The position numbers were made by a program, and so were the translations under genes. The notes below the pieces were generated by a model. It saw only the letters and a list, made by a program, of their open reading frames with translations, ran no database searches and was not told the origin of the DNA. From Acidobacterium sp. (GTDB taxonomy: Bacteria > Acidobacteriota > Terriglobia > Terriglobales > Acidobacteriaceae), in NCBI GenBank assembly GCA_003166955.1, contig PMUI01000091.1:62281-126280 (forward strand): DNA of 64,000 bases. Reading direction: 5' to 3'. Position 1 is the first letter of the stretch. Each line of letters starts with the position of its first letter. Positions 1 through 64,000 of this stretch are shown here, one piece after another.

Positions 1-357
1 CACGGCCATGGTGTTGCGCCACTGCGCGTCGGACATGGTGGCGATGGAGACATTCTCAAACTCCCAGACGCCGTGGTTGGCGACGAGAATATCGAGGCGG
101 CCGAAGTGCTCGACCGCGCAGCGAACGAGGGCGCGGCCGTGTTCGGGAGTGGAGAGATCCTGCGCGAAGGCCTGACATGCGGACGGGCCCCCAAGTTCGG
201 CGGCGAGAGCATCGGCGGAGGCGCTGGCGGTGCGGTAATTGAAGGCGACACGGGCGCCGGCCTGGTGGAAGAGGCGGACCGTGGCCGCGCCGATGCCGCG
301 TGAGCCCCCCGAGACGAGGGCGACTTTGTTTTCGAGGGAAAGGGCGACCCCGGACAT
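1..357 (-). CDS. SDR-family oxidoreductase, N-terminal part (truncated by window edge)
   Basis: The reverse strand reads 119 codons from an ATG at 357 to the window edge without a stop. The protein opens with a Rossmann beta strand and the classical short-chain-dehydrogenase cofactor motif seen as SGGSRGIG (about residues 16-23). A RTAS segment follows, then LVANHGV (about residues 94-100), which corresponds to the family's NNAG-type motif. It should be an NAD(P)H-dependent oxidoreductase, probably FabG-like. The substrate cannot be named because the catalytic Ser-Tyr-Lys part lies outside the window. Confidence 0.85.
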   Translation of the reverse strand, partial: MSGVALSLENKVALVSGGSRGIGAATVRLFHQAGARVAFNYRTASASADALAAELGGPSACQAFAQDLSTPEHGRALVRCAVEHFGRLDILVANHGVWEFENVSIATMSDAQWRNTMAV

Positions 358-429
358 GGGACCAGCCTATCAATAAGCGGGGGATTGCGGTCCACCGAGG
401 GGCTTAAGCTGGAAGGTGAGGGCATATTC

Positions 430-606
430 ATGAGCGAAGAGCAGGAGTCGAGCACGCAGGGCGATGTGGAGCGCCACCAGCGAGAGTCGGACCATGCGGA
501 CGTTGCCGCTGCGGCCGAGCGGATTCGGGCTCGTGCCGCTGAGGTGAAAATCCTGGAATTGCATTGGCAGTTCTTGAAGGCTGATCGGAACGCTGGTCGT
601 CCCTGA
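430..606 (+). CDS. Possible small hypothetical protein
   Basis: This is a 58-codon frame starting MSEEQESSTQG and ending at the TGA at 604-606. A purine-rich GGAAGGTGAGG stretch lies about 9 nt upstream of the ATG, a possible ribosome-binding site. The product would be very acidic and basic with an Ala/Glu/Arg helix in the middle. I recognise no family. An opposite-strand frame overlaps it and is no better, so this may be non-coding. Confidence 0.25.
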   Translation: MSEEQESSTQGDVERHQRESDHADVAAAAERIRARAAEVKILELHWQFLKADRNAGRP

Positions 607-693
607 GGCGAGTCCGCTCCGGTGCAGGGCCCTCTAGGATGACCTGCGGCAGGAAGATGCTTCTGACGGGTTTGTGTTACAGGGTGATCGCGA

Positions 694-1311
694 ATGACGA
701 TTGCAACTCAGGCTTTTCTTTTTGATGCAGACGCAGAGGGTGTCCCTTCCTATTATGGTGGGGTCTTCGATCCTGCATTTTTGCAGGCGCTGTCAGGATC
801 TGATCCAGACGGGACGACGATAACTCGGATTCTGCGGGGAGACCTCCCTGTCAGTTGGCTGTGCCAGCGCACAGTGGCAGTGGCCAACGATGGAAAAGGT
901 CAGAGCTCGACCATTGGGCACGATATGGAACTGTATCGCACCGTGATCTGGGACTTGGCGGACGCGTTTGCGGGCCAGTGGAATACGCTCAATCTCGAGA
1001 CCTTCCCCATTACGTTGGCGAGAAAGAACGTCTACTGCATCACTGCAACGCCGATGAAGATCGGTGGATACCCAGTGGAGATGGAGGGTCTCTGTGGCTG
1101 GGCAAACGTTCGGATCCCGGATGCGCGCCGCGGATTTGGCCGATGGGTGGTGCGATCCGGCGCGGGACATCGCCACCACCGTTCTGGTGCCGCAATCTAT
1201 GCGTCCCACGACAGTCAGTCTTTTGACCGTGCAGTGGCTTATGCGAACGCATTTGCGGCAGTTCTGAAATTGAATGGCTTAGAGTGCGAAGTCGAAAGTC
1301 GACTCGATTAG
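694..1311 (+). CDS. Hypothetical protein, 205 aa
   Basis: The frame opens MTIATQAFLFDADAEG and encodes a soluble protein with no signal peptide or membrane segment. No family is recognised. Residues 1-135 look like ordinary globular sequence. After about residue 140 the composition shifts to Arg/Gly/His-rich (RRGFGRWVVRSG, HRHHRSG) before a normal helical end, and overlapping frames on both strands are open there. A frameshift or sequencing error around 1130-1200 is therefore possible. The gene stands alone upstream of a relic ffh fragment. Confidence 0.5.
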   Translation: MTIATQAFLFDADAEGVPSYYGGVFDPAFLQALSGSDPDGTTITRILRGDLPVSWLCQRTVAVANDGKGQSSTIGHDMELYRTVIWDLADAFAGQWNTLNLETFPITLARKNVYCITATPMKIGGYPVEMEGLCGWANVRIPDARRGFGRWVVRSGAGHRHHRSGAAIYASHDSQSFDRAVAYANAFAAVLKLNGLECEVESRLD

Positions 1312-1380
1312 AGCCCATCGGGATCAGACTGTAGCGCAGCAAATTGGCTTTGACGGCGACTACTCAGATCGGGCCAGGTC

Positions 1381-1440
1381 CGGCAAACTGACTTTCTGAC
1401 TATGCTTGAGAATCTATCTGAGAAGTTGCAGCTCGGGTGA
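1381..1440 (+). pseudogene. Relic copy of the ffh translation start region
   Basis: About 52 nt from 1381 align without gaps to 3091-3142, the promoter-proximal and start region of ffh, at 43 of 52 identical positions by my count. The ATG at 1402 opens MLENLSEKLQLG and stops at once at 1438-1440, where ffh continues as MFENLSEKLQRA. Similarity extends weakly upstream (GGCCAG in both). It is a decayed duplication, not a functional gene. The phosphoesterase gene and its terminator lie between the two copies. Confidence 0.7.
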
Positions 1441-1463
1441 GTAAATGGCACGGCTCATTGCGG

Positions 1464-1503
1464 AAAAAGCCGGGCCTCGGGACGATATGGTCCGGAGGCC
1501 CGC
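1464..1503 (-). terminator. Intrinsic terminator of the phosphoesterase gene
   Basis: A GC-rich hairpin has arms at 1471-1483 and 1490-1502 with a 6-nt loop and one mismatch. Read on the minus strand it is followed by a run of five T. It sits about 30 bp past the stop codon of the minus-strand gene at 1532-2857. Confidence 0.8.
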
Positions 1504-1531
1504 GTTGCGTTCAGTGGTGAGGGCCGTGTAG

Positions 1532-2857
1532 TTAGTGCCGGTGCTCCTCGCCGAACAGGTCGGACATGACCTGGACGCCGGGATCGCAGGCGTGGTTCAG
1601 GCAGGGCAGGCCAAAAGCCCCTTCCAGCGACTTCAGCAGCGAAAAGCTGGTGTAGTACGTGTCGCTTTGAGCGTCCTGACTGTGGCCGTAATTGGTCTGG
1701 ACGGTGAGGACGACCCGGTTCTGGTTTTGAGGCGGGAACAGGCCGCTGATCACGGTGGTGCTGCCGCTGTAGTCGTTCTCATCCCACACGATGACGATGG
1801 CGCTGCTTTCCGAGTTCCACACCGGAGAGGCGTGGATGGCTTTCACCAGGCGCTCGATGGTCGTGTCCCCCTGCTGAATGAGGCCGGGGTTCAGGCCGAC
1901 CTGCGTGCCGTAGGTGTAGCCGCTGTTGTTCTGGCCGTAGTCGAATGCGCAGAACGCATCGGCATTACTGCGGCCATGCTGGTCGTCGCACTGATTGGGC
2001 ACGATGAAGGACAGAGCCGGAACGTGACCCTCCGCGAGGTCGGCGTAGAGGCCGCGCGGGCCGTCAAAGCCGACGACGTTGGCAAGGCTGTTGTCCGAGT
2101 CGTCGCCGTCCTGCACGTTTTTGAAATAGGCAAACGGGTTGTGCTTGACGGCGTAGTTCTGCAACACGCTCGCTGAGGTCAGCGGCGCGAGGTTCGTGAA
2201 GTCGGTCAGATTCGTCACCGTGCCGTTGCTGTAGTTCACACCGGAGACGGAGCCGACAGGGAGGCTCTCCTGGTAGGATTTCCAGTGCAGGCCGATGGCG
2301 TCGAGTTGATCGCCGATGGTCATGCCGACGGTCGGCGCAGCGGGAACGGACTTGACGCCATCGAGGTCGGCGAGGGCAACGAAGGGTCCGCCGACTTGAT
2401 TCCAGATATCCACGGCCGGGGTCTCGGCGTCGGTGCCGGAGCCGGTGATGGGACAGACATTGCCTGTATCCACGGGCACCGGCGCGTTGCCGCCGCCATC
2501 GTCGGCGTTCACGATGCCGGTGGCGATGTTCGGCGAGCACGAAGTGCTGCCCCAGTTGGGAGAATTGTCGCTGCGGATGCCGAAGTTCGAGCCCCCAACG
2601 ATTTCCAGATAATTCGTGAGGCTGGGATGCCCAACCGCGAAGTAGTTGGTGGCGAGGTTGACCTTGTTGTTCGTAATCAGGCTGTTCAGATAAGGCTCGT
2701 TGGGGTTATCGATGACCTGCTGATAACCGTGGTTCTCCATCATGATGACGAACACATGATCGAGGCGCGGAACGCCGTGAACGCGCTCTTCCTGCGCGAA
2801 CCCTGCGGTTGCCAGCGCAGCCGCGACCAGACCCAATGCTGCTGCATTTCTGAGCAT
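1532..2857 (-). CDS. Secreted phosphoesterase / acid phosphatase family protein
   Basis: This 441-aa protein begins with a signal peptide (MLRNAAALGLVAAALATAGFA, cut before QEE). The mature part shows the phosphoesterase (PF04185, AcpA/phospholipase C superfamily) pattern: DHVFVIMMENHG near the N-terminus, AVGHPSLTNYLEIVGG, PNQCDDQHG in the middle and IVIVWDENDYSG near the end, supplying metal-binding and catalytic residues. It should hydrolyse phosphate monoesters or phosphodiesters in the periplasm or outside the cell. An AAAGGG ribosome-binding site lies 9 nt before the ATG. The gene is monocistronic with its own terminator and is flanked by two copies of the ffh start region. Confidence 0.88.
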   Translation of the reverse strand: MLRNAAALGLVAAALATAGFAQEERVHGVPRLDHVFVIMMENHGYQQVIDNPNEPYLNSLITNNKVNLATNYFAVGHPSLTNYLEIVGGSNFGIRSDNSPNWGSTSCSPNIATGIVNADDGGGNAPVPVDTGNVCPITGSGTDAETPAVDIWNQVGGPFVALADLDGVKSVPAAPTVGMTIGDQLDAIGLHWKSYQESLPVGSVSGVNYSNGTVTNLTDFTNLAPLTSASVLQNYAVKHNPFAYFKNVQDGDDSDNSLANVVGFDGPRGLYADLAEGHVPALSFIVPNQCDDQHGRSNADAFCAFDYGQNNSGYTYGTQVGLNPGLIQQGDTTIERLVKAIHASPVWNSESSAIVIVWDENDYSGSTTVISGLFPPQNQNRVVLTVQTNYGHSQDAQSDTYYTSFSLLKSLEGAFGLPCLNHACDPGVQVMSDLFGEEHRH

Positions 2858-3111
2858 GGATTCAAACCCTTTCCAGTTTTCGATTTAGGGGATGCCGGCC
2901 ACAGGCCTCCGTGGTCGCGACAGACGTACTCTCAGGCAGGCGCATCAACGACGCGTTAAGGGACGGCGAATAGATGAGGAATCGCCGACTCGCCCGTCGG
3001 GGGCGCGGACGCGCTTTGCGGAGGGCAGGCTGCGCGGCAGGTACGTTGGGGACCAGGCGCGAAGCGCGTCCGCCTGGACGGCCAGTCCTCCGGTAAACTG
3101 GGCTTCTGGCT

Positions 3112-4488
3112 ATGTTTGAGAATCTTTCAGAGAAGTTACAGCGCGCGTTCAAGAACCTGCGCGGGCAGGGTTCGGTCACCGAAGAGAACATGACGGAGGC
3201 GTTGCGCGAGATTCGCGTTGCGCTGCTCGAAGCCGACGTCAACCTGAACGTGGTGAAGGAGCTGATCGAGCACATCCGCGTGAAGGCGATGGGCCAGGAG
3301 GTGCTTACCTCCTTGTCTCCGACCGAGCAGGTGGTCAAGATTGTGCGCGACGAGCTGATCGCGATCCTCGGCAAGGACGTGGCGCGGTTCCAGTTTGCGT
3401 CGCGGCCGCCGACGGTGATCCTGATGGCGGGCTTGCAGGGGTCGGGCAAGACGACAACGGCGGGCAAGCTGGCGGCGTGGCTGCAGAAGGGCGGTCACCG
3501 GCCGATGCTGGTGTCGGTGGACGTGTACCGGCCGGCCGCGCGCGAACAACTGCGGGTGGTGGCGAAGGCGATCAAGGCCAACATCTACGAGGGCGACGAG
3601 AAGGGCGAAGCGGCGGGAACGCCGCTGGTCGAAAGACTCGCAAAGGAAGCGCGGCGCGAGGCGGTGATCACCGGGTGCGATACGCTGATTGTCGACACGG
3701 CGGGCCGCCTGCACGTGGATGAGCAGCTGATGGACGAGATGGCGAAGCTGAAGGCGCTGCTTTCGCCGCAGGAGATTCTGTTCATCGCCGATGCCATGAC
3801 CGGCCAGGACGCGGTGAAGTCGGCGGAGGCCTTCCACAGGCAGCTGAGTTTGACCGGAACGGTCCTGACCAAGATGGACGGCGATGCACGCGGTGGCGCG
3901 GCGCTTTCGATTCGCCACGTGACGGGACAGCCGGTGAAGTTCATCGGAACGGGCGAGAAGCCGGATGCGTTTGAGCCGTTTCATCCGGATCGCATTGTGG
4001 GGCGGATCCTCGGCATGGGCGACATCATGGGCCTGATCGAACGAGCCGAGGATAAGCTCGACAGGAAGAAGTCCGAGGAGTTCGCGCGGAAGGCGCTGTC
4101 GGGGGATGGGTTTTCGCTGGAGGACTTTCGCGACCAGCTGCGGCAGATCAAAAAGCTGGGTTCGCTCGAGTCGATCATGAAGATGCTGCCCTCGGTGGGG
4201 CCTCTCGCCGGCATGCAGCAGATGGCCGGCCAGGTGGATGAGAAGCAGCTCACGCGCGTCGAGGCGATCATCAATTCGATGACGCAGAAGGAGCGCGACC
4301 ATCACGAGATCATCTCCGGCAGCCGGCGCAAGCGCATTGCGAACGGCTCAGGGACAACAGTGCAGGAAGTGAATCAGCTGTTGCGGCAGTACGCCCAGAT
4401 GCGAAAGATGTTCAAGGGCATCGGCAAAGGCGGCGGCCTGCTGCAACGGCGCGCCATGGGCATGCTGGGCGGGATGCGGGGACGATGA
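3112..4488 (+). CDS. ffh: Signal recognition particle GTPase Ffh (SRP54)
   Basis: This 458-aa protein has the normal Ffh layout. An N-domain helical bundle opens MFENLSEKLQRA. The G-domain carries the P-loop GLQGSGKTTTAGK (about residues 106-118), the DTAGRLHVDE motif and TKMDGDARGG. A methionine-rich M-domain follows (about residues 300-458, ending MGMLGGMRGR), which binds SRP RNA and signal peptides. It targets nascent membrane and secreted proteins to FtsY and SecYEG. The stop codon overlaps the ATG of the next small gene (ATGA). The usual rpsP/rimM neighbours are absent. Confidence 0.98.
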   Translation: MFENLSEKLQRAFKNLRGQGSVTEENMTEALREIRVALLEADVNLNVVKELIEHIRVKAMGQEVLTSLSPTEQVVKIVRDELIAILGKDVARFQFASRPPTVILMAGLQGSGKTTTAGKLAAWLQKGGHRPMLVSVDVYRPAAREQLRVVAKAIKANIYEGDEKGEAAGTPLVERLAKEARREAVITGCDTLIVDTAGRLHVDEQLMDEMAKLKALLSPQEILFIADAMTGQDAVKSAEAFHRQLSLTGTVLTKMDGDARGGAALSIRHVTGQPVKFIGTGEKPDAFEPFHPDRIVGRILGMGDIMGLIERAEDKLDRKKSEEFARKALSGDGFSLEDFRDQLRQIKKLGSLESIMKMLPSVGPLAGMQQMAGQVDEKQLTRVEAIINSMTQKERDHHEIISGSRRKRIANGSGTTVQEVNQLLRQYAQMRKMFKGIGKGGGLLQRRAMGMLGGMRGR

Positions 4489-4694
4489 GGACGAGAAGCA
4501 AAGTTGAGGATCTTCGACGCAGAGCCGTGATCGCAGCGGCGGGGGCAGCGGTGCTGGCCGCGGGACCGGCGGTGTCGATGACGCACGGTCATCGATGGCT
4601 GGGGTTTGTGTTTATCGGCATGCAAGTGGTGCTGTTGGTGATGGCGCTGGTGTTGCTGTCGCGGATGAAAAACGCCGGGTCGGACTCGCGCTAA
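4485..4694 (+). CDS. Small two-helix membrane protein, translationally coupled to ffh
   Basis: A 69-aa protein whose ATG overlaps the ffh stop (ATGA at 4485-4488), a sign of translational coupling. It has a basic N-terminus (MRTRSKVEDLRRRA), one Ala/Gly-rich hydrophobic segment at about residues 14-31 and a second at about 39-60 (LGFVFIGMQVVLLVMALVLL), then RMKNAGSDSR. No family is recognised. The basic N-terminus suggests it faces the cytoplasm. The close coupling to SRP hints at a role in or near membrane insertion, but that is inference from position only. Confidence 0.65.
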   Translation: MRTRSKVEDLRRRAVIAAAGAAVLAAGPAVSMTHGHRWLGFVFIGMQVVLLVMALVLLSRMKNAGSDSR

Positions 4695-4944
4695 GGATCA
4701 TTCCGCGCCTGCGGGACCGTGTCGCTTTCGAGAGGGCTCTCTGTTCCCGCCGCGCGACGAGGTGAAGATTTCGCGAGTGGAGATCGCAACCCACTGATTC
4801 CCAAGATTTAAAAACTTCACCTCAAAATCACCTCCGCGATATTGCCTTGCCGCGCCGGTCGCCCTGAAACTCGGCGTCACTTCAGGGATCGACGGCATCG
4901 CCGAAGCTTCCTGAGAGTTCGCTACTCCCCAGGAGGCCGTACCG

Positions 4945-6105
4945 ATGCGCCGAATCGTGACCGCAGTTCTGCTTCTTTTTGTTCCTCTCGTTGCCTTTGC
5001 TGCCGTGCCGGTAGTGAATAGTGGGACCATCAACTACCAGACCAACCAGATCACTTTGACGGGGACCGGATTTGAGCCGGCGAAGACCAAGCCGACGGTG
5101 CAGTTCAACGGCACCACGCTCGCGGTGGTCTCGTTCAGCAACACGCAGGTCGTCGCGACGCTGCCCGCGGCGGTGACTCCGGGCACGTTCAACCTGACCG
5201 TCACGAACAGCCAGGGAAACGGCGTCGATTTCAACATGACGTATGGACCGACGGGACCGCAGGGGCCGGCCGGACCCGCGGGTGCTGCAGGTGCACAAGG
5301 TCCGGCAGGTCCGGCCGGTGCGACGGGAGCCACCGGAGCGCAGGGACCGCGCGGGCTGACCGGGGCGCCGGGAGCGCCGGGGCCAGCGGGCGCCAACGGG
5401 ACGAGCTTCATTTTCCTCGACACGTACAATCCATACGCTACGTACGCGGCGAACAATGTGGTGACGTACAACGGCTCGTCCTACATTGCAATTTTGCCGA
5501 ACGGGCCAAACCCGAGCGGGCCAACTCCCGATCAAAATCCGAGCTGGGGCCTGATGGCCGCGGGTGGCACGGGACCAGCGGGGCTTGCGGGGCCACAAGG
5601 GCCGGCGGGACCGCCGGGGTCGACCGGACTGATGGGTAATCCCGGGTCGACGGGGCCGGCAGGGCCGCAGGGACCGGCGGGTCCGGCCGGTGGGGTTTTG
5701 AGCTACGCGACGAGTGCGCCAGCCGGAAGCATGAACATTACCCGCGATGACGACGTGGGCGAAGCACAGGTTGCCACCCTAACGCTGCCGAATGCGGGGA
5801 CCTATATCGTCTCAGGGCAAGCGACGTTCTCTATCACGGATTTGTCCGGCAATCTCGTGAAGACCACTCAGTATGGTTGCTTGTTCCATAACTTCGATAA
5901 CCCCAGCCTTCAAACGGCAGGAAATACTCAAAACTTCACCTACGGAGGAACCGTTACCGTGCAGGGCTTCCTTACGGTCGGCAAGGCTGGGGAAAGCCTC
6001 GATTTGTACTGTTTCTACGTCGGGACTGGCGCATTGAACAATCCCACGGCTACGTACGTGAATTCGGTGAGCTCTCCGGTGATCACGGCGATTCAGGTGC
6101 AGTAA
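4945..6105 (+). CDS. Secreted collagen-like protein with IPT/TIG and carbohydrate-binding-like modules
   Basis: This 386-aa protein has a signal peptide ([19 protein letters not shown]). Residues 20-100 form a beta-rich IPT/TIG-like domain (GTGFEPAK). A first Gly-X-Y run of 18 triplets spans residues 101-154. Residues 155-209 resemble a chitin-binding type-3 module ([17 protein letters not shown], then NPSWGLM). A second run of 13 triplets spans residues 210-248. A beta-rich C-terminal domain resembles the trimerising caps of BclA/C1q-like collagens. It is probably a trimeric surface or matrix fibre. An AGGAGG ribosome-binding site lies 8 nt before the ATG, and the gene stands alone. Confidence 0.85.
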
Positions 6106-6121
6106 CGGAGCGGCCGGGTTT

Positions 6122-6583
6122 TTACTCGAACAGCTTACGCTCCGCCTGCGAACCGATGCGCGGTTTGCGCGCGGGCGGTGCTGAGAGGATGCCGAGCAGA
6201 TCCCGCAGCTCGGTGCGGACCCTCTGCAGTTTGGCTTTGATACGCACCGATGACGATCCGCCTTCGATCAGCGGCAGCTGAGGTGATTTGGATCGCAACT
6301 CGCGAGCTTCCTGCGCGAGGACATGCCGCGCGCCGGCGATGGTGTAGCCCTCGTCGTGGAGCAGGCGGCGAACGCGCATCGCCATTTCCACATCGCGCTT
6401 GCGATAGAGGCGCTGACCTGTGCCGCTTTTGTTGGGGCGCATCTGCGGGAATTCTGTTTCCCAGAAGCGCAGGACATAGGTCTCCACGCCGCAGAGCCGG
6501 GCGACTTCACCGATGCGGAAATACAGCTTGTCGGGAATGATGGGTTCGTGCCGCGACCGGCGCTGCGCTGCGTGTTTAGGCAT
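6122..6583 (-). CDS. MerR-family transcriptional regulator
   Basis: A 153-aa protein. Residues 20-90 hold a winged-helix MerR DNA-binding domain: YFRIGEVARLCGVETYVLRFWE, then LYRKRDVEMAMRVRRLLHDEGYTI. The C-terminal part is a short helix-rich segment (VRTELRDLLGILS) without the Cys residues typical of metal-sensing MerR proteins. It is closer to the cofactor-free MerR type often found in Acidobacteriota and Deltaproteobacteria. Targets are unknown. It lies 88 bp downstream of the old-yellow-enzyme gene on the same strand. Confidence 0.85.
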   Translation of the reverse strand: MPKHAAQRRSRHEPIIPDKLYFRIGEVARLCGVETYVLRFWETEFPQMRPNKSGTGQRLYRKRDVEMAMRVRRLLHDEGYTIAGARHVLAQEARELRSKSPQLPLIEGGSSSVRIKAKLQRVRTELRDLLGILSAPPARKPRIGSQAERKLFE

Positions 6584-6670
6584 CGGAAGATTGCGCCGAG
6601 CCGCAACGACTGCGGCTCTCTGACGCAGTATAGGTCACGCGACGGCGGGCGTTGCAGGAAAACTGGAGTA

Positions 6671-8222
<1,552 letters not shown>

Positions 8223-9959
8223 CTACCGGCCGGTGTTCCCGAGTTCTTCGTCCCGCGCGGCGTAGGTCTGCTTCGCGGCAGGGAGAAGATTCATACGGTA
8301 CAGAATGAGCACGTCCCGGTCGGGATCGTCGAAGGCGGGAAACGCGGCTACGCGCTCGAGTGAGTATTGCGTGTGGAGATCGAGCACGGTGCCGTCGTCG
8401 AGTTCGTTCCAGGTGGCGTACCACCCGGGCTGGTAGTTGTGGATACGGTAGGCGAGATCCCACGTGCCGTAATCGTCGCAGATGGCGGGAAGCCCGGTGA
8501 TCAGCTGAATGTCATCGCCACTGATGGAAAGCAGGAGGCGATGCTGGCCGGAGTGCTCGCCGATGTACTGCGTAAGAGCGCGGGCCGCGTTAACGAAGGT
8601 GTACTCAGGATGGCGCAGGTAACCGGCGATGCGGTACACGCCGCCGACAGACACAACGGCCAGGACGGCAAGCGCGACGCCGCCACCGATCCACAGAAGA
8701 AGGGCGCGTGAGGGCCGCAGCAGATCGGCGGTTCCGAGCGCGAGTATGAAGCAGAGTGGATAAATCACCGTCTCGTAGTAGCGCGGTTGCGGGCTGTTGT
8801 GCCAGCCTGCGAAGAAGATGTAGCCCCCGGCCGCGAGCAGCGAAGCGATCGTCAGGGGGCTGCGCCAGAGGGCCAGACCCGAGTCCGGGCCCGAATCATG
8901 GCTCGAATTCAGGCCGAACGGGCGGCCGGCGGATCGTTCCCGCCATGCCGGCAGCAGAGTGACCAGAAGCAGAGCGAGCGCGACGATGCACAGCGTGGGC
9001 GAGATCCAGAGTGAGCCGTGCAGCGCCCACCAGAACGCAGCGAGCCACCCACCAATGGTGGCGGGCTGCGGCCAGTAATTGGCGTCGAAGAGGTATTGGT
9101 AGTCGACGCGATAGTGCGGACGGACGAGCAGGAAATAGTACGCGCACCAGGGCAGGGCAGCGGTGGCTGCGGCAATGGCGAGCGCCCGGATCGACGTCAG
9201 GCGGAAACCGTACCCGTGAGCGATGAGGTAAAGCGTGGACGGGATGAGGAAGATGGCCGTGGTCTTGGTGAGGATCATCAGGCACAGGAGGAACCCGATG
9301 GCGGCGAGCATCGGCGTTTGCGCCCGCGCTGACGCGTGTGGCAGATGCAGCGCCAGCAGCCACGAGGTCAGAAGGAAGAGGATGAGCGGCGGCTCCAGGA
9401 TGGCGAGCCGGCTGAACGCCCAGAGAAACGGGCTGGCAGTGAGCAGCGTGACGGTGAGCAGCGCAACCCACCGCTCCGCCTGCGTGCGGACGACCAAATA
9501 CGCAGCGACCAGATTCAGGCCAAAGAAAATGAGGGCAAGCAAGCGATCGGCGGCGAGGCTGACTCCGGTGAAATGGAAGACGCAGGCCAGGAGCGCGGGC
9601 CAGACGGGAAGCGCGACGGCGGGATTGAAGTCGCCGTGGAGATACCAGTAGCCGGTGAGGTAGTAGCGGATGGCGGCGTTGCCGTACCAGCCCTCGTCGG
9701 TGTACTTGGAGTAATCCATCCACGGGGAGTTGTTGGGGAAGTCGGCGAGGAGGTGCGGGAAGTGGAGGAAGAAGAGGGCGACGACAACGATGGCCCAGAC
9801 GGCATAGAGAGCTCGAGCCGCTGGATGCACCGGAGCAGGACTTGCGGACGGTGGCTCTTCGATTAAGATTGGGCGCGCGTCGATCAGATCCAGCACGGCG
9901 GCGTCGCCGTGGGAACCGTCGTCCGGAATTTCAACGTCACGGGCGCTCGCGCGAATCAT
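8223..9959 (-). CDS. Polytopic GT39/ArnT-like glycosyltransferase
   Basis: This 578-aa protein has a soluble N-terminus of about 50 residues, then about ten or more hydrophobic segments and a periplasmic C-terminal portion of roughly 120 residues. Early after the first membrane segment it has YTDEGWYGNAAIRYYLTG, fitting the acidic first-loop motif of lipid-phosphate-sugar-dependent transferases (PMT/ArnT, PF13231-like). RLAILEPPLIL follows in the membrane part. It should transfer a sugar from a polyprenyl-phosphate donor in the periplasm to lipid, glycan or protein. The acceptor is unknown and no linked polysaccharide genes are nearby. Confidence 0.8.
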   Translation of the reverse strand: MIRASARDVEIPDDGSHGDAAVLDLIDARPILIEEPPSASPAPVHPAARALYAVWAIVVVALFFLHFPHLLADFPNNSPWMDYSKYTDEGWYGNAAIRYYLTGYWYLHGDFNPAVALPVWPALLACVFHFTGVSLAADRLLALIFFGLNLVAAYLVVRTQAERWVALLTVTLLTASPFLWAFSRLAILEPPLILFLLTSWLLALHLPHASARAQTPMLAAIGFLLCLMILTKTTAIFLIPSTLYLIAHGYGFRLTSIRALAIAAATAALPWCAYYFLLVRPHYRVDYQYLFDANYWPQPATIGGWLAAFWWALHGSLWISPTLCIVALALLLVTLLPAWRERSAGRPFGLNSSHDSGPDSGLALWRSPLTIASLLAAGGYIFFAGWHNSPQPRYYETVIYPLCFILALGTADLLRPSRALLLWIGGGVALAVLAVVSVGGVYRIAGYLRHPEYTFVNAARALTQYIGEHSGQHRLLLSISGDDIQLITGLPAICDDYGTWDLAYRIHNYQPGWYATWNELDDGTVLDLHTQYSLERVAAFPAFDDPDRDVLILYRMNLLPAAKQTYAARDEELGNTGR

Positions 9960-10130
9960 GGACCCTCAAACAAACCTCTCAGGAAATAGTAGTGCGGGGC
10001 TCCCGCAGGTATTTGCGGTCCCAATCCAATTGATGCAAGGGGATTTAGAGCAGTATACCCAGCCGCCTGGTCGGGAGTTGGAAGTTTTGATGGAGGCGGG
10101 GTGCTTGCCCATTGTCGTGCGCCGGAAATG

Positions 10131-10161
10131 AGAATCCCGCTCCTCGTGGTGAGGAGCGGGA
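10131..10161 (-). terminator. Hairpin terminator downstream of the sedolisin gene
   Basis: An 11-bp perfect stem (10135-10145 with 10151-10161, 5-nt loop) is followed on the minus strand by TTCTCATTTCC. It lies 15 bp beyond the stop codon of the large minus-strand gene. Confidence 0.65.
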
Positions 10162-10175
10162 TGGATGGGGTTGGA

Positions 10176-13100
10176 TTACTGGACGGCCGCGGTGACGCCC
10201 AGGGTATGGATCTGGCTTCCTGCCGAGCCGGTGATATTGACGGCGTAATTACCGGCAGTCGCCGAGCCAGTAGCCGTAATGGTCAGTGTCACGGCCACGG
10301 AGGCATTCGTCGGAGTAGAACCGGTTCCGCCGCCACCGCCTCCGCCCCCTCCGCCACCACCACCTCCACCACCTCCACCACCTCCGCCCGAACTCGAGCC
10401 GCCACCGCCGCAGCCGACGCCGAAGCCGATGATGCAGGCAAAGAGGAGCGCGCTCAGGAAGTTTCTCCAGGCGCGGCGCCTTGCGGGGATGGAGAGGAGC
10501 AGGACAAAGGCGAACACCGCGCCTCCTCCGGTAAGCAGAAGACTGGGCCGTCTGGAGGGTGGCGCCCTCCGCAGATCGAGGCTGGCGCTCGCGGATGAGG
10601 TCAGCGATACGGAGCTTTGGCCGAGCGAGCAGGAGACGCCCGTGGGCGATCCGACCACCGCGCAGCTCAGGTTCACCGTGCCGCTGTAATTGTTGGTCGG
10701 CGTTACGTAAACCGTGTCGGTCCCGGCGGTCCCGCCATGCGTGGTTGAGACGATGCTGCTGCTCGCGGTGAGGGAGAAGTCAGACAGCGGGTTGGAAATC
10801 GCGCTGCTGGTCGTCAGGTTGAACGTGGACGGGCCGTAGACGGGGTTGGTCGCCGGCGGAACGTACTGGAGCGTGACGAAATTCGCGCCCTGGAAGAGGT
10901 TCTGGCTGTCGAGCGTTATGGTGAAGGCGGATGTGTCGCCGGTGCCCGGCGTGACCGGGACCTCGATGTCGTCGCTGCCAGAGGAGAAGAGAACGACAAA
11001 GCCGGTAGGTGCAGGATGACCGCTCTGGCCCGTGACGGTGCCGCTGATAGTGACGGTGGTGGTGGGCGAGATGCTGCCGGTCATGCTGGCCGTGATGCTG
11101 GAGGCGAGCAGGCCGGACGTCGGCGCTGCGATGGTGATGGTTCCCGATGGCGCGCTGCTGCCCGTCAGGGCGACGTAGTTGCCGTCGCCGCTGTAGCTTA
11201 CTGTGAGCGTGTAGTTGCCTGCGGGTGTTGCCGCCGGGATGGTGACGACGCCCACTCCGTCAGGGAAGAGCGTGCTGGGATCGACGCCCGCGGCCAGCGG
11301 AACCGTGAAAGGACTGCCCGTCACGTTGGGAATGGTGACGGTGAGCGTGCCGGAGGGGGGCGCGGCCGGAATCACCGCTCCCACGCCGGACCCGGTCTCG
11401 ATCAAGTCGTTGGCGCTGTTATCGAGCCAGATGTTCAGGATGGTGGCCTGGCCGCCCGCGAAAGTGAAACTCGAGCTGCTGGCCAGATTGGAAGCGCCGA
11501 TATAGACGTCTGGCGTGTCCTTCACCACAGTGAAGGTAACAGCTGAGGCCGAGGACTTCTGGTAGCTGCCATCACCTGCGTAACTGGCAGTGACGGAATG
11601 AGCGCCGACATAGAAAGGCGCGTTGAATTCCGCGTCGCCTTCGGCGTTGATGGTTGCGGTGTTGATGGTGGTTCCGTTATCCGCAAAGGCGACGCTGCCA
11701 GTGGGAATGGTGTACGAGTTACAGGCCGCCGAGGTGCTGTTGGTGGTGACGCAGTTGTTGTAGAAAGTCGTGCCAAAAACCTGCGCGGAAAGCAGACCCT
11801 GTGTGCCGTACAGAACGCCGGTGTTTCCCGAGAAGCTGGCGGCGGTGTTGGTCGAGCCTGTCGCTGAATTCAGGACGTTGAAGTAGGTTGTGCTGGCTTC
11901 CGGGTTGACGGTGATCTGCGTCTTCGCCGATGCGCTGGCCGCGTTCGTGCCGTCGCCGCCGTAGTGGCCCCAGACGTTATAGGTACCGCCGGGGAGGTAG
12001 TTCACGTTCGTTGCGGAGAACGATCCGTTGCTGAGCGTGAAGAGTCCCTGACCCTGCTGGATCGGCTCCGTGCTGTCAGTCATGAGCGCGACATCGCCGG
12101 TGGGTGTAGTGGAACCGGTGACCGAGCCGCTGATGGTGATGGTCGCGCCATGGGTGAACGACGTGGAGGACGGCGTCAGCGTCGTTGTTGTCGACTTAAA
12201 GCTGACGCTGCCCCAGTCGGCGATCAATGTGGCTGCGTCAACAGAGCCGAGGCCGGTGGCGAGGTTATAGCCCGCGGCAGCGTTGTAGTCGGCGGTCGTG
12301 CCGCTGCCGATCTCACCTTCAACGACGGTCCCGAGGGTGATGGGATTCGACGCCGCGATGCAGTTCGGCGAGCCCGCCGCGCACGGGACCGAGTTGGTGC
12401 CCACCGTGATGTCGTGGAAAGCGGCGGCGAACTGCGCCTTCAGCGGATAGAGAACGAAGTCAGCCTGCCCCTGGCGCCCATACTTCTGATTGACCAGCGC
12501 CATGATGCCGGCGAAGGCTGGCGCTGAGGCGGACGTGCCGCCGACGCCATAGATCTGAACGGGTCCGCTGGCGTTGGGCTGGCAATCGCCATCCGCATAG
12601 CAGACCGCGTAGTAGGCGTAGTTGGGGCCATCGGCGGCGAAGAGCGACACGTCGGGAATGTCGCGGACGCCGTCGTTCTTCGTTCCGTTCACCCCGGTCT
12701 GCCACGATGGTTTGGGATAGCCCGTGGGCGTGCCATTGCACGCGCCTGTGGTTTGGTTGTAGCCGGCGGCGCAAACTGCAGCGCTGCTGGCCCCGCCGCT
12801 GCCCGCGCCGATGGTGGTCCCGCCGTAAAGGGTGTAGTAATTCGCCGCGTCCAGTCCGAACTGGCTGCCGTTCCACGGCTGCTCAGGGATGGGGGTCAGC
12901 AGCGAGACGCTCGGTGTGTTGGAGCCGGTCGTGTTCCAATACGTGGCCAGACTGGCGAGCGTCACACTCGCGTAGCCGCTGCCGTAGTAGAAGTCGGTAC
13001 CGCCGACGGCGACGTCGTAGGGCGTGGACGCGAAGCCGCTGACGTTGGCTCCCAGTGTGGCGTACTCCTCGGCATCCGGGTTGTCACATCCGGCGGAACC

Positions 13101-14366
13101 GTTGTCACCGGTGGAGACCGTCACCGTGATCCCCTGCGCCGCGGCCTGTTCCCACAGGACCTGCTCGATGAACTGGTTGGTCGAGCCCATATCGGCCTCG
13201 CAGTCGCCGAAGCTGATGCTGATGACGGGAGCGATGTTGCTGTAGACCGCATGCTCGGCGGCGAGATAGAGGCCGCCCTCCAGCGCGGTGTCGGCGGCGA
13301 TCACCAGGTCAACGGTGGCTTTGGGAGCCACAGCACCGGACCATTCGACATCAAGGTAGGCCTCACTGGAGGCGTAGTTGGGTCCGTCGGGGTTGTTGAT
13401 GCCATCGATGCCGGGATCATTGCCGTCGATGATGATGTTGGGCGGATTGGCTGGGAGCCCGAACAAGGTGCGGAATTGATTGACGAGGTCGATGTTGATG
13501 TTCGACTCGTTGATGATCGCGATCGTCTGCCCGGTGCCGTCGTACGTGGTGCCGGTGTATTTCGAATTCAGCGTTGCGTTGGGCAGGTCATACTGCACGC
13601 CGAAATCGCCCGGGGTCATCGCAAAGTTGACGCCGCCGATGGTCGGATAACCCGCGCCTCCGTTGATCGTCCATTCCGGTTTGGCCGTGCCGGTCTTCGG
13701 ATCGAAACTGGCTTTACCCAGCACGCGGGCATGGCTCTTGACGTTGAAGTTGTTTAGCGCGACAAATCCACCGACGACCGGCGAGAGTGCCGCCGGGATG
13801 TCCGGCTCGTTGGCGGCGGCGAAATGCATGCCGCCGTTCACCTCGTACTTGTGAATCTGGGCGTGAAAGGCATCGCGCAGCTGTCCGGCGCTGCCGCTGA
13901 ACTCAATCACCTGCTTGCCGGGTGCGACGCCGGTTACCGAGAAGCCGTGCGCACCGAGCCACGATTCAACGGTGGCGATGTCCTGATCGGAGGGTCCGAA
14001 TTTGCTGCCGAACTGATCGGGCGTGAGCCACTGGTGGTAAGCCGGGCTGCCCGGCGCGTGAGCGTCGGCAATGTACTGCTGCAGAGCGGCTTCCTGAGCG
14101 GCGCTGCGCTTCAGCACCAGGTGCATGCGCGAGAGCGGTTGCGAATCGGGCGCGGCGCCGCGGTCGTTGGTGGCATTGGCCAGCGGATGAACGTAGCCGT
14201 GGAGGGAGACGCGGGAATTTTCATCGATGGTGCTGACGATGCGACTGGGCACGATCGACTGGCCGGTCTGTGCGGGAAGCGCTGCGCTGGAAATCAGGAG
14301 GGAGAGGGAAACGAATGCGACGGGGCGGATCGTGCGGACGATCGAGGGAAACAGCGAGGAGAACAT
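10176..14366 (-). CDS. Giant secreted sedolisin (S53) protease with Ig-like repeats and membrane-hairpin C-terminus
   Basis: I chose the ATG at 14366 (1396 aa) because AAAAGG lies 6-7 nt upstream and a signal peptide follows at once; the frame stays open to 14630. After the signal peptide (ending ALPAQ) comes the S53 pro-domain, then the catalytic domain. Its Glu-x3-Asp pair is E335/D339 (SSEAYLDVEW), the oxyanion region is ISISFGDCE, and the nucleophile is S612 in GGTSASAP. This is an acid-active serine-carboxyl endopeptidase. From about residue 740, several Big_3-like beta domains follow. The last is interrupted by two membrane helices (about 1276-1293 and 1304-1318), Cys1319 and 21 glycines (1327-1347). 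The protein is probably anchored at the cell surface. Confidence 0.92.
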   Translation of the reverse strand: MFSSLFPSIVRTIRPVAFVSLSLLISSAALPAQTGQSIVPSRIVSTIDENSRVSLHGYVHPLANATNDRGAAPDSQPLSRMHLVLKRSAAQEAALQQYIADAHAPGSPAYHQWLTPDQFGSKFGPSDQDIATVESWLGAHGFSVTGVAPGKQVIEFSGSAGQLRDAFHAQIHKYEVNGGMHFAAANEPDIPAALSPVVGGFVALNNFNVKSHARVLGKASFDPKTGTAKPEWTINGGAGYPTIGGVNFAMTPGDFGVQYDLPNATLNSKYTGTTYDGTGQTIAIINESNINIDLVNQFRTLFGLPANPPNIIIDGNDPGIDGINNPDGPNYASSEAYLDVEWSGAVAPKATVDLVIAADTALEGGLYLAAEHAVYSNIAPVISISFGDCEADMGSTNQFIEQVLWEQAAAQGITVTVSTGDNGSAGCDNPDAEEYATLGANVSGFASTPYDVAVGGTDFYYGSGYASVTLASLATYWNTTGSNTPSVSLLTPIPEQPWNGSQFGLDAANYYTLYGGTTIGAGSGGASSAAVCAAGYNQTTGACNGTPTGYPKPSWQTGVNGTKNDGVRDIPDVSLFAADGPNYAYYAVCYADGDCQPNASGPVQIYGVGGTSASAPAFAGIMALVNQKYGRQGQADFVLYPLKAQFAAAFHDITVGTNSVPCAAGSPNCIAASNPITLGTVVEGEIGSGTTADYNAAAGYNLATGLGSVDAATLIADWGSVSFKSTTTTLTPSSTSFTHGATITISGSVTGSTTPTGDVALMTDSTEPIQQGQGLFTLSNGSFSATNVNYLPGGTYNVWGHYGGDGTNAASASAKTQITVNPEASTTYFNVLNSATGSTNTAASFSGNTGVLYGTQGLLSAQVFGTTFYNNCVTTNSTSAACNSYTIPTGSVAFADNGTTINTATINAEGDAEFNAPFYVGAHSVTASYAGDGSYQKSSASAVTFTVVKDTPDVYIGASNLASSSSFTFAGGQATILNIWLDNSANDLIETGSGVGAVIPAAPPSGTLTVTIPNVTGSPFTVPLAAGVDPSTLFPDGVGVVTIPAATPAGNYTLTVSYSGDGNYVALTGSSAPSGTITIAAPTSGLLASSITASMTGSISPTTTVTISGTVTGQSGHPAPTGFVVLFSSGSDDIEVPVTPGTGDTSAFTITLDSQNLFQGANFVTLQYVPPATNPVYGPSTFNLTTSSAISNPLSDFSLTASSSIVSTTHGGTAGTDTVYVTPTNNYSGTVNLSCAVVGSPTGVSCSLGQSSVSLTSSASASLDLRRAPPSRRPSLLLTGGGAVFAFVLLLSIPARRRAWRNFLSALLFACIIGFGVGCGGGGSSSGGGGGGGGGGGGGGGGGGGGGTGSTPTNASVAVTLTITATGSATAGNYAVNITGSAGSQIHTLGVTAAVQ
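10326..10388 (-). repeat. GGN simple repeat encoding 21 consecutive glycines
   Basis: These 63 bp lie within the sedolisin gene and are made only of GGN codons, largely in a GGA-GGT-GGT pattern. The tract joins the membrane hairpin to the last beta segment of the protein. Such tracts are prone to length change by polymerase slippage. Changes in units of three keep the frame. Confidence 0.9.
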
Positions 14367-14719
14367 GGCCATCCTTTTGAAGCGAGAGAGGGGAAATTCC
14401 CGCGCCGCGCCGATCAGCGGCGAGATTCCAGGGGGCAACTCTGCGGATCGTTGCGTTCCATCATAATCCTGCCATTGTGGACGCAGATTCCGGAGAAACC
14501 GGCGGGTTTTCATCGGGCAAATAACCTCAGGCCTGGCGTGCTGCCGGCGGGACAAGGGGGGACCTCCTTCGAACCTGAGGAGGTTTCTGAAGCCGAAAAG
14601 GAACCGGAAATCACAGGCGCTGCGATGCATTAGACAAGCCCCGCCGGGATTAGTTGCGGCGGAGCGAAATAAATCCTGATTGAAGACGTGGAGGGACCAA
14701 AAGAAGAGACCAGGAATGG
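14367..14719. other. Upstream region of the sedolisin gene
   Basis: This 353-bp region lies between the sedolisin start and the next minus-strand gene. The sedolisin frame is open through most of it, but its composition (many Arg, Pro) does not look like protein, so I treat it as the 5' region. It holds a short inverted repeat (ACCTCC...GGAGGT near 14560-14585) and a possible minus-strand -10 box TATGAT near 14463. No separate gene is seen. Confidence 0.4.
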
Positions 14720-15349
14720 TCAGTCACTGCTGTCACTACGATTCAGGTTGAGCCATCGTCCTGCCTGGTAGTAGTGGACGGCGAGGGAGCGTTCCAGCCG
14801 CGCGTCGTCGATAGCATCGTGGTCGATGCCAACGCCACGGCGCAGTTGCGGTTCGGCGCGCAGTTCAGTGGCTGAGCGCACCGCGATGCCCCACGAGGAA
14901 CCATAGAGGGTGCTGCCCGGTTCGGCGCCGATCCAGGCGGAATCGGGCTGGGTACGCAACGCGATGGGCGACTCAGTCTGGCCGGCGAAGAATACGAACA
15001 GAGTGGTCGAGCCCTGCGATGAGCAAAGCGCGGCCCAGTCGTCGGTCCCGGCCGCGCGGAATGCGCCATGGATGACGTTTTCCGGCTCCTTTGCTTCGAA
15101 GCTTTGCGGGATCATGCACTGGCGGCGGCTGAGCTCGCCGACGATGGGCGCCGGCAAGTCCGGAAACGATGCGATGGGCAGCAGACGGATGCGGTACGCG
15201 ACGGTCTCGCCGCCGGCCGCATGCGCCTGGCCGCTCTCGATGCGTTCGGTGTCGGGCGCTGGGATCAGGCTGGACTGCGGGCCGAATACGACTGACAGGG
15301 GAGCCGTGAGCAGCGCGGACAGAATACCGGCAACCGCTCCGTGTTTCAT
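14720..15349 (-). CDS. Exported hypothetical protein, second gene of a coupled pair
   Basis: I chose the ATG at 15349 because it overlaps the stop of the upstream gene (ATGA) and directly precedes a signal-like segment (MKHGAVAGILSALLTAPLSVV). The 209-aa product is then mostly beta-rich: FPDLPAPIVGELSRRQCMIPQS, TTLFVFFAGQ, GSSWGIAVRSA. No family is recognised. The pairing with the preceding gene, also unrecognised, suggests both proteins act in one process at the envelope. The frame extends 25 codons further upstream, but that part lies inside the neighbour. Confidence 0.65.
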   Translation of the reverse strand: MKHGAVAGILSALLTAPLSVVFGPQSSLIPAPDTERIESGQAHAAGGETVAYRIRLLPIASFPDLPAPIVGELSRRQCMIPQSFEAKEPENVIHGAFRAAGTDDWAALCSSQGSTTLFVFFAGQTESPIALRTQPDSAWIGAEPGSTLYGSSWGIAVRSATELRAEPQLRRGVGIDHDAIDDARLERSLAVHYYQAGRWLNLNRSDSSD

Positions 15350-16047
15350 CGCGAGCCAAGGATATTGGGGTAGGAATTGTCGTCGAGCCAGGCGGAGGCG
15401 GAGCGGAGCATATCGTGAAACCACGCCAGACCAGGTTCGGGAAGGCGCACGACGAAGCGCGGCTCGCGAAAATCGTCGATCTCGGGAATCGGAGCGACGC
15501 AGTCGAAGAAGGTCTCTTCGTCGGGAGGGTTTTCGGCGGGGTCACCCTGAATCGCGATGGAAAGCCCTTCCCGAAACCCATAATGGAGTCCGACCAGACG
15601 CCGGTCGAGACGCTGGAAGGCGGGCGGGAAGCGGGCGAGGCGCAGGTACGCATCGAACATGGCGAGCGAGCCGGGGATCTCGTCGGCATCGGCGAAAACC
15701 ACGACCGCCCGTTCGCCGTCGGCCAGCCAGATTTCGAGGCCCTTGGCGAAGCTGGCGGCAAGAAGGTCGTTTTCCGAGCCGGTCGCGATGGCCGTCGTGG
15801 CGTCGTCGATGTCCGAGGTATTGTCGGGGGACTCGACATCGATGGGCCTGGGCGGATCGGTGAGGTTGACCGCCAGCACCGCGGCGATACGAATGCGATT
15901 GCGAAAATGCGCGTCATCGTGCCCTGGAGCTTCTGCGACGTAGTTGCGCCGGAGCACCGCGGCGCCGGGTCTTTCCAGAAGGGCGCGCAGCCGCGTCGTG
16001 GGGACGGGGTGCGGCATAGCCGGCACTTTCATTTCGAGACAGGGCAT
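15346..16047 (-). CDS. Hypothetical protein, first gene of a coupled pair
   Basis: A 233-aa soluble protein (start MPCLEMKVPAMPHPVPTTRL; a further 54 codons upstream are open but have a poor, Arg/Thr-rich composition). It is strongly acidic in the middle (DVESPDNTSDIDDA) and contains AVVVFADADEIPGSL and GLHYGFREGLSIAIQGDPAENPP. No catalytic motif or family is recognised. It shares a 4-bp ATGA overlap with the exported protein downstream. No clear Shine-Dalgarno decides between the ATG codons at 16047 and 16032. Confidence 0.6.
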   Translation of the reverse strand: MPCLEMKVPAMPHPVPTTRLRALLERPGAAVLRRNYVAEAPGHDDAHFRNRIRIAAVLAVNLTDPPRPIDVESPDNTSDIDDATTAIATGSENDLLAASFAKGLEIWLADGERAVVVFADADEIPGSLAMFDAYLRLARFPPAFQRLDRRLVGLHYGFREGLSIAIQGDPAENPPDEETFFDCVAPIPEIDDFREPRFVVRLPEPGLAWFHDMLRSASAWLDDNSYPNILGSR

Positions 16048-16210
16048 GCGTGGCCTCGTACGGGTTGCTGACTGGAAAGTATACGCAAGGGCGGAATAAG
16101 GGATTATGGGAATTTTGAGGAGGCAGCGCAGACCGAGGTTCGTGATCGTCGCCACCGTTGTGCTTTTGCGGAGACAGGGGATTATTTGCGCGCGAGCCAG
16201 GACGGTCACC

Positions 16211-16227
16211 GTTACGCTTTACGTAAC
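16211..16227. promoter_or_regulatory. Palindromic candidate operator of higBA
   Basis: A perfect inverted repeat, GTTACG at 16211-16216 and CGTAAC at 16222-16227 with a 5-bp spacer, lies 25 bp before the higB start. It is where the HigA antitoxin, alone or with HigB, would be expected to bind for autoregulation. Confidence 0.55.
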
Positions 16228-16251
16228 GCCTAAAGAGAGATACCATCGTCT

Positions 16252-16536
16252 ATGGTCGTCAGCTATCGCGGCAAGCGGACCAGCGATTTTGCCCACGGCA
16301 AGAGGGTCAAGGCGTTCTCAGGTATCGAGCGTGCGCTGAGAATGAAACTCGATCGCCTGGAAGCTGCGGTGCTGTTGCGAGACTTGGCCGCGCTGCCTGG
16401 CAATCGTCTGGAGGCGCTTCGGGGAGATCGCAAAGGCGAATATAGTATTCGCGTCAACGACCAGTGGCGCATCTGCTTTAGGTGGAATGCCGGCGCCCCG
16501 GGCCCATCGGATGTCGAGGTTGTCGATTATCACTGA
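16252..16536 (+). CDS. higB: HigB-type mRNA-interferase toxin (RelE/ParE superfamily)
   Basis: This 94-aa protein has the compact RelE-like fold sequence of HigB-1/plasmid-killer proteins (PF05015): FSGIERALRMKLDRLE, LPGNRLEALRGDRKGEYSIR, then NDQWRICFRW near the C-terminus, which carries the basic and aromatic residues used for ribosome-dependent mRNA cleavage. The toxin gene precedes the antitoxin gene, the order typical of hig modules. A palindrome lies just upstream. The length is normal, so it is likely intact. Confidence 0.9.
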   Translation: MVVSYRGKRTSDFAHGKRVKAFSGIERALRMKLDRLEAAVLLRDLAALPGNRLEALRGDRKGEYSIRVNDQWRICFRWNAGAPGPSDVEVVDYH

Positions 16537-16546
16537 GGAGATGATG

Positions 16547-16840
16547 ATGGCTGTGCTCGCAATCCATCCCGGAGAACACCTGGCCGAGGAGCTAAAGGAG
16601 CTCGGAATCAGCGCTTCGGGCCTGGCTCGCCAACTCAATGTTCCCCCTAACCGCATCACTGAGATTTTGAATGGGCGGCGGGCGATTTCCGGAGACACCG
16701 CGCTGCGTCTTGCGCATTTCTTCGGTACGACTGCTGAGTTCTGGCTGAACCTGCAAAGTCTGTACGAGATTCGACTCGCTCAGCGGAAATCCGGTAAGTC
16801 GATCCGCGCGTTGCCGACGCTCGAACAGCGGACCGCATAA
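16547..16840 (+). CDS. higA: HigA-type antitoxin (XRE HTH)
   Basis: A 97-aa protein begins 10 bp after higB. Three ATG codons are in tandem (16541, 16544, 16547). I use the last because GAGGAG ends 6 nt before it. The sequence IHPGEHLAEELKELGISASG is the HigA signature. The helix-turn-helix is LARQLNVPPNRITEILNGRR, followed by the helical FFGTTAEFWLNLQSLYEIR dimer region. It should neutralise HigB by direct binding and repress the operon through the upstream palindrome. Confidence 0.93.
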   Translation: MAVLAIHPGEHLAEELKELGISASGLARQLNVPPNRITEILNGRRAISGDTALRLAHFFGTTAEFWLNLQSLYEIRLAQRKSGKSIRALPTLEQRTA

Positions 16841-16954
16841 AAGAAGATGTTTCCGTTTGACACCCGTGCCCGTAAAACCAGCGTCTGAGAGAATGGTCGT
16901 GCCGTGCTGAGGCCGTTCTGTGTCATGCGCGCGCCGAAGGAGTTCTGAGAATCC

Positions 16955-18367
16955 ATGCGACTGGGAATCGTGATCATGGCCGCGGGCAAGGGCACGCGGC
17001 TCAAATCGAAGCGCGCCAAGGTGCTGCATGAGATCGGCGGCCGGCCGCTGGTGAAGCATGTGATCGCGGCCGCGGCGCAGGTGGTCCCCCCCAACGACAT
17101 TCTGGTCATCGTCGGCCATCAGGCCGAGGCCGTGCAGGCGGCTGTGCGCGACACCGGCGTGCGCTTTGCTCTGCAGCAGGAGCAGCGCGGAACCGGCCAT
17201 GCCATTCAGGCCGCCGAACAGGGCACACGCGATTACGAGGAGCTGATCGTGCTGTCGGGAGATGTGCCGCTGCTGCGGCCCGAGACCATCGTTGCGCTGC
17301 GGGATTTTCATCTGCAGGAGCAGGCGGCGATGACGATTCTGACAGCGGAGCCCGCCAATCCCTTCGGCTACGGACGGGTTCTGCGGACGCCACCCGGAGC
17401 GCTGGAGGTGGCGGCGATCGTCGAACAGAAGGCGCTCCAGCCGGAGCATCAGGGGCTACGGGAGATCAACTCGGGTATTTACGCCTTCCACCGCGCTGCG
17501 CTGTTCAGCCATATCGGGCAGCTCAATGCCGACAATATGCACCGCGAGCTTTACCTGACCGACATGGCGCGCATCCTGCATGACGCGGGAGAGCGCGTGA
17601 TGGCGATTAAGGCCGCCGAGCCCGAAGAAGTGCTGGGCGCCAACACCATCGCCGAGATGATGAGGCTCGATCGGGAGCTGCGGCTCGCCACGGCGCATCG
17701 CCTGATGGCAGCCGGTGTAATCATCCTGCAGCCGGAGACGGTGATGATCGACGCCGGCGTCGAAGTGGGTCCTGACACCGTTATCGAGCCCTTCACGCAG
17801 TTGCTGGGGGAGACGCGGATCGGGAGCGATTGCCGCATCCGGTCCTACTCGGTGATCGAAAACTCGACGGTCGGCGATCAGGTGTTTATCCTCCAGTCGT
17901 GCGTGATTGCCGAATCCCAGATCGACAAAGGAGCGCGCATCGGGCCGCTCGCGCATCTGCGCCCGGGATGCCACATCGGCGAAGACTCACACATCGGTAA
18001 TTTCGTCGAGGCGAAGAAGACGCGCCTGGGCAAGGGATCGAAGGCGAATCACCTGACGTACCTGGGAGACGCGGAAATCGGCAGCGGCGTGAACATCGGC
18101 GCGGGGACCATCACCTGCAACTACGACGGGGTGGCGAAGTACAAGACGCTGATCGGCGACGGTGTCTTCATCGGGAGCGACTCGGCGCTGGTGGCTCCCA
18201 TCGTGATCGGCGAGGGCGCCTACATTGGGGCGGGGTCGACGATAACGAAAGATGTTCCTGCGGATGCTCTGGCTGTGGCGCGCGGCCGCCAGGTCATCAA
18301 AGAGGGTTGGGCAAAGAATCGGCGGGCCCAGCGGGAAGCGATGAAGGCAGGAGCCGGTAAGCAGTAA
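16955..18367 (+). CDS. glmU: Bifunctional GlmU (UDP-GlcNAc pyrophosphorylase / GlcN-1-P acetyltransferase)
   Basis: This 470-aa full-length GlmU has an N-terminal nucleotidyltransferase part opening IVIMAAGKGTRLKSKRAKVL (the usual Pro of LPKVLH is Ala here), then QQEQRGTGHAIQ and LSGDVPLL. The C-terminal left-handed beta-helix carries hexapeptide repeats (IGSGVNIGAGTITCNYDG). It makes UDP-N-acetylglucosamine for peptidoglycan and lipid A. The first enzymes of the route, glmS and glmM, are not in the window. It follows the higBA module by about 115 bp without a clear terminator. Confidence 0.97.
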   Translation: MRLGIVIMAAGKGTRLKSKRAKVLHEIGGRPLVKHVIAAAAQVVPPNDILVIVGHQAEAVQAAVRDTGVRFALQQEQRGTGHAIQAAEQGTRDYEELIVLSGDVPLLRPETIVALRDFHLQEQAAMTILTAEPANPFGYGRVLRTPPGALEVAAIVEQKALQPEHQGLREINSGIYAFHRAALFSHIGQLNADNMHRELYLTDMARILHDAGERVMAIKAAEPEEVLGANTIAEMMRLDRELRLATAHRLMAAGVIILQPETVMIDAGVEVGPDTVIEPFTQLLGETRIGSDCRIRSYSVIENSTVGDQVFILQSCVIAESQIDKGARIGPLAHLRPGCHIGEDSHIGNFVEAKKTRLGKGSKANHLTYLGDAEIGSGVNIGAGTITCNYDGVAKYKTLIGDGVFIGSDSALVAPIVIGEGAYIGAGSTITKDVPADALAVARGRQVIKEGWAKNRRAQREAMKAGAGKQ

Positions 18368-18388
18368 ACGAAGAGCAGAAAAACCCGG

Positions 18389-18925
18389 TCAGGCGGCTTC
18401 CTGACCATTGTCGCGCATGGTGGCCAGTTCGGCACGCAGCCGCATCCTGGCGGTCAGTGCGGCGCGCAGTACTTCGGCTTTGCTCATCTTCAGCATTTCG
18501 GCGACGCGGCTGGCGGGGTAGCCCTCTACATCTGTCAACAGGAAGATGATGCGTTCGCTGGAAGGCAGATAGCGGATGGCTTCTTCCAGTTCGGTGCGCA
18601 GGATGTTGTGGCGCTGCGGAAGATAGCCGGTGGTCGGCGCCGGCAAAGGCCTTTCCTGTACGAGAATTCGGTCATCACGAAGCTGCTCGATCAGAGCGGC
18701 GTCGATGATGGCGTGGTCCGGCTCGTCTTCCATGAGGAATGCGCGGATGAACGAGCCGCGGAGGATCTCCTCGGCTTCCAGTTCGCTGCCGGTCATGTAA
18801 AAGGAAACCGAGAAGACGCGATGCCGATGGCTGTCGTAGATGTCCCGCTGTCTCTCTTCGAGACTTCGCGGGGCCATCTCCCGCGCTTCCATTTTCGTCA
18901 GGTGCCGATCGATTTCAAACAACAT
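18389..18925 (-). CDS. RNA polymerase sigma-70-like (ECF-type) protein
   Basis: The start is uncertain (ATG at 18925 or 18892; a longer frame begins with TTG at 18976). A sigma-2-like helix is seen in RQRDIYDSHRHRVFSVSFY...GSELEAEEI, and a sigma-4 region in EEAIRYLPSSERIIFLLTDV, EGYPASRVAEMLKMSKAEVL. It resembles extracytoplasmic-function sigma factors. The sigma-2 part is divergent, with an acidic DEPDHAIIDA linker, and no anti-sigma gene is adjacent. It may be a degenerate or non-canonical sigma factor. It converges with glmU, 21 bp from its end. Confidence 0.7.
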   Translation of the reverse strand: MLFEIDRHLTKMEAREMAPRSLEERQRDIYDSHRHRVFSVSFYMTGSELEAEEILRGSFIRAFLMEDEPDHAIIDAALIEQLRDDRILVQERPLPAPTTGYLPQRHNILRTELEEAIRYLPSSERIIFLLTDVEGYPASRVAEMLKMSKAEVLRAALTARMRLRAELATMRDNGQEAA

Positions 18926-19211
18926 GTTCTGGGAATGACTCCGCAGAAGAAGCTTAACACGAACTTTGGATGCCAAATTACACCGTTCGGGGGAGGGAGG
19001 GAGTGGCGCTCTTTGGCGCAGAATACGACTCTATGGTGAGGGAGTGCCCCAGGGTTAGGGCATTTACCGCGCGGGTTCAACGCGCAAACGGGGCGCGCGG
19101 GAGGGGGTGACCCTAAATGGTCCACCCGGCTTCCACGTTTCGGGAATTGTCGCATATTGGCGAATCCGTCAGGATACGATAGAGCGGAATTCTTAGGGGT
19201 CCCGAACAAAT

Positions 19212-19262
19212 TAAGTATTTCAGTCGATTAGGTATTTGAAGCAGATAAGCATTTGAACCGGG
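19212..19262 (+). repeat. Three 17-bp direct repeats upstream of the HD-GYP gene
   Basis: Copies of TARGYATTTSA start at 19212, 19229 and 19246, exactly 17 bp apart: TAAGTATTTCA, TAGGTATTTGAA, TAAGCATTTGAA. The last ends about 20 bp before the GTG start at 19282, so the repeats overlap the likely leader or promoter. A tandem regulator-binding site is the simplest reading. Confidence 0.6.
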
Positions 19263-19281
19263 CCGTAAGGCTGGAGGGGCA

Positions 19282-20388
19282 GTGGCGTCAGAGCGAATCC
19301 TGATCGTGGATGACGAACCGTACGTTCGCACGCTCATGGCCGCCATGCTGGAAAAATCCAACTACACGCCCGTGCTCGCCTCCAACGGACTTGAGGCCAT
19401 CGACCATCTCGAGCACGATCCGCCCTACGATCTGATTCTCTCCGATATCGTCATGAACGGCCTCGACGGCATTGGGCTGCTGGAGCGCATCCGCGAGGCT
19501 CAGCCGGACACGCCCATGGTGATGGTGACCGCCATCCAGGACGTAGGCGTGGCCATTTCTGCGATGCGCAAGGGCGCATACGACTACCTGCTGAAGCCGT
19601 TCGAAAAAGAGCAGTTGATGGTGACCGTGCGCCGCGCGCTGGATTATCGGCGCCTGGTCCAGCAGAATTCCGTGTACCGGCACAACCTGGAACAGCTGGT
19701 TTCGGCGCGGACGGAGATGTTGCGCCAGGCCATGGCCGACCTGGAGCGGTCCTATGACATTACGCTGGAGGCGCTGGGCGACGCGCTGGACCTGAAAGAT
19801 GCGGAGACCGAGGGGCACTCCCGCCGCGTAACCGCCTACACGATCGCTCTGGCCCGGCACTGCGGCGTCGAAATGGCCCAGACCCGGATCATCGCGCGCG
19901 GCGCATTTCTCCATGACATCGGGAAGATGGCCATTCCGGACGCGATTCTCCTCAAGCCGGGAAAACTGGATCCCGAAGAGCAGCGGATCATGCGCGAACA
20001 CTGCGCTCGCGGCTACCAGATCCTGCGCAAGATCCCGTTCCTCGAGGAAGCCGCGGACATCGTCTACGCGCACCAGGAGCACTACGACGGCAACGGCTAC
20101 CCGCGGAATCTGAAGGGCGAGGAGATTCCCCTCGGAGCGCGCATCTTTGCCATATCCGACACTGTCGACGCCATCACTTCCGACCGCCCCTACCGCAAGG
20201 CGCGTTCCTACGACGTAGCCCGCTCGGAGGTGGAAAAGTGCGCCGGAACCCAGTTCGATCCCAACATCGTCGAAGTCTTCCTGGGCCTCCCGGACAGCCT
20301 CTGGGAGGACCTGCGCGCAGAAATGACCCGCCATCCCCGCTTCTCTCCGCTATCATTTGCTGGGGCGATCGAAGATCTGAAGGTCTGA
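19282..20388 (+). CDS. Response regulator with HD-GYP phosphodiesterase domain
   Basis: This 368-aa protein starts at a GTG preceded by GGAGG (spacing about 5). Residues 5-120 are a CheY-like receiver with DD at 10-11, phospho-acceptor D55 and the conserved Lys in LLKPF. A short coiled linker leads to a complete HD-GYP domain (HDIGKMAIPDAILLKPG, HQEHYDGNGYP, DTVDAITSDRPYRKA). Such proteins hydrolyse cyclic di-GMP (some act on cGAMP) under control of a sensor kinase. No kinase gene is adjacent. Three direct repeats lie just upstream. Confidence 0.95.
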   Translation: MASERILIVDDEPYVRTLMAAMLEKSNYTPVLASNGLEAIDHLEHDPPYDLILSDIVMNGLDGIGLLERIREAQPDTPMVMVTAIQDVGVAISAMRKGAYDYLLKPFEKEQLMVTVRRALDYRRLVQQNSVYRHNLEQLVSARTEMLRQAMADLERSYDITLEALGDALDLKDAETEGHSRRVTAYTIALARHCGVEMAQTRIIARGAFLHDIGKMAIPDAILLKPGKLDPEEQRIMREHCARGYQILRKIPFLEEAADIVYAHQEHYDGNGYPRNLKGEEIPLGARIFAISDTVDAITSDRPYRKARSYDVARSEVEKCAGTQFDPNIVEVFLGLPDSLWEDLRAEMTRHPRFSPLSFAGAIEDLKV

Positions 20389-20427
20389 TACGACGAGTGC
20401 CTGAACCCCGAGCGTGGAGCGAGTGCC

Positions 20428-20706
20428 ATGCCTGTGCTGGAAGACAGAGTCGTCACTGCAAAAATGAAGTTCATCCCACTGTGGAAGCTGGAACGGGGCG
20501 AGCTGGTCCGCCAGTTCGAGTTCGAGAACTTCATCGAGGCCATGAATTTTGTGAACAGTGTGGCGGAGTTGGCCGAAGGCGCAGGGCACCATCCTGACAT
20601 CGACATCCGCTATAACAAGGTCCGGCTGGCGCTGATGAGCCACGACGCCGGCGGTCTAACCGAGAGAGATTTCGATCTCGCGGCAGGGATCGACAGCCTC
20701 GGTTGA
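20428..20706 (+). CDS. phhB: Pterin-4a-carbinolamine dehydratase family protein
   Basis: A 92-aa single-domain protein contains the PCD signature EGAGHHPDIDIRYNKVRLAL, with the catalytic His-His-Pro in place, and the typical start LEDRVVTAKM...W. It dehydrates 4a-hydroxytetrahydrobiopterin in pterin recycling. Bacterial versions may also act in molybdopterin or folate-related chemistry. No phenylalanine hydroxylase gene is seen nearby. It lies 40 bp after the HD-GYP gene. Confidence 0.9.
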   Translation: MPVLEDRVVTAKMKFIPLWKLERGELVRQFEFENFIEAMNFVNSVAELAEGAGHHPDIDIRYNKVRLALMSHDAGGLTERDFDLAAGIDSLG

Positions 20707-20709
20707 CGG

Positions 20710-20961
20710 TCATCTCCGGTTCATTGGGCCGTACGGCCCGGCGCTGACAGCCCTGCAACTCTTATCCTTCTTCGTCGTCTGGAGGTAAAGAGGGCTTTTT
20801 GCCGGGTCCAGGATGACGCAGACCGGAAAGGCCTTCCGATTCCAGAGCACGACGGCCAAACCACCCACGAGAGCCGAGCCGGCGACGATCATACCGGTGA
20901 GAAAGGCCTTGACTTTTGTGCCGGACGAGGGTGTTTCGGGGTCATGTGGCTGATTTGGCAT
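20710..20961 (-). CDS. Small single-span membrane protein
   Basis: An 83-aa protein starting MPNQPHDPETPSSGTKVKAF, with one transmembrane helix at about residues 20-40 (FLTGMIVAGSALVGGLAVVL) and a basic, Cys-containing tail (TTKKDKSCRA). No family is recognised. It converges with the pterin dehydratase gene, leaving 3 bp between stops, and is divergent from the ncRNA unit at 21.03 kb. Confidence 0.6.
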   Translation of the reverse strand: MPNQPHDPETPSSGTKVKAFLTGMIVAGSALVGGLAVVLWNRKAFPVCVILDPAKSPLYLQTTKKDKSCRAVSAGPYGPMNRR

Positions 20962-21033
20962 CGAATGAGCACGGTTCAGAGTTTCAAAATGGGCCTGTCA
21001 ACCACAAAAGAAATATTAAATTGTGTATGAGAC

Positions 21034-21062
21034 TTGTACATAAGGGGGTTCAGGGTTACACT
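21034..21062 (+). promoter_or_regulatory. Candidate sigma-70-type promoter of the ncRNA unit
   Basis: TTGTAC (21034-21039) and TACACT (21057-21062) are separated by 17 bp. The predicted start, 6-7 bp downstream, is at G21068/69, exactly the first base of the predicted closing stem of the RNA. Confidence 0.5.
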
Positions 21063-21067
21063 ATTTT

Positions 21068-21247
21068 GGAGATCAGGAATCGTCAGTTTGTTGCCCGGCA
21101 AGCCATACGCGAAGGATGGAAGGGGCATCTGACATAGAGAAGATTTTAGCCGGACCGGCGACCGAGAATCCCGGCTGGCAGCGAATTTTTAAGTTGCGTC
21201 ACTGGCCTCCCGGCACGAACAAATCAACGTTCGTGCCGTTTTTTTTT
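21068..21247 (+). ncRNA. Candidate structured ncRNA of about 180 nt (6S-like layout)
   Basis: The region between promoter and terminator has no convincing ORF. Its ends pair: GGAGATCAG (21068-21076) with CTGGCCTCC (21202-21210), 8 of 9 pairs including one wobble. A large internal bubble follows (9 nt on the left, 15 nt on the right). A second stem pairs 21086-21095 with 21177-21186 (10 contiguous pairs, three of them G-U). Local hairpins lie inside, for example AGCCGG/CCGGCT at 21148-21153/21171-21176. Closing stem, bubble, stem and a length near 180 nt resemble 6S RNA, which sequesters sigma-70 RNA polymerase. The branched apex is less typical, so another family is possible. Confidence 0.45.
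21211..21247 (+). terminator. Strong intrinsic terminator
   Basis: A perfect 10-bp stem (21211-21220 with 21229-21238, 8-nt loop) is followed directly by nine T residues. It begins one base after the closing stem of the candidate ncRNA and 78 bp before the next gene. Confidence 0.9.
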
Positions 21248-21324
21248 GCAATTTCCGCCTTCCTGATGCTCCACCAACCCATCTGGCCGCCCCGCCAACC
21301 ACTCACAAAAGCTCCTGTACTACG

Positions 21325-21831
21325 ATGAAAGCGGAGACCTCGACGTTGAAGCGAGCCGTCCTTAGTCTGATCGCCGCCATTCTGGTTGTGGCCGCTTATG
21401 CCGTTCCCGGCAGCGTGGGTCCGGGAGGCGCCGTGCACGCGCAGTGGTCTGACCCGCAGCAGGATGTACCCGCCTATCATCCGCTGGCACCGCGGAAAGG
21501 GGAGGCGCTGCCGCCGATTCTCTCCGGCAATCAGCTGACCGGTCCGTTCTTCCGCGAGAAGTGGCAGGTCGAAGTCTACAAAGAGGCGGCGGAGATCCCC
21601 GAGGTGCTGTATCAGTTGCCGTGCTATTGCCGCTGCGACCGCGCGCTGGGGCACACCAGCCTCCATAGCTGTTTTGAAGGGACGCACGGGGCCATCTGCG
21701 CAACCTGCGCCGCGGAGGGCGCGTACGCCTGGAAGATGACGAAGCTGGGCAAGACACCCGAACAGATTCGTGCAGGCATCGAACGGAAAGAGTACGAATC
21801 AATCGACCTGGACGCGCTGGGGCGCAGTTAG
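21325..21831 (+). CDS. Exported PCYCGC-motif family protein
   Basis: This 168-aa protein has an N-terminal signal or anchor segment (LSLIAAILVVAAYAVPG). The mature part contains LPCYCRCDRALGHTSLHSCF, the diagnostic cysteine cluster of the PCYCGC family (PF13798), and then ICATCAAEGAYAW. Six Cys lie within about 30 residues, suggesting metal or haem-related binding or a disulfide-rich site in the periplasm. The molecular function of the family is not established. It starts just after the terminator of the candidate ncRNA, so it needs its own promoter. Confidence 0.8.
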   Translation: MKAETSTLKRAVLSLIAAILVVAAYAVPGSVGPGGAVHAQWSDPQQDVPAYHPLAPRKGEALPPILSGNQLTGPFFREKWQVEVYKEAAEIPEVLYQLPCYCRCDRALGHTSLHSCFEGTHGAICATCAAEGAYAWKMTKLGKTPEQIRAGIERKEYESIDLDALGRS

Positions 21832-21898
21832 TTTCTTCGCTTCCGCCGGCTTGGTTTTCGTGGAAATCCGCAGCCTTGTCTGCCATAATCGCCCAACT

Positions 21899-22522
21899 AT
21901 GACGCGCCTTCTGCGCAGTGTGCCTCTGTTGTTGCTGCTCGCTTGCGGCAGGGCGACGATCTCCGCCGATACCGAGCGCCGGCCGGGACCCTGGGTGCTG
22001 CCTTGCGCAGGCGTGACCCTGCGAGCGAACTATGTGGCTGAAACGGGCGCGAATGCCGGGCCTGGATTCTCGTTCCACATCGACAACAAGACCGCCAAAG
22101 ATATTCGCCTCGAACTGCCCGTTCCTTCGAGCGCGCACTGGTACGCGCGAGTCGGGATTCGCTGGATGTGGCGCGCCTCAGCGGGGCGAGGCGGAGCGCT
22201 GGTCGATGCGCTGCGCGAAAAAGGGCCGATGTTCGCGTATCGCCCGGCGGCGCCGCCCGAGCACGCCGAATATCTGACCGTACCCGCGCACGGATCGCAG
22301 GATTGGGCGGTCCCGATGCGCGACGATCCCGCGATCCAGTACCGGCCGAGCTGCGCGCGCTGCAATTATCCCGGCGAACGCGAGTATCAGGCGATCTTCG
22401 CTTACGCCTATCTGCCGAATCCGGAAGAACATGCGCCGGATTTGCTGCGTTGCGGGCTGCGTTCCGCGCCGGTGCCTATGCCGCCGGTGGCGCTCCACGC
22501 CGCGTCGCTCGACGTGCATTAA
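21899..22522 (+). CDS. Putative lipoprotein
   Basis: I chose the ATG at 21899 because it gives a lipoprotein signal (MTRLLRSVPLLLLLAC, Cys16 as lipidation site); the frame is open 43 codons further upstream without a signal. The mature 190 residues are beta-rich (GPGFSFHIDNKTAKDIRLEL) with cysteines in SCARCNYPGE and a final VDVH-like tail. No family is recognised. It lies 67 bp after the PCYCGC gene and could be co-transcribed with it, both being exported Cys-bearing proteins. Confidence 0.65.
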   Translation: MTRLLRSVPLLLLLACGRATISADTERRPGPWVLPCAGVTLRANYVAETGANAGPGFSFHIDNKTAKDIRLELPVPSSAHWYARVGIRWMWRASAGRGGALVDALREKGPMFAYRPAAPPEHAEYLTVPAHGSQDWAVPMRDDPAIQYRPSCARCNYPGEREYQAIFAYAYLPNPEEHAPDLLRCGLRSAPVPMPPVALHAASLDVH

Positions 22523-22665
22523 TTTTTTTGGACGCAGCATCCTGAACAAAAATTCCTCGTCTGTTCGCGTGAAGGGGAGAGGGTCACCGCCGCGCAACAC
22601 CGCTCGCAACACTGGATGTGGGAGCGGGTTGGAAAGAGCAACAGGAGGAAGGAAGAAGAGCTTCG

Positions 22666-23121
22666 ATGAGAAACAAACTTTTTGCAATTGTACTCGGCGG
22701 AATGCTCGCGCTCAGCGCGAACGCCGCTCTCTACGCGCAGGATCAAACCCAGCCCACCGGCGGCCAGCAGCAGGGCCAATGGGGCCACGGCCACGGGCGC
22801 TTGATGGATCCCGACCGGCAGCTTGCGCATCTGACCAAAACCCTTAACCTGAGCGCGGATCAACAGACCCAGATCAAACCGATTCTGGTGGACCGCCAGC
22901 AGAAGATCCAGGCATTGCGGCAGGACCAAACCTTGTCGCAGCAGGATCGTCACAGCAAGATCATGGCGATCCGGCAGGACACGCGCACGCGTCTGGAAGC
23001 TGCACTCAACGACCAGCAGAAGCAGCAGCTGGAAGAGATGCGGGCGAAGATGGAGGCCCGCCATCAGCACATGGGCGGCCAGAACCAGGCGCCTCCCAGC
23101 GCAACAGCGCAGCCTGAGTAA
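22666..23121 (+). CDS. Spy/CpxP-like periplasmic helical protein
   Basis: This 151-aa protein has a signal peptide (MRNKLFAIVLGGMLALSANAALYA) and a mature part that is almost entirely helical and Gln-rich: LTKTLNLSADQQTQIKPIL and LEAALNDQQKQQLEEMRA match the LTxxQ repeat of the Spy/CpxP/heavy-metal-resistance family. Family members are periplasmic chaperones or metal-stress proteins. An AGGAGG and GAAGAAG stretch supports the start at 22666. His-rich patches (GHGHGR, RHQHMGG) flank the helices. A terminator follows at 23143. Confidence 0.8.
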   Translation: MRNKLFAIVLGGMLALSANAALYAQDQTQPTGGQQQGQWGHGHGRLMDPDRQLAHLTKTLNLSADQQTQIKPILVDRQQKIQALRQDQTLSQQDRHSKIMAIRQDTRTRLEAALNDQQKQQLEEMRAKMEARHQHMGGQNQAPPSATAQPE

Positions 23122-23142
23122 CAACTAACCGGGTGTGAATGC

Positions 23143-23180
23143 AGGCCGCCGGCCAACAAGTTCCGGCGGCCTTCTTCATT
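23143..23180 (+). terminator. Intrinsic terminator of the Spy-like gene
   Basis: A perfect 10-bp GC-rich stem (23143-23152 with 23163-23172) is followed by TTCTTCATT, 22 bp past the stop codon. Confidence 0.8.
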
Positions 23181-23233
23181 GGTGCTGACTGCGGTTACGA
23201 ATCCGTTGAAAATGTGACGGCAGCTGTTACGAA

Positions 23234-23716
23234 TCAGAGCAGCAGCTCCATAAAGACGTTCGCGCGCACATATTTCGACTCGTGAAGCGGTCCCGGCAGA
23301 TGACGAAAGCCGAGCTGCTCGTAGAGGTGGATGGCAGCGGCGGCTTTGGTATTGGATTCGAGGTAGAGGCGGTGAGCGCCCATCTGACGCGCCACGCCGA
23401 TGACAAACTGCAACAGCCGGCGGCCGACGCCACCGCCGCGGCTGTTCTCGGAAACCGTCATCTTGGCCAGCTCGAATTCGCCGGGCGCGATCGCGATCAG
23501 AGCGCAGCATCCGATGGCCTCGCCGCCGACTTCGGCCATGCAAATCTGCCCGCCGCCAGCGAGGATGTGCCTCCCTGGATCGCGGATGATCTCGAGATCG
23601 GCCGGCTCGAGCGCGAAGAATTTGCTGATCCAGTCCTCGTTCAGCCGAAAGAATGCGGCCTCATCGCCTGGACGAAAGGTGCGGCAGACGACTCCGGTGA
23701 GTTGCGCCTGCTCCAT
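23234..23716 (-). CDS. GNAT-family N-acetyltransferase
   Basis: This 160-aa single-domain protein shows motif A of acetyl-CoA binding as AKMTVSENSRGGGVGRRLLQ (Q/R-x-x-G-x-G/A) and motif B as LYLESNTKAAAAIHLYEQLGF. It should acetylate a small molecule or protein amine; the substrate cannot be inferred. It converges with the Spy-like gene and stands alone on the minus strand. Confidence 0.9.
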   Translation of the reverse strand: MEQAQLTGVVCRTFRPGDEAAFFRLNEDWISKFFALEPADLEIIRDPGRHILAGGGQICMAEVGGEAIGCCALIAIAPGEFELAKMTVSENSRGGGVGRRLLQFVIGVARQMGAHRLYLESNTKAAAAIHLYEQLGFRHLPGPLHESKYVRANVFMELLL

Positions 23717-23794
23717 GAGCGCAGAGTAGCAACGAAAGCGACAATCGGCGATGTCCGTCGCAGCGAACTGCGCCCGGTTCTCAGCGAGTAGTCG

Positions 23795-24670
23795 CTAACG
23801 CGTGCCGGGACCGACCGGGGTGCCGGCCTGCTGCTGCGCGTCCGCGTGGAACTTTTTGTAGTCGTTGTCGACGACCTGGATGTTGGCGCGAACTCCGATG
23901 ATCCCGATCTCGTGAGCGATGATATACAGGCTGGCGCTGGTTGGCAGCCACAGCTCGTCGTTGATCAGCTTCTGCTCGAAGTTGAGATTGCTGCCCTTGT
24001 TCAGCGAGAAAAGTCCGAACCCGCCGTGGACGCTGTCCGTGAGGCGTGCGACCAGCCGGCGCACCTGGCGATCCTGTTCGTCGATCCAGAATGTGCCGGA
24101 GGTGTGGCGCGCGGCTTCTTCGGCAATGTTGTGCGCCTTCGCATGCGGGTCGCCGACGAAATCGAAGGCGACGGTGCTGCGCCCGTCCACGGTTTCGCGG
24201 CGGGGGCTGGAGACTTTAGCCATGGCGAGAATGCGGCCGACGCTGATGACCACTTCGCCGTTGGGCGCCTGTCCGGGCGGGGTCTGCTGCGCTTTTTCGA
24301 CGTACTTCGTGACCCGGTTCTGCTCCTTTTTCTCCTGATCTGCGTCGAGAGCTTTGCCGTCTTTTTTGATCAGGCGGCGGACCTCATGCGTGTTCACGAA
24401 GAAAACCTCGGATTCCTCGGACTCCATCTTCTTTACGCTGCCATCTTTGTTGAGCATCTGGTTGGTGATGACTTCGTGGAAGGTGTAGTTCTCCTGGATG
24501 GACTCCATCTGGAGCTGGTGCTCACGCACTTGGTTGATCAGCGTTGGAACGTCAGGCAGCGGAGGCGCCGTCGATTGTGGGACCGCAACCACCGGCGCGC
24601 TCAGGGCGGACACCAGCAGGGCGGTGGTAGCGAGCCGCCGGGCCGCCATGGGATGGGGGAAAGAGCGCAT
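23795..24670 (-). CDS. Exported hypothetical protein, LolA/LolB-like beta-rich type
   Basis: The start is uncertain: MRSFPHPMAARR at 24670 or MIRLRTKTRM at 24697. A signal peptide (LATTALLVSALSAPVVA) follows in either case. The mature part begins with a helix (LINQVREHQLQMESIQENYTF), then a charged EVRRLIKKDGKALDAD stretch and alternating beta strands (TSGTFWIDEQDRQVRRLVAR, FEQKLINDELWLPTS). This resembles proteins of the outer-membrane lipoprotein-sorting fold, but the match is by pattern only. The frame continues upstream to 24991 in implausible Gln/Arg-rich sequence. Confidence 0.65.
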   Translation of the reverse strand: MRSFPHPMAARRLATTALLVSALSAPVVAVPQSTAPPLPDVPTLINQVREHQLQMESIQENYTFHEVITNQMLNKDGSVKKMESEESEVFFVNTHEVRRLIKKDGKALDADQEKKEQNRVTKYVEKAQQTPPGQAPNGEVVISVGRILAMAKVSSPRRETVDGRSTVAFDFVGDPHAKAHNIAEEAARHTSGTFWIDEQDRQVRRLVARLTDSVHGGFGLFSLNKGSNLNFEQKLINDELWLPTSASLYIIAHEIGIIGVRANIQVVDNDYKKFHADAQQQAGTPVGPGTR

Positions 24671-24751
24671 CCGGGTCTTGGTTCGTAAGCGGATCATAGC
24701 GTAAGCTTGTGCACTCCGGGCAAACGCTCGGGTGGGAAGGAAATCAACGGC

Positions 24752-25099
24752 ATGGTGCGGTTGCTGCTGAAGTGGTTGTTGTATGCGTTCGCCCTGTTGG
24801 TTACGGCGCGCCTGGTACCGGGGTTCCATGTCAGGAGCATCGCGGCGGCGCTGGTTGCGGTGCTGATCATCGGGCTGCTGAATGTGACGCTGGGATTGCT
24901 GCTCAAGCTCATTACGCTGCCGCTCGGCATCCTGACCCTGGGGCTGTTCTTCCTCGTCATCAACGCGTTCATCCTGAAGCTGGCCGGGCACGTTACGCCT
25001 GGGTTCTACGTCTCCACCTGGAGCGCGGCGCTGATCGGTGCTCTTGTGCTAGCGCTTCTGAATATGCTGATTTCGCTGCTTCTGGACAAGAAAGATTAA
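24752..25099 (+). CDS. Four-helix membrane protein, YvlD/phage-holin family IV type
   Basis: A 115-aa protein begins MVRLLLKWLLYAFALLVTAR and contains four hydrophobic helices with the family phrases ARLVPGFHV, GLLNVTLG and LKLAGHVTPGFYVSTW, matching PF04020. A GGAAGGAA ribosome-binding site precedes the ATG. Family members are small inner-membrane proteins linked to envelope stress in some bacteria; their mechanism is unknown. It is followed 28 bp later by the Hfq-like gene. Confidence 0.85.
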   Translation: MVRLLLKWLLYAFALLVTARLVPGFHVRSIAAALVAVLIIGLLNVTLGLLLKLITLPLGILTLGLFFLVINAFILKLAGHVTPGFYVSTWSAALIGALVLALLNMLISLLLDKKD

Positions 25100-25127
25100 G
25101 GCGATTGCGGGCGGCTACAATGAGTCC

Positions 25128-25439
25128 ATGCCGCCCGATACTCCCTCCCGCCGCAAACAGAGAACCCCGCCTCCCGGAGAAACCGGACAGGAAGCTCTCT
25201 ATCTGCGCTCGTTGAGCGACCGGCAGGTTCCGGTGCACGTGAAGCTGCAGGACGGCGAGACCGTCTCCGGTTGGATCGAGTACTTCGACGACCGCATGAT
25301 CCGCCTGACTCGCGAAGGCAAGCCAAACCTCTTCATCTATAAACATCAGATTCGGACCATCACCGAGCATGGCCGCGAGGGGCGCCGCCGTAACCGCAGC
25401 GACACACCCGCGGAAGCGGCGAGTGAGGACAGCCAGTGA
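25128..25439 (+). CDS. hfq: Divergent Hfq-like (Sm-fold) RNA-binding protein
   Basis: This 103-aa protein has an Sm core at about residues 20-75: YLRSLSDRQVPVHVKLQDG (Sm1) and LFIYKHQIRTI (Sm2). The Sm2 YKH matches the Hfq signature. The Hfq proximal face should therefore exist. The distal-face residues equivalent to Y25 and K31 of E. coli Hfq appear as Lys and Thr, so A-rich RNA binding may differ. Pro/Arg-rich N- and C-terminal tails are extra. Hfq proteins form hexamers that help small RNAs pair with mRNAs. The stop overlaps the start of the next gene (GTGA). Confidence 0.75.
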   Translation: MPPDTPSRRKQRTPPPGETGQEALYLRSLSDRQVPVHVKLQDGETVSGWIEYFDDRMIRLTREGKPNLFIYKHQIRTITEHGREGRRRNRSDTPAEAASEDSQ

Positions 25440-26341
25440 GCGCGGGCAAGGTCCACGACTGGGTTCCGCAGCAACTCGACATCGCCAAACGCGCCGCAGA
25501 GATCGCCATCGAGGCTGGTGCGCTGATCCGCGGCCATTTCGAGCGCGGCGTCGCAACCGAATATAAGGGCGACGTCGATCTGGTGACCGAAGCGGATCGC
25601 AGCTCGGAAAAACTTATCACCGAGCGGCTGACCGCGGCATTTCCCAGCCACGGAATCTACGGCGAAGAAGGCGTGCGGCAGCGCATCGACAGCGAATATC
25701 GCTGGTATGTCGATCCGCTCGATGGCACGACGAATTTCGCGCATGGATTTCCGGTGTTCTGCGTCTCGCTCGGCCTCGAACATCGCGGTTCCGGCCTGAG
25801 CAGCGGTCAGGACGGCGAGCTGATTGCCGGCGTGATCTACGACCCCATGCGCGATGAGCTGTTCACGACCGAAAAAGGCCAGGGCGCATGGCTGAACGGT
25901 CGCCGCATCCGCGTTTCCGGCACGCGGCAGCTGGCTGAGGGGCTGCTCGCGACGGGCTTCCCCAGCCGCAAACGCCACGTGAGCCCGAACATCCACTTCT
26001 ACCAGGAACTCACGCTGCGGTCGCACGGCGTGCGCAGGGCCGGATCGGCGGCGCTCGACCTGGCCTACACCGCGAGCGGGCGCATCGATGGCTTCTGGGA
26101 GTTCTTCCTCAACCCGTGGGATACGGCAGCAGGCGCTTTGCTGGTGGAAGAGGCCAGCGGCTCGATCACCCGCTTCGACGGTGCGCCGTACCGGCTCGAC
26201 AGCAGCGAAATTCTGGCGACGAACGGATTGCTGCATGAGGAGCTGATGGCGTTTTTCGCGGACATGTTCGCCGGCCGCGGCCTGCATCCGATCCCGACGC
26301 CGGCGGAGTTTGCCGCGGCGCGGGCGAACCGGTCGAGCTGA
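25436..26341 (+). CDS. suhB: Inositol-monophosphatase family phosphatase
   Basis: This 301-aa protein starts at a GTG overlapping the stop of the Hfq-like gene. It has the family's metal-binding motifs: YGEEGVRQ, WYVDPLDGTTNFAHGFPVFC and, near the C-terminus, the WDTAAGALLVEEASG signature. The reaction is Mg-dependent hydrolysis of inositol-1-phosphate or a related sugar phosphate. E. coli SuhB additionally takes part in rRNA antitermination, which would fit coupling to an RNA chaperone, but that role is not shown here. Confidence 0.92.
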   Translation: MSAGKVHDWVPQQLDIAKRAAEIAIEAGALIRGHFERGVATEYKGDVDLVTEADRSSEKLITERLTAAFPSHGIYGEEGVRQRIDSEYRWYVDPLDGTTNFAHGFPVFCVSLGLEHRGSGLSSGQDGELIAGVIYDPMRDELFTTEKGQGAWLNGRRIRVSGTRQLAEGLLATGFPSRKRHVSPNIHFYQELTLRSHGVRRAGSAALDLAYTASGRIDGFWEFFLNPWDTAAGALLVEEASGSITRFDGAPYRLDSSEILATNGLLHEELMAFFADMFAGRGLHPIPTPAEFAAARANRSS

Positions 26342-26395
26342 ATTTCCACGCGCCCGACGGCCTTCCGCACCATTCCTAAAGTTATTTTTCCTTGG

Positions 26396-26434
26396 CGGCG
26401 CGCTTGTTTTCGCGCCGTAGTCCCCTGCTAGAAT
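26396..26434 (+). promoter_or_regulatory. Hairpin and candidate promoter before the ferredoxin gene
   Basis: A 7-bp inverted repeat (CGGCGCG at 26396-26402, CGCGCCG at 26411-26417) overlaps the region of a weak -35 (TTGTTT, 26404-26409). A good -10 TAGAAT lies at 26429-26434, and the start codon is 36 bp further on. The dyad may be an operator or the tail of the preceding transcript. Confidence 0.4.
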
Positions 26435-26469
26435 GATCCGTTGTCACTTCGACGGCTGAAGAGGAATTC

Positions 26470-26730
26470 ATGGCTTACGTGATTGCGGAACCCTGCATCG
26501 GCACTAAGGATACGGCGTGCGTCGATGCGTGTCCGGTGGACTGCATCCATCCTAAAAAAGACGAGGCGAAACACGCTGAGAACGACCAGCTTTTCATCGA
26601 TCCGGTCGAGTGCATTGACTGCGGAGCGTGCGTGCCGGTGTGCCCGGTGTCGGCCATCTTTGCTGCCGACGATCTACCGGAGAAATGGGCGAGCTTCACG
26701 GAAAAGAACGCCACCTTCTTCGGCCGTTAA
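26470..26730 (+). CDS. fdxA: Seven-iron ferredoxin (3Fe-4S / 4Fe-4S)
   Basis: An 86-aa protein with two cluster motifs. The first is C9-x7-C17-x3-C21-x3-C25 and the second C48-x2-C51-x2-C54-x3-C58-P. The widened first motif is that of FdxA-type 7Fe ferredoxins common in Acidobacteriota and Actinobacteria. It carries electrons at low potential to reductases. AGAGGA lies 6 nt before the ATG. It is followed after 155 bp by the sigma factor gene. Confidence 0.95.
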
Positions 26731-26884
26731 ACCACGCCTTCCGTCTCGGACGCGCCGACCAACCGCTGCGCGTCCCGAATGCCGTTGGCTTCTCAATCCT
26801 TTCCTTCCCCGCCGGAAGCAACCCCCGCCGCCCCGAACTGCGTCGAAGAGCCATACCGTTTTCCCCCAGGAAGAAATTTTGCCA

Positions 26885-27601
26885 ATGAGCCTGACTGCGC
26901 AGAAGATCTCGAACAGCAGAGTCACTGGAGCGCGCTCGCATGGAACAATTGCCAAGGAAAGGTTTGTTCTGATGGCCGGACCGACACAACCCCGACCGGC
27001 AACTCAACACCTGCGCCGCAATCCGCCGATCGCGGGTGAACAGGAAGCGATCGACCGAGCCCGCGAAGGCGACGGGCGCGCGTTTGAGACCCTCTACGCG
27101 ATGCACAAACGGCGGGTTTACTCGCTGTGCCTGCGCATGCTCGGCAACGTGGCCGAGGCAGAGGACCTCACTCAGGAAGCCTTCCTGCAGCTCTACCGCA
27201 AGATCGGAACCTTCCGCGGCGACTCGGCCTTCTCCACCTGGCTGCACCGCCTGGCGGTCAACGTCGTGCTCATGCACCTGCGCCGCAAGGGACTGCCCCA
27301 GGTTTCACTGGAGGAAACGCTGGAGCCATCGCAGGACAATGGGCCGCGCAAAGACATCGGTGCGCGCGATTTGACGCTGTCCGGATCCGTCGACCGCGTG
27401 ACTCTGGAACGCGCCATCGAGAACTTGCCGCCCGGATACCGCTTAGTTTTTGTGCTTCACGATGTGGAAGGGTATGAGCATAATGAGATAGCGGAGATGC
27501 TCGATTGCTCCATCGGGAACAGCAAGTCGCAGCTGCACAAGGCGCGCATGAAGCTGCGCGACCTGCTCAGGACGGGCCAGCGGAAGGAGCAGATCGCGTG
27601 A
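26885..27601 (+). CDS. ECF-family RNA polymerase sigma factor
   Basis: I chose the ATG at 26885 (AGGAAGAA 9 nt upstream); the frame is open further up inside the ferredoxin region. The product is 238 aa. A poorly conserved N-terminus of about 60 residues precedes sigma-2 ([56 protein letters not shown]) and sigma-4 ([40 protein letters not shown]). It is an RpoE-like stress sigma factor. The next gene encodes its likely anti-sigma factor, with start codons overlapping or just after its stop. Confidence 0.93.
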
Positions 27602-27606
27602 TTGTG

Positions 27607-27873
27607 ATGCGCGCCATGGACAAAACCATGACCTGTGCTGAATTTCAGGATGCCCTTCCCGAGCTGTTTGAGTCGCAGAGTGACCTCACCGGCCACGAGC
27701 ATCTGAAGTCCTGCGAGAACTGCGCGGCCCTGGTGCGCGACCTCGAATACATCGCCTCGCAGGCCCGGCTGCTGCTCCCCATTCACGACCCCAGCCCAGC
27801 GGTCTGGAACAACATCCAGCAGGCGATCCGGCATGAGAAGCCGGAACCCCCCGCTCCCGCGGCCAGGAAATAA
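27607..27873 (+). CDS. Zinc-binding anti-sigma factor (ZAS type)
   Basis: A short protein of about 88 aa (GTG 27598 overlapping the sigma stop is an alternative start). It contains the HxxxCxxC zinc-finger motif as GHEHLKSCENCAALV, characteristic of anti-sigma domains that clamp ECF sigma factors. The C-terminus (IHDPSPAVWNNIQQAIRHE) lacks a membrane helix, so it would act in the cytoplasm, perhaps as a redox-sensitive switch through Zn-Cys ligands. Confidence 0.85.
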   Translation: MRAMDKTMTCAEFQDALPELFESQSDLTGHEHLKSCENCAALVRDLEYIASQARLLLPIHDPSPAVWNNIQQAIRHEKPEPPAPAARK

Positions 27874-27914
27874 ACGCCGTTCTCCTGCCTGGCATTCATA
27901 TAATCGGCAAAAGC

Positions 27915-28535
27915 ATGAACGGACCGGCCTCGTTTCCGGCAAATCCATCGCGCATTGTTCTCACCGGCTTCATGGGCGCGGGCAAGACCACTGTCGGTGC
28001 CCTGCTCGCCGAGCGCCTCGGCTGGGATTTTTTTGATTCGGACTTTCTCGTCGAAGCGCGAGCTGCGATGACGGTCGCCGATATTTTTGAGAAGCGCGGC
28101 GAGGCTGCCTTTCGGGAGCTCGAAGCAGAAGTTGTTCGGGAAGCTGGCGAGCCCGGTTCCGAAGAGCAGTTCGTTTTGGCGCTGGGCGGCGGCGCGCTGG
28201 AGATGGCGGCGACGCGCGACCTCCTGGCATCGCTGACGGATACCCTGATCGTCTTTCTCGACGCTCCTCTGGAGACGATGATTGCCCGCTGTGCCGCGCA
28301 CGAAGAAGGTCCGGTGCGGCCGGTGCTGGCCGACCGCGTCCGTCTGGCCGAGCGCTGGAGCCAGCGTCTTCCCTGGTATCGGCAGGCGCATCTCACCGTC
28401 GAGACGAGCGAGTTTTCGCCGGAAGCCGTTGTGGATAGAATCCTGCAGCGGTTGGAGCCCGGAATCCGAAACAGCAGGCGCCAGGATGTTCGCGTCTCCA
28501 TCGGCGCGCCATGCAAGCCGGGGTTGCCCGCATGA
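27915..28535 (+). CDS. aroK: Shikimate kinase
   Basis: This 206-aa protein carries the Walker A motif GFMGAGKTT (residues 18-26), the DSDFLVE metal/shikimate region, FRELEAEVV (shikimate binding), the LGGGAL motif and the lid RPVLADRVRLAERW. It phosphorylates shikimate at the 3-OH in aromatic amino acid synthesis. The C-terminus is about 25 residues longer than usual and basic. The stop overlaps the ATG of the downstream transporter gene (ATGA). Confidence 0.94.
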   Translation: MNGPASFPANPSRIVLTGFMGAGKTTVGALLAERLGWDFFDSDFLVEARAAMTVADIFEKRGEAAFRELEAEVVREAGEPGSEEQFVLALGGGALEMAATRDLLASLTDTLIVFLDAPLETMIARCAAHEEGPVRPVLADRVRLAERWSQRLPWYRQAHLTVETSEFSPEAVVDRILQRLEPGIRNSRRQDVRVSIGAPCKPGLPA

Positions 28536-29602
28536 CCACCACGACCAGGCCGATGGATCCGCGCGGCATCGTGCTCTTCACCTTTGCCGTGGCCATCGCG
28601 CTGTACCTGGCCTGGCTGCTGCAGGACGTGCTGGTGGTGATTTACGTCAGCGCTCTCTTCGCCGTCGTGCTGATGCCGCTGGTGCGTGCGGTGATGAAGC
28701 TGCATATCCGCCGGTGGCATCCGGGCCGTGGCACGGCAGTGTTCCTCATCGTTCTGCTCGCGGCCGGCAGCATCACCGCCTTTCTGGCCTTCGCGCTCCG
28801 GCCCGCGTTTAAGGACCTGCATGAGTTCATCCGTGACCTGCCCAGCCGAGCGCCGCAGTTCTTTGCCCGCGTTCAGCAGCTCCCGCTACTGCGCGAGGTT
28901 AATCTGGATGCCCTGCAGGAAAAAATCCAGGACCTCACTGCCAATTTCGCCAGCTATGCACTCCGTTTCGCCGGCAACTGGGCGGCGACCATGGTGCGCG
29001 TGATCGCCGGAATCGTGCTGACCGTCTACTTCATCATCGAAGGCGACGAAGCCTACGCCTGGTTTCTGTCGCTGTTCCCGGTCGAACGGCGCCTCCGCCT
29101 CGACCAGACTCTGGCGCGCGCCTCCACGCGGATGGGCCGCTGGCTGCTGGGCCAGGGCACGCTCATGCTGATTCTCGGGGTTTCGAGCGCGATCGTCTTT
29201 CGCCTGCTGAACGTCCGCTACGCCTATGCTCTCGGCGTGATCATGGGGCTCTTCAATCTTGTACCGGTGGCCGGCGCGCTGGTCTCGGTGTCGCTCGTGG
29301 TCCTCGTCGCCGCCCTCGACTCCTGGGGGCGCGTCCTCGGCGTCCTCATCTTCTACTTCATTTATCTCCAGATCGAAAATACCTGGCTAACGCCGAAGAT
29401 CATGCGTACCCAGGTGGATCTGGCGGGTCTGACCATCCTGATCGCCCTGCTCATCGGCACCTCTCTGGCGGGCATTATCGGAGCCATGGTCGCCGTCCCG
29501 ACCGCCGTGCTGGTCGCCGTTCTGCTCGAGGAGTACGCGGTGCACGATGAGGCCATCATCGCCCAGCCCCACGTCGTGAGCGTGCAAACCCCGGCTCCGT
29601 AA
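28532..29602 (+). CDS. AI-2E family transporter (PF01594)
   Basis: I start at the ATG at 28532, which forms an ATGA overlap with aroK. The 356-aa product has about eight membrane helices with the typical family layout: LYLAWLLQDVLVVIYVSALF at the N-terminus, a soluble segment (LHEFIRDLPSRAPQFFARVQ), then ILIFYFIYLQIENTWLTPKI, the best-conserved family phrase. Members export autoinducer-2 in E. coli (TqsA) or act as Na+/H+ antiporters. No luxS gene is present, so the substrate is open. Confidence 0.93.
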   Translation: MTTTTRPMDPRGIVLFTFAVAIALYLAWLLQDVLVVIYVSALFAVVLMPLVRAVMKLHIRRWHPGRGTAVFLIVLLAAGSITAFLAFALRPAFKDLHEFIRDLPSRAPQFFARVQQLPLLREVNLDALQEKIQDLTANFASYALRFAGNWAATMVRVIAGIVLTVYFIIEGDEAYAWFLSLFPVERRLRLDQTLARASTRMGRWLLGQGTLMLILGVSSAIVFRLLNVRYAYALGVIMGLFNLVPVAGALVSVSLVVLVAALDSWGRVLGVLIFYFIYLQIENTWLTPKIMRTQVDLAGLTILIALLIGTSLAGIIGAMVAVPTAVLVAVLLEEYAVHDEAIIAQPHVVSVQTPAP

Positions 29603-29737
29603 ATTTCCGCGTAGCCCTCGTCCAGTTCGTCAGGGCCATCCGCGCCTGGTATCATGAGAGCAGGCCGTTTCCGCAGTTCTCGGAATTCCTTTCCTCATGC
29701 GCCATTTCTCAGAACCCATCCGTTGCCCGGAAGTTGT

Positions 29738-30733
29738 ATGGCTGTGACCTCCGCTGCGTCCAGCATCGAACCGGGCGTAGCAGCGCCAGAGCCGCGCACC
29801 GGCGACGGCGCGCATCCGCATCTGCATGCTCCGCGAGCAGGCGAGACCGCGTCGTTGCTCGTCGATTATCGCGAGTTGTTTAAGCTGCGTGTGACCCTGA
29901 TGATCACGCTGACCGGGTTTGCGGGCTTCTATCTCGGTTCGATGCGGTCGGGCATCAGCAGCATGCAGCCCGGCCTGGTAGCCACGCTGCTCGGGATCAG
30001 CATCGTTTCCTGCGGAGCGGCCGCGCTCAACCAGGCCATCGAGCGCAGGCTGGATGCGAAAATGCTGCGCACCGCCGATCGTCCCATGGCCACGGGCCGC
30101 ATTGGTCTGGCGCACGGCATCGCCGTGGGTCTGCTGGCCATCATTGCCGGAACCCTCTGGCTCACCTACGAGACGAATTTCATCACCGGCGGCCTGACGC
30201 TGCTCACGGCGTTTCTCTACGTCGCGATCTACACGCCGCTCAAGCGCTATACCACGCTGGCCACGTTTATCGGGGCCTTTCCCGGAGCCATGCCCCCGCT
30301 GCTGGGCTGGACCGCGGCGCGCGGCGTGATCGAGTGGCAGGGAGTCGCGCTCTTCGCGATCCTCTTCGTCTGGCAATTCCCGCACTTCATGTCGATTGGG
30401 TGGCTCTATCGCGAGGACTATGCGCGCGCCGGCATTCGCATGCTGCCTGTGGCGCAGCCCGATGGATGGTCGACCGCGCTCGAAGCGCTCACCTACGCGG
30501 TGCTGATGATCCCCGCGAGCCTGCTGCCGTTCTGGCTGCACATGGACGGGAAGATTTACGCCGTCGTCGCGCTTGTGCTGGGGCTCATCTATCTCGCCTA
30601 CACGATTCGCTTCACACGCATCGTGCGGGCGAAGAACGAAACCGAATCCAGAATGTATGCGCGCGACCTCCTGAAGGTCAGCGTCATCTACCTGCCTCTG
30701 CTCCTCACCGCGCTCATGCTGAATGCGAAGTGA
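29738..30733 (+). CDS. ctaB: Protohaem IX farnesyltransferase (haem O synthase)
   Basis: I use the ATG at 29738 (GGAAG just upstream) rather than the upstream in-frame codons. The 331-aa protein has an extended hydrophilic N-terminus (about 35 residues), then the UbiA-type fold: ELFKLRVTLMITLTGFAGFY, CGAAALNQAIERRLDAKMLR (Asp-rich prenyl-diphosphate motif), RTADRPMATGR and YTPLKRYT. It farnesylates haem B for terminal oxidases. The DUF420 gene 30 bp downstream supports an oxidase-assembly operon. Confidence 0.96.
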   Translation: MAVTSAASSIEPGVAAPEPRTGDGAHPHLHAPRAGETASLLVDYRELFKLRVTLMITLTGFAGFYLGSMRSGISSMQPGLVATLLGISIVSCGAAALNQAIERRLDAKMLRTADRPMATGRIGLAHGIAVGLLAIIAGTLWLTYETNFITGGLTLLTAFLYVAIYTPLKRYTTLATFIGAFPGAMPPLLGWTAARGVIEWQGVALFAILFVWQFPHFMSIGWLYREDYARAGIRMLPVAQPDGWSTALEALTYAVLMIPASLLPFWLHMDGKIYAVVALVLGLIYLAYTIRFTRIVRAKNETESRMYARDLLKVSVIYLPLLLTALMLNAK

Positions 30734-30762
30734 GTCAGGGCTGAATTAAGGAAGCCATCGCG

Positions 30763-31332
30763 ATGCCGACAGCGACCACCAGTCCGAAACTCAGCCCCAG
30801 GCCGAAGTCTGCCTCCGTCCCGATCGTGGCCATCATCAGCGTCAGCATCGTCGCCACACTGTTTCTCTTCTGGCTCATCTACGTGCATCCGGCGTCGGAT
30901 GCCGCCGCAGTCCGCTACACCTTTCTGCCGAACCTGAATGCGCTGCTGAATGGACTGAGCGCCATCGCGCTGCTGGTCGGCTTTTACTTCATCCGCACCC
31001 ACCGTATCGCGGCCCATCGCGTCAGCATGATCACCGCGTTCGTCTTCAGCTCCCTGTTTCTGGTCTGCTACATCGCCAACCACGCATTGCACGGCGACAC
31101 GCTGTACCCGGTGCACAACCGCGTGTACTACGACGTGTACCTGCCGATCCTCATCAGCCACATCCTTCTCGCAATCATCGCGCTGCCCATCGTGCTCATC
31201 ACGTTTTACCTGTCGCTCTCGCGGCGGTTCGCGGCGCATCGCAAGCTGGCACGCATCACCTTTCCGCTGTGGCTCTATGTCTCCGTCACCGGCGTGGTGG
31301 TGCGGGTGATGCTGGTGGCGGCGTTTCACTAG
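30763..31332 (+). CDS. DUF420 (CtaM-like) membrane protein
   Basis: A 189-aa protein with five predicted helices and conserved His residues in LLVGFYFIRTHRIAAHR, CYIANHALHGDT and SRRFAAHRKLARITFPLWLY, the layout of DUF420 (PF04238). The family is required for cytochrome oxidase maturation in Firmicutes (CtaM). Its position directly after ctaB agrees with that role here. Confidence 0.9.
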   Translation: MPTATTSPKLSPRPKSASVPIVAIISVSIVATLFLFWLIYVHPASDAAAVRYTFLPNLNALLNGLSAIALLVGFYFIRTHRIAAHRVSMITAFVFSSLFLVCYIANHALHGDTLYPVHNRVYYDVYLPILISHILLAIIALPIVLITFYLSLSRRFAAHRKLARITFPLWLYVSVTGVVVRVMLVAAFH

Positions 31333-31336
31333 CGTG

Positions 31337-31615
31337 ATGCCTCAGGCACGATCGGATCCACCCGACGATGGCACGCGCGCCCTGCTGCGGGCCGGCGGCG
31401 GGATGCTGGTGGCGGGCGCAATCGCCGCGCTTCTCACCGCTACGGTCTTCGGAGGAATCAGTCGCCAGGGCCCTCATTCCAACGCCGGGTGGCTCCTGCT
31501 GATGGTGGCCATGTCGTGCCTGCCCTTCGGACTGATGCTCTTCACGCTGGGCGCGGCCAAGTGGTTCCGCAACCGGCGTCTAGCTCGCCAGCAGCCTGCC
31601 CCCCCTGCGAGGTAA
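31337..31615 (+). CDS. Small two-helix membrane protein
   Basis: A 92-aa product starts at the ATG at 31337, five bases after the DUF420 stop (a GTG at 31334 is equally close). Two hydrophobic stretches (GGGMLVAGAIAALLTATVFG and WLLLMVAMSCLPFGLMLFTL) are followed by a basic tail (KWFRNRRLARQQPAPPAR). No family is recognised. It probably forms the end of the ctaB-DUF420 operon. Confidence 0.7.
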   Translation: MPQARSDPPDDGTRALLRAGGGMLVAGAIAALLTATVFGGISRQGPHSNAGWLLLMVAMSCLPFGLMLFTLGAAKWFRNRRLARQQPAPPAR

Positions 31616-31829
31616 CCGCCGTGGTTCGCAGAACTTCTTGAATCGATGGCGCCGACTCGCCTGGCCAGGATACGCTCGTCACAGGATAGGCCATGCATCG
31701 AGCCGATCGGCTCCGATGCGGCCCCGACGTCTCCCGTGTTTCGCGACAAAAATGCGCGACGCGGGTTCAACGAAATGCTCGAAGGGCCGGACCGTGTCTG
31801 GCTGGGTCCCCGGCAAGGAGAGAACGCAC

Positions 31830-32765
31830 ATGAAAGTCACGAGCCGATTCGCCACCCTGGCGGTGCTCGCCAGTTGCCTCTGTCTCGCAACCTCGTTTGC
31901 GCAATCGATTCCACCGCAGCAGCCTCCGCAGGATCAGAGCCAGCCGCCCAACACCGGGGTTTCGCAGCCGCCTGCCGATAGCACCATCCAGGCCGACGAG
32001 GATGCGCCGCCTCCTGTCGTTGCGCCCACTCCCAAGCCCTCGGCGGCGATCCCGATGACACCGGCGAAGCCGGCCGTCGCAACGCCGCAACCGGGCGATC
32101 CGGACTACGGCATGGTCACGACGGTTCCATTCTCAACGACCGCATCGCTGTCGAAGCGCTCCTGGAATCCCGACGACGAGATGGTCAATTTTGTTCCGTC
32201 GAATCCCAACGAACTGGCCTCCGGCACCAACATCCGCGTGCGCCTGTCGCAGGATCTGTCCACGACGGAAGCGCGTCCCGGCGAGGCGTTTCGCGCCCTG
32301 GTCGACAGGGACGTATACAAGGAAGGGCGCGTGATCATTCCCGCCGGTGCGGAGTTGCGCGGCCGCGTGGTTGCTGTGTCGCAGGGGCATCACCTCGGCC
32401 CGCACGCGACCATTCGCCTCCGTCCGGAGATGATCGTGCTTCCCGATGGCACTGCGTATCACCTCTACGCGCAGGCGGTCCAGTCGAAGGCGCCCAACAC
32501 GCGGACCGACGATGAAGGCGGAATTCAGGCCAGCCCGCATTTCAAGAAGGACGCAATCGAGTACGGAGCGGGCGCTGGCGCCGGCGCAGTCGCGGGCGGT
32601 GGGCTTGCCGGTCCAGTGGGAGCCGGGGTCGGATCGCTGGTAGGTGCGGGCGTGGTCACCGCTCACATGATGATGACCAAACCGCCGGCTGCCAATCTGC
32701 CACAGGGATCGATGCTGGTCTTCAGCCTCACCGAGCCGATGGAACTGACGCCGACAAAGAACTGA
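31830..32765 (+). CDS. Exported hypothetical protein with TrbI/VirB10-like beta domain
   Basis: A 311-aa protein with AAGGAG 9 nt before the ATG and a signal peptide (MKVTSRFATLAVLASCLCLA). A Pro/Gln-rich linker (residues 30-110) precedes a beta domain: ASGTNIRVRLSQDLSTTEAR, VIIPAGAELRGRVVAVSQG, TIRLRPEMIVLPDG. This resembles the C-terminal fold of VirB10/TrbI proteins, but no secretion-system gene is near. A Gly/Ala-rich hydrophobic stretch follows (AGAGAVAGGGLAGPVG), as in glycine-zipper proteins. It may sit in the outer membrane or periplasm. Function is unknown. Confidence 0.75.
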   Translation: MKVTSRFATLAVLASCLCLATSFAQSIPPQQPPQDQSQPPNTGVSQPPADSTIQADEDAPPPVVAPTPKPSAAIPMTPAKPAVATPQPGDPDYGMVTTVPFSTTASLSKRSWNPDDEMVNFVPSNPNELASGTNIRVRLSQDLSTTEARPGEAFRALVDRDVYKEGRVIIPAGAELRGRVVAVSQGHHLGPHATIRLRPEMIVLPDGTAYHLYAQAVQSKAPNTRTDDEGGIQASPHFKKDAIEYGAGAGAGAVAGGGLAGPVGAGVGSLVGAGVVTAHMMMTKPPAANLPQGSMLVFSLTEPMELTPTKN

Positions 32766-32791
32766 TCTGCCCGGGGCACAATCCCGGAGGG

Positions 32792-33136
32792 TCAGCCCTT
32801 GGCCGACGATTGGAGTCGTATCCGGGACCCTGTGGGTTGTCCATCGCCGCTGCTGCGAATCTCGAGGTATTCCACCCGGTATCGCAACTCCGCGGTTTCT
32901 TCGCGGAGGGCCGCCAGGTCTCTGCTCAAAGTTTCCACCAGCGATGCGCCGGGACCCTTCATCCGTGTGCGCGTCCATCTGTCCAGCTCTTCCGGAAACG
33001 CGAGCACAGCGCGGCGCGAAGCGCTCGTGGGCCGTCGCACGGGCAGTGCGGATTCTCGCTCCCATCGCTGTACGGTGCGTACACCTTTGCCGAGATACTG
33101 ACCAATCTCCTTCCAGGATGTGAGAACGTTCGTCAT
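32792..33136 (-). CDS. HTH DNA-binding protein with coiled-coil tail
   Basis: I take the ATG at 33136, giving 114 aa: MTNVLTSWKEIGQYLGKGVR then TVQRWERESALPVRRP. This is the excisionase/MerR-like helix-turn-helix often found in Acidobacteriota, usually N-terminal to larger proteins. After a SASRRAVLAFPEELDRW segment comes a coiled coil (LVETLSRDLAALREETAELR) and a basic end. It could be a regulator of its own divergent region, where two direct repeats 21 bp apart lie upstream (33249-33281). Targets are unknown. Confidence 0.75.
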   Translation of the reverse strand: MTNVLTSWKEIGQYLGKGVRTVQRWERESALPVRRPTSASRRAVLAFPEELDRWTRTRMKGPGASLVETLSRDLAALREETAELRYRVEYLEIRSSGDGQPTGSRIRLQSSAKG

Positions 33137-33248
33137 TCGCGGCCCAGCCCCGGGGTAGAGTAGTAGCCCGAAACCGCCCCGTGCCACATTATCCTTCAGA
33201 TTCGCATAATTTTGTCCAGGCCGCTGTCGATCTTGCCGCTGCCTTAAT

Positions 33249-33281
33249 TACCCACGGAAGGTCTATAAGTAACCACGGTAG
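33249..33281. promoter_or_regulatory. Two direct repeats 21 bp apart upstream of the HTH gene
   Basis: TACCCACGGAAG (33249-33260) and TAACCACGGTAG (33270-33281) match at 10 of 12 positions and are spaced by two helical turns. They are followed by an AT-only stretch (33283-33297). The arrangement suits a regulator binding the same DNA face twice, perhaps the adjacent HTH protein. Confidence 0.45.
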
Positions 33282-33431
33282 TATACATATATATATTTAC
33301 CACAAAGTAATAGGCTGTGACATTAGTTCCGACTTGCATACTTAAGTTACTCTTCTTCCCGTTATGGGAGACCGATTCTGCTCTGCGCCACTTTTTGGCG
33401 CATCTTGTTCCGGTTTTGATGCTGGCGTCAC

Positions 33432-33460
33432 TTGACACTCGCAGTTTGCCCCGACATACT
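33432..33460 (+). promoter_or_regulatory. Strong sigma-70-type promoter of the leader/small-protein unit
   Basis: A consensus TTGACA (33432-33437) lies 17 bp before CATACT (33455-33460). The predicted start is near 33467, about 260 nt before the ATG of the small protein gene. A perfect 7-bp hairpin TGCGCCA/TGGCGCA (33384-33402) lies just upstream. Confidence 0.65.
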
Positions 33461-33466
33461 CCAAGA

Positions 33467-33726
33467 TATCTACAGCCGACAGAAACTTAGCCGGGTCTGA
33501 GGTTGCTCCACCTTTCCCAGCAACAGCGTGATTGGGACCGCACGCCGCTCCAGAGCGGCACTGAATATCTGGTTGGTAATCGCTGAAGTTCAGCAGGAAA
33601 AAGGCGTCTGGCTGCGGAGTTCCCTCGCTGACCGCACACCCCTCTTCTCTTCCCTACCGGCCTCGACAGCGGCGTGCGGTTCCGGGCCCTCAACGTTGAT
33701 CAACCGCTCATAAGGAGGGCATCCAA
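33467..33726 (+). promoter_or_regulatory. Long structured 5' leader, candidate cis-regulatory RNA
   Basis: About 260 nt lie between the promoter and the ATG, with no credible upstream ORF. A perfect 13-bp long-range pair, ACCGCACGCCGCT (33537-33549) with AGCGGCGTGCGGT (33668-33680), closes a domain of about 144 nt. Inside it are smaller pairings, CCAGA/TCTGG near 33550-33572 and GCTGA/TCAGC near 33582-33594. The AAGGAGG ribosome-binding site (33712-33718) lies just outside the domain. I match it to no known riboswitch. It could be a riboswitch, a protein-binding leader or a stable small RNA. Confidence 0.5.
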
Positions 33727-33999
33727 ATGGTCAGTAATTGCGCAAATCCAGGATGCGGCAAGCCTCTCCACTATCTAAGGGAGGGTCGGATCTATATCTT
33801 TGACGCATCTTCTGGCGTAGGTGACCCCGGCGAGAAGCGCCAGCGGTGCCTGGAGCACTACTGGCTTTGCGGAAGCTGTGCGGAAACCCTGATGCTGGTT
33901 CAGGATGCACAGGGATTGGTCCGCGTTTTGCCGAAGCCGGCTGCCATCCGGGAAACCGATGAGCGGCTCCCCGCCTTCGGCTCCATGCTCGCGTCTTAG
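33727..33999 (+). CDS. Small Cys-rich, probably zinc-binding protein
   Basis: A 90-aa protein starts MVSNCANPGCGKPLHYLREG and carries C5-x4-C10, then C41 and H44, and C48-x2-C51 in HYWLCGSCAETL. That is one or two zinc-ribbon-like knuckles. It has no membrane segment. I know this small-protein type as widespread in Acidobacteriota but without assigned function. It has an excellent AAGGAGG site, its own consensus promoter, a long structured leader and a terminator, so it is a tightly controlled single-gene unit. Confidence 0.8.
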   Translation: MVSNCANPGCGKPLHYLREGRIYIFDASSGVGDPGEKRQRCLEHYWLCGSCAETLMLVQDAQGLVRVLPKPAAIRETDERLPAFGSMLAS

Positions 34000-34016
34000 A
34001 GCACCCTCTCCCAACC

Positions 34017-34055
34017 GACAGGTGCCTCGCCTCCCCGGCGGGGCACCTGTCTCCG
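34017..34055 (+). terminator. Hairpin terminator after the small Cys-rich gene
   Basis: A 10-bp perfect stem (34017-34026 with 34042-34051) encloses an extra GC-rich inner pair and is followed by TCCGTTT. The T-run is weak, but its position 17 bp past the stop fits a terminator. Confidence 0.6.
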
Positions 34056-34102
34056 TTTGCGCTCGTCCCGGTTTTCCTGCAATCTGACAGTTAGGCCGGA
34101 CC

Positions 34103-34918
34103 ATGCACCGCCTCTACATCCCCGCTCCGCCGCTGGCTGCATTCATCCGCTGCTTCTGGTACTCAGAAGACGCGCCGCAGCCCCACGCGCGCGAGCGCCT
34201 GATGCCCAACGGCGAAGCATCCATCGTCTTCAATCTGCGCGACGACGAGATGCGCCTCTACGATGCGGACCATCCGGAGCGATACACGTCCTGCGGACTC
34301 GCGGGCCTGACCGGCCCCAGAACCAACTGCTTCGCCATCGATACGGCCAGCGAGGATCGCGTCATCGGGATCCAGTTCCAGCCTGGCGGAACGTTCCCGT
34401 TCTTCCGCGAACCGGCCTGCGAAGTGGCGAATCTGTCGGCGCCGCTGGAGGATTTTTGGCGTGGCGCGGCCGGAGATATCCGCGAGCAACTGCTGGCCGC
34501 GGAATCCGTCGACGCGATGTTCGTCCTCCTCGAGCGCAACCTGCTGGCGCGGCTGGTCCGGCCGCTCGAACTCCATCCCGCCATCCAGTTCGCCCGCGCG
34601 CACATTTGCCGCGCGCCACAGGTGGCCACGGTCTCAGGGGTGATGGATCGCATCGGCTTTAGCCAGCGGCGATTCATCGAGTTGTTTCGCGATCAGATCG
34701 GCCTGACCCCGAAGGCCTTCTGCCGCGTGCGTCGCTTTCAGCGGATTCTGCAGGCTGTCCATCGCAGGAGCGAAGTGGACTGGGCGCAAGTGGCTCTGGA
34801 CGGCGGATATTACGACCAATCCCACCTCATCCACGATTTCCGGGGGTTTTCCGGACTGACGCCCGCGACCTATCTGGCCGCCGCGGCCGAACACCTGAAT
34901 CATGTGCCGATGGCGTAG
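34103..34918 (+). CDS. AraC-family transcriptional regulator
   Basis: A 271-aa protein. The N-terminal 150 residues form a cupin-like sensor of the type starting YIPAPPLAAFIRCFWYSE with GIQFQPGGTFPFF (DUF6597-like). The C-terminal 100 residues carry two helix-turn-helices, with GVMDRIGFSQRRFIELFRD and the typical GYYDQSHLIHDFRGFSGLTP. It binds DNA as an activator or repressor. The effector and target genes are not evident. The downstream end overlaps a small gene on the other strand. Confidence 0.92.
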   Translation: MHRLYIPAPPLAAFIRCFWYSEDAPQPHARERLMPNGEASIVFNLRDDEMRLYDADHPERYTSCGLAGLTGPRTNCFAIDTASEDRVIGIQFQPGGTFPFFREPACEVANLSAPLEDFWRGAAGDIREQLLAAESVDAMFVLLERNLLARLVRPLELHPAIQFARAHICRAPQVATVSGVMDRIGFSQRRFIELFRDQIGLTPKAFCRVRRFQRILQAVHRRSEVDWAQVALDGGYYDQSHLIHDFRGFSGLTPATYLAAAAEHLNHVPMA

Positions 34919-35060
34919 CATTCGGAAGGTCGAGCGTGCGCATGCGCATTCTGCCACGCTTGGGAACCATCTTGTCGAAATCGTCGAATTTCGGCGTCGG
35001 CGAGAGGAGCCACTCCTTTAGCGTGTGCGGGAGTTTTCGTTTCTCGTCCGGATTGGTCAT
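34827..35060 (-). CDS. Possible small hypothetical protein overlapping the AraC gene
   Basis: A 77-aa frame on the opposite strand starts MTNPDEKRKLPHTLKEWLLS with PTPKFDDFDKMVPKRGRMR next. This N-terminal half looks like real, charged protein and lies outside the AraC gene. The C-terminal half (from about residue 47) overlaps the AraC 3' end by 92 bp and is Arg/Pro-rich, as antisense readings are. It may be a genuine short gene or one whose C-terminus was replaced or shifted. Confidence 0.35.
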   Translation of the reverse strand: MTNPDEKRKLPHTLKEWLLSPTPKFDDFDKMVPKRGRMRMRTLDLPNATPSAHDSGVRPRRPDRSRASVRKTPGNRG

Positions 35061-35177
35061 GGCAGGTACAGTTTAGCCGCCTGCGCGCTGATTCGACCCC
35101 GGAAGGCACGGGTTCAAGTTTTTACAATCCCACCCTGACCGGGAAAGCGGACAATTGTTCTCATCCCAGGAGGGACC

Positions 35178-35639
35178 ATGTCCCCAGTCAAACCAGTTCC
35201 CGAGGGCTACCACAGCGTTCAGCCCTATCTGCACATTCGCGGCGCAGCCCAGGCCATTGAGTTCTACAAACAGGCGTTCGGCGCCACGGAAGTCATGCGC
35301 ATGCCGCAACCCGATGGCCGACTCGGCCACGCCGAAATCCGCATCGGCGACTCCATCGTGATGCTCGCCGACGAATTCCCCGAGCGCGGCGTCCACGGCC
35401 CCGCGCACTACGGCGGCGCGCCCATGATCCTCATGTTCTATACGGAGGACTGCGACGCCATTTACCAGAAGGCAATCGCCGCCGGTTCGAAGAGCCTGCG
35501 CGAGCCCACCGATCAGTTCTACGGTGACCGCATGGCCGGCATCGAAGACCCCTTCGGCTTCCAGTGGTACATCGCCACGCACACTAAGGATGTCTCGCCG
35601 GAAGAAATGAAAGCGGCTATGGCGGCACAGGCCTCGTGA
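35178..35639 (+). CDS. VOC-family (glyoxalase/PhnB-like) protein
   Basis: A 153-aa protein with the PhnB-like vicinal-oxygen-chelate pattern: VQPYLHIRGAAQAIEFYKQA, GRLGHAEIRIGDSIVMLADE and DPFGFQWYIATH. The fold provides a metal or small-molecule pocket; PhnB-type members often bind antibiotics or act without known substrate. AGGAGG precedes the ATG. The stop overlaps the GTG of the next gene (GTGA), so the two proteins are probably made together. Confidence 0.9.
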   Translation: MSPVKPVPEGYHSVQPYLHIRGAAQAIEFYKQAFGATEVMRMPQPDGRLGHAEIRIGDSIVMLADEFPERGVHGPAHYGGAPMILMFYTEDCDAIYQKAIAAGSKSLREPTDQFYGDRMAGIEDPFGFQWYIATHTKDVSPEEMKAAMAAQAS

Positions 35640-36019
35640 CCGCCGATGATTTTCGCCGCCTCGCCCTGAGCCTGCCGGGGGCAGAGGAGAGCAGCCACAT
35701 GAACCATCCGGATTTTCGCGTCGGCGGGAAGATTTTCGCGACCCTCAGCTATCCGGACAAAGACTGGGGCATGGTGAAGCTCTTTCCCGATCAGCAGGCC
35801 GGGTTCGTCGCTGCCCATCCGCAGATGTTTGTGCCGGTGAAGGGCGCCTGGGGCAAACAGGGCGGCACCAATGTCCTGCTGAAGGCAGCGAGCGAAGAGT
35901 GCGTCCGGGAGGCGCTTTCCGCCTCATGGGAAAACACAGCGCCGAAGAAGCTGCAATCTGAGAAGGCCAGTCCGAAAAAAACAGAAGCACGCGACGAAGG
36001 ACCTCAGGCCCGAAAATGA
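35636..36019 (+). CDS. MmcQ/YjbR-family protein
   Basis: A 127-aa protein begins at a GTG overlapping the VOC gene stop. FRRLALSLPGAEESSHMNHP, FRVGGKIFATLSYPDKDWGM and VKLFPDQQAGFV are typical of the MmcQ/YjbR fold (PF04237), a CyaY-like fold with a proposed DNA-binding role. The C-terminus is a Lys-rich tail (QSEKASPKKTEARDEG). VOC and YjbR genes are frequent neighbours in Acidobacteriota and other soil bacteria. Their joint function is unknown. Confidence 0.88.
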   Translation: MTADDFRRLALSLPGAEESSHMNHPDFRVGGKIFATLSYPDKDWGMVKLFPDQQAGFVAAHPQMFVPVKGAWGKQGGTNVLLKAASEECVREALSASWENTAPKKLQSEKASPKKTEARDEGPQARK

Positions 36020-36153
36020 AGTCATGCCCCGACACGGAGTTCCTTCCGCAACATACTAACTAAATAGTAAATATGTACGGCTTCTCTCCCTATCCGTCCC
36101 TTTATAATCAACCATTTGCTGAGGGCTTGACCCCCCGTTTCTATCCGCCTCCA

Positions 36154-36753
36154 CTAGACTTCGCGCCGGCCCTCCAGCGCGCGCGTCATCGTTACCTCGT
36201 CGGCGTATTCAATGTCGCTGCCCGCCGGCACGCCGGTAGCGATGCGCGTGATGCGCACGCCTGAGGATCGCAGCAGATCCGCGAGCCAGCTCGCCGTCGC
36301 CTCGCCTTCAACCGTCGGCGACATCGCCAGGATGACTTCGTCGAGTTCGCCGCGTTCAGCCCGTGCAATGAGATTCTGCGTGCGCAGATGTTCAGGCCCC
36401 ACGCCGTGCAGCGGCGACAGCGTGCCGTGCAGCACGTGGAAGACACCATTCCAGGACCGCGTCTTCTCGATGGTGCCAATGTTCGTCGGTTCCTCGACCA
36501 CGCACACCAGCCGCTGGTTGCGCGTGGGGCTGGCGCAGTATAGGCACGGATCGACATCGGTGATGTTGTTGCAGATGGAACAGAGGCGAAGCCGCTCCTT
36601 CACCTCGCGAATCGCGGTCGACAGCGCTTCGGCGTCCTGTTCGTCCGACCGCAGGATATGAAACGCCAGCCTCTGCGCGGATTTGTTGCCGATGCCGGGC
36701 AGCTTGCGCAACTCCTCGATCAACCGCGCCATAGGTTCCGCGAATCGTGACAA
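36154..36753 (-). CDS. recR: Recombination protein RecR
   Basis: A 199-aa full-length RecR. The helix-hairpin-helix is ELRKLPGIGNKSAQRLAFHI, the C4 zinc finger CSICNNITDVDPCLYC, and the Toprim domain contains VVEEPTNIGTIEKT and SPTVEGEATASWLADLL. The start is TTG at 36753 with GGAAGGG upstream. With RecF and RecO it loads RecA at gaps. The usual partner ybaB/ebfC is not next to it; instead it follows the DAHP synthase gene by 12 bp. Confidence 0.96.
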   Translation of the reverse strand: MSRFAEPMARLIEELRKLPGIGNKSAQRLAFHILRSDEQDAEALSTAIREVKERLRLCSICNNITDVDPCLYCASPTRNQRLVCVVEEPTNIGTIEKTRSWNGVFHVLHGTLSPLHGVGPEHLRTQNLIARAERGELDEVILAMSPTVEGEATASWLADLLRSSGVRITRIATGVPAGSDIEYADEVTMTRALEGRREV

Positions 36754-36765
36754 AGAAGGCCCTTC

Positions 36766-37851
36766 CTATTTCCCGACCGCGACGGGTTGCACGACGCTCG
36801 CCCGCCCGGCGCGCACAGCCTGCGCCAGATCCCCCAGCAAAACGCGGGTTTCATCCCAGCCCATGCAGGCATCGGTGATGCTCTGGCCGTAGACCAGTTC
36901 GCGCCCAGGGACCAGCTTCTGCGCTCCCGCGACGAGGTTGCTCTCGAGCATTACGCCGATGATGCGGCGATCGCCACGGGCTATCTGGCCTGCAACGTCG
37001 CGGCACACAGCAGGCTGGCGCGTATGATCCTTGCCGCTGTTGGCGTGGCTGCAGTCGATCATGACGCGCGGCACCTGGCCGGCCTTCTCGATCAACCGGC
37101 AGGTTTCGTCGACGGACGCGGCGTCGTAGTTCACCGTCTGGCGGCCGCCGCGCAGGATGATGTGGCAGTCCGCATTTCCCGCCGTAAACAGGATCGCGGA
37201 CTGGCCGTATTTCGAGTGGCCGAGAAACGTGTGCGGATGACTCGTCGACAGAATCGCTTCAATCGCAATCTGCACGTTGCCCGACGTGCCGTTCTTAAAG
37301 CCGATGGGGCACGACAAACCGGACGCCAGCTCGCGATGGCTCTGGCTCTCAATAGTGCGCGCACCGATCGCGCCCCAGCTCACCAGCTCCGCGACATACT
37401 GCGGCGAGATCATATCGAGAAACTCAGTGCCCGCCGGCACGCCCATCTCCGCCAGGTCGAGCAGCAGCTTGCGTGCCAGGCGCAGGCCGTCATTGATCCG
37501 AAACGACTCGTCGAGGAACGGGTCGTTAATCAGACCCTTCCAGCCCAGCGTCGTCCGTGGCTTTTCAAAATAAACCCGCATCACGATGCGCAGCTCGCCG
37601 GCGAACTCCGTCATCGCCTCCTTCAGCCGTCGCGCGTAATCCCTCGCGGCCGTCGGGTCGTGAATCGAGCAGGGTCCGGCGACCACCAGCAGCCGGTGGT
37701 CGCGCCCCTGCAGAATGTCGACAATTTCCTGCCGCGCGTGGAAAACCGTCGCGGAAGCCGCCTCAGTGACCGGCAGCTCTTCTTCCAGGAAGACCGGAGG
37801 CAACACGACCCGTGTGCCGCGGATGCGCAGATCGTCGGTGCGATAGAACAT
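36766..37851 (-). CDS. aroF: 3-deoxy-7-phosphoheptulonate (DAHP) synthase, class I
   Basis: This 361-aa enzyme (ATG at 37851; upstream in-frame codons are Arg-rich and overlap the neighbouring gene). It shows the class I-alpha motifs LLVVAGPCSIHDPTAARDYA, VYFEKPRTTLGWKGL, GARTIESQSHRELASG and MIDCSHANSGKDH. It condenses phosphoenolpyruvate with erythrose-4-phosphate at the entry of the shikimate pathway. Which aromatic amino acid inhibits it cannot be read from sequence. It lies 46 bp behind a lipoprotein gene and 12 bp before recR. Confidence 0.96.
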   Translation of the reverse strand: MFYRTDDLRIRGTRVVLPPVFLEEELPVTEAASATVFHARQEIVDILQGRDHRLLVVAGPCSIHDPTAARDYARRLKEAMTEFAGELRIVMRVYFEKPRTTLGWKGLINDPFLDESFRINDGLRLARKLLLDLAEMGVPAGTEFLDMISPQYVAELVSWGAIGARTIESQSHRELASGLSCPIGFKNGTSGNVQIAIEAILSTSHPHTFLGHSKYGQSAILFTAGNADCHIILRGGRQTVNYDAASVDETCRLIEKAGQVPRVMIDCSHANSGKDHTRQPAVCRDVAGQIARGDRRIIGVMLESNLVAGAQKLVPGRELVYGQSITDACMGWDETRVLLGDLAQAVRAGRASVVQPVAVGK

Positions 37852-37897
37852 GGGCTCGTTTTCAGTGTAAGCGAGCCGATGGCCATTGGGGCAGGCG

Positions 37898-38443
37898 CTA
37901 GCTGGGCCCGGTGCCGGTGCCGCCGCGCTCCTTCTTGTGCGCGTCGAAGTAAACATCCTGCTCCAGCGACATCTGATGCGCTTCGTCCGTGGCGCTCTTC
38001 GCGGCCTCCAGCGCGGTCTTGTGCGAGAAGTCGTAGCTCGGATCGGCACCCGCGGCCTTCAGCGCCTCCGGCCATCGCGCCGTATCGGCTACCAGCTCCT
38101 TGAGCGACTTGCGAATATCCGCGTGTGCCTCGTCGTACGTATCGAGGTTGTCCTGCAACTCGTCGCACAGGCGCGTAAACTCCTCGAGCTTATCGCGCAC
38201 CTGGGCCTTCTCGTTTGCGCTCTTGCCAGGGCCAGAAAATTGCTTCATCGCGTCGAGGCGCTCATCAATGAACTTGATGTAAAGCTTGATGCGCTCGTTG
38301 GGATTCGTCTTGCTTTCGCGAATCTGCTGGACCTCGTCCTCGGTCAGAGGATCGTTCGGGTCCTGGCTTTGGGCGCGAAGCGTCGAAATGCATCCAGCGG
38401 CAAACAGCAGGAGCAGGAAAAAGCAGGCAATCCGGCGTAGCAT
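37898..38443 (-). CDS. Exported helical protein, probable lipoprotein
   Basis: A 181-aa protein with MLRRIACFFLLLLFAAGC at its N-terminus. Cys18 could be lipidated (FAAGC), or signal peptidase I could cut after STLRA. The mature protein is strongly charged and helical (LTEDEVQQIRESKTNPNERI, LYIKFIDERLDAMKQF, EEFTRLCDELQDNLDTYDEA) and ends Gly/Thr-rich. No family is recognised, although similar helical proteins are common in Acidobacteriota. It is the first gene of the minus-strand group with aroF and recR. Confidence 0.75.
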   Translation of the reverse strand: MLRRIACFFLLLLFAAGCISTLRAQSQDPNDPLTEDEVQQIRESKTNPNERIKLYIKFIDERLDAMKQFSGPGKSANEKAQVRDKLEEFTRLCDELQDNLDTYDEAHADIRKSLKELVADTARWPEALKAAGADPSYDFSHKTALEAAKSATDEAHQMSLEQDVYFDAHKKERGGTGTGPS

Positions 38444-38558
38444 GGCACAACCTCGGCGGGTACCCACCATCTTGGATGCGGCAGGGGTCGCCGCGCAAGG
38501 GTGACGCGGCAGTCACTGGTCGTCAATTCGCCCAGCTCAACCGGGCCGCTCGATCGCC

Positions 38559-38963
38559 TCAGGAGAATTTCGCCCCGCGCTCGGCGAGCAGCTTGCGGAG
38601 AATCGACCGGTGACAGCGCTTCTCGTCGGCACAATAGCAGCCGAGCGAGAAATTGGTCCCGTGCGAGAGCGCCGCCAGCAGATCGAGCAGGTGCGCTGCA
38701 TCGTGCTGGCTCATCTGTGCTCGAAATTTGCGCTCGAACGCTTTCCACGCGCGGTCTGGGTTTTCTGAGTGCGGATCCTGCGACGCCAATGCCCGTTTGA
38801 GCCGCGGCTCGCTGGGAGAAAGATTCGGCAACCAAACATCGTAGAAGTCGCGTTTGGCGAAATCGGCCTTCGGGACGCCCCGCGGCGGCCGGCGCACCGT
38901 GCCGAGCCGCAGCCCTTCATCAGGCGAGCGCGTCGAGCCGAGGCGAAGAATCGTGATGGGCAT
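38559..38963 (-). CDS. DUF488-family protein
   Basis: A 134-aa protein with the DUF488 hallmarks: an N-terminal strand (ITILRLGSTRSPDEGLRLG), RDFYDVWLPNLSPS in the middle and the C-terminal SLGCYCADEKRCHRSILRKL with its cysteines and His. The family's biochemical role is unclear, although a nucleic-acid or nucleotide link is often suggested. The gene stands alone. Confidence 0.9.
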   Translation of the reverse strand: MPITILRLGSTRSPDEGLRLGTVRRPPRGVPKADFAKRDFYDVWLPNLSPSEPRLKRALASQDPHSENPDRAWKAFERKFRAQMSQHDAAHLLDLLAALSHGTNFSLGCYCADEKRCHRSILRKLLAERGAKFS

Positions 38964-39231
38964 GATGATTCCTTTATCGTCTGAGCTTCTGAACCGCCGG
39001 CCTCTTCGAATGCTGCGCCAGTATAAGACGCAGGTCCTGGTTCAGGGCACGCCGCACAGAAAACCTCTATGATTAGGCATCCCAGGGTTGCCAGAAAATC
39101 CAGTGCTTGGCGCTCACTCCCCGTAAGGAAACGACGTCCTATACAGCACCGGCCATCTCCAGGCTCCCGCCGGGCACGAAGAATTGAACTGATCCGAACG
39201 GACTACGGGTACAAAACTTCCGAGGTGAGTA

Positions 39232-40386
39232 GTGTCTTTGGGCCTTCGTTTTTCCCGCCTCAGGCGCCTGAGCGTGTTGCGCGTGTGTGTCGCGAGCCTG
39301 ATATTGCCGGTAGTTTCCGCGGGCGTGATATCGACCGCGCGCGCGCAGCAATCGGCGAGTGCGGTAACTCGTGAACTGGACCTGCCGGATGCTCCCGGCC
39401 TAAGTTCCTCGACGAGCCTCCTCCAAAAAGATGCAACCGGCCAGCAAGCCGGACCCGCTGCGCCCGCAACGGTTGCGGGAACGATCCTCAACACCAATGG
39501 CGGTGTTGTTCAGGGCGCGCGCGTGGTCCTGTCTGGCCCGGACTCAACCGGCCAGTTGGTCGTCCAGTCAGGGAGCAATGGGCAATTCACCTTTTCGGGG
39601 TTGCCGGCGGAGACTTACAAACTGACGGTTTCAGCACTCGGTATGGGAACTGTTGTCACCCCCGACATCGCACTCCATGCGGGGGAAACGCGCTTTCTGT
39701 CCGGAGTGATTCTTCCACTGAATGCGGGCGTGACCGAGGTGCGCGTGACCGCGAATCAGGAAGAGATTGCCGAGCAGGAGATTCATGTGGAGGAGAGTCA
39801 GCGGGTCCTCGGAGTCTTCCCAAACTTCTACACGAGCTTCGAGTGGGGCGCGGCGCCGATGAATACGCGGCAGAAATTCCAGCTTGCCTTCCGGTCGATG
39901 ATCGATCCGATGGCTTTCCTGGGAGCGGCTGCGCTGGCGGGCGGCGAACAGGTGCGAGATATTGACCCGGTCTACGGCGAGAACCTGTCAGGTTTCGCGA
40001 AGCGTTTCGGCGCCGCCTATGCCAACGATTTCGACGGCCGGATGCTCGGCAGCGCGGTCTTTCCATCGCTGTTCCATCAGGATCCGCGTTACTTCTACAA
40101 GGGCACGGGGAGCGCCCGCTCGCGTGCGCTTTACGCTGTTGCGCAGACCTTTGTCTGCCGGGGCGACAATGGCCGTCCGGCGCCGAACTACTCCGAGGTT
40201 CTGGGTAGCTTCGCGGCGGGTGGCTTGTCGAACCTGTACTACCCGGCCGCAAATCGCGGTGTTTCGCTTACCTTTGTGAACGGCCTTATCGAAATTGGCG
40301 GGCACGCGGGAACAAATCTGCTGCGGGAGTTTCTGCTGAAGGGCTTAACCACGCGCGGGCCTTCCTCCCCCACGGCGAATCCGTAG
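39232..40386 (+). CDS. Exported protein with carboxypeptidase-regulatory-like domain
   Basis: A 384-aa protein with a GTG start and GAGGTGA just upstream. A signal peptide (LSVLRVCVASLILPVVSAGV) is followed at residues 75-170 by a CarboxypepD_reg (prealbumin-like) beta domain: ATVAGTILNTNGGVVQGARV and GQFTFSGLPAETYKLTV. The second half (FPNFYTSFEWGAAPMNTRQK, FFPSLFHQDPRYFYKG-like segments and NLYYPAANRG) resembles the helical membrane-associated domain seen in Acidobacteriota proteins that start like TonB-dependent transporters. It is far too short to be a full receptor. Confidence 0.8.
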   Translation: MSLGLRFSRLRRLSVLRVCVASLILPVVSAGVISTARAQQSASAVTRELDLPDAPGLSSSTSLLQKDATGQQAGPAAPATVAGTILNTNGGVVQGARVVLSGPDSTGQLVVQSGSNGQFTFSGLPAETYKLTVSALGMGTVVTPDIALHAGETRFLSGVILPLNAGVTEVRVTANQEEIAEQEIHVEESQRVLGVFPNFYTSFEWGAAPMNTRQKFQLAFRSMIDPMAFLGAAALAGGEQVRDIDPVYGENLSGFAKRFGAAYANDFDGRMLGSAVFPSLFHQDPRYFYKGTGSARSRALYAVAQTFVCRGDNGRPAPNYSEVLGSFAAGGLSNLYYPAANRGVSLTFVNGLIEIGGHAGTNLLREFLLKGLTTRGPSSPTANP

Positions 40387-40434
40387 CCCCCCAAGACTGT
40401 CTCCACATCCATTTCGCGGTGACGCCCGTCACCG

Positions 40435-41902
<1,468 letters not shown>

Positions 41903-42053
41903 GAAGATCTAATCGGCAGGCTGCCACCGTGGCGCTTCGATTGCGCAGTGTCGAGGACTGGCAGATAGTAACCCTTGTCTCCACGTCGAGACATTTGATT
42001 CGAAGCCGCAGTGTTTGCGGCATCGCAACAGGTGTCCTTGAAGGGAGGCTCCA

Positions 42054-42599
42054 ATGCGGAAGATGGCGTGGATGGTTCTGTTGGCGACGATGCCGCTGAT
42101 GGCGGCGACCACAACAGCGAAGTCAGGAAGCGGCTCGAGCGTGGCCGGCACCGCGGTCAGTGAGAATCCGCCGCCCGCGCACCCGGTGACCGCGGCGCAG
42201 GTCTACGAGATTCTCCATCTGACGGGAAGCGATTCCATGAAGCGGGAGATGCTCGACGGCATGCTGCCGAACCTGAAGCAGATGATGCCGTATATACCGG
42301 CGGATGTGCTGGCCGATCTGCAGCGAACCCTGGGGACCGCGGATTTTGAGGGAGCAATGGTACGGTCCTTCCAGCAGCATCTTTCCACGGAGGACGCCGC
42401 CGCGATTATCGCCTTTTACAAATCGCCCGCGGGCAAACACATGATCGCTGTCATGCCGAAGGTTCTCAACGAAGGGCAAGATGCCGGAGCGCAGCTCGGG
42501 CAGCAAGTAATGCTGGATGTCATCCAGCGGCACAAAGATGAAATTGACGCCGCAGCGAAGGTCTATCACGAGGAGCATCCACCAACCGCGCCACAGTAG
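42054..42599 (+). CDS. Exported DUF2059-family protein
   Basis: A 181-aa protein with a signal peptide ([17 protein letters not shown]) and AGGGAGG upstream. The mature part is helical with the DUF2059 features: a first half [20 protein letters not shown] and a second half [33 protein letters not shown]. The family is periplasmic and of unknown function. It lies between eno and gpmI, 150 bp after the former and 71 bp before the latter. Confidence 0.88.
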
Positions 42600-42670
42600 A
42601 GTCAGGCGGGATGCGGAGCCACGGCTCCGCATTTTCGCGAGCGTATCTGGCAAGCCGCAGAGGAGATTTC

Positions 42671-44272
42671 GTGCCCGTTGCAAAACCTGTTGTCCTGACC
42701 ATTCTGGATGGATGGGGCTATCGCCCGCAGATTGAAAACAACGCCATCGCGCTGGCCCGCAAGCCGACCTACGACAAGCTGCTCCAGGAGTACCCCAACA
42801 CCCTCCTGCATGCCTCAGATCATTTCGTCGGCCTGCCTGACGGGCAGATGGGAAACAGCGAAGTCGGCCACCTGAACATCGGCGCCGGGCGCATCGTCCA
42901 GATGGACATCACCCGCATCGACGCGCTCATCGCGAGCGGCGCGTTCTTCACGCACCCGGCCATCGTCGAAGCCATGCAGAAGGCGCGCAAGGCCCAGCTG
43001 CATCTGTTCGGGCTGGTCTCCGATGGCGGAGTGCACTCGCATCAGGAGCATCTCTACGCGCTGCTCAAGACCGCGAAGCAACAGGGCGTCGAGAAGGTCT
43101 TCGTCCACGCCTTCATGGACGGGCGCGACACTTTGCCCACCAGCGGCGCCGGCTACCTGGCAGCGCTGGAACAGAAGGTGCGCGAGTTTGGCGGCAAGCT
43201 GGCCAGCGTTTCCGGCCGCTACTACGCGATGGATCGCGACCGCCGCTGGGAGCGCGAGAAGAAAGCATTCGACGCCATGGTCAAAGGCCAGGCCGAGGGC
43301 GGCGCCTACAAGGATGCCGTCGCGCGCGTGAAGGAGTCGTACAACAACGGCATCACCGACGAGTTTATTGTGCCGTTCGTTGTTACAGATGAGCACGGGT
43401 ATCCGAACGGCGTCATCCGCGACGACGATGTCTGCATCATGTTCAACTACCGCGCCGATCGCGCCCGCCAAATCACGCGCGTGCTTGCGCGCAACAGCGG
43501 CCTCAGCAAAGAAGGTGGTCGTGAGCTGCCTTCATGGGAGGAACTGGACGCAACCATTCCGCGCGCCGAAATTCCCAGCAACCTGCACTACCTCTGCATG
43601 ACGCAGTACGACAAGAACTTCACGCTGCCGATGGTCATCCTGCCGGAGTCGATGGAAAACCTGCTGGCGAACCTGATGGCCGAGGCCAATCTCCGCAACC
43701 TGCGCGTGGCGGAGACAGAAAAATACGCGCACGTCACCTACTTCTTCAATGGCGGCATCGAAAAACCGTTTCCCGGCGAGGATCGCATTCTCATCCCATC
43801 GCAAAAGGTCGCGACCTACGACCTGGCGCCGGAAATGTCAGCGGCGGGCATCGCGGACACCGTCATCAAAGCCGTCAACGACCGGGCCTTTGACGTGGTC
43901 GTCGTGAACTTCGCCAACGCCGATATGGTCGGCCACTCGGGCAAACTGGAGCCCACCATCAAAGCCGTGGAAACCGTCGATGCTTGCCTCGGCCGCATCT
44001 ATCAGGCGATGAAGCAGCGCGGCGGCGGCGCATGGCTCATCACGGCCGACCACGGCAACGCCGAGCTCATGGTCGATCCCGGGACCGGCGGTCCGCACAC
44101 CGCGCACACCACAAATCCCGTGCCGTTCATCTTCGTCAGCGAAGATGCCAGTCACTACTCGCTGCGCCCGGAAGGGTCGCTGCGCGATATCTCCCCGACC
44201 ATTCTGGGCCTGCTGGGTCTGGCGCAGCCGAAGCAGATGACCGGCGGCGATCTGCGGCAAAGGAAGGCGTAG
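42671..44272 (+). CDS. gpmI: 2,3-bisphosphoglycerate-independent phosphoglycerate mutase
   Basis: This 533-aa enzyme starts at a GTG with AGGAG 5 nt upstream. It has the iPGM layout: [20 protein letters not shown], the catalytic Ser in [25 protein letters not shown] and [11 protein letters not shown] of the phosphotransferase insert, then [19 protein letters not shown] and the metal-binding [22 protein letters not shown]. It isomerises 3- to 2-phosphoglycerate using two Mn2+ and a phosphoserine intermediate, the step before enolase encoded just upstream. Confidence 0.97.
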
Positions 44273-44301
44273 CAACCGGAAGACAAGCGACGACCAGCCG
44301 C

Positions 44302-45528
44302 TCAGCGACCTTCTTGCCTGTGGGTCGCGATCAGCTCCCGGTAGAGCCCGATGGTTTGCTCCGCGATCGCCGACCAGGCGAATTTCTCCTCCACCCGCCT
44401 CCGTCCCGCTTCGCCGAAGCTCCGCGCCCTCACCGGATCGGCAAGCAACGCCGACACCTTGGCCGCGAGATCGCGCGAGAATACCTCCGGATGCACAGGA
44501 AAACTCGTCACCGGGTCCTGATCGAAGTGAACCAGGTATCCAGTCACGCCGTCGACGACGACTTCCAGGATCCCGCCGGTGGCGCTGGCCACGACTGGCG
44601 CACGGCACGCCATCGCCTCGAGGTTAATGATGCCGAACGGCTCGTACACCGACGGGCAGCAGAAGACGCTGCAGTTGCTGTAGAACTGGATCGCCTCCGG
44701 CTTGCTCAGCATCTTCTCGATCCAGATCACGCGCGGGTTGATGGCGCGAACCCGCTCGACCTTCTCGCGCATCTCGGCCGCAATCTCCGGTGTGTCCGGC
44801 GCGCCCGCACAGAGTACGATCTGCGTGCGCGGCGGCATGTGCGGGATCGCATCGACCAGATGCGTGACCCCCTTCTGCCGCGTGATGCGCCCGACAAACA
44901 AAACGTAGGGCTGCGCTGGATCGACGCCGTATTCAGTTAGTGCGGTTGTCTCCGGCGTCTTCTGATATTCCGTCAGGTCGATTCCGTTGTAGATAACGCG
45001 AATGCGCTCGGCGTCAATCTCCGGATACGCGCGAAGAATGTCTGCCCTGGTCCCCTGCGAGACGGCGATCACCGCATCGGCGTCGAGAATCGCGGTGCGC
45101 TCCATCCACGAACTCATGGCGTAGCCGCTGCCCAGCTGTTCCGCCTTCCACGCGCGCAGCGGCTCAAGGCTGTGTGTGGTCAGCACAAACGGAATCCCGT
45201 AGAGCTTCTTTGCGAAGAAGCCCGCCATCGAGACGTACCAGGTGTGCGTGTGCGCGATATCGATCGCGGAGATCGATGTCATCTGCGCTAGATTCAGGCT
45301 GAAAGTCTCCAGCGCAGTTTTGAATTTCTCCTGCGTGCCGTTGCTGATCTGCGACCATGGCTCGGCGCCGCGAACATGCAGATTGCCCTGGTTGGAAAAC
45401 TGATCGCCCCAGCAATGAACCTCGACCTCAATCGTCTTCGCCAGCTCGCGGCTTAAGTATTCGACGTGGACGCCGGCGCCGCCATACACGTACGGCGGAT
45501 ACTCTCGGGTCATCAGTCCGACACGCAA
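44302..45528 (-). CDS. glgM: GT4 glycogen synthase / maltose-1-phosphate synthase (GlgM type)
   Basis: I choose the TTG at 45528 because GGAGG lies 5 nt upstream and it yields the family start MRVGLMTREYPPYVYGGAGV; an ATG lies five codons on. The 408-aa protein belongs to the actinobacterial-type glycogen synthase family (TIGR02149): HTHTWYVSMAGFFAKKL, VIYNGIDLTEYQ, YVLFVGRITRQKGVTHLVDA and SVYEPFGIINLEAMAC. Such enzymes use ADP-glucose to make alpha-glucan or maltose-1-phosphate for the GlgE pathway. No glgC, glgB or glgE is seen here. It converges with gpmI, 29 bp apart. Confidence 0.92.
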   Translation of the reverse strand: MRVGLMTREYPPYVYGGAGVHVEYLSRELAKTIEVEVHCWGDQFSNQGNLHVRGAEPWSQISNGTQEKFKTALETFSLNLAQMTSISAIDIAHTHTWYVSMAGFFAKKLYGIPFVLTTHSLEPLRAWKAEQLGSGYAMSSWMERTAILDADAVIAVSQGTRADILRAYPEIDAERIRVIYNGIDLTEYQKTPETTALTEYGVDPAQPYVLFVGRITRQKGVTHLVDAIPHMPPRTQIVLCAGAPDTPEIAAEMREKVERVRAINPRVIWIEKMLSKPEAIQFYSNCSVFCCPSVYEPFGIINLEAMACRAPVVASATGGILEVVVDGVTGYLVHFDQDPVTSFPVHPEVFSRDLAAKVSALLADPVRARSFGEAGRRRVEEKFAWSAIAEQTIGLYRELIATHRQEGR

Positions 45529-45641
45529 GCAAGCCTCCAGCAACGAATTCCATCTTAGCCTGATGAGTGAATCGGAGGTTCGGACAGCAACGCCGCACCG
45601 AAGCCCGGTCCGATGCGGAAATAACCGCGCAGCCGCGTGGG

Positions 45642-45905
45642 TCAGGCGGCTCTTTCCAAATCGATCCCCGGAGGAAGAAAGGTCAGCGTCCACCTGCCTT
45701 CAAATTTCCTGGTTGGCACGGCATGGCCGGCAAAGAACACTGTATAAGCCCCGTCGGGAAGGCCGAATGGCTCATCGAGAATCCTGCATCGCGTGTACAC
45801 GCGCCCTGTGGTCGAAGTCTCCTTCCACGTCGGCAACCTGCAATCCGCCTCGCAACCCATTCCTCGCAACACGCCACGCACACCCACAACTGGCTTCACG
45901 GTCAC
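45642..45905 (-). CDS. Small hypothetical protein upstream of glgM
   Basis: An 87-aa protein starts at a GTG with AGGAG 6 nt upstream on the minus strand. The middle (TWKETSTTGRVYTRCRILDE, PFGLPDGAYTVFFAGHAVPT) and the end RWTLTFLPPGIDLERAA look like an ordinary small beta protein. No family is recognised. It lies 113 bp before glgM on the same strand and may share its transcript. Plus-strand frames overlapping it are less convincing. Confidence 0.55.
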   Translation of the reverse strand: MTVKPVVGVRGVLRGMGCEADCRLPTWKETSTTGRVYTRCRILDEPFGLPDGAYTVFFAGHAVPTRKFEGRWTLTFLPPGIDLERAA

Positions 45906-45997
45906 CGACCTCTCCTCTTGAGTTGCTTCCGGAGTCAGTAACTTTGGATGAGGCCGATTATCAAATGGTTTACTGAATGGTAATCAGTTGCGGGAAG

Positions 45998-47506
45998 TCA
46001 GAAATCCATGTGGCCGCGGACCGCCTCGACCCATACCGGTCCCCGATCGCGGTTGTAACCGGGATCGTCGATGTGCTGCACATCGAGGGCGAAGAACAAA
46101 CCCTTCCAGGCATGCCAGGTGTAGTAGCTTTCGACGATGTTTTCGCGTCCGTAGTTCAGGTGGCCGTCGCCGAGGATAAAACCGAGGCCGCCATCCTTCA
46201 GATAATTCTGGTGGTCTTTCTTGATCGCGTTGCTAACCACGGCGACGCCGATCTTATCCGCGGGGCGATGCCAGCGCGCTCCCGCATAATCGCCGGCGAT
46301 CACCACCGATTGCGCGTCTTCCGTGTATGCGTACGATTCTTCATGGTCGTCATTCCAGCCAAACCGCGTGCCAATGCGCAGGTTCTCCGTGATCTCCTGC
46401 ACATTGTTCCAGCTGAAGCCGTATTTCACGGTGCCGAACCGTTCAACGGAGATGATGTCTGGTTTGGGCGTCAGTTCCGCCAGATAGTCCTGCACGGCGA
46501 GGCGGTAGTTGCCCATGTGCGCGGTGTTGGCAAAGGCGAGAATGCGCGTCGTGCCCTTGTGGCCTGGGAGGAAGGAGTGACGCAACTCGTATTCCCAGTT
46601 CTGGCCGTGTGCGCGAGAGAAGGCCCAGTCGAGACTAATGCCGTTGGCGACGATGGGCATGGCGTAGATGCCGTAGCGCGCGCTCCAGTTGCGGTCGTCG
46701 TATTCGAGCATGCCGCCCACGGTGTAGCCGCGCGTGTCGGCGGCGTAGTCATATGCGCCGTTGTCGTCGATCGTCCAGTTGAGGAACTGCAAATGGCTGT
46801 CGGTGGCGACATCGTTGACGTCGAAGAAATCGTTCACGCCCATCTTGCCGACCCGCGCTTCGAACCGCCGCACCGGAACCTGAGTAGCGAGCGAATACTG
46901 GTCGCGGTCGGATTCGATCATTTCGCTGGTGAGGCCAATGGTCTGGTGAATGCCGCCGCGCGCGATGTAAGGAGCGGTCCCGAGATTAGGGTTGCGAACC
47001 ACGTCAAGGTTAGTGAAGCCGGCAAGGCCCAGAGCCTCTCCGAGACCGCGTCCGCCGGCGCTCTCAAAATCGATGAGCAGATCCGTGTTGTAGCGCAAGC
47101 TGTGATGAGGCTGGTAGCCGAGAAAAAGCGTCTCCACCAGCGAGGTCTTGTACTCCCCCGCATTGTCCAGGCTGTTGGGGCCCTGGTAAGGTGAGTGAAA
47201 GCCTGGCTTCGCCTGGAAAATGGTGTTGGTCTGGCCGGAAATCCAGTAGCGCGCGGTCTGGCTGTGCGGGAACATGGTGAGCTCGGGTCCCGGGTTATTC
47301 TGCGGTTCCTGACCCGTGCTGTCATGCGTGCCGGATGCTGGGGGATCCTGGGTGATCGGCTTCTGGAAGGAGATGACCCCGGCGTTTGCGGCTTCCGGTC
47401 GCTGCCCGGGCGCTGGAATATCGGGGAGCCCCGACGATTGCGCGAACGCGGTGAGGCAACTCGCGGCCGCGAGCAGCAGGACCGGCCAGGGAATCTGATG
47501 GCGCAA
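45998..47506 (-). CDS. Carbohydrate-selective porin, OprB family
   Basis: A 502-aa protein with a TTG start (GGAGGA upstream) and a signal peptide (PWPVLLLAAASCLTAFA). After a Pro/Gln-rich stretch the protein is a 16-stranded-barrel-type sequence with alternating aromatic residues: HSLRYNTDLLIDFESAGGRG, FEARVGKMGVNDFFDVND and FLNWTIDDNGAYDYAADTRG. It ends in VRGHMDF, the C-terminal Phe recognised by the BAM complex. Such porins admit sugars or polyols across the outer membrane. No linked sugar operon is present. Confidence 0.9.
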   Translation of the reverse strand: MRHQIPWPVLLLAAASCLTAFAQSSGLPDIPAPGQRPEAANAGVISFQKPITQDPPASGTHDSTGQEPQNNPGPELTMFPHSQTARYWISGQTNTIFQAKPGFHSPYQGPNSLDNAGEYKTSLVETLFLGYQPHHSLRYNTDLLIDFESAGGRGLGEALGLAGFTNLDVVRNPNLGTAPYIARGGIHQTIGLTSEMIESDRDQYSLATQVPVRRFEARVGKMGVNDFFDVNDVATDSHLQFLNWTIDDNGAYDYAADTRGYTVGGMLEYDDRNWSARYGIYAMPIVANGISLDWAFSRAHGQNWEYELRHSFLPGHKGTTRILAFANTAHMGNYRLAVQDYLAELTPKPDIISVERFGTVKYGFSWNNVQEITENLRIGTRFGWNDDHEESYAYTEDAQSVVIAGDYAGARWHRPADKIGVAVVSNAIKKDHQNYLKDGGLGFILGDGHLNYGRENIVESYYTWHAWKGLFFALDVQHIDDPGYNRDRGPVWVEAVRGHMDF

Positions 47507-47679
47507 CGTCTTCCTCCGCGGGCCCGTGGGCTGAACCGGCGCGCTACGGTGCGGTCCTGTCCAGAGTAGTTTATGGATTGGCGCAAAGATTGTTAACTGC
47601 GGTTTATGAAAATCAGTTAAATATGATTCATATCAGGACACTTCGGCCTGGCTTCGGTGCAAAGCAGCGTTGTTCTAAT

Positions 47680-47702
47680 TATACTATATCCCGGTAGGAT
47701 AT
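47680..47702. promoter_or_regulatory. Operator dyad and -10 box of the CsoR/FrmR-type regulator
   Basis: A perfect inverted repeat ATATCC (47686-47691) / GGATAT (47697-47702) surrounds a CGGTA centre and overlaps the end of a good -10 box TATACT (47680-47685). The gene starts at 47728. This AT-flank, GC-core dyad is the type used by CsoR/RcnR/FrmR repressors to control their own promoter. Confidence 0.6.
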
Positions 47703-47727
47703 CAGCAAGGCGCTGGAGGACCACCGG

Positions 47728-48003
47728 ATGCCCGGAGAATCACGAGAAAAGCAGAAGCTGATTGCGCGAGTGCGCAGGATCCGCGGCCAGGTTGATGCCA
47801 TCGAAAGGTCCCTGACGCAGAAAGAGCACTGCGCCGACGTCCTAATGCTGCTCGCCAATATTCGTGGCGGCATCAACAGCCTCATGGCTGAAGTTCTCGA
47901 GGACCACATCCGGCTGCACATGATGTCGCCCGAGAAGGACACCATGCCGGCAACAGAGCTGGCAGAGGATTTGATCGAGCTGGTGCGTGCGTACCTGAAG
48001 TGA
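47728..48003 (+). CDS. CsoR/RcnR/FrmR-family transcriptional repressor
   Basis: A 91-aa all-helical protein: RVRRIRGQVDAIERSL, CADVLMLLANIRGGINSLMA, EVLEDHIRLHMM and a C-terminal LIELVRAYLK like FrmR. Sensor positions are P2, C35, H60 and H64. P2/C35/H60 fit the formaldehyde sensor FrmR. H64 is the additional ligand seen in the Ni/Co sensor RcnR, where FrmR has Glu. It may therefore sense formaldehyde, a metal, or both. The operator dyad upstream implies autoregulation. The next gene on the same strand encodes a nitronate-monooxygenase-like enzyme. Confidence 0.93.
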   Translation: MPGESREKQKLIARVRRIRGQVDAIERSLTQKEHCADVLMLLANIRGGINSLMAEVLEDHIRLHMMSPEKDTMPATELAEDLIELVRAYLK

Positions 48004-48070
48004 TTGAGTAAGAAGCGTTGGCGAACGGAGGAGCACACGGTACCGCAGGTGCGCACTTCGTTACCAAGGT

Positions 48071-49654
48071 TTGCAAAATCGGCCGCCGGCAATCGATATT
48101 ACAAATCTGCGACAGAGCAGCCTGTCCAGCGGTGAAACCATCCAACTAGGTATGCACCAATATCCGGTCATCATTCAGGGCGGTATGGGAGCGGGCGTAT
48201 CCAGCTGGCGGCTGGCTCAGGCGGTTTCGCGCCAGGGGCAGCTGGGCGTGGTTTCCGGCACCGCACTCGACGGCATTTTTGTACGGCGGCTGGAGGACGG
48301 CGATCCGGGCGGCCACATGCGGCGCGGCCTCGATGCATTCCCGTTTCCGGCTATGGCGGACCGCATCTGGCGCGCGTACTACATCCCCGGCGGCAAGGCC
48401 GCCAAAGCCGCCTACCGCACCATGCCAACCCACGTTCAGCAGGATCCGCGCGAGCTGACCGAGCTGTGCATCGTGGCCAACTTCGTCGAGGTGTTTCTGG
48501 CCCGTGAAGGGCATGCGAATCCCGTCGGTATCAACTACCTCGAAAAGGTCCAGATTCCTCACCTGCCTTCGATGTATGGGGCGATGCTGGCGGGCGTGGG
48601 TTACGTGCTGATGGGCGCGGGGATCCCGCTGCACGTGCCCGGGGTGCTGGATGCGCTCGCAGAGCACAAGGCCGCGGAGTACGCGCTCCATGTGATCGGC
48701 TCGCGCGACGGCGACGACACAACAGTGCACTTCGACCCGCACGACTTTATGGAGTTCGACCTGGTGCCGCTGCAACGGCCCGCGTTTCTGGCTATCGTGT
48801 CGTCGAACACGCTGGCTGCGACCATGCTCCGCAAGGCCAACGGCAAGGTCGATGGTCTGGTGATCGAAACGCGAACCGCTGGCGGGCACAATGCGCCGCC
48901 GCGCGGCAAGTTGCAGCTCAGCGCGCAGGGTGAGCCGGTGTACGGCGAGCGCGACGCGATCGACCTCGGCAAGATTCGCGAGCTGGGCGTGCCTTTCTGG
49001 CTGGCCGGCGGCTATGGTTCCGCGGAGAAACTACGCGAGGCACTCGATCTGGGAGCGACCGGCGTGCAGGTGGGAACGGCGTTCGCCTTCACGCGCGAAT
49101 CCGCATTGCGCGAGGACCTGAAACGGGCGTTGCTCGATCTGGCGCAGCGGGGCGAGGCGCAGGTCTTCACCGATCCGCTGGCTTCTCCGGCGGGATTTCC
49201 CTTCAAAGTGGCGATTCTCGAAGGAACCGCCTCCGAAGAAGCAGTTGCGGCTGCGCGGCCACGTATCTGCGACCTCGGATTTCTGCGCGAGATGTACCGC
49301 GATGAGGATGGGAAAATCGCGTACCGCTGTCCCGCCGAGCCGCTGTCGGTGTATCTGGCCAAGGGCGGGAAGGCCGAGGATGCGGAGGGCCGCCAGTGCC
49401 TGTGCAATGCCCTGATGGCGAACATCGGTCATCAGCAGGTGCGCTGCGGACATCATGTCGAGCCGCCGCTGGTGACGGCCGGCGACGATCTGACCGAGGT
49501 TGCGCGTTTTTTGCCCGCAGGAAACGCGAGCTACGGTGTGGCCGATGTTCTCGACGCACTTCTGCCGAAAACATCGGCGATCCTCTCCGACGTGAGCGCA
49601 GACACTTTGCTCACGGCCGCAGCTGCGCCAGCCTATGCACCAGCGATGCGCTGA
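48071..49654 (+). CDS. Nitronate monooxygenase-like FMN enzyme
   Basis: About 527 aa with an uncertain start: TTG at 48071, or ATG at 48152 directly before the fold begins ([20 protein letters not shown]). FMN-barrel signatures are [25 protein letters not shown] (the catalytic His region), [13 protein letters not shown] and [11 protein letters not shown] Cys-containing C-terminal extension follows ([23 protein letters not shown]). Nitronate monooxygenases oxidise nitroalkanes such as propionate-3-nitronate. It lies 67 bp downstream of the CsoR/FrmR-type gene, possibly as its target. Its last 44 bp overlap the end of glnD on the other strand. Confidence 0.82.
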
Positions 49655-52238
49655 GAGAGGCCTGCGCCGGCTCGTCGAGTTTCAGGCTGCCAGAAGTGAG
49701 GTAGAAGACGTCGATGGCGGCTTCACCCTCCGTGTCGATCAGCGCAACCTCGATATTGCACCGGCAGGAAGCGAAGCTGAGGGCGATTTCGCGCAGCAGG
49801 CCCGGCGTGTCCTGGGTGACGATCTGCAGCAGCGTGCTGTGCGATGAGGCCTCATTGTCGAACTCGAGGCGCGTATCCACGGTGACCTTCGGCCGCGTTG
49901 GCTTCAGCTTGCGCGATCGCAGCAACTCGTCGATGGATACTCGGTGCAGGAGCGCGTCGCGAATGCTCGAGAGGAAGCGATCGACTTCGGAAGCGTTGAG
50001 TTCGAGGGTCCGGTACGTGTCCGTGAACTGAAATGTGTCAACAATGACGCCGGCGGCGTTGGAGAACGCGTCGGCCTTGACGATGTTCATGCCCCAGGCA
50101 GAAAGAACGCCGGCCATGTCGGCAAAAAGGCCTGGGCGGTCGCGCGTCACCAGCGTGATTTCGTTCGCCTCGCGCAGCGCACGGTAGGCGAGCTGCACCG
50201 GATCCTCAGGCAGATCCATCGCCATGCGGAAGTGCGCGGCGATCTGCTCCGCGGTGCGAATGCTGAGATAGCGCTGCGGGAGTCCTTCAAGAAAACCGCG
50301 GAGTTCGTCAGTGGGAACCGGAGTCTGCAGTGAAGCGCGCCCCGGCGTGACCGCCGGGATCAACGCCACGATACGGCTGAAGAACGCCGGATCGGCCGAG
50401 GCGTGGTAGCGAATCTCATCGACGCTGCGATCGAGGAAGTTCGACGCACTCATGTAGAGCTGCCAAAGGCTCTCGGCTTTCCAGGGCGTCAGCGCTTCCG
50501 GCGAGACCGCGCGGATGTCGGCGTAGGTCATCAGCGTCAGCATCTTGAGCTGCGGCTGTGTCGCCACCTTTTCGGCGAAGGAGCGGATCGTCTCCGCGTC
50601 AAAAATGTCGCGGCGCATGGCGGCCGACATTTCCAGGTGATTATGAATGACGCGGCGCACGATTTCACGCTCGTCGGGATCGAGTTCGAGGCGCGAGAAG
50701 AGGCTCTCGCTCAGCTCCACGCTGTTGCTGGCGTGGTTGCCGGTGCGCCGCGCCTTGCCTGTGTCGTGCATCAGCAGCGCGAGGAAGAACAGGTCGAGGC
50801 GATCGATTTCCGGCAGCAGTCCCGCCAGACGCTTCTCCCATTCGTGCTGCGGCTGGCGCAGCCGGTGCACGTTGTCGATCACGTGGAACGTGTGCTCGTC
50901 GACGGTGTAGCGATGCCAGGTGTCCCGAATCACCAGCGACTCGATACCGTGAAACTCGGGAATGATCAACTCGAGGATGCCCAGCGCATGCATCGTGCGC
51001 AGCGCATGCGCCGCCCACGGGCCCAGCAGCACCTCGCGCAGGCAATTCCACAGGAACGGGCCTTCCGGCATCTGCACGGCGAGAATCGGCAGCGCGTCGG
51101 AGATGCGGTCCTCTGCGGCGAAACTGAGTCGATAGCCGTGCTTGCCCATCAGGCCGAAGATGTGCAGAATGCTGTCGGCGTCATTGATCGTTGCTCCTTC
51201 AGCCAGATCGAGGCGGCCATCTTCGAGGAAGAAATCGGTACCGGGAACCGGCGTCCGCTTGCGCCGAAATTGTTTGTAGAAAGAGCGGCGCGGCGGCGGG
51301 ACTGCGTCGATAAGAAGCGAGGCTCGGCGGTAGACGGTGCGGGCCTGGCGGTACCACGTCCGCATCCAGTACGCCGGATCGGAAGTCCCGCGGGTCTCCA
51401 GTCCGATCGATCGCGCCGCAGCTTCGTCCTGGGCGTGCCAGTCGAGCGTGTTATCGTCGCGGCCGGAACGGTAATGCAGGAAACATCGCACCGCGGAGAG
51501 AAAGTCGTACGCGGATTCGGGCTCGTCGTGCGTGCCGTAGAAGTCGTCCGCCGCGGAGCGCGGCCACGCCTTTTGCTCCTGGATTGAGTTCAGCAATGTC
51601 AGCCACTGCGCCAGGTGATAGTCGCGCAGCCCCCCGGGACACTCCTTAACGTTGGGCTCAACGTGGAAAATGGTGTCTCCGTATTTGGAGTGGCGCGCGC
51701 GGGCCATCTCGGCCAGGTTCTGCACTACGGTGTCCCACTCGCGCAGGATGACCGACGGCAGCAGTTCCTTTTCGAATTTGGCGTAGAGTTCGCGACTGCC
51801 CGTCAGATAGCGCCGATCCAACAATGACACGGTAAACTCCAGGTTGTCCGGATGAACGCGCTCCGTCTCCTTCAGCGTGCGCGTCACCGGGCTGGCGCGA
51901 AGACCGATGTCCCACATGGCCTGCGTGCAGGCCCGAATCTGTTCCTTGTACGCGGGCTCGACCTTTTCGTTGGCGCACAGGAACAGCACATCGACGTCAG
52001 AGCAGGGGAACAGCTCGCGGCGCCCGAATCCCCCCGTCGCGACCAGCGCGATGTCGTTTTGCGCATTGATGGGCGAGACGTGCTCCCACAGCGTCCGCAA
52101 CAGGGTGCCCACGATCTGCGAACGGCGGCGAATGACCGCCGACCCGTCGCCGGTGCGCTCAAAGCTCTGACGCAACTGGGTGGAGTCGTCCTGATAGCGA
52201 CTGCGGAGACGCGTGAGAGTGAGCGGCTCAGTGATCAT
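49611..52238 (-). CDS. glnD: GlnD, protein-PII uridylyltransferase / uridylyl-removing enzyme
   Basis: This 875-aa protein has the full GlnD order. The nucleotidyltransferase domain is [20 protein letters not shown] (about residues 66-85). The linker includes [16 protein letters not shown]. The HD domain (about 430-600) has [20 protein letters not shown]. Two ACT domains follow (about 680-760, [20 protein letters not shown]; and about 800-875, [19 protein letters not shown]). It uridylylates PII when glutamine is low and removes the UMP when glutamine is high. It is the third gene of amt-glnK-glnD, and its end overlaps the convergent neighbour by 44 bp. Confidence 0.97.
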
Positions 52239-52344
52239 GGCTCGGCCCAGGACCCATCAATGATCCAAACGTGTTCGCCGTTCCGGCAGAAGCGGCGGGT
52301 GCTGCTTAACTTCGTTCGGACCAGCGGAACGGCTGCGGCCGAAA

Positions 52345-54070
<1,726 letters not shown>

Positions 54071-54182
54071 ATAACTCCGCTGGCAATCGACGGAAATATG
54101 TCACGACGGGGTGACCGGTGAGGCGCGGGCCGTTATTCCCGTAGCCTGGTGGTGGACTCAAAAACGCAGGAAATACCTGAAC

Positions 54183-54261
54183 CCCACTTTTACATATTTT
54201 TCGTAAATCGAAAACAGAGAAATGCAGCGGCGCTGTCGCGGTTCGGAATCTGAAAAGTGGG
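54183..54261. promoter_or_regulatory. Inverted-repeat cluster in the amt-nuoB divergent region
   Basis: Between the divergent genes (54071-54481) a 9-bp repeat CCCACTTTT (54183-54191) has its exact complement AAAAGTGGG at 54253-54261. Inside lies a perfect hairpin TTTTCG/CGAAAA (54198-54214) and a GC-rich GCAGCG...CGCTG pairing near 54225-54240. The element could be a leader structure of the amt transcript or a binding site for a regulator of one or both genes. Confidence 0.45.
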
Positions 54262-54450
54262 TACCGGAGTTTTTCAGTGGGCGAAGCCACCGCAAGATTA
54301 TCGCAATCATCTGCGAATTCTGCGCGGTCGAACTATCAACACGGCGATGCAACGCGGCGTTCAGAAATACTGTAGTCAGGCTGGAAAGGCATTTTCCCAA
54401 ACGGCAAAGAAAAACGTCGGGCGCGCTGTGGACTATGAAAACAAGCGGCC

Positions 54451-54474
54451 ATGGCGGGTATATGGCGGGTATAT
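54451..54474 (+). repeat. Perfect 11-bp tandem duplication before nuoB
   Basis: ATGGCGGGTAT occurs at 54451-54461 and again at 54462-54472, followed by AT. The pair ends 8 bp before the nuoB ATG and contains two out-of-frame ATG codons and TATATT. It alters spacing by about one helical turn in the promoter or leader. Confidence 0.7.
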
Positions 54475-54481
54475 TGAAGAC

Positions 54482-55054
54482 ATGAGCGAAGCGCTACGAG
54501 ATCGCCGGCTGTTCGGCACGTTGGAAAGCAGCGCGAAGAACCGCGAAAAAGTCCTCGAGGCCAGCTACGGATACGAGCAGCCGGACGGCGTTTTTCTCAC
54601 CACCGCCGATGCGGCGATTAACTGGGTTCGGAAGAACTCCATCTGGCCGATGACCTTTGGCCTCGCCTGTTGCGCCATCGAAATGATGTCTATGGGTGCG
54701 TCTCGCTTCGACGTCGCGCGCTTCGGCGCCGAGGTCTTCCGCCCCTCCCCGCGCCAGTCCGATCTGATGGTGATTGCCGGGCGCGTTTCCTGGAAGATGG
54801 CGCCCGTGATTCGCCGCCTCTACGACCAGATGCCGGAGCCCAAATGGGTCATCTCCATGGGCGCCTGCGCCACCTCCGGCGGCGTGTTCAACAACTACGC
54901 GCTCGTGCAGGGGGTTAATCAGGTGATTCCGGTCGACGTTTACGTACCCGGCTGTCCGCCGCGCCCCGAGCAGCTCCTGTATGCCATCACGCTTCTTCAG
55001 GAGAAGATTCAGCACGAGCACGGTAGCCTGAAGCGGGTCCTGAACTTGCAATAA
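54482..55054 (+). CDS. nuoB: NADH-quinone oxidoreductase subunit B (solitary)
   Basis: This 190-aa protein (ATG at 54482; the frame is open to 54257 in unrelated sequence) carries the N2 cluster cysteines of Nuo[21 protein letters not shown] (adjacent Cys pair), [10 protein letters not shown] and [12 protein letters not shown]. In complex I it holds the terminal 4Fe-4S cluster N2 next to the quinone site. No other nuo gene follows; the next gene is a surface protein 330 bp away. It is either a displaced single copy or an extra paralogue. Confidence 0.95.
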
Positions 55055-55381
55055 GAGGCGAAGGTTGAGTACTTTATTATCAACGCAGTTCGCCCGCGGT
55101 CGATTGCGGCTGCGATTTCCCCCTCGACAGAAACTCTCGTTTACCCTTTGATTTCGGTGTGACGGCACCGCGTTAACCGTTTCGACACATGACGCCTTTT
55201 TCAGTCTTTTTCAAGCAACTTATTGAAATAATTGGCTTCTAAGCAGGGTGATCCTGTGGTAACGTCATTGTCGCGTAGGATTTTTCCGGCCCCCTCCCGT
55301 TAGCCACTTCGAATCAGAAAGTTGCACGGGCTCACGCAGCTCATTATCAGCAATTATCAGTCGATTGCGGAGGATAGACGC
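55055..55381 (+). other. 327-bp AT-richer intergenic region before the OmpA-like gene
   Basis: No gene is seen. Part of it is AT-rich, including TATTGAAATAATTGGC near 55220 and TTTATTATCAA near 55073, which suits promoters and the mRNA leader of the following outer-membrane protein gene. A GGAGGATAG ribosome-binding site region ends just before the start codon at 55382. Confidence 0.5.
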
Positions 55382-57082
55382 ATGGATTTTCGCACGTTAG
55401 GCTTTTCAGGCCGAGCTTTGCTTGGAGGGTGCGCGATGCTACTCGGGGCAGCGACGCTGTGGGGGCAGACTTCGTCCTCAACGCCTTCAGCACCCACTCC
55501 CCATACCGCGGATCAGGACACGTCCCGCATGGACGTATTTATGGGGTATTCATTTGTGGCTCCGCATGGCACTGTGTCCACCCCCGAAGCGGGCGGGGTC
55601 AACACCGACCTCAATTACTCTTCGATTACCTACGGCGCCATTGGCAGCTTTGCCTACTACTTCAACCGTTACGTGGGCGGACAAGTCGAGTATGCCAACC
55701 ATCCCAATGGGGCCAATGACGGCGCCCAGACAGCCTCGGCCGGCATCATCTTCCGCTACCCGACAGATGAAGGTATGACGGTTTTCGCTCATGGTCTGGC
55801 CGGCGGAGTCCGCCTCGGCGGTCCCAATATCTCCGGCCCGGGCTTCCAGCCGAAGCACCCTTACACCTGGGGGCCGGCCCTGACCGTAGGCGGGGGGCTG
55901 GACTACAACATCACCCATCGCTTCGCCTGGCGGGTCTTCCAGGCTGATTACGAATATTGGCACGCGGACTTCGGCCCGGCCCAGCAGATCGGCGGGCGCG
56001 CCAACGTCAACGCCGCCCGGCTCAGCACGGGCCTGGTCCTCCACTTTGGCAGCATCGCGCCTCCGCCGCCGGTGCAGTACGCCTGCGTTGTCAACCCCGC
56101 CTCGGTCTTCCCAGGGGAGCAGGTCACCGTCACCGGAACCGCAACCAATCTCAATCCCAAAAAGACGCCCTCTTACACCTGGAGCGGTCAGGGCCTCACG
56201 GTTTCCGGCACCAACCCCACCACCACCATCGATACCGGCAGTCTGCAGCCCGGCACCTACACCGTCTCCGGCCATGTGACCGAAGGCCCGAAAGCTGGCC
56301 AGTCCGCCGACTGCACCGCGCAGTTTACCGTGAAGCAGTTTGAGCCGCCAACCATCAGCTGCTCAGCGAATCCAACCACGGTTCAGCCGGGTGCCAGTTC
56401 CACCATCACCTGCAACGGCGTCAGCCCGCAAAGCCGGCCGCTGACCTACAGCTACTCGGCTTCCGCTGGCTCCATCAATGGAACCGGCAATACCGCAACG
56501 CTCTCCTCCAACGGTGCTCCAGCTGGAACGATCACGGTCACCGGCACGGTGCAGGACGACAAGGGACAGACGGCTTCAGCCACCACCACAGTCAATGTGG
56601 AAGCGCCGCCTCCGCCGCCCACTCCCAAAACCCAGACGCTCTGCAATATCCAGTTCGATAAGGACAAGAAGCGTCCGGCGCGTGTCGACAACGAAGCCAA
56701 GGCTTGCCTGGACGATGTGGCGCTGAACGCTCAGCAGAAGGCGGATGCCTCTCTGGTGGTCGTCGGCAACTCGGCCCCGGTCCCGGCTCCCAAAGGCAAA
56801 CACCACGCTAAGGTGCCCACTGCCGCCGATCTGGCAGCGCAGCGCGCCGTCAACACCAAGGCTTACCTGGTCACGGAGAAGGGCATCGACGCCAGCCGTA
56901 TCCAGGTGAGGACGGGCAGCAACGCCCAGAACGAGGTGGAAGACTACCTGGTTCCGGCAGGCGCGAACTTCGACAACGACGTGCCCAGCACGACCGCTGT
57001 CGACGAGAGCGCTGTGAAGGCCCAGCCTCGCAAGCCCGTTCCTGTGCATCACCACAAGGCGGCTGCGAAGAAAGCCCAGTAA
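55382..57082 (+). CDS. Outer-membrane barrel protein with Ig-like domains and OmpA-like C-terminus
   Basis: A 566-aa protein with a signal peptide (GRALLGGCAMLLGAATLWGQ). Residues 45-225 form an eight-stranded OmpA/Opa-type barrel (MDVFMGYSFVAPHG, YGAIGSFAYYFNRYVGGQVE, WRVFQADYEYWHADF). Two Ig-like beta domains follow (CVVNPASVFPGEQVTVTGTA; SCSANPTTVQPGASSTITCN). The last 140 residues resemble an OmpA-type peptidoglycan-binding domain (LCNIQFDKDKKRPARVDNEA, AAQRAVNTKAYLVTEKGI) but with changes in the usual binding motif, then a Lys/His/Pro-rich tail. A strong terminator follows. Confidence 0.88.
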   Translation: MDFRTLGFSGRALLGGCAMLLGAATLWGQTSSSTPSAPTPHTADQDTSRMDVFMGYSFVAPHGTVSTPEAGGVNTDLNYSSITYGAIGSFAYYFNRYVGGQVEYANHPNGANDGAQTASAGIIFRYPTDEGMTVFAHGLAGGVRLGGPNISGPGFQPKHPYTWGPALTVGGGLDYNITHRFAWRVFQADYEYWHADFGPAQQIGGRANVNAARLSTGLVLHFGSIAPPPPVQYACVVNPASVFPGEQVTVTGTATNLNPKKTPSYTWSGQGLTVSGTNPTTTIDTGSLQPGTYTVSGHVTEGPKAGQSADCTAQFTVKQFEPPTISCSANPTTVQPGASSTITCNGVSPQSRPLTYSYSASAGSINGTGNTATLSSNGAPAGTITVTGTVQDDKGQTASATTTVNVEAPPPPPTPKTQTLCNIQFDKDKKRPARVDNEAKACLDDVALNAQQKADASLVVVGNSAPVPAPKGKHHAKVPTAADLAAQRAVNTKAYLVTEKGIDASRIQVRTGSNAQNEVEDYLVPAGANFDNDVPSTTAVDESAVKAQPRKPVPVHHHKAAAKKAQ

Positions 57083-57099
57083 CCAGCAACCTGAAAAGA

Positions 57100-57136
57100 A
57101 CAGGGCTGACCGGATTCCGGTCGGCCCTGTTTTTTT
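57100..57136 (+). terminator. Strong intrinsic terminator of the OmpA-like gene
   Basis: A 14-bp stem with one G-U pair (57100-57113 with 57117-57130, 3-nt loop) is followed by seven T residues, 18 bp past the stop codon. Confidence 0.92.
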
Positions 57137-57301
57137 GATCCGAGAGCCACGCGCGGTCGTACCTTCGTCAGGTCCGCGACCGCGTGTTGCCGATCATGAG
57201 GCTGACTGCGGCACCACAGACCGTGTAACCGCGAAAACCGATAGCATGAAGTCAGCGGCCCTGTCTGTTCGCAACAGCCCCGCGGGCAACCGCCTCCGTT
57301 G

Positions 57302-59374
57302 ATGGGAATGATGAAGCTGAAGTGCCCTCGAACTCTGCTGCTGGCCCTGGCCGCCTTTCTGCCTGCGCTGGGCAGCGCGCCCGTGCTTGCCGCGAATACG
57401 ACGCCTTGGGCTCCCACCGGCCCCGACGGCGGCGATGCGCGCCGCTTCGCCTTCAGCGCGCGCGACCCCAACCGCATCTATCTGGGAACCACCGACAGCT
57501 GGATCTATGTCTCTTCTGACCAGGGCTCATCGTGGTCGCGCCTGGCCCGGCTCGGCACCAGAGACGATCTGGTGGTCGACGGCCTGGTCGTCGATCGCTC
57601 CGACCCGAAGACTCTCTACGCCGCCGTCTGGGTCATGGATCATCCCGACGGCGGCATCTACATCAGCCACGATCAGGGACACACATGGTCCGAAGCCGCC
57701 GACATGCATGGGCAATCGGTGCGCGCGCTCACCCAGGCCTCGTCGAATCCACGCGTGCTGATAGCGGGCACCCTGACCGGCGTCTACCGCAGCTCCGACA
57801 GAGGTCTGCACTGGCAGGAAATCAGCCCGCCCGGCGGTGCCGAAATTCACGAAGTGGAATCGATCGCCATCGACCCTTACGATCCGGAAATCATCTACGC
57901 CGGAACCTGGCATCTTCCCTGGAAGACCAACGATGGCGGAGCGCACTGGACCAACATCCGCCAGGGCGTGATCGACGACTCCGATGTGTTCTCGATGATT
58001 GTCGATCCCTCCCGTCCCAGCGTGATGTTTCTCAGCGCCTGCTCGGGAATCTACAAAAGTGACAACTTCGGTTACGAATTCCGCAAAGTCCAGGGCATTC
58101 CTTCCACCGCGCGTCGCACCCGCTCGCTGCGCATGGACCCGGCGGAGCGCAACACCGTCTATGCCGGCACCACCGAGGGTCTTTACAGGACCCAGGACGG
58201 CGGCGAGAACTGGGCCCGCACCACTGGCCCGGACGTGATCGTCAACGACGTCTACATCGATCCCCGCAATCCAAAGCACGTGCTGCTGGCGACCGATCGC
58301 AGCGGCGTGCTGGCCAGCGAAGACGGCGCGGCCGCATTTCAGGATTCCAATACGGGATTTTCGCAGCGCCAGGTCGCCGCTCTCCTCGTCGATGAAAAGT
58401 CGTCCGGCACCATGTACGCCGGCGTCATCAACGACAAGACCTGGGGCGGCGTCTTCGTCAGCAACGATCTCGGCAGCACCTGGAAGCAGCAGAGCGACGG
58501 GCTGCATGGCGGCGACGTCTTTGTCCTCGCGCAGAGCGACGACGGCACCCTGCTGGCAGGCAGCAGCGATGGGATTTTCCGCTGGGATGGAAATTCCTGG
58601 GTGCATGCCGATGCGCTGGCAGGGCAGCCGGATCCGCCTGAGTTTCCGCCTCCGGTGAAAACCATCCCGCGCGGAAAGAATCGGCGTGCTGCACATCCGG
58701 TCCCGGTTGCTGCCAGGGCCGAAGCTCCCGCACAGCTCCGGGGTCGGATCACTGCGCTTGCATCCTCAGGTAGCACCTGGTTCGCGGCCACCTCGCAGGG
58801 CATCTTCCGCAGCACCGACCGCGGAACCTCATGGACGCCGGCTCTCACCACTGACGCGGCCAAAGCCTTTACCGGCGCCGGCGATTATCTGACCATCGCC
58901 GCCGATGGAAACCGTGTCTTCATCGGCCGCCGCGAAGGCATCGCCGCTTCGGAAGACAACGGCGCAACCTGGCAATCCCTCACATTCCCCGCCGGCCTGA
59001 CGGTTCTCGCGGCTCTGGCCCTCACACCCGACGGCACGCTGTGGGCTGGCGGCCGCGAAGGCGTCTTCTATTCCCAGGATCACGGCAGCACCTGGTCAGC
59101 CCTCAGGCGTCTGCCCGTCGTCGCGGTCAACAGCCTCACGTGGGATGCGTCGCTGAGCCGCCTGATCGTCACCTGCAACGTGGGCACCGTGATCTACTCC
59201 GTCGACCCCCACGATCAGTCCTGGACCTGGTGGAATACCGGCTGGACCGTGCATTCGGTCGCCTCGCTGAACGGCAGGCTCGCCGCCGCCTCGCTCTACA
59301 GCGGCGTCGTCCTGCAGCCCGCCGCAGAGACAACCGCCAGAACTGGCGAGGCCGTGCAGGACGCACGCAGATAG
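57302..59374 (+). CDS. Exported BNR-repeat / beta-propeller protein
   Basis: About 690 aa (ATG codons at 57302, 57308 and 57311 are all possible). A signal peptide (RTLLLALAAFLPALGSAPVLA) is followed by many BNR/Asp-box repeats of the form S-x-D-x-G-x-x-W: SSDQGSSW, SHDQGHTW, SSDRGLHW, TNDGGAHW, TQDGGENW, SNDLGSTW, STDRGTSW, SEDNGATW, SQDHGSTW. This predicts one or two beta-propellers as in sialidases, xyloglucanases and Ycf48-type assembly factors. No catalytic residues can be assigned. A Pro/Arg-rich hinge (PEFPPPVKTIPRGKNRR) separates two repeat blocks. Confidence 0.88.
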   Translation: MGMMKLKCPRTLLLALAAFLPALGSAPVLAANTTPWAPTGPDGGDARRFAFSARDPNRIYLGTTDSWIYVSSDQGSSWSRLARLGTRDDLVVDGLVVDRSDPKTLYAAVWVMDHPDGGIYISHDQGHTWSEAADMHGQSVRALTQASSNPRVLIAGTLTGVYRSSDRGLHWQEISPPGGAEIHEVESIAIDPYDPEIIYAGTWHLPWKTNDGGAHWTNIRQGVIDDSDVFSMIVDPSRPSVMFLSACSGIYKSDNFGYEFRKVQGIPSTARRTRSLRMDPAERNTVYAGTTEGLYRTQDGGENWARTTGPDVIVNDVYIDPRNPKHVLLATDRSGVLASEDGAAAFQDSNTGFSQRQVAALLVDEKSSGTMYAGVINDKTWGGVFVSNDLGSTWKQQSDGLHGGDVFVLAQSDDGTLLAGSSDGIFRWDGNSWVHADALAGQPDPPEFPPPVKTIPRGKNRRAAHPVPVAARAEAPAQLRGRITALASSGSTWFAATSQGIFRSTDRGTSWTPALTTDAAKAFTGAGDYLTIAADGNRVFIGRREGIAASEDNGATWQSLTFPAGLTVLAALALTPDGTLWAGGREGVFYSQDHGSTWSALRRLPVVAVNSLTWDASLSRLIVTCNVGTVIYSVDPHDQSWTWWNTGWTVHSVASLNGRLAAASLYSGVVLQPAAETTARTGEAVQDARR

Positions 59375-59376
59375 CT

Positions 59377-59835
59377 GTGGCCCTCTCGCTGCGGCTCATT
59401 GCACCGAGCGATTTCCCGAAACTCTACGCGCTCGATCAGGCCTGCTTCGCACCCGGCATTGCATGGTCGAAGGCCGAGCTGCAGTACTTCCTCAAATATC
59501 CCGGCAATATCGGCGTGCTCGTCGAAGACGAAACCGGGCGCCTCGCCGGCTTTGCCATCGCCGGAAAGCAGCGTCGCCAGGGAGCCGTCTTCGGGCGCCT
59601 GATCACCATCGACGTCGATGCGGCGCTCCGCCGGCGCGGCATCGGCCACAGGTTGCTGGAGGAGACTGAAACGCAGCTTCGCGCCCAGGGTGCGACCGCG
59701 GTGCTCCTTGAGGTCGCCGTCGACAACACCACAGCGCAGAGCTTCTACGAACGCCACGGTTTCATCCGCACCGGCCGCATTCCCGGCTATTACCTCGGCC
59801 GCATCGACGCCCTGGTGATGGAGAAACCTCTCTGA
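59377..59835 (+). CDS. rimI: RimI-like ribosomal-protein-alanine N-acetyltransferase
   Basis: I use the GTG at 59377, two bases after the stop of the propeller gene; the frame is open far upstream inside that gene. The 152-aa GNAT protein has ITIDVDAALRRRGIGHRLLE (acetyl-CoA motif A) and LEVAVDNTTAQSFYERHGF (motif B), then IPGYYLGRIDALVMEKPL, close to RimI, which acetylates the N-terminal Ala of ribosomal protein S18. Another GNAT substrate cannot be excluded. Usual partners tsaB and tsaD are not adjacent. Confidence 0.8.
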   Translation: MALSLRLIAPSDFPKLYALDQACFAPGIAWSKAELQYFLKYPGNIGVLVEDETGRLAGFAIAGKQRRQGAVFGRLITIDVDAALRRRGIGHRLLEETETQLRAQGATAVLLEVAVDNTTAQSFYERHGFIRTGRIPGYYLGRIDALVMEKPL

Positions 59836-59872
59836 CAACGCAAGCCTGCCGCCTTGACCCCACGCGACTACA

Positions 59873-60712
59873 ATGAAGGTAATGCCTCGCATCAGAGTGC
59901 GTTTCGCGTGCTGGATCGCGGCCCTTGCGTGTCCGATTCTGCTCTGCGCAGCCCCTCCGGCCTTTTCCCAAGCCGTCAAAGACCTGCCCAAGCCCACCGA
60001 CTACGTCAGCGACTACGCCCACGTAATGTCGCCTCAGTCGATCGATCAGCTGAACCACCTCTGTGGCGAAGTGGATCACGAAGCGCACGCGCAGATCGCC
60101 GTCGTCACCGTTAACACGACGAACGGAGAGCCGATCCAGCAATACGCCGTCGAGTTGGAGGACGCCTGGAAAGTCGGTCCCAAAGGCAGCGACCGCGGCG
60201 TGATCGTGCTGCTGGCCGTCAAGGATCGCCGCCGTTGGATCGAGACCGGCTACGGCCTCGAAGGCATTCTGCCCGATGGCAAAGTCGGTGAGATCAGCCG
60301 CCAGACGGTGCCGATGCTGCGCAACAACGATTTCGACGGCGCGGTGACCCTCGCTGTCGACGAAATCTCCCAGATCATTGCCCAGGACGCGGGCGTCCAA
60401 CTCCAGCCCCTGACCCGCTGGGGCGCGCAACAGCAGCGGCCTCATGCGACCGTGGGCCAGATCATCGGCGGCATCGTCTTCCTCATCCTCGTCGTGATCT
60501 TTCTGGTCTGGGCCGGCGGCCATGGCCTGCTCGGCTTCCTACTGGGCATTTTCTTGGGCGGCGGGCGCTGGGGCGGCGGAGGTTGGGGTGGTGGTGGAGG
60601 CTTCGGCGGAGGCGGAGATTTTGGCGGTGGTGGTGGCGGCGACAGTGGCAGCGGATTTGGCGGCTTCGGCGGCGGCAGCACCGGCGGAGGCGGAGCCGGC
60701 GGTAGCTGGTAA
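59873..60712 (+). CDS. TPM-domain protein with Gly-rich tail (YgcG type)
   Basis: A 279-aa protein with a signal peptide (MPRIRVRFACWIAALACPI). The TPM domain (about residues 40-175) has YVSDYAHVMSPQSIDQLNHL, AQIAVVTVNTTNGEPIQQYA and RRRWIETGYGLEGILPDGKV. A transmembrane helix follows (about 200-230, IIGGIVFLILVVIFLVWAGG) and a tail made almost only of Gly with Trp, Phe, Asp and Ser. TPM proteins may have phosphatase activity (TLP18.3) or act in photosystem or respiratory complex repair. The LemA gene 34 bp downstream is a conserved partner. Confidence 0.92.
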   Translation: MKVMPRIRVRFACWIAALACPILLCAAPPAFSQAVKDLPKPTDYVSDYAHVMSPQSIDQLNHLCGEVDHEAHAQIAVVTVNTTNGEPIQQYAVELEDAWKVGPKGSDRGVIVLLAVKDRRRWIETGYGLEGILPDGKVGEISRQTVPMLRNNDFDGAVTLAVDEISQIIAQDAGVQLQPLTRWGAQQQRPHATVGQIIGGIVFLILVVIFLVWAGGHGLLGFLLGIFLGGGRWGGGGWGGGGGFGGGGDFGGGGGGDSGSGFGGFGGGSTGGGGAGGSW

Positions 60713-60746
60713 CATCGAATCGAATTTCGCAAGGGAGAGCAACGCA

Positions 60747-61328
60747 ATGATGCGTCGTGGTCTGTGGATCGCAGTAGCCGTGGTGGCCGTAATTGTGTTC
60801 GCGGGGCTGCTGGTGTTCGGCAGCTTTGTCAGCGCGCAAAAGCAAATGGTGGCGAAGCAGGAAGCAGTCGCGGCGCAGTGGTCGAACGTGCAGGCGCAGC
60901 TGCAGCGCCGCGCCGACCTGATTCCGAACCTCGTCGCCACCGTAAAGGGCTACGCCACCCACGAAGAAACCGTCTTCGCCGACGTCGATAAAGCGCGCGA
61001 ATCGCTCCTCGCCGCGCACGATCCCCAGAGCAAGATCGCCGCCAACGGCCAACTGGACGGCGCGCTCGGCCGTCTCCTCGCTGTCGCGGAAAACTACCCC
61101 AACCTGAAAGCCAACGAGAATTTCCTGCAATTGCAGGATCAGCTCGAAGGCACCGAGAATCGCATAGCCGTCGAGCGCGAGAGGTATAACGCCGCGATAC
61201 GCGACTACAACACCTTCATTCGGCAAATCCCCAACAACATCTGGGCGCGCCTGGCAGGATTCCAGCCCAACAACGCCTACTTCGAGGCGAGCCCCTCATC
61301 CCAGGCCGCACCCCAGGTGCATTTCTAA
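60747..61328 (+). CDS. lemA: LemA-family protein
   Basis: A 193-aa protein with an N-terminal membrane anchor (LWIAVAVVAVIVFAGLLVFG) and the LemA helical bundle: VAAQWSNVQAQLQRRADLIP, NLVATVKGYATHEETVFADV, LAVAENYPNLKANENFLQLQ and IAVERERYNAAIRDYN, ending PNNIWARLAGFQP. AGGGAG precedes the ATG. LemA proteins pair with TPM proteins in many bacteria; their exact function is unknown. Confidence 0.95.
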   Translation: MMRRGLWIAVAVVAVIVFAGLLVFGSFVSAQKQMVAKQEAVAAQWSNVQAQLQRRADLIPNLVATVKGYATHEETVFADVDKARESLLAAHDPQSKIAANGQLDGALGRLLAVAENYPNLKANENFLQLQDQLEGTENRIAVERERYNAAIRDYNTFIRQIPNNIWARLAGFQPNNAYFEASPSSQAAPQVHF

Positions 61329-61350
61329 ATAGACAGGAACCATAACCGAG

Positions 61351-62718
61351 CTATACCGCAATCAAGATCCGCAGATCGCGCAGATTATTCCCGGTCGGCC
61401 CGGTCACGATCGTATCGCCCAGGGAAGTGAACAGCGTGCAAGCGTCGAAGTGTGCCAGCGTCGTCGCGGGATCGAAGTTGTAGCTCTTCGCCCGCGCAAT
61501 CGTCGTGGCATCCGCAATCGCGCCGGCTGCGGGACTGTTGCCATCGATGCCATCCGACCCGGCGCTCAACACCGCCAGCGCCTCGCCCTCGTGTCGGGCC
61601 AGATCCAGCGCGCACTGCAGCACAAATTGCTGGTTGCGCCCACCGCACCCCGGGCTCTTGCTCAGGTTCACCGTCACTTCGCCGCTCGAAAGCAAACACA
61701 CACGGCGATACTCACTGCGCAATTCATGAAAGCGCGCCAGCAGATATTTCGCGGCCTCAGCATAGTCCCAGTCGTCGCACGTGTTGTCGATGATCACCTT
61801 GTATCCCAGCGATTGCGCATGATCCCGGGCCGCATTCACGAAGTCGTGGTTCGAAAGCAGCGTGTCGAACTGCGCATGCTGAAAGGCAACCGCCGCATTC
61901 TCCTGGTCCTTCTTCGCATTCGGCGTCGCTCCCTCGCTATTCTGCAGCTTCTTGAAATACTCCCGCACCGCCGGCGGAAACTTCTCCGGCAAATGAAAAC
62001 GCTCCAGAATCTCCGCGCACTCCGCCATCGTGGAGAAATCCGGCAGTGTAGGTGACGACGCAACCGCAGCCAAATCCTTCAGTGGCACGTCCGCCAGCAG
62101 CAACGAGAGCTTCTCCGCCGCGGGCGCCGCCAGCGCCAGCCGTCCGCCCTTCACTGCGGAAAAATACTTGCGCACCGTATTGATTTCGGTGATCGTCGCC
62201 CCGCTCGCCACCAGCGTTTCGTGGAACGCAATCGTATCGTCCAGCGTAATTTTCCGATCGCGCGGTAACTCCAGCATCGCGGATCCACCACCGCTGATCA
62301 GGAAAAAGACAAACGTCGTCTTCTTCGCGCCCTTTAGCAAAGAAAGTGCTGCGCGCGCCGCCGCCAGCGAATCCTCGTTCGGCAGCGGATGCCCGCCCTC
62401 AAAGTAGCGGATGTGCCGGTTGCGCTTCTTCGGGATCACCGGCGCAGAACAAACGCCGTGCAGATGCATCTTCGGCGGCAGCCGCTCCAGCAGCGCGTTG
62501 AGCATCGTGAGCGCAGCCTTGCCGAGGGCGATGACGTAAATCTCTTTGAAACTGTCCAGCGGCTGCGCCATCGAGGGCAGCCGCGGCGAAGGATGCCGCA
62601 CCAGCGTCCTGCCTTCGAAGTGCAGATGGCGATCGAACGCCTTGGGAATGTCGCAAGCCTGCAGAGCCCGGTCGAATATGTCTCTTGAAACGGCGTATAG
62701 TTCCTCGAGCGGGGTCAT
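61351..62718 (-). CDS. Glycerate 2-kinase (DUF4147/MOFRL type)
   Basis: A 455-aa protein (ATG at 62718 in an ATGA overlap with the hydrolase gene). The N-terminal DUF4147 domain has YVIALGKAALTMLNALLE, FFLISGGGSAMLELPRD and TEINTVRKYFSAVKGGRLA. The C-terminal MOFRL domain has LLSSGEVTVNLSKSPGCGGR, NQQFVLQCALDLA and AGSDGIDGNSPAAGAIAD. It phosphorylates D-glycerate at C2, feeding 2-phosphoglycerate to enolase. It converges with lemA, 22 bp apart. Confidence 0.95.
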   Translation of the reverse strand: MTPLEELYAVSRDIFDRALQACDIPKAFDRHLHFEGRTLVRHPSPRLPSMAQPLDSFKEIYVIALGKAALTMLNALLERLPPKMHLHGVCSAPVIPKKRNRHIRYFEGGHPLPNEDSLAAARAALSLLKGAKKTTFVFFLISGGGSAMLELPRDRKITLDDTIAFHETLVASGATITEINTVRKYFSAVKGGRLALAAPAAEKLSLLLADVPLKDLAAVASSPTLPDFSTMAECAEILERFHLPEKFPPAVREYFKKLQNSEGATPNAKKDQENAAVAFQHAQFDTLLSNHDFVNAARDHAQSLGYKVIIDNTCDDWDYAEAAKYLLARFHELRSEYRRVCLLSSGEVTVNLSKSPGCGGRNQQFVLQCALDLARHEGEALAVLSAGSDGIDGNSPAAGAIADATTIARAKSYNFDPATTLAHFDACTLFTSLGDTIVTGPTGNNLRDLRILIAV

Positions 62719-63392
62719 TGTCGGAGAAGGGGGAAACAACCTTGCCCCCACGCGCGGATGGCTTGCCTCACGTCATCCAGCTTACTCGCAAAAAAGTGAT
62801 CCGCTTCGGAAATCCACACCATCTCCTTCGGCTCGCGCGCCAGCGCCACGACGGCCTCCACTTCAGAAACCGGACCGTACTGATCCCGCATCCCGCTCAC
62901 GAAGAGCTTGGGTTGCGCACAGTCGCGCAGAAACGCGTAGTCATAATCGCGACCCTCCGCATGCGTTGGAATTCCGAGAGCCACCAGACCGATAACCCTC
63001 GGATCGCCACAGCACGCGCGCAGCCCGACATAGGATCCAAACGAGAATCCCGCAAACAGAATCGGCAAATGAAATTCCCGATCCAGCCAGTCGAGCGCGG
63101 CACGAACGTCGTCGATTTCACCCCGTCCGTCGTCATGCTCTCCATCGCTCAATCCGGTACCGCGAAAATTAAACCGCAGCACCGGCAGGCCGAACCTCTG
63201 GAACGCCTTCATCGCGTGGTACACCACCTTGTTGTGCATCGTGCCGCCGCCCAGTGGATGCGGATGGCATACCAGCGCCGCGTACGGCGCGTCCGGAGCG
63301 CCCGCATTCAGCAACGCCTCCAGCCGTCCCGCGGGTCCGCGAAGATCGTCGACGGTGCGCAGCATGGCCGATCCAACGTGAGACTGCGTCAT
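62715..63392 (-). CDS. Alpha/beta hydrolase
   Basis: A 225-aa protein of the small dienelactone-hydrolase-like group found in many bacteria: ALVCHPHPLGGGTMHNKVVY near the N-terminus, FNFRGTGLSDGEHDDGRGEI, the nucleophile elbow FAGFSFGSYVGL, and the acid/His region FVSGMRDQYGP and ISEADHFFASK. The Ser-Asp-His triad appears complete. The substrate is unknown. Its stop overlaps the glycerate kinase start (ATGA), so they are co-expressed. Confidence 0.92.
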   Translation of the reverse strand: MTQSHVGSAMLRTVDDLRGPAGRLEALLNAGAPDAPYAALVCHPHPLGGGTMHNKVVYHAMKAFQRFGLPVLRFNFRGTGLSDGEHDDGRGEIDDVRAALDWLDREFHLPILFAGFSFGSYVGLRACCGDPRVIGLVALGIPTHAEGRDYDYAFLRDCAQPKLFVSGMRDQYGPVSEVEAVVALAREPKEMVWISEADHFFASKLDDVRQAIRAWGQGCFPLLRQ

Positions 63393-63439
63393 CTCTGTTC
63401 ATTGTACGAAGCATGCCTCGCGTATTCTGGTCCTTCATC

Positions 63440-64000
63440 ATGAGCCTCGATCCCCTTCAGCTCACGCGCCGCCTGGTGGACATCGAGTCCATCACCTACA
63501 ACGAAGGCGCAGTGGGCGCGTTCCTGGCGGAGTTCCTCGCCGAGCGCGGTTTCGCGGTCGAAAAAATGCCGGTCGAGCAGCATCAGGAAAGCCGCTCCAC
63601 CAGCGAGCGCTTCAACGTCTACGCGTGCGTCCCGGGCCAAACGCCCGACGTCGTCTTCTCCACGCACATGGATACGGTGCCGCCCTTCATCCTTTCCAGC
63701 GAGGACGAACAATTCATCTACGGCCGCGGTTCGTGTGACGCCAAAGGCATCATCGCCGCGCAAATCTTCGCCGCCGAAAAACTGCGCGAGCATGGAATCC
63801 GCGTGGGTCTGCTGTTTCTCGTCGGCGAGGAACGCGACTCGGCGGGTGCCAAGACCGCCAACCAGCACCCCCGCGGCAGCCGCTTCTTCATCAATGGCGA
63901 GCCCACCGACAATCGCATTGCGTTGGCCTCGAAGGGCGCGTTGCGCGCCGTGATCCGTGCCACCGGCAAAATGGCGCACTCCGCCTATCCCGAACTGGGC
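63440..64000 (+). CDS. M20-family metallopeptidase / deacylase, N-terminal part (runs off window)
   Basis: 187 codons from the ATG at 63440 to the window edge without a stop. The sequence opens MSLDPLQLTRRLVDIESITY and carries the metal site VVFSTHMDTVPPF, the bridging-Asp region YGRGSCDAKGIIAAQIFA and the catalytic Glu pair LVGEERDSAGA, then KGALRAVIRATGKMAHSAYP of the dimerisation domain. It belongs to the ArgE/DapE/CPG2 group of zinc-dependent amidohydrolases. Which acyl-amino acid it cleaves needs the missing C-terminus. Confidence 0.93.
   Translation, partial: MSLDPLQLTRRLVDIESITYNEGAVGAFLAEFLAERGFAVEKMPVEQHQESRSTSERFNVYACVPGQTPDVVFSTHMDTVPPFILSSEDEQFIYGRGSCDAKGIIAAQIFAAEKLREHGIRVGLLFLVGEERDSAGAKTANQHPRGSRFFINGEPTDNRIALASKGALRAVIRATGKMAHSAYPELG

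Follow-up and report, generated by a model that had tools for sequence, protein, structure and literature searches.

The intergenic stretch at positions 21034 to 21247 of the window (the whole stretch of DNA analysed, 64,000 nucleotides from an Acidobacterium sp.) raises the question of which RNA, if any, it encodes. In the preliminary description it was read as a unit running from promoter to terminator with the layout of 6S RNA or, if not 6S, as an undescribed structured RNA. Judging from its sequence features, it very probably encodes a non-coding RNA, called RNA1 here, other than 6S. The gene seems to be conserved and so far undescribed, with a promoter and a terminator, and its transcription is predicted. 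A conserved core in RNA1, together with a second RNA (RNA2) that is complementary to it, suggests an RNA switch that has not been described before, in a bacterial group that has received little study.

Annotated regulatory RNAs are scarce in Acidobacteria. A motif survey from 2010 gives Acido-1 and Acido-Lenti-1 for this phylum, both of them as Rfam families, and an Rfam-based survey counts four distinct annotated small RNAs for it (PMC9029176). The coordinates of the features discussed are collected in Table 1.

Table 1. Positions of RNA1, its parts and neighbours in the window, and of the loci that carry its complement
Feature	Position	Strand	Basis or remark
Pterin-4a-carbinolamine dehydratase (PF01329), upstream neighbour of RNA1	20428..20706	+	Pfam, 102.5 bits
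Putative RNA1 promoter: TTGTAC (21034-21039), 17 nt, TACACT (21057-21062)	21034..21062	+	read from sequence; weak consensus
RNA1, predicted small RNA of about 180 nt	21069..21247	+	promoter and terminator bounds; 5' end inferred from the -10 position
Genus-level conserved block GGCATCTGA	21124..21132	+	alignment of 12 congeners
Hairpin upstream of the core	about 21149..21179	+	retains 6-11 of its 11 pairs across 12 congeners; RNAalifold keeps part
Invariant core TTGCGTCACTGGCCTCC, 17 nt, directly 5' of the terminator; contains anti-Shine-Dalgarno-like CCTCC	21194..21210	+	pattern search
RNA1 segment GTCACTGGCCTCCC, with a 14-nt complement in site B of RNA2	21198..21211	+	sequence complementarity
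RNA1 intrinsic terminator, 10-bp stem and nine T	21211..21247	+	terminator scan
PCYCGC-motif protein (PF13798), downstream neighbour, outside RNA1	21325..21831	+	Pfam, 37.8 bits
Site B (GGGAGGCCAGTGAC) of the RNA2 of the same genome	G000:C133:27693-27706		14 nt complementary to GTCACTGGCCTCCC
RNA3-like loci	L273, L275, L276, L280, L281		four genomes; G384 also carries RNA2

The transcription unit and the 6S question

The sigma-70-type promoter proposed for this unit agrees with the consensus at only 7 of 12 positions, and it is absent from the output of a scanner that demands 9 of 12. Similar elements (TTGTGC, and TACACT or TACGCT) nevertheless occupy the same place in most of 11 congeners. 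The terminator is present as first described: two arms of 10 nt (21211-21220 and 21229-21238) pair perfectly around a loop of 8 and are followed by nine T (21239-21247). In the 2.5 kb scanned, 2.4 terminator-like sites would be expected by chance. ORFs of 70 and 73 amino acids, found mechanically, overlap the unit; they were judged unlikely because the core allows no change at any codon position, and the view that no believable ORF is present stands. By sequence only, RNA1 is thus intergenic with its own promoter and intrinsic terminator, as trans-acting small RNAs have. A DNA search matched the unit in 17 of 41 genomes, among them all 12 of the same genus, its own included.

RNA1 resembles 6S RNA in its size, in its promoter-to-terminator layout and in the long, bubble-containing rod of the window's centroid fold. 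Its folding is modestly better than chance (z -2.07, with 7 of 200 shuffles equally stable). The closing stem of that fold, GAG-UCAG with CUGG-CUC, does end one base before the terminator, as claimed, but it is not conserved: across 12 same-genus sequences, the window included, 6-7 of its 7 pairs are found in five, 4-5 in two and 3 or fewer in five. Similarly, the bubble and the 10-bp inner stem can be seen in the window's fold, but the inner stem is complete (10 of 10 pairs) there only, with 3-7 of 10 pairs in the other same-genus sequences. RNAalifold on orthologous regions, which had been put forward as a check, gave 23 pairs for 12 congeners, only one of them with a change on both sides, and recovered no 6S-like rod. 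Structural homology of the whole of RNA1 was rejected on this count and because the flanks diverge across the family.

Covariance models do not match RNA1 as 6S. An Rfam search of the window gave nothing at gathering score at RNA1, the lone match in the region being driven by the terminator (E 2, below gathering score), and a search of 20960-21330 returned no 6S match up to E 5. The 6S RNA of this genome lies on another contig (G000:C56:14749-14940) and scores 55 bits, over a cut-off of 46.4. In some other genera, the apparent -10 is only about 50-60 nt away from the core. The 6S identity (RF00013) was therefore rejected, on the missing match, the canonical copy elsewhere and the stems broken in congeners, and it is hardly conceivable that RNA1 is 6S or another polymerase-binding RNA of the 6S type.

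A linear core conserved across the family

The invariant part of RNA1 is, on its sequence, a linear core of 17 nt and not a large structure. It was searched for in 299 genomes of the class with the pattern AGTTGCGTCACTGGCCTCC, up to two mismatches being allowed and the inner 17-mer then judged. By hand count from the match list, the core is exact in 58 of the 74 genomes of the family and in none of the 225 other genomes of the class. Outside the family, 10 imperfect matches were found among those 225 genomes, no more than with a reversed-pattern control. The genomes that bear the core have one exact copy each. A scan of named genomes gave at least 118 stretches with the core; 77 of the 80 listed bear acidobacterial names, and the genera among the listed matches include Granulicella, Edaphobacter, Silvibacterium, Terracidiphilus and Acidipila. 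The core is also present on contigs that bear the labels Rhodanobacteraceae and Verrucomicrobia (L094, L116); the label of L116 is probably a binning error, since acidobacterial neighbours are present there too.

The rest of RNA1 drifts, as indicated by an information content below 0.3 bits per position from 10 nt upstream of the core onward (149 distinct instances chosen for an exact core, after removal of duplicates and short loci). The length and the upstream sequence of RNA1 vary across the family, giving a conserved seed amid diverging flanks. In the alignment of congeners the order is a conserved promoter region, the GGCATCTGA block, the hairpin and an invariant segment that runs into the terminator. 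The terminator itself varies with its pairing kept (for instance, CGGCATGAAC/GTTCATGCCG), and in two genomes seen (G161, locus L292, and G142, locus L293) its stem is wholly swapped for CCCCTATCGGC, the core being unchanged. The variants with kept pairing and the -10 distances were read from 138 loci, three loci that were too short having been dropped and duplicates collapsed. Conserved structure in RNA1 seems to be confined to the terminator, with one hairpin added at the genus level. As for the undescribed structured RNA offered initially as a fallback, an undescribed conserved RNA gene is retained, and the word structured suits it poorly, its invariant part being linear.

In predicted folds the core is only about half open, which weakens the case for a seed: its mean unpaired probability is 0.49 versus 0.41 with shuffled upstream flanks, and it is higher in 105 of the 149 instances. 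Accessibility is uneven along the core, the CUCC end reaching 0.68-0.83 and other parts 0.16-0.33.

A cis-acting leader, i.e. RNA1 as an attenuator or riboswitch of the downstream PCYCGC gene, would fit the arrangement of many loci, as this gene is on the + strand, the same as RNA1, in 125 of the 125 loci where it was found and its match starts at most 500 nt from the core in 96 of the 145 loci with enough sequence. Against it, 30 of the 145 loci, all of them with at least 1500 nt downstream, have no PCYCGC match and still keep RNA1 and its terminator, and no conserved antiterminator arm is seen upstream of the core. These counts come from a scan with one query at E 1e-4, which could miss diverged copies, over 164 loci that were not deduplicated, some genomes appearing twice. 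We consider a leader function very improbable.

On the other side of RNA1, a small gene (20710-20961, - strand) is divergent from it and has matches at the same place in relatives. A hydrophobic stretch read by eye suggests that its product may be a membrane protein.

A putative second RNA complementary to the core

The complement of the core (GGAGGCCAGTGACG) was searched for in 25 genomes with one mismatch allowed. One recurring non-coding site was obtained, GGAGGCCAGTGACT, present in 9 of 12 congeners; the other three have GGGGGGCCAGTGAC in the equivalent RNA, which pairs with the core through G.U. Other complements were discarded: CGAGGCCAGTGACG recurs as well, but a copy that was inspected is inside a long open frame, and the remaining one-mismatch complements fetched from the genome of RNA1 are in long open frames and were judged to be chance matches.

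The locus of RNA2 is a conserved intergenic stretch in which the complementary site, called site B, lies just 5' of a terminator-like hairpin; in the genome of RNA1 the gene before it encodes formamidopyrimidine-DNA glycosylase, according to Pfam. Site B (GGGAGGCCAGUGAC) is a 13-nt complement of the 3' half of the core that often forms a hairpin, and it is found about 120-200 nt downstream of the RNA2 promoter. In several genera a further site, site A (GCCAGYGAYGYA), adjoins the inferred start of RNA2 and pairs with the 5' half of the core. Where site A exists, the two sites jointly cover the whole core; by eye, it is absent in genera g23, g25 and g27. RNA2 has further conserved blocks within the window's genus. 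By the scoring rule used, 11 of 47 RNA2s have no terminator. Rfam gave nothing at gathering score for RNA2, its weak matches (E 0.64-1.2) being taken as chance, and ARAGORN found no match in 9 loci.

Upstream of RNA2 there is a -24/-12 sequence, TGGCAC-N5-TTGC[T/A], which we take, from the consensus, to be a sigma-54 promoter. When the highest score within 350 nt upstream is taken, 21 of 37 sites reach at least 15 of 18, versus 1 of 37 on the reverse strand, the 37 including seven sites that look unrelated. Among 67 RNA2s, the best score is at least 15 of 18 in 52 and below 13.5 in 4. Sigma-54 is encoded in the genome (rpoN, 196.6 bits). Two conserved blocks (like TTATGGATTTCCGGA and TTCTACGGGAATCTGAA) lie upstream of the RNA2 promoter, at about 930-1000 of L206 and at equivalent places; from their sequence, they resemble an inverted pair of sites to which a sigma-54 activator could bind. 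At least four genomes carry a further RNA with the same site B (RNA3-like: CGGGTC-CACCC ... GGGAGGCCAGTGACCCG) and with a -24/-12-like sequence of its own, which scores 14-14.5 of 18. The sponge side may thus be a small family.

The pairing was followed in a hand-made list of 67 genomes, one RNA2 per genome, three of which are of the RNA3-like type. The 13 pairs between core and site B are Watson-Crick throughout in 49 RNA2s, include one G.U in 12 and have one break in 6, so that all 13 are kept, G.U included, in 61 of 67, in a set mostly selected on site B. Since most RNA2s were found through site B, its conservation in this set is selected for, and its own hairpin could be part of the reason for that conservation. 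For the 18 RNA2s whose site B has changed, about 5-7 events that keep pairing and about 4 that break it were counted by eye, with no tree. Pairing-keeping changes are not clearly commoner than breaking ones, and there is therefore no strong covariation between core and site B.

One test was not selected on site B. A pattern with the -12 element and site A only was found at 48 places in the 299 genomes, of which 38 were examined; two places with antisense RNA1 were set aside and eight were left out, three of these being read as antisense RNA1. Site B within one change is carried by 7 of the 9 matches that have GG at -24, i.e. a full promoter, and site B within two changes by none of the 29 that lack GG; the hypergeometric P, worked out by hand, is about 3e-6. 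Two matches have GG without site B, namely a chance-like place in the genome of RNA1 and a place in G021, a genome that lacks RNA1.

RNA1 and RNA2 also occur together. A 20-mer of RNA2, with at most one mismatch, is found in 36 of the 58 genomes that bear the core, in none of the 16 family genomes that lack it and in none of the 225 others. Within the family, Fisher's test gives P 4e-6, relatedness being ignored. The loci of all 36 genomes were retrieved, and the promoter score is at least 13.5, the floor used in one scoring round, in 33 of them. Further fetched loci raise the number of core-bearing genomes with a located RNA2 to 50 of 58 (they come from G000, G239, G019, G138, G236, G299, G242, G281, G302, G293, G290, G169, G189 and G266), a count that includes G302, with the RNA3-like type, and G233, G230 and G185, with low promoter scores in the scanned window. 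It was not located in the other eight core-bearing genomes (G254, G220, G150, G224, G161, G201, G142 and G216). Both genomes with the other RNA1 terminator stem, G161 and G142, are among those in which RNA2 was not located.

The estimated energies are favourable to pairing. For the RNA1 and RNA2 of the window's genome, the 14-bp duplex has -30.1 kcal/mol and the opening of the two RNAs costs 9.8 and 6.45, which leaves a net -13.9. With 47 RNA2s, the set that remained after 7 of 54 candidates were judged chance matches and removed (it also served for the terminator counts), the best duplexes of a 23-nt core average -34.4, versus -22.9 for shuffled RNA2s, and 2.5% of the shuffled RNA2s reach the weakest observed duplex energy. 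The first 40 nt of RNA2, with site A, have a mean duplex of -17.7, versus -12.9 (sd 3.4) with shuffled cores.

An invariant sequence at two loci could also be a DNA site for a protein, placed in opposite orientations towards the ends of two RNA genes. Against this reading, the loci inspected have the sequence within a unit bounded by promoter and terminator, immediately 5' of the latter. Likewise, 12 of the 18 site-B variants are G.U-compatible, although for transitions this proportion does not clearly exceed chance. A DNA site of this kind is, in our view, a very doubtful explanation.

A possible sponge switch and its relation to known systems

Possible mRNA partners were searched for in 21 genomes with GGAGGCCAGT and a nearby ATG. 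This gave 17 matches at 16 sites, one of them being RNA2, versus 10 with a reversed control; in the genome of RNA1 there were none, versus 3 with the control. Three of the matched strings recur, in two genomes each, and in none of them does the ATG begin a long frame; a site found in a single genome (G010) precedes a long frame. A recurring mRNA with long complementarity to the core at its start codon was not found in this 21-genome search. The genome has two Hfq matches over cut-off, the stronger (100 bits) being on contig C82. The second, divergent Hfq (PF17209, 37.9 bits) is in the window at 25128-25439 (+), 3.9 kb downstream of RNA1. More than 4.5 kb of sequence is available downstream of RNA1 in 40 loci, and a relative of this divergent Hfq lies there in 4.

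RNA1 could still be an ordinary trans-acting small RNA, its core being fixed by many mRNAs or by an RNA-binding protein and RNA2 being incidental or a target. A single covarying partner would not require so rigid a core, the CCTCC of the core is like an anti-Shine-Dalgarno seed, and there are the eight core-bearing genomes in which no RNA2 was located. However, RNA2 is the only recurring long partner in the searches made, the two RNAs co-occur, the comparison of 7 of 9 with 0 of 29 did not depend on selection by site B, and sites A and B together span the core wherever A exists. This reading is unlikely, though the least so of the alternatives.

We regard it as fairly probable that RNA1 is a trans-acting small RNA titrated by RNA2, a sponge under sigma-54 control. 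This proposal draws directly on the conservation, the single exact core per genome, the complementarity, the -24/-12 sequence, the co-occurrence and the presence of rpoN and hfq; the transcription of both RNAs, their pairing in the cell, the direction of control and the mRNA targets are predicted from these. RNA1 would be made constitutively from its sigma-70-type promoter and ended by its intrinsic terminator, and its working part would be the linear core between the upstream hairpin and the terminator. With its CCUCC end, the core may bind the Shine-Dalgarno regions of target mRNAs, which would then be translated less. RNA2, in turn, would be transcribed from the sigma-54 promoter when an activator fires, and would carry the mRNA-like site B and, in several genera, site A at its 5' end. 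By mimicking a Shine-Dalgarno region it could bind and titrate RNA1 and free the mRNAs. The switch would in this way couple a sigma-54 signal to a constitutive RNA.

The same pairing evidence is compatible with reversed roles, RNA2 being a sigma-54-controlled regulator of mRNAs and RNA1 its constitutive antagonist, and the additional genus-level blocks of RNA2 are in line with them. However, the site in RNA2 is like a mimic of the Shine-Dalgarno sequence (GGAGG) and that in RNA1 like its complement, a likeness that suggests the titration of RNA1 by RNA2 instead; we hold the reversed assignment to be improbable.

Whether the whole is an undescribed family-wide two-RNA switch, with a constitutive RNA of unusually rigid core and a sponge activated by sigma-54 that has one near-invariant site and, in several genera, a second, is in our estimate an even question. 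If so, a post-transcriptional circuit tied to sigma-54 would extend through the family, including genera that have isolates, for instance Granulicella and Edaphobacter. The case also shows that a complement search with an invariant core can reveal the partner of an orphan small RNA. Neither RNA1 nor RNA2 is matched in Rfam release 15, and no title on the pair was found in a literature search whose reach left out most subscription journals.

GlmY and GlmZ of enterobacteria are under sigma-54-type control, and GlmY, which resembles GlmZ, is the decoy in the RapZ system. In this control the pair is like the one proposed here. It is also like it in having two small RNAs and a decoy logic (PMC7073468). 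Unlike GlmY and GlmZ, RNA1 and RNA2 are complementary and not alike. As for 6S RNA (RF00013), the likeness of RNA1 is in size and promoter-to-terminator layout, and the differences are the unmatched covariance model and the unconserved stems.

The closest parallels found are sponge pairs. CjNC110 and CjNC140 of Campylobacter jejuni, a species without Hfq, are also two conserved small RNAs; they bind each other, as gel shifts show, by way of a CU-rich and a GA-rich element, and one of them is suspected to be controlled by sigma-54 (PMC10470494). By contrast, the RNA1 core is family-wide and known from sequence alone, and the likeness claims no sequence relation. In Caulobacter crescentus, CrfA is a regulated sponge that inactivates the conserved small RNAs SisA-D, with Hfq; there, one sponge, induced by carbon starvation, acts against four siblings (PMC12559287), whereas RNA1 and RNA2 would be one small RNA and a putative sponge of sigma-54 type. 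Sponge pairs are thus already known as a kind, RNA1 and RNA2 appear to be new members of it, and a rigid core with a sponge that sometimes has two sites is an unusual variant.
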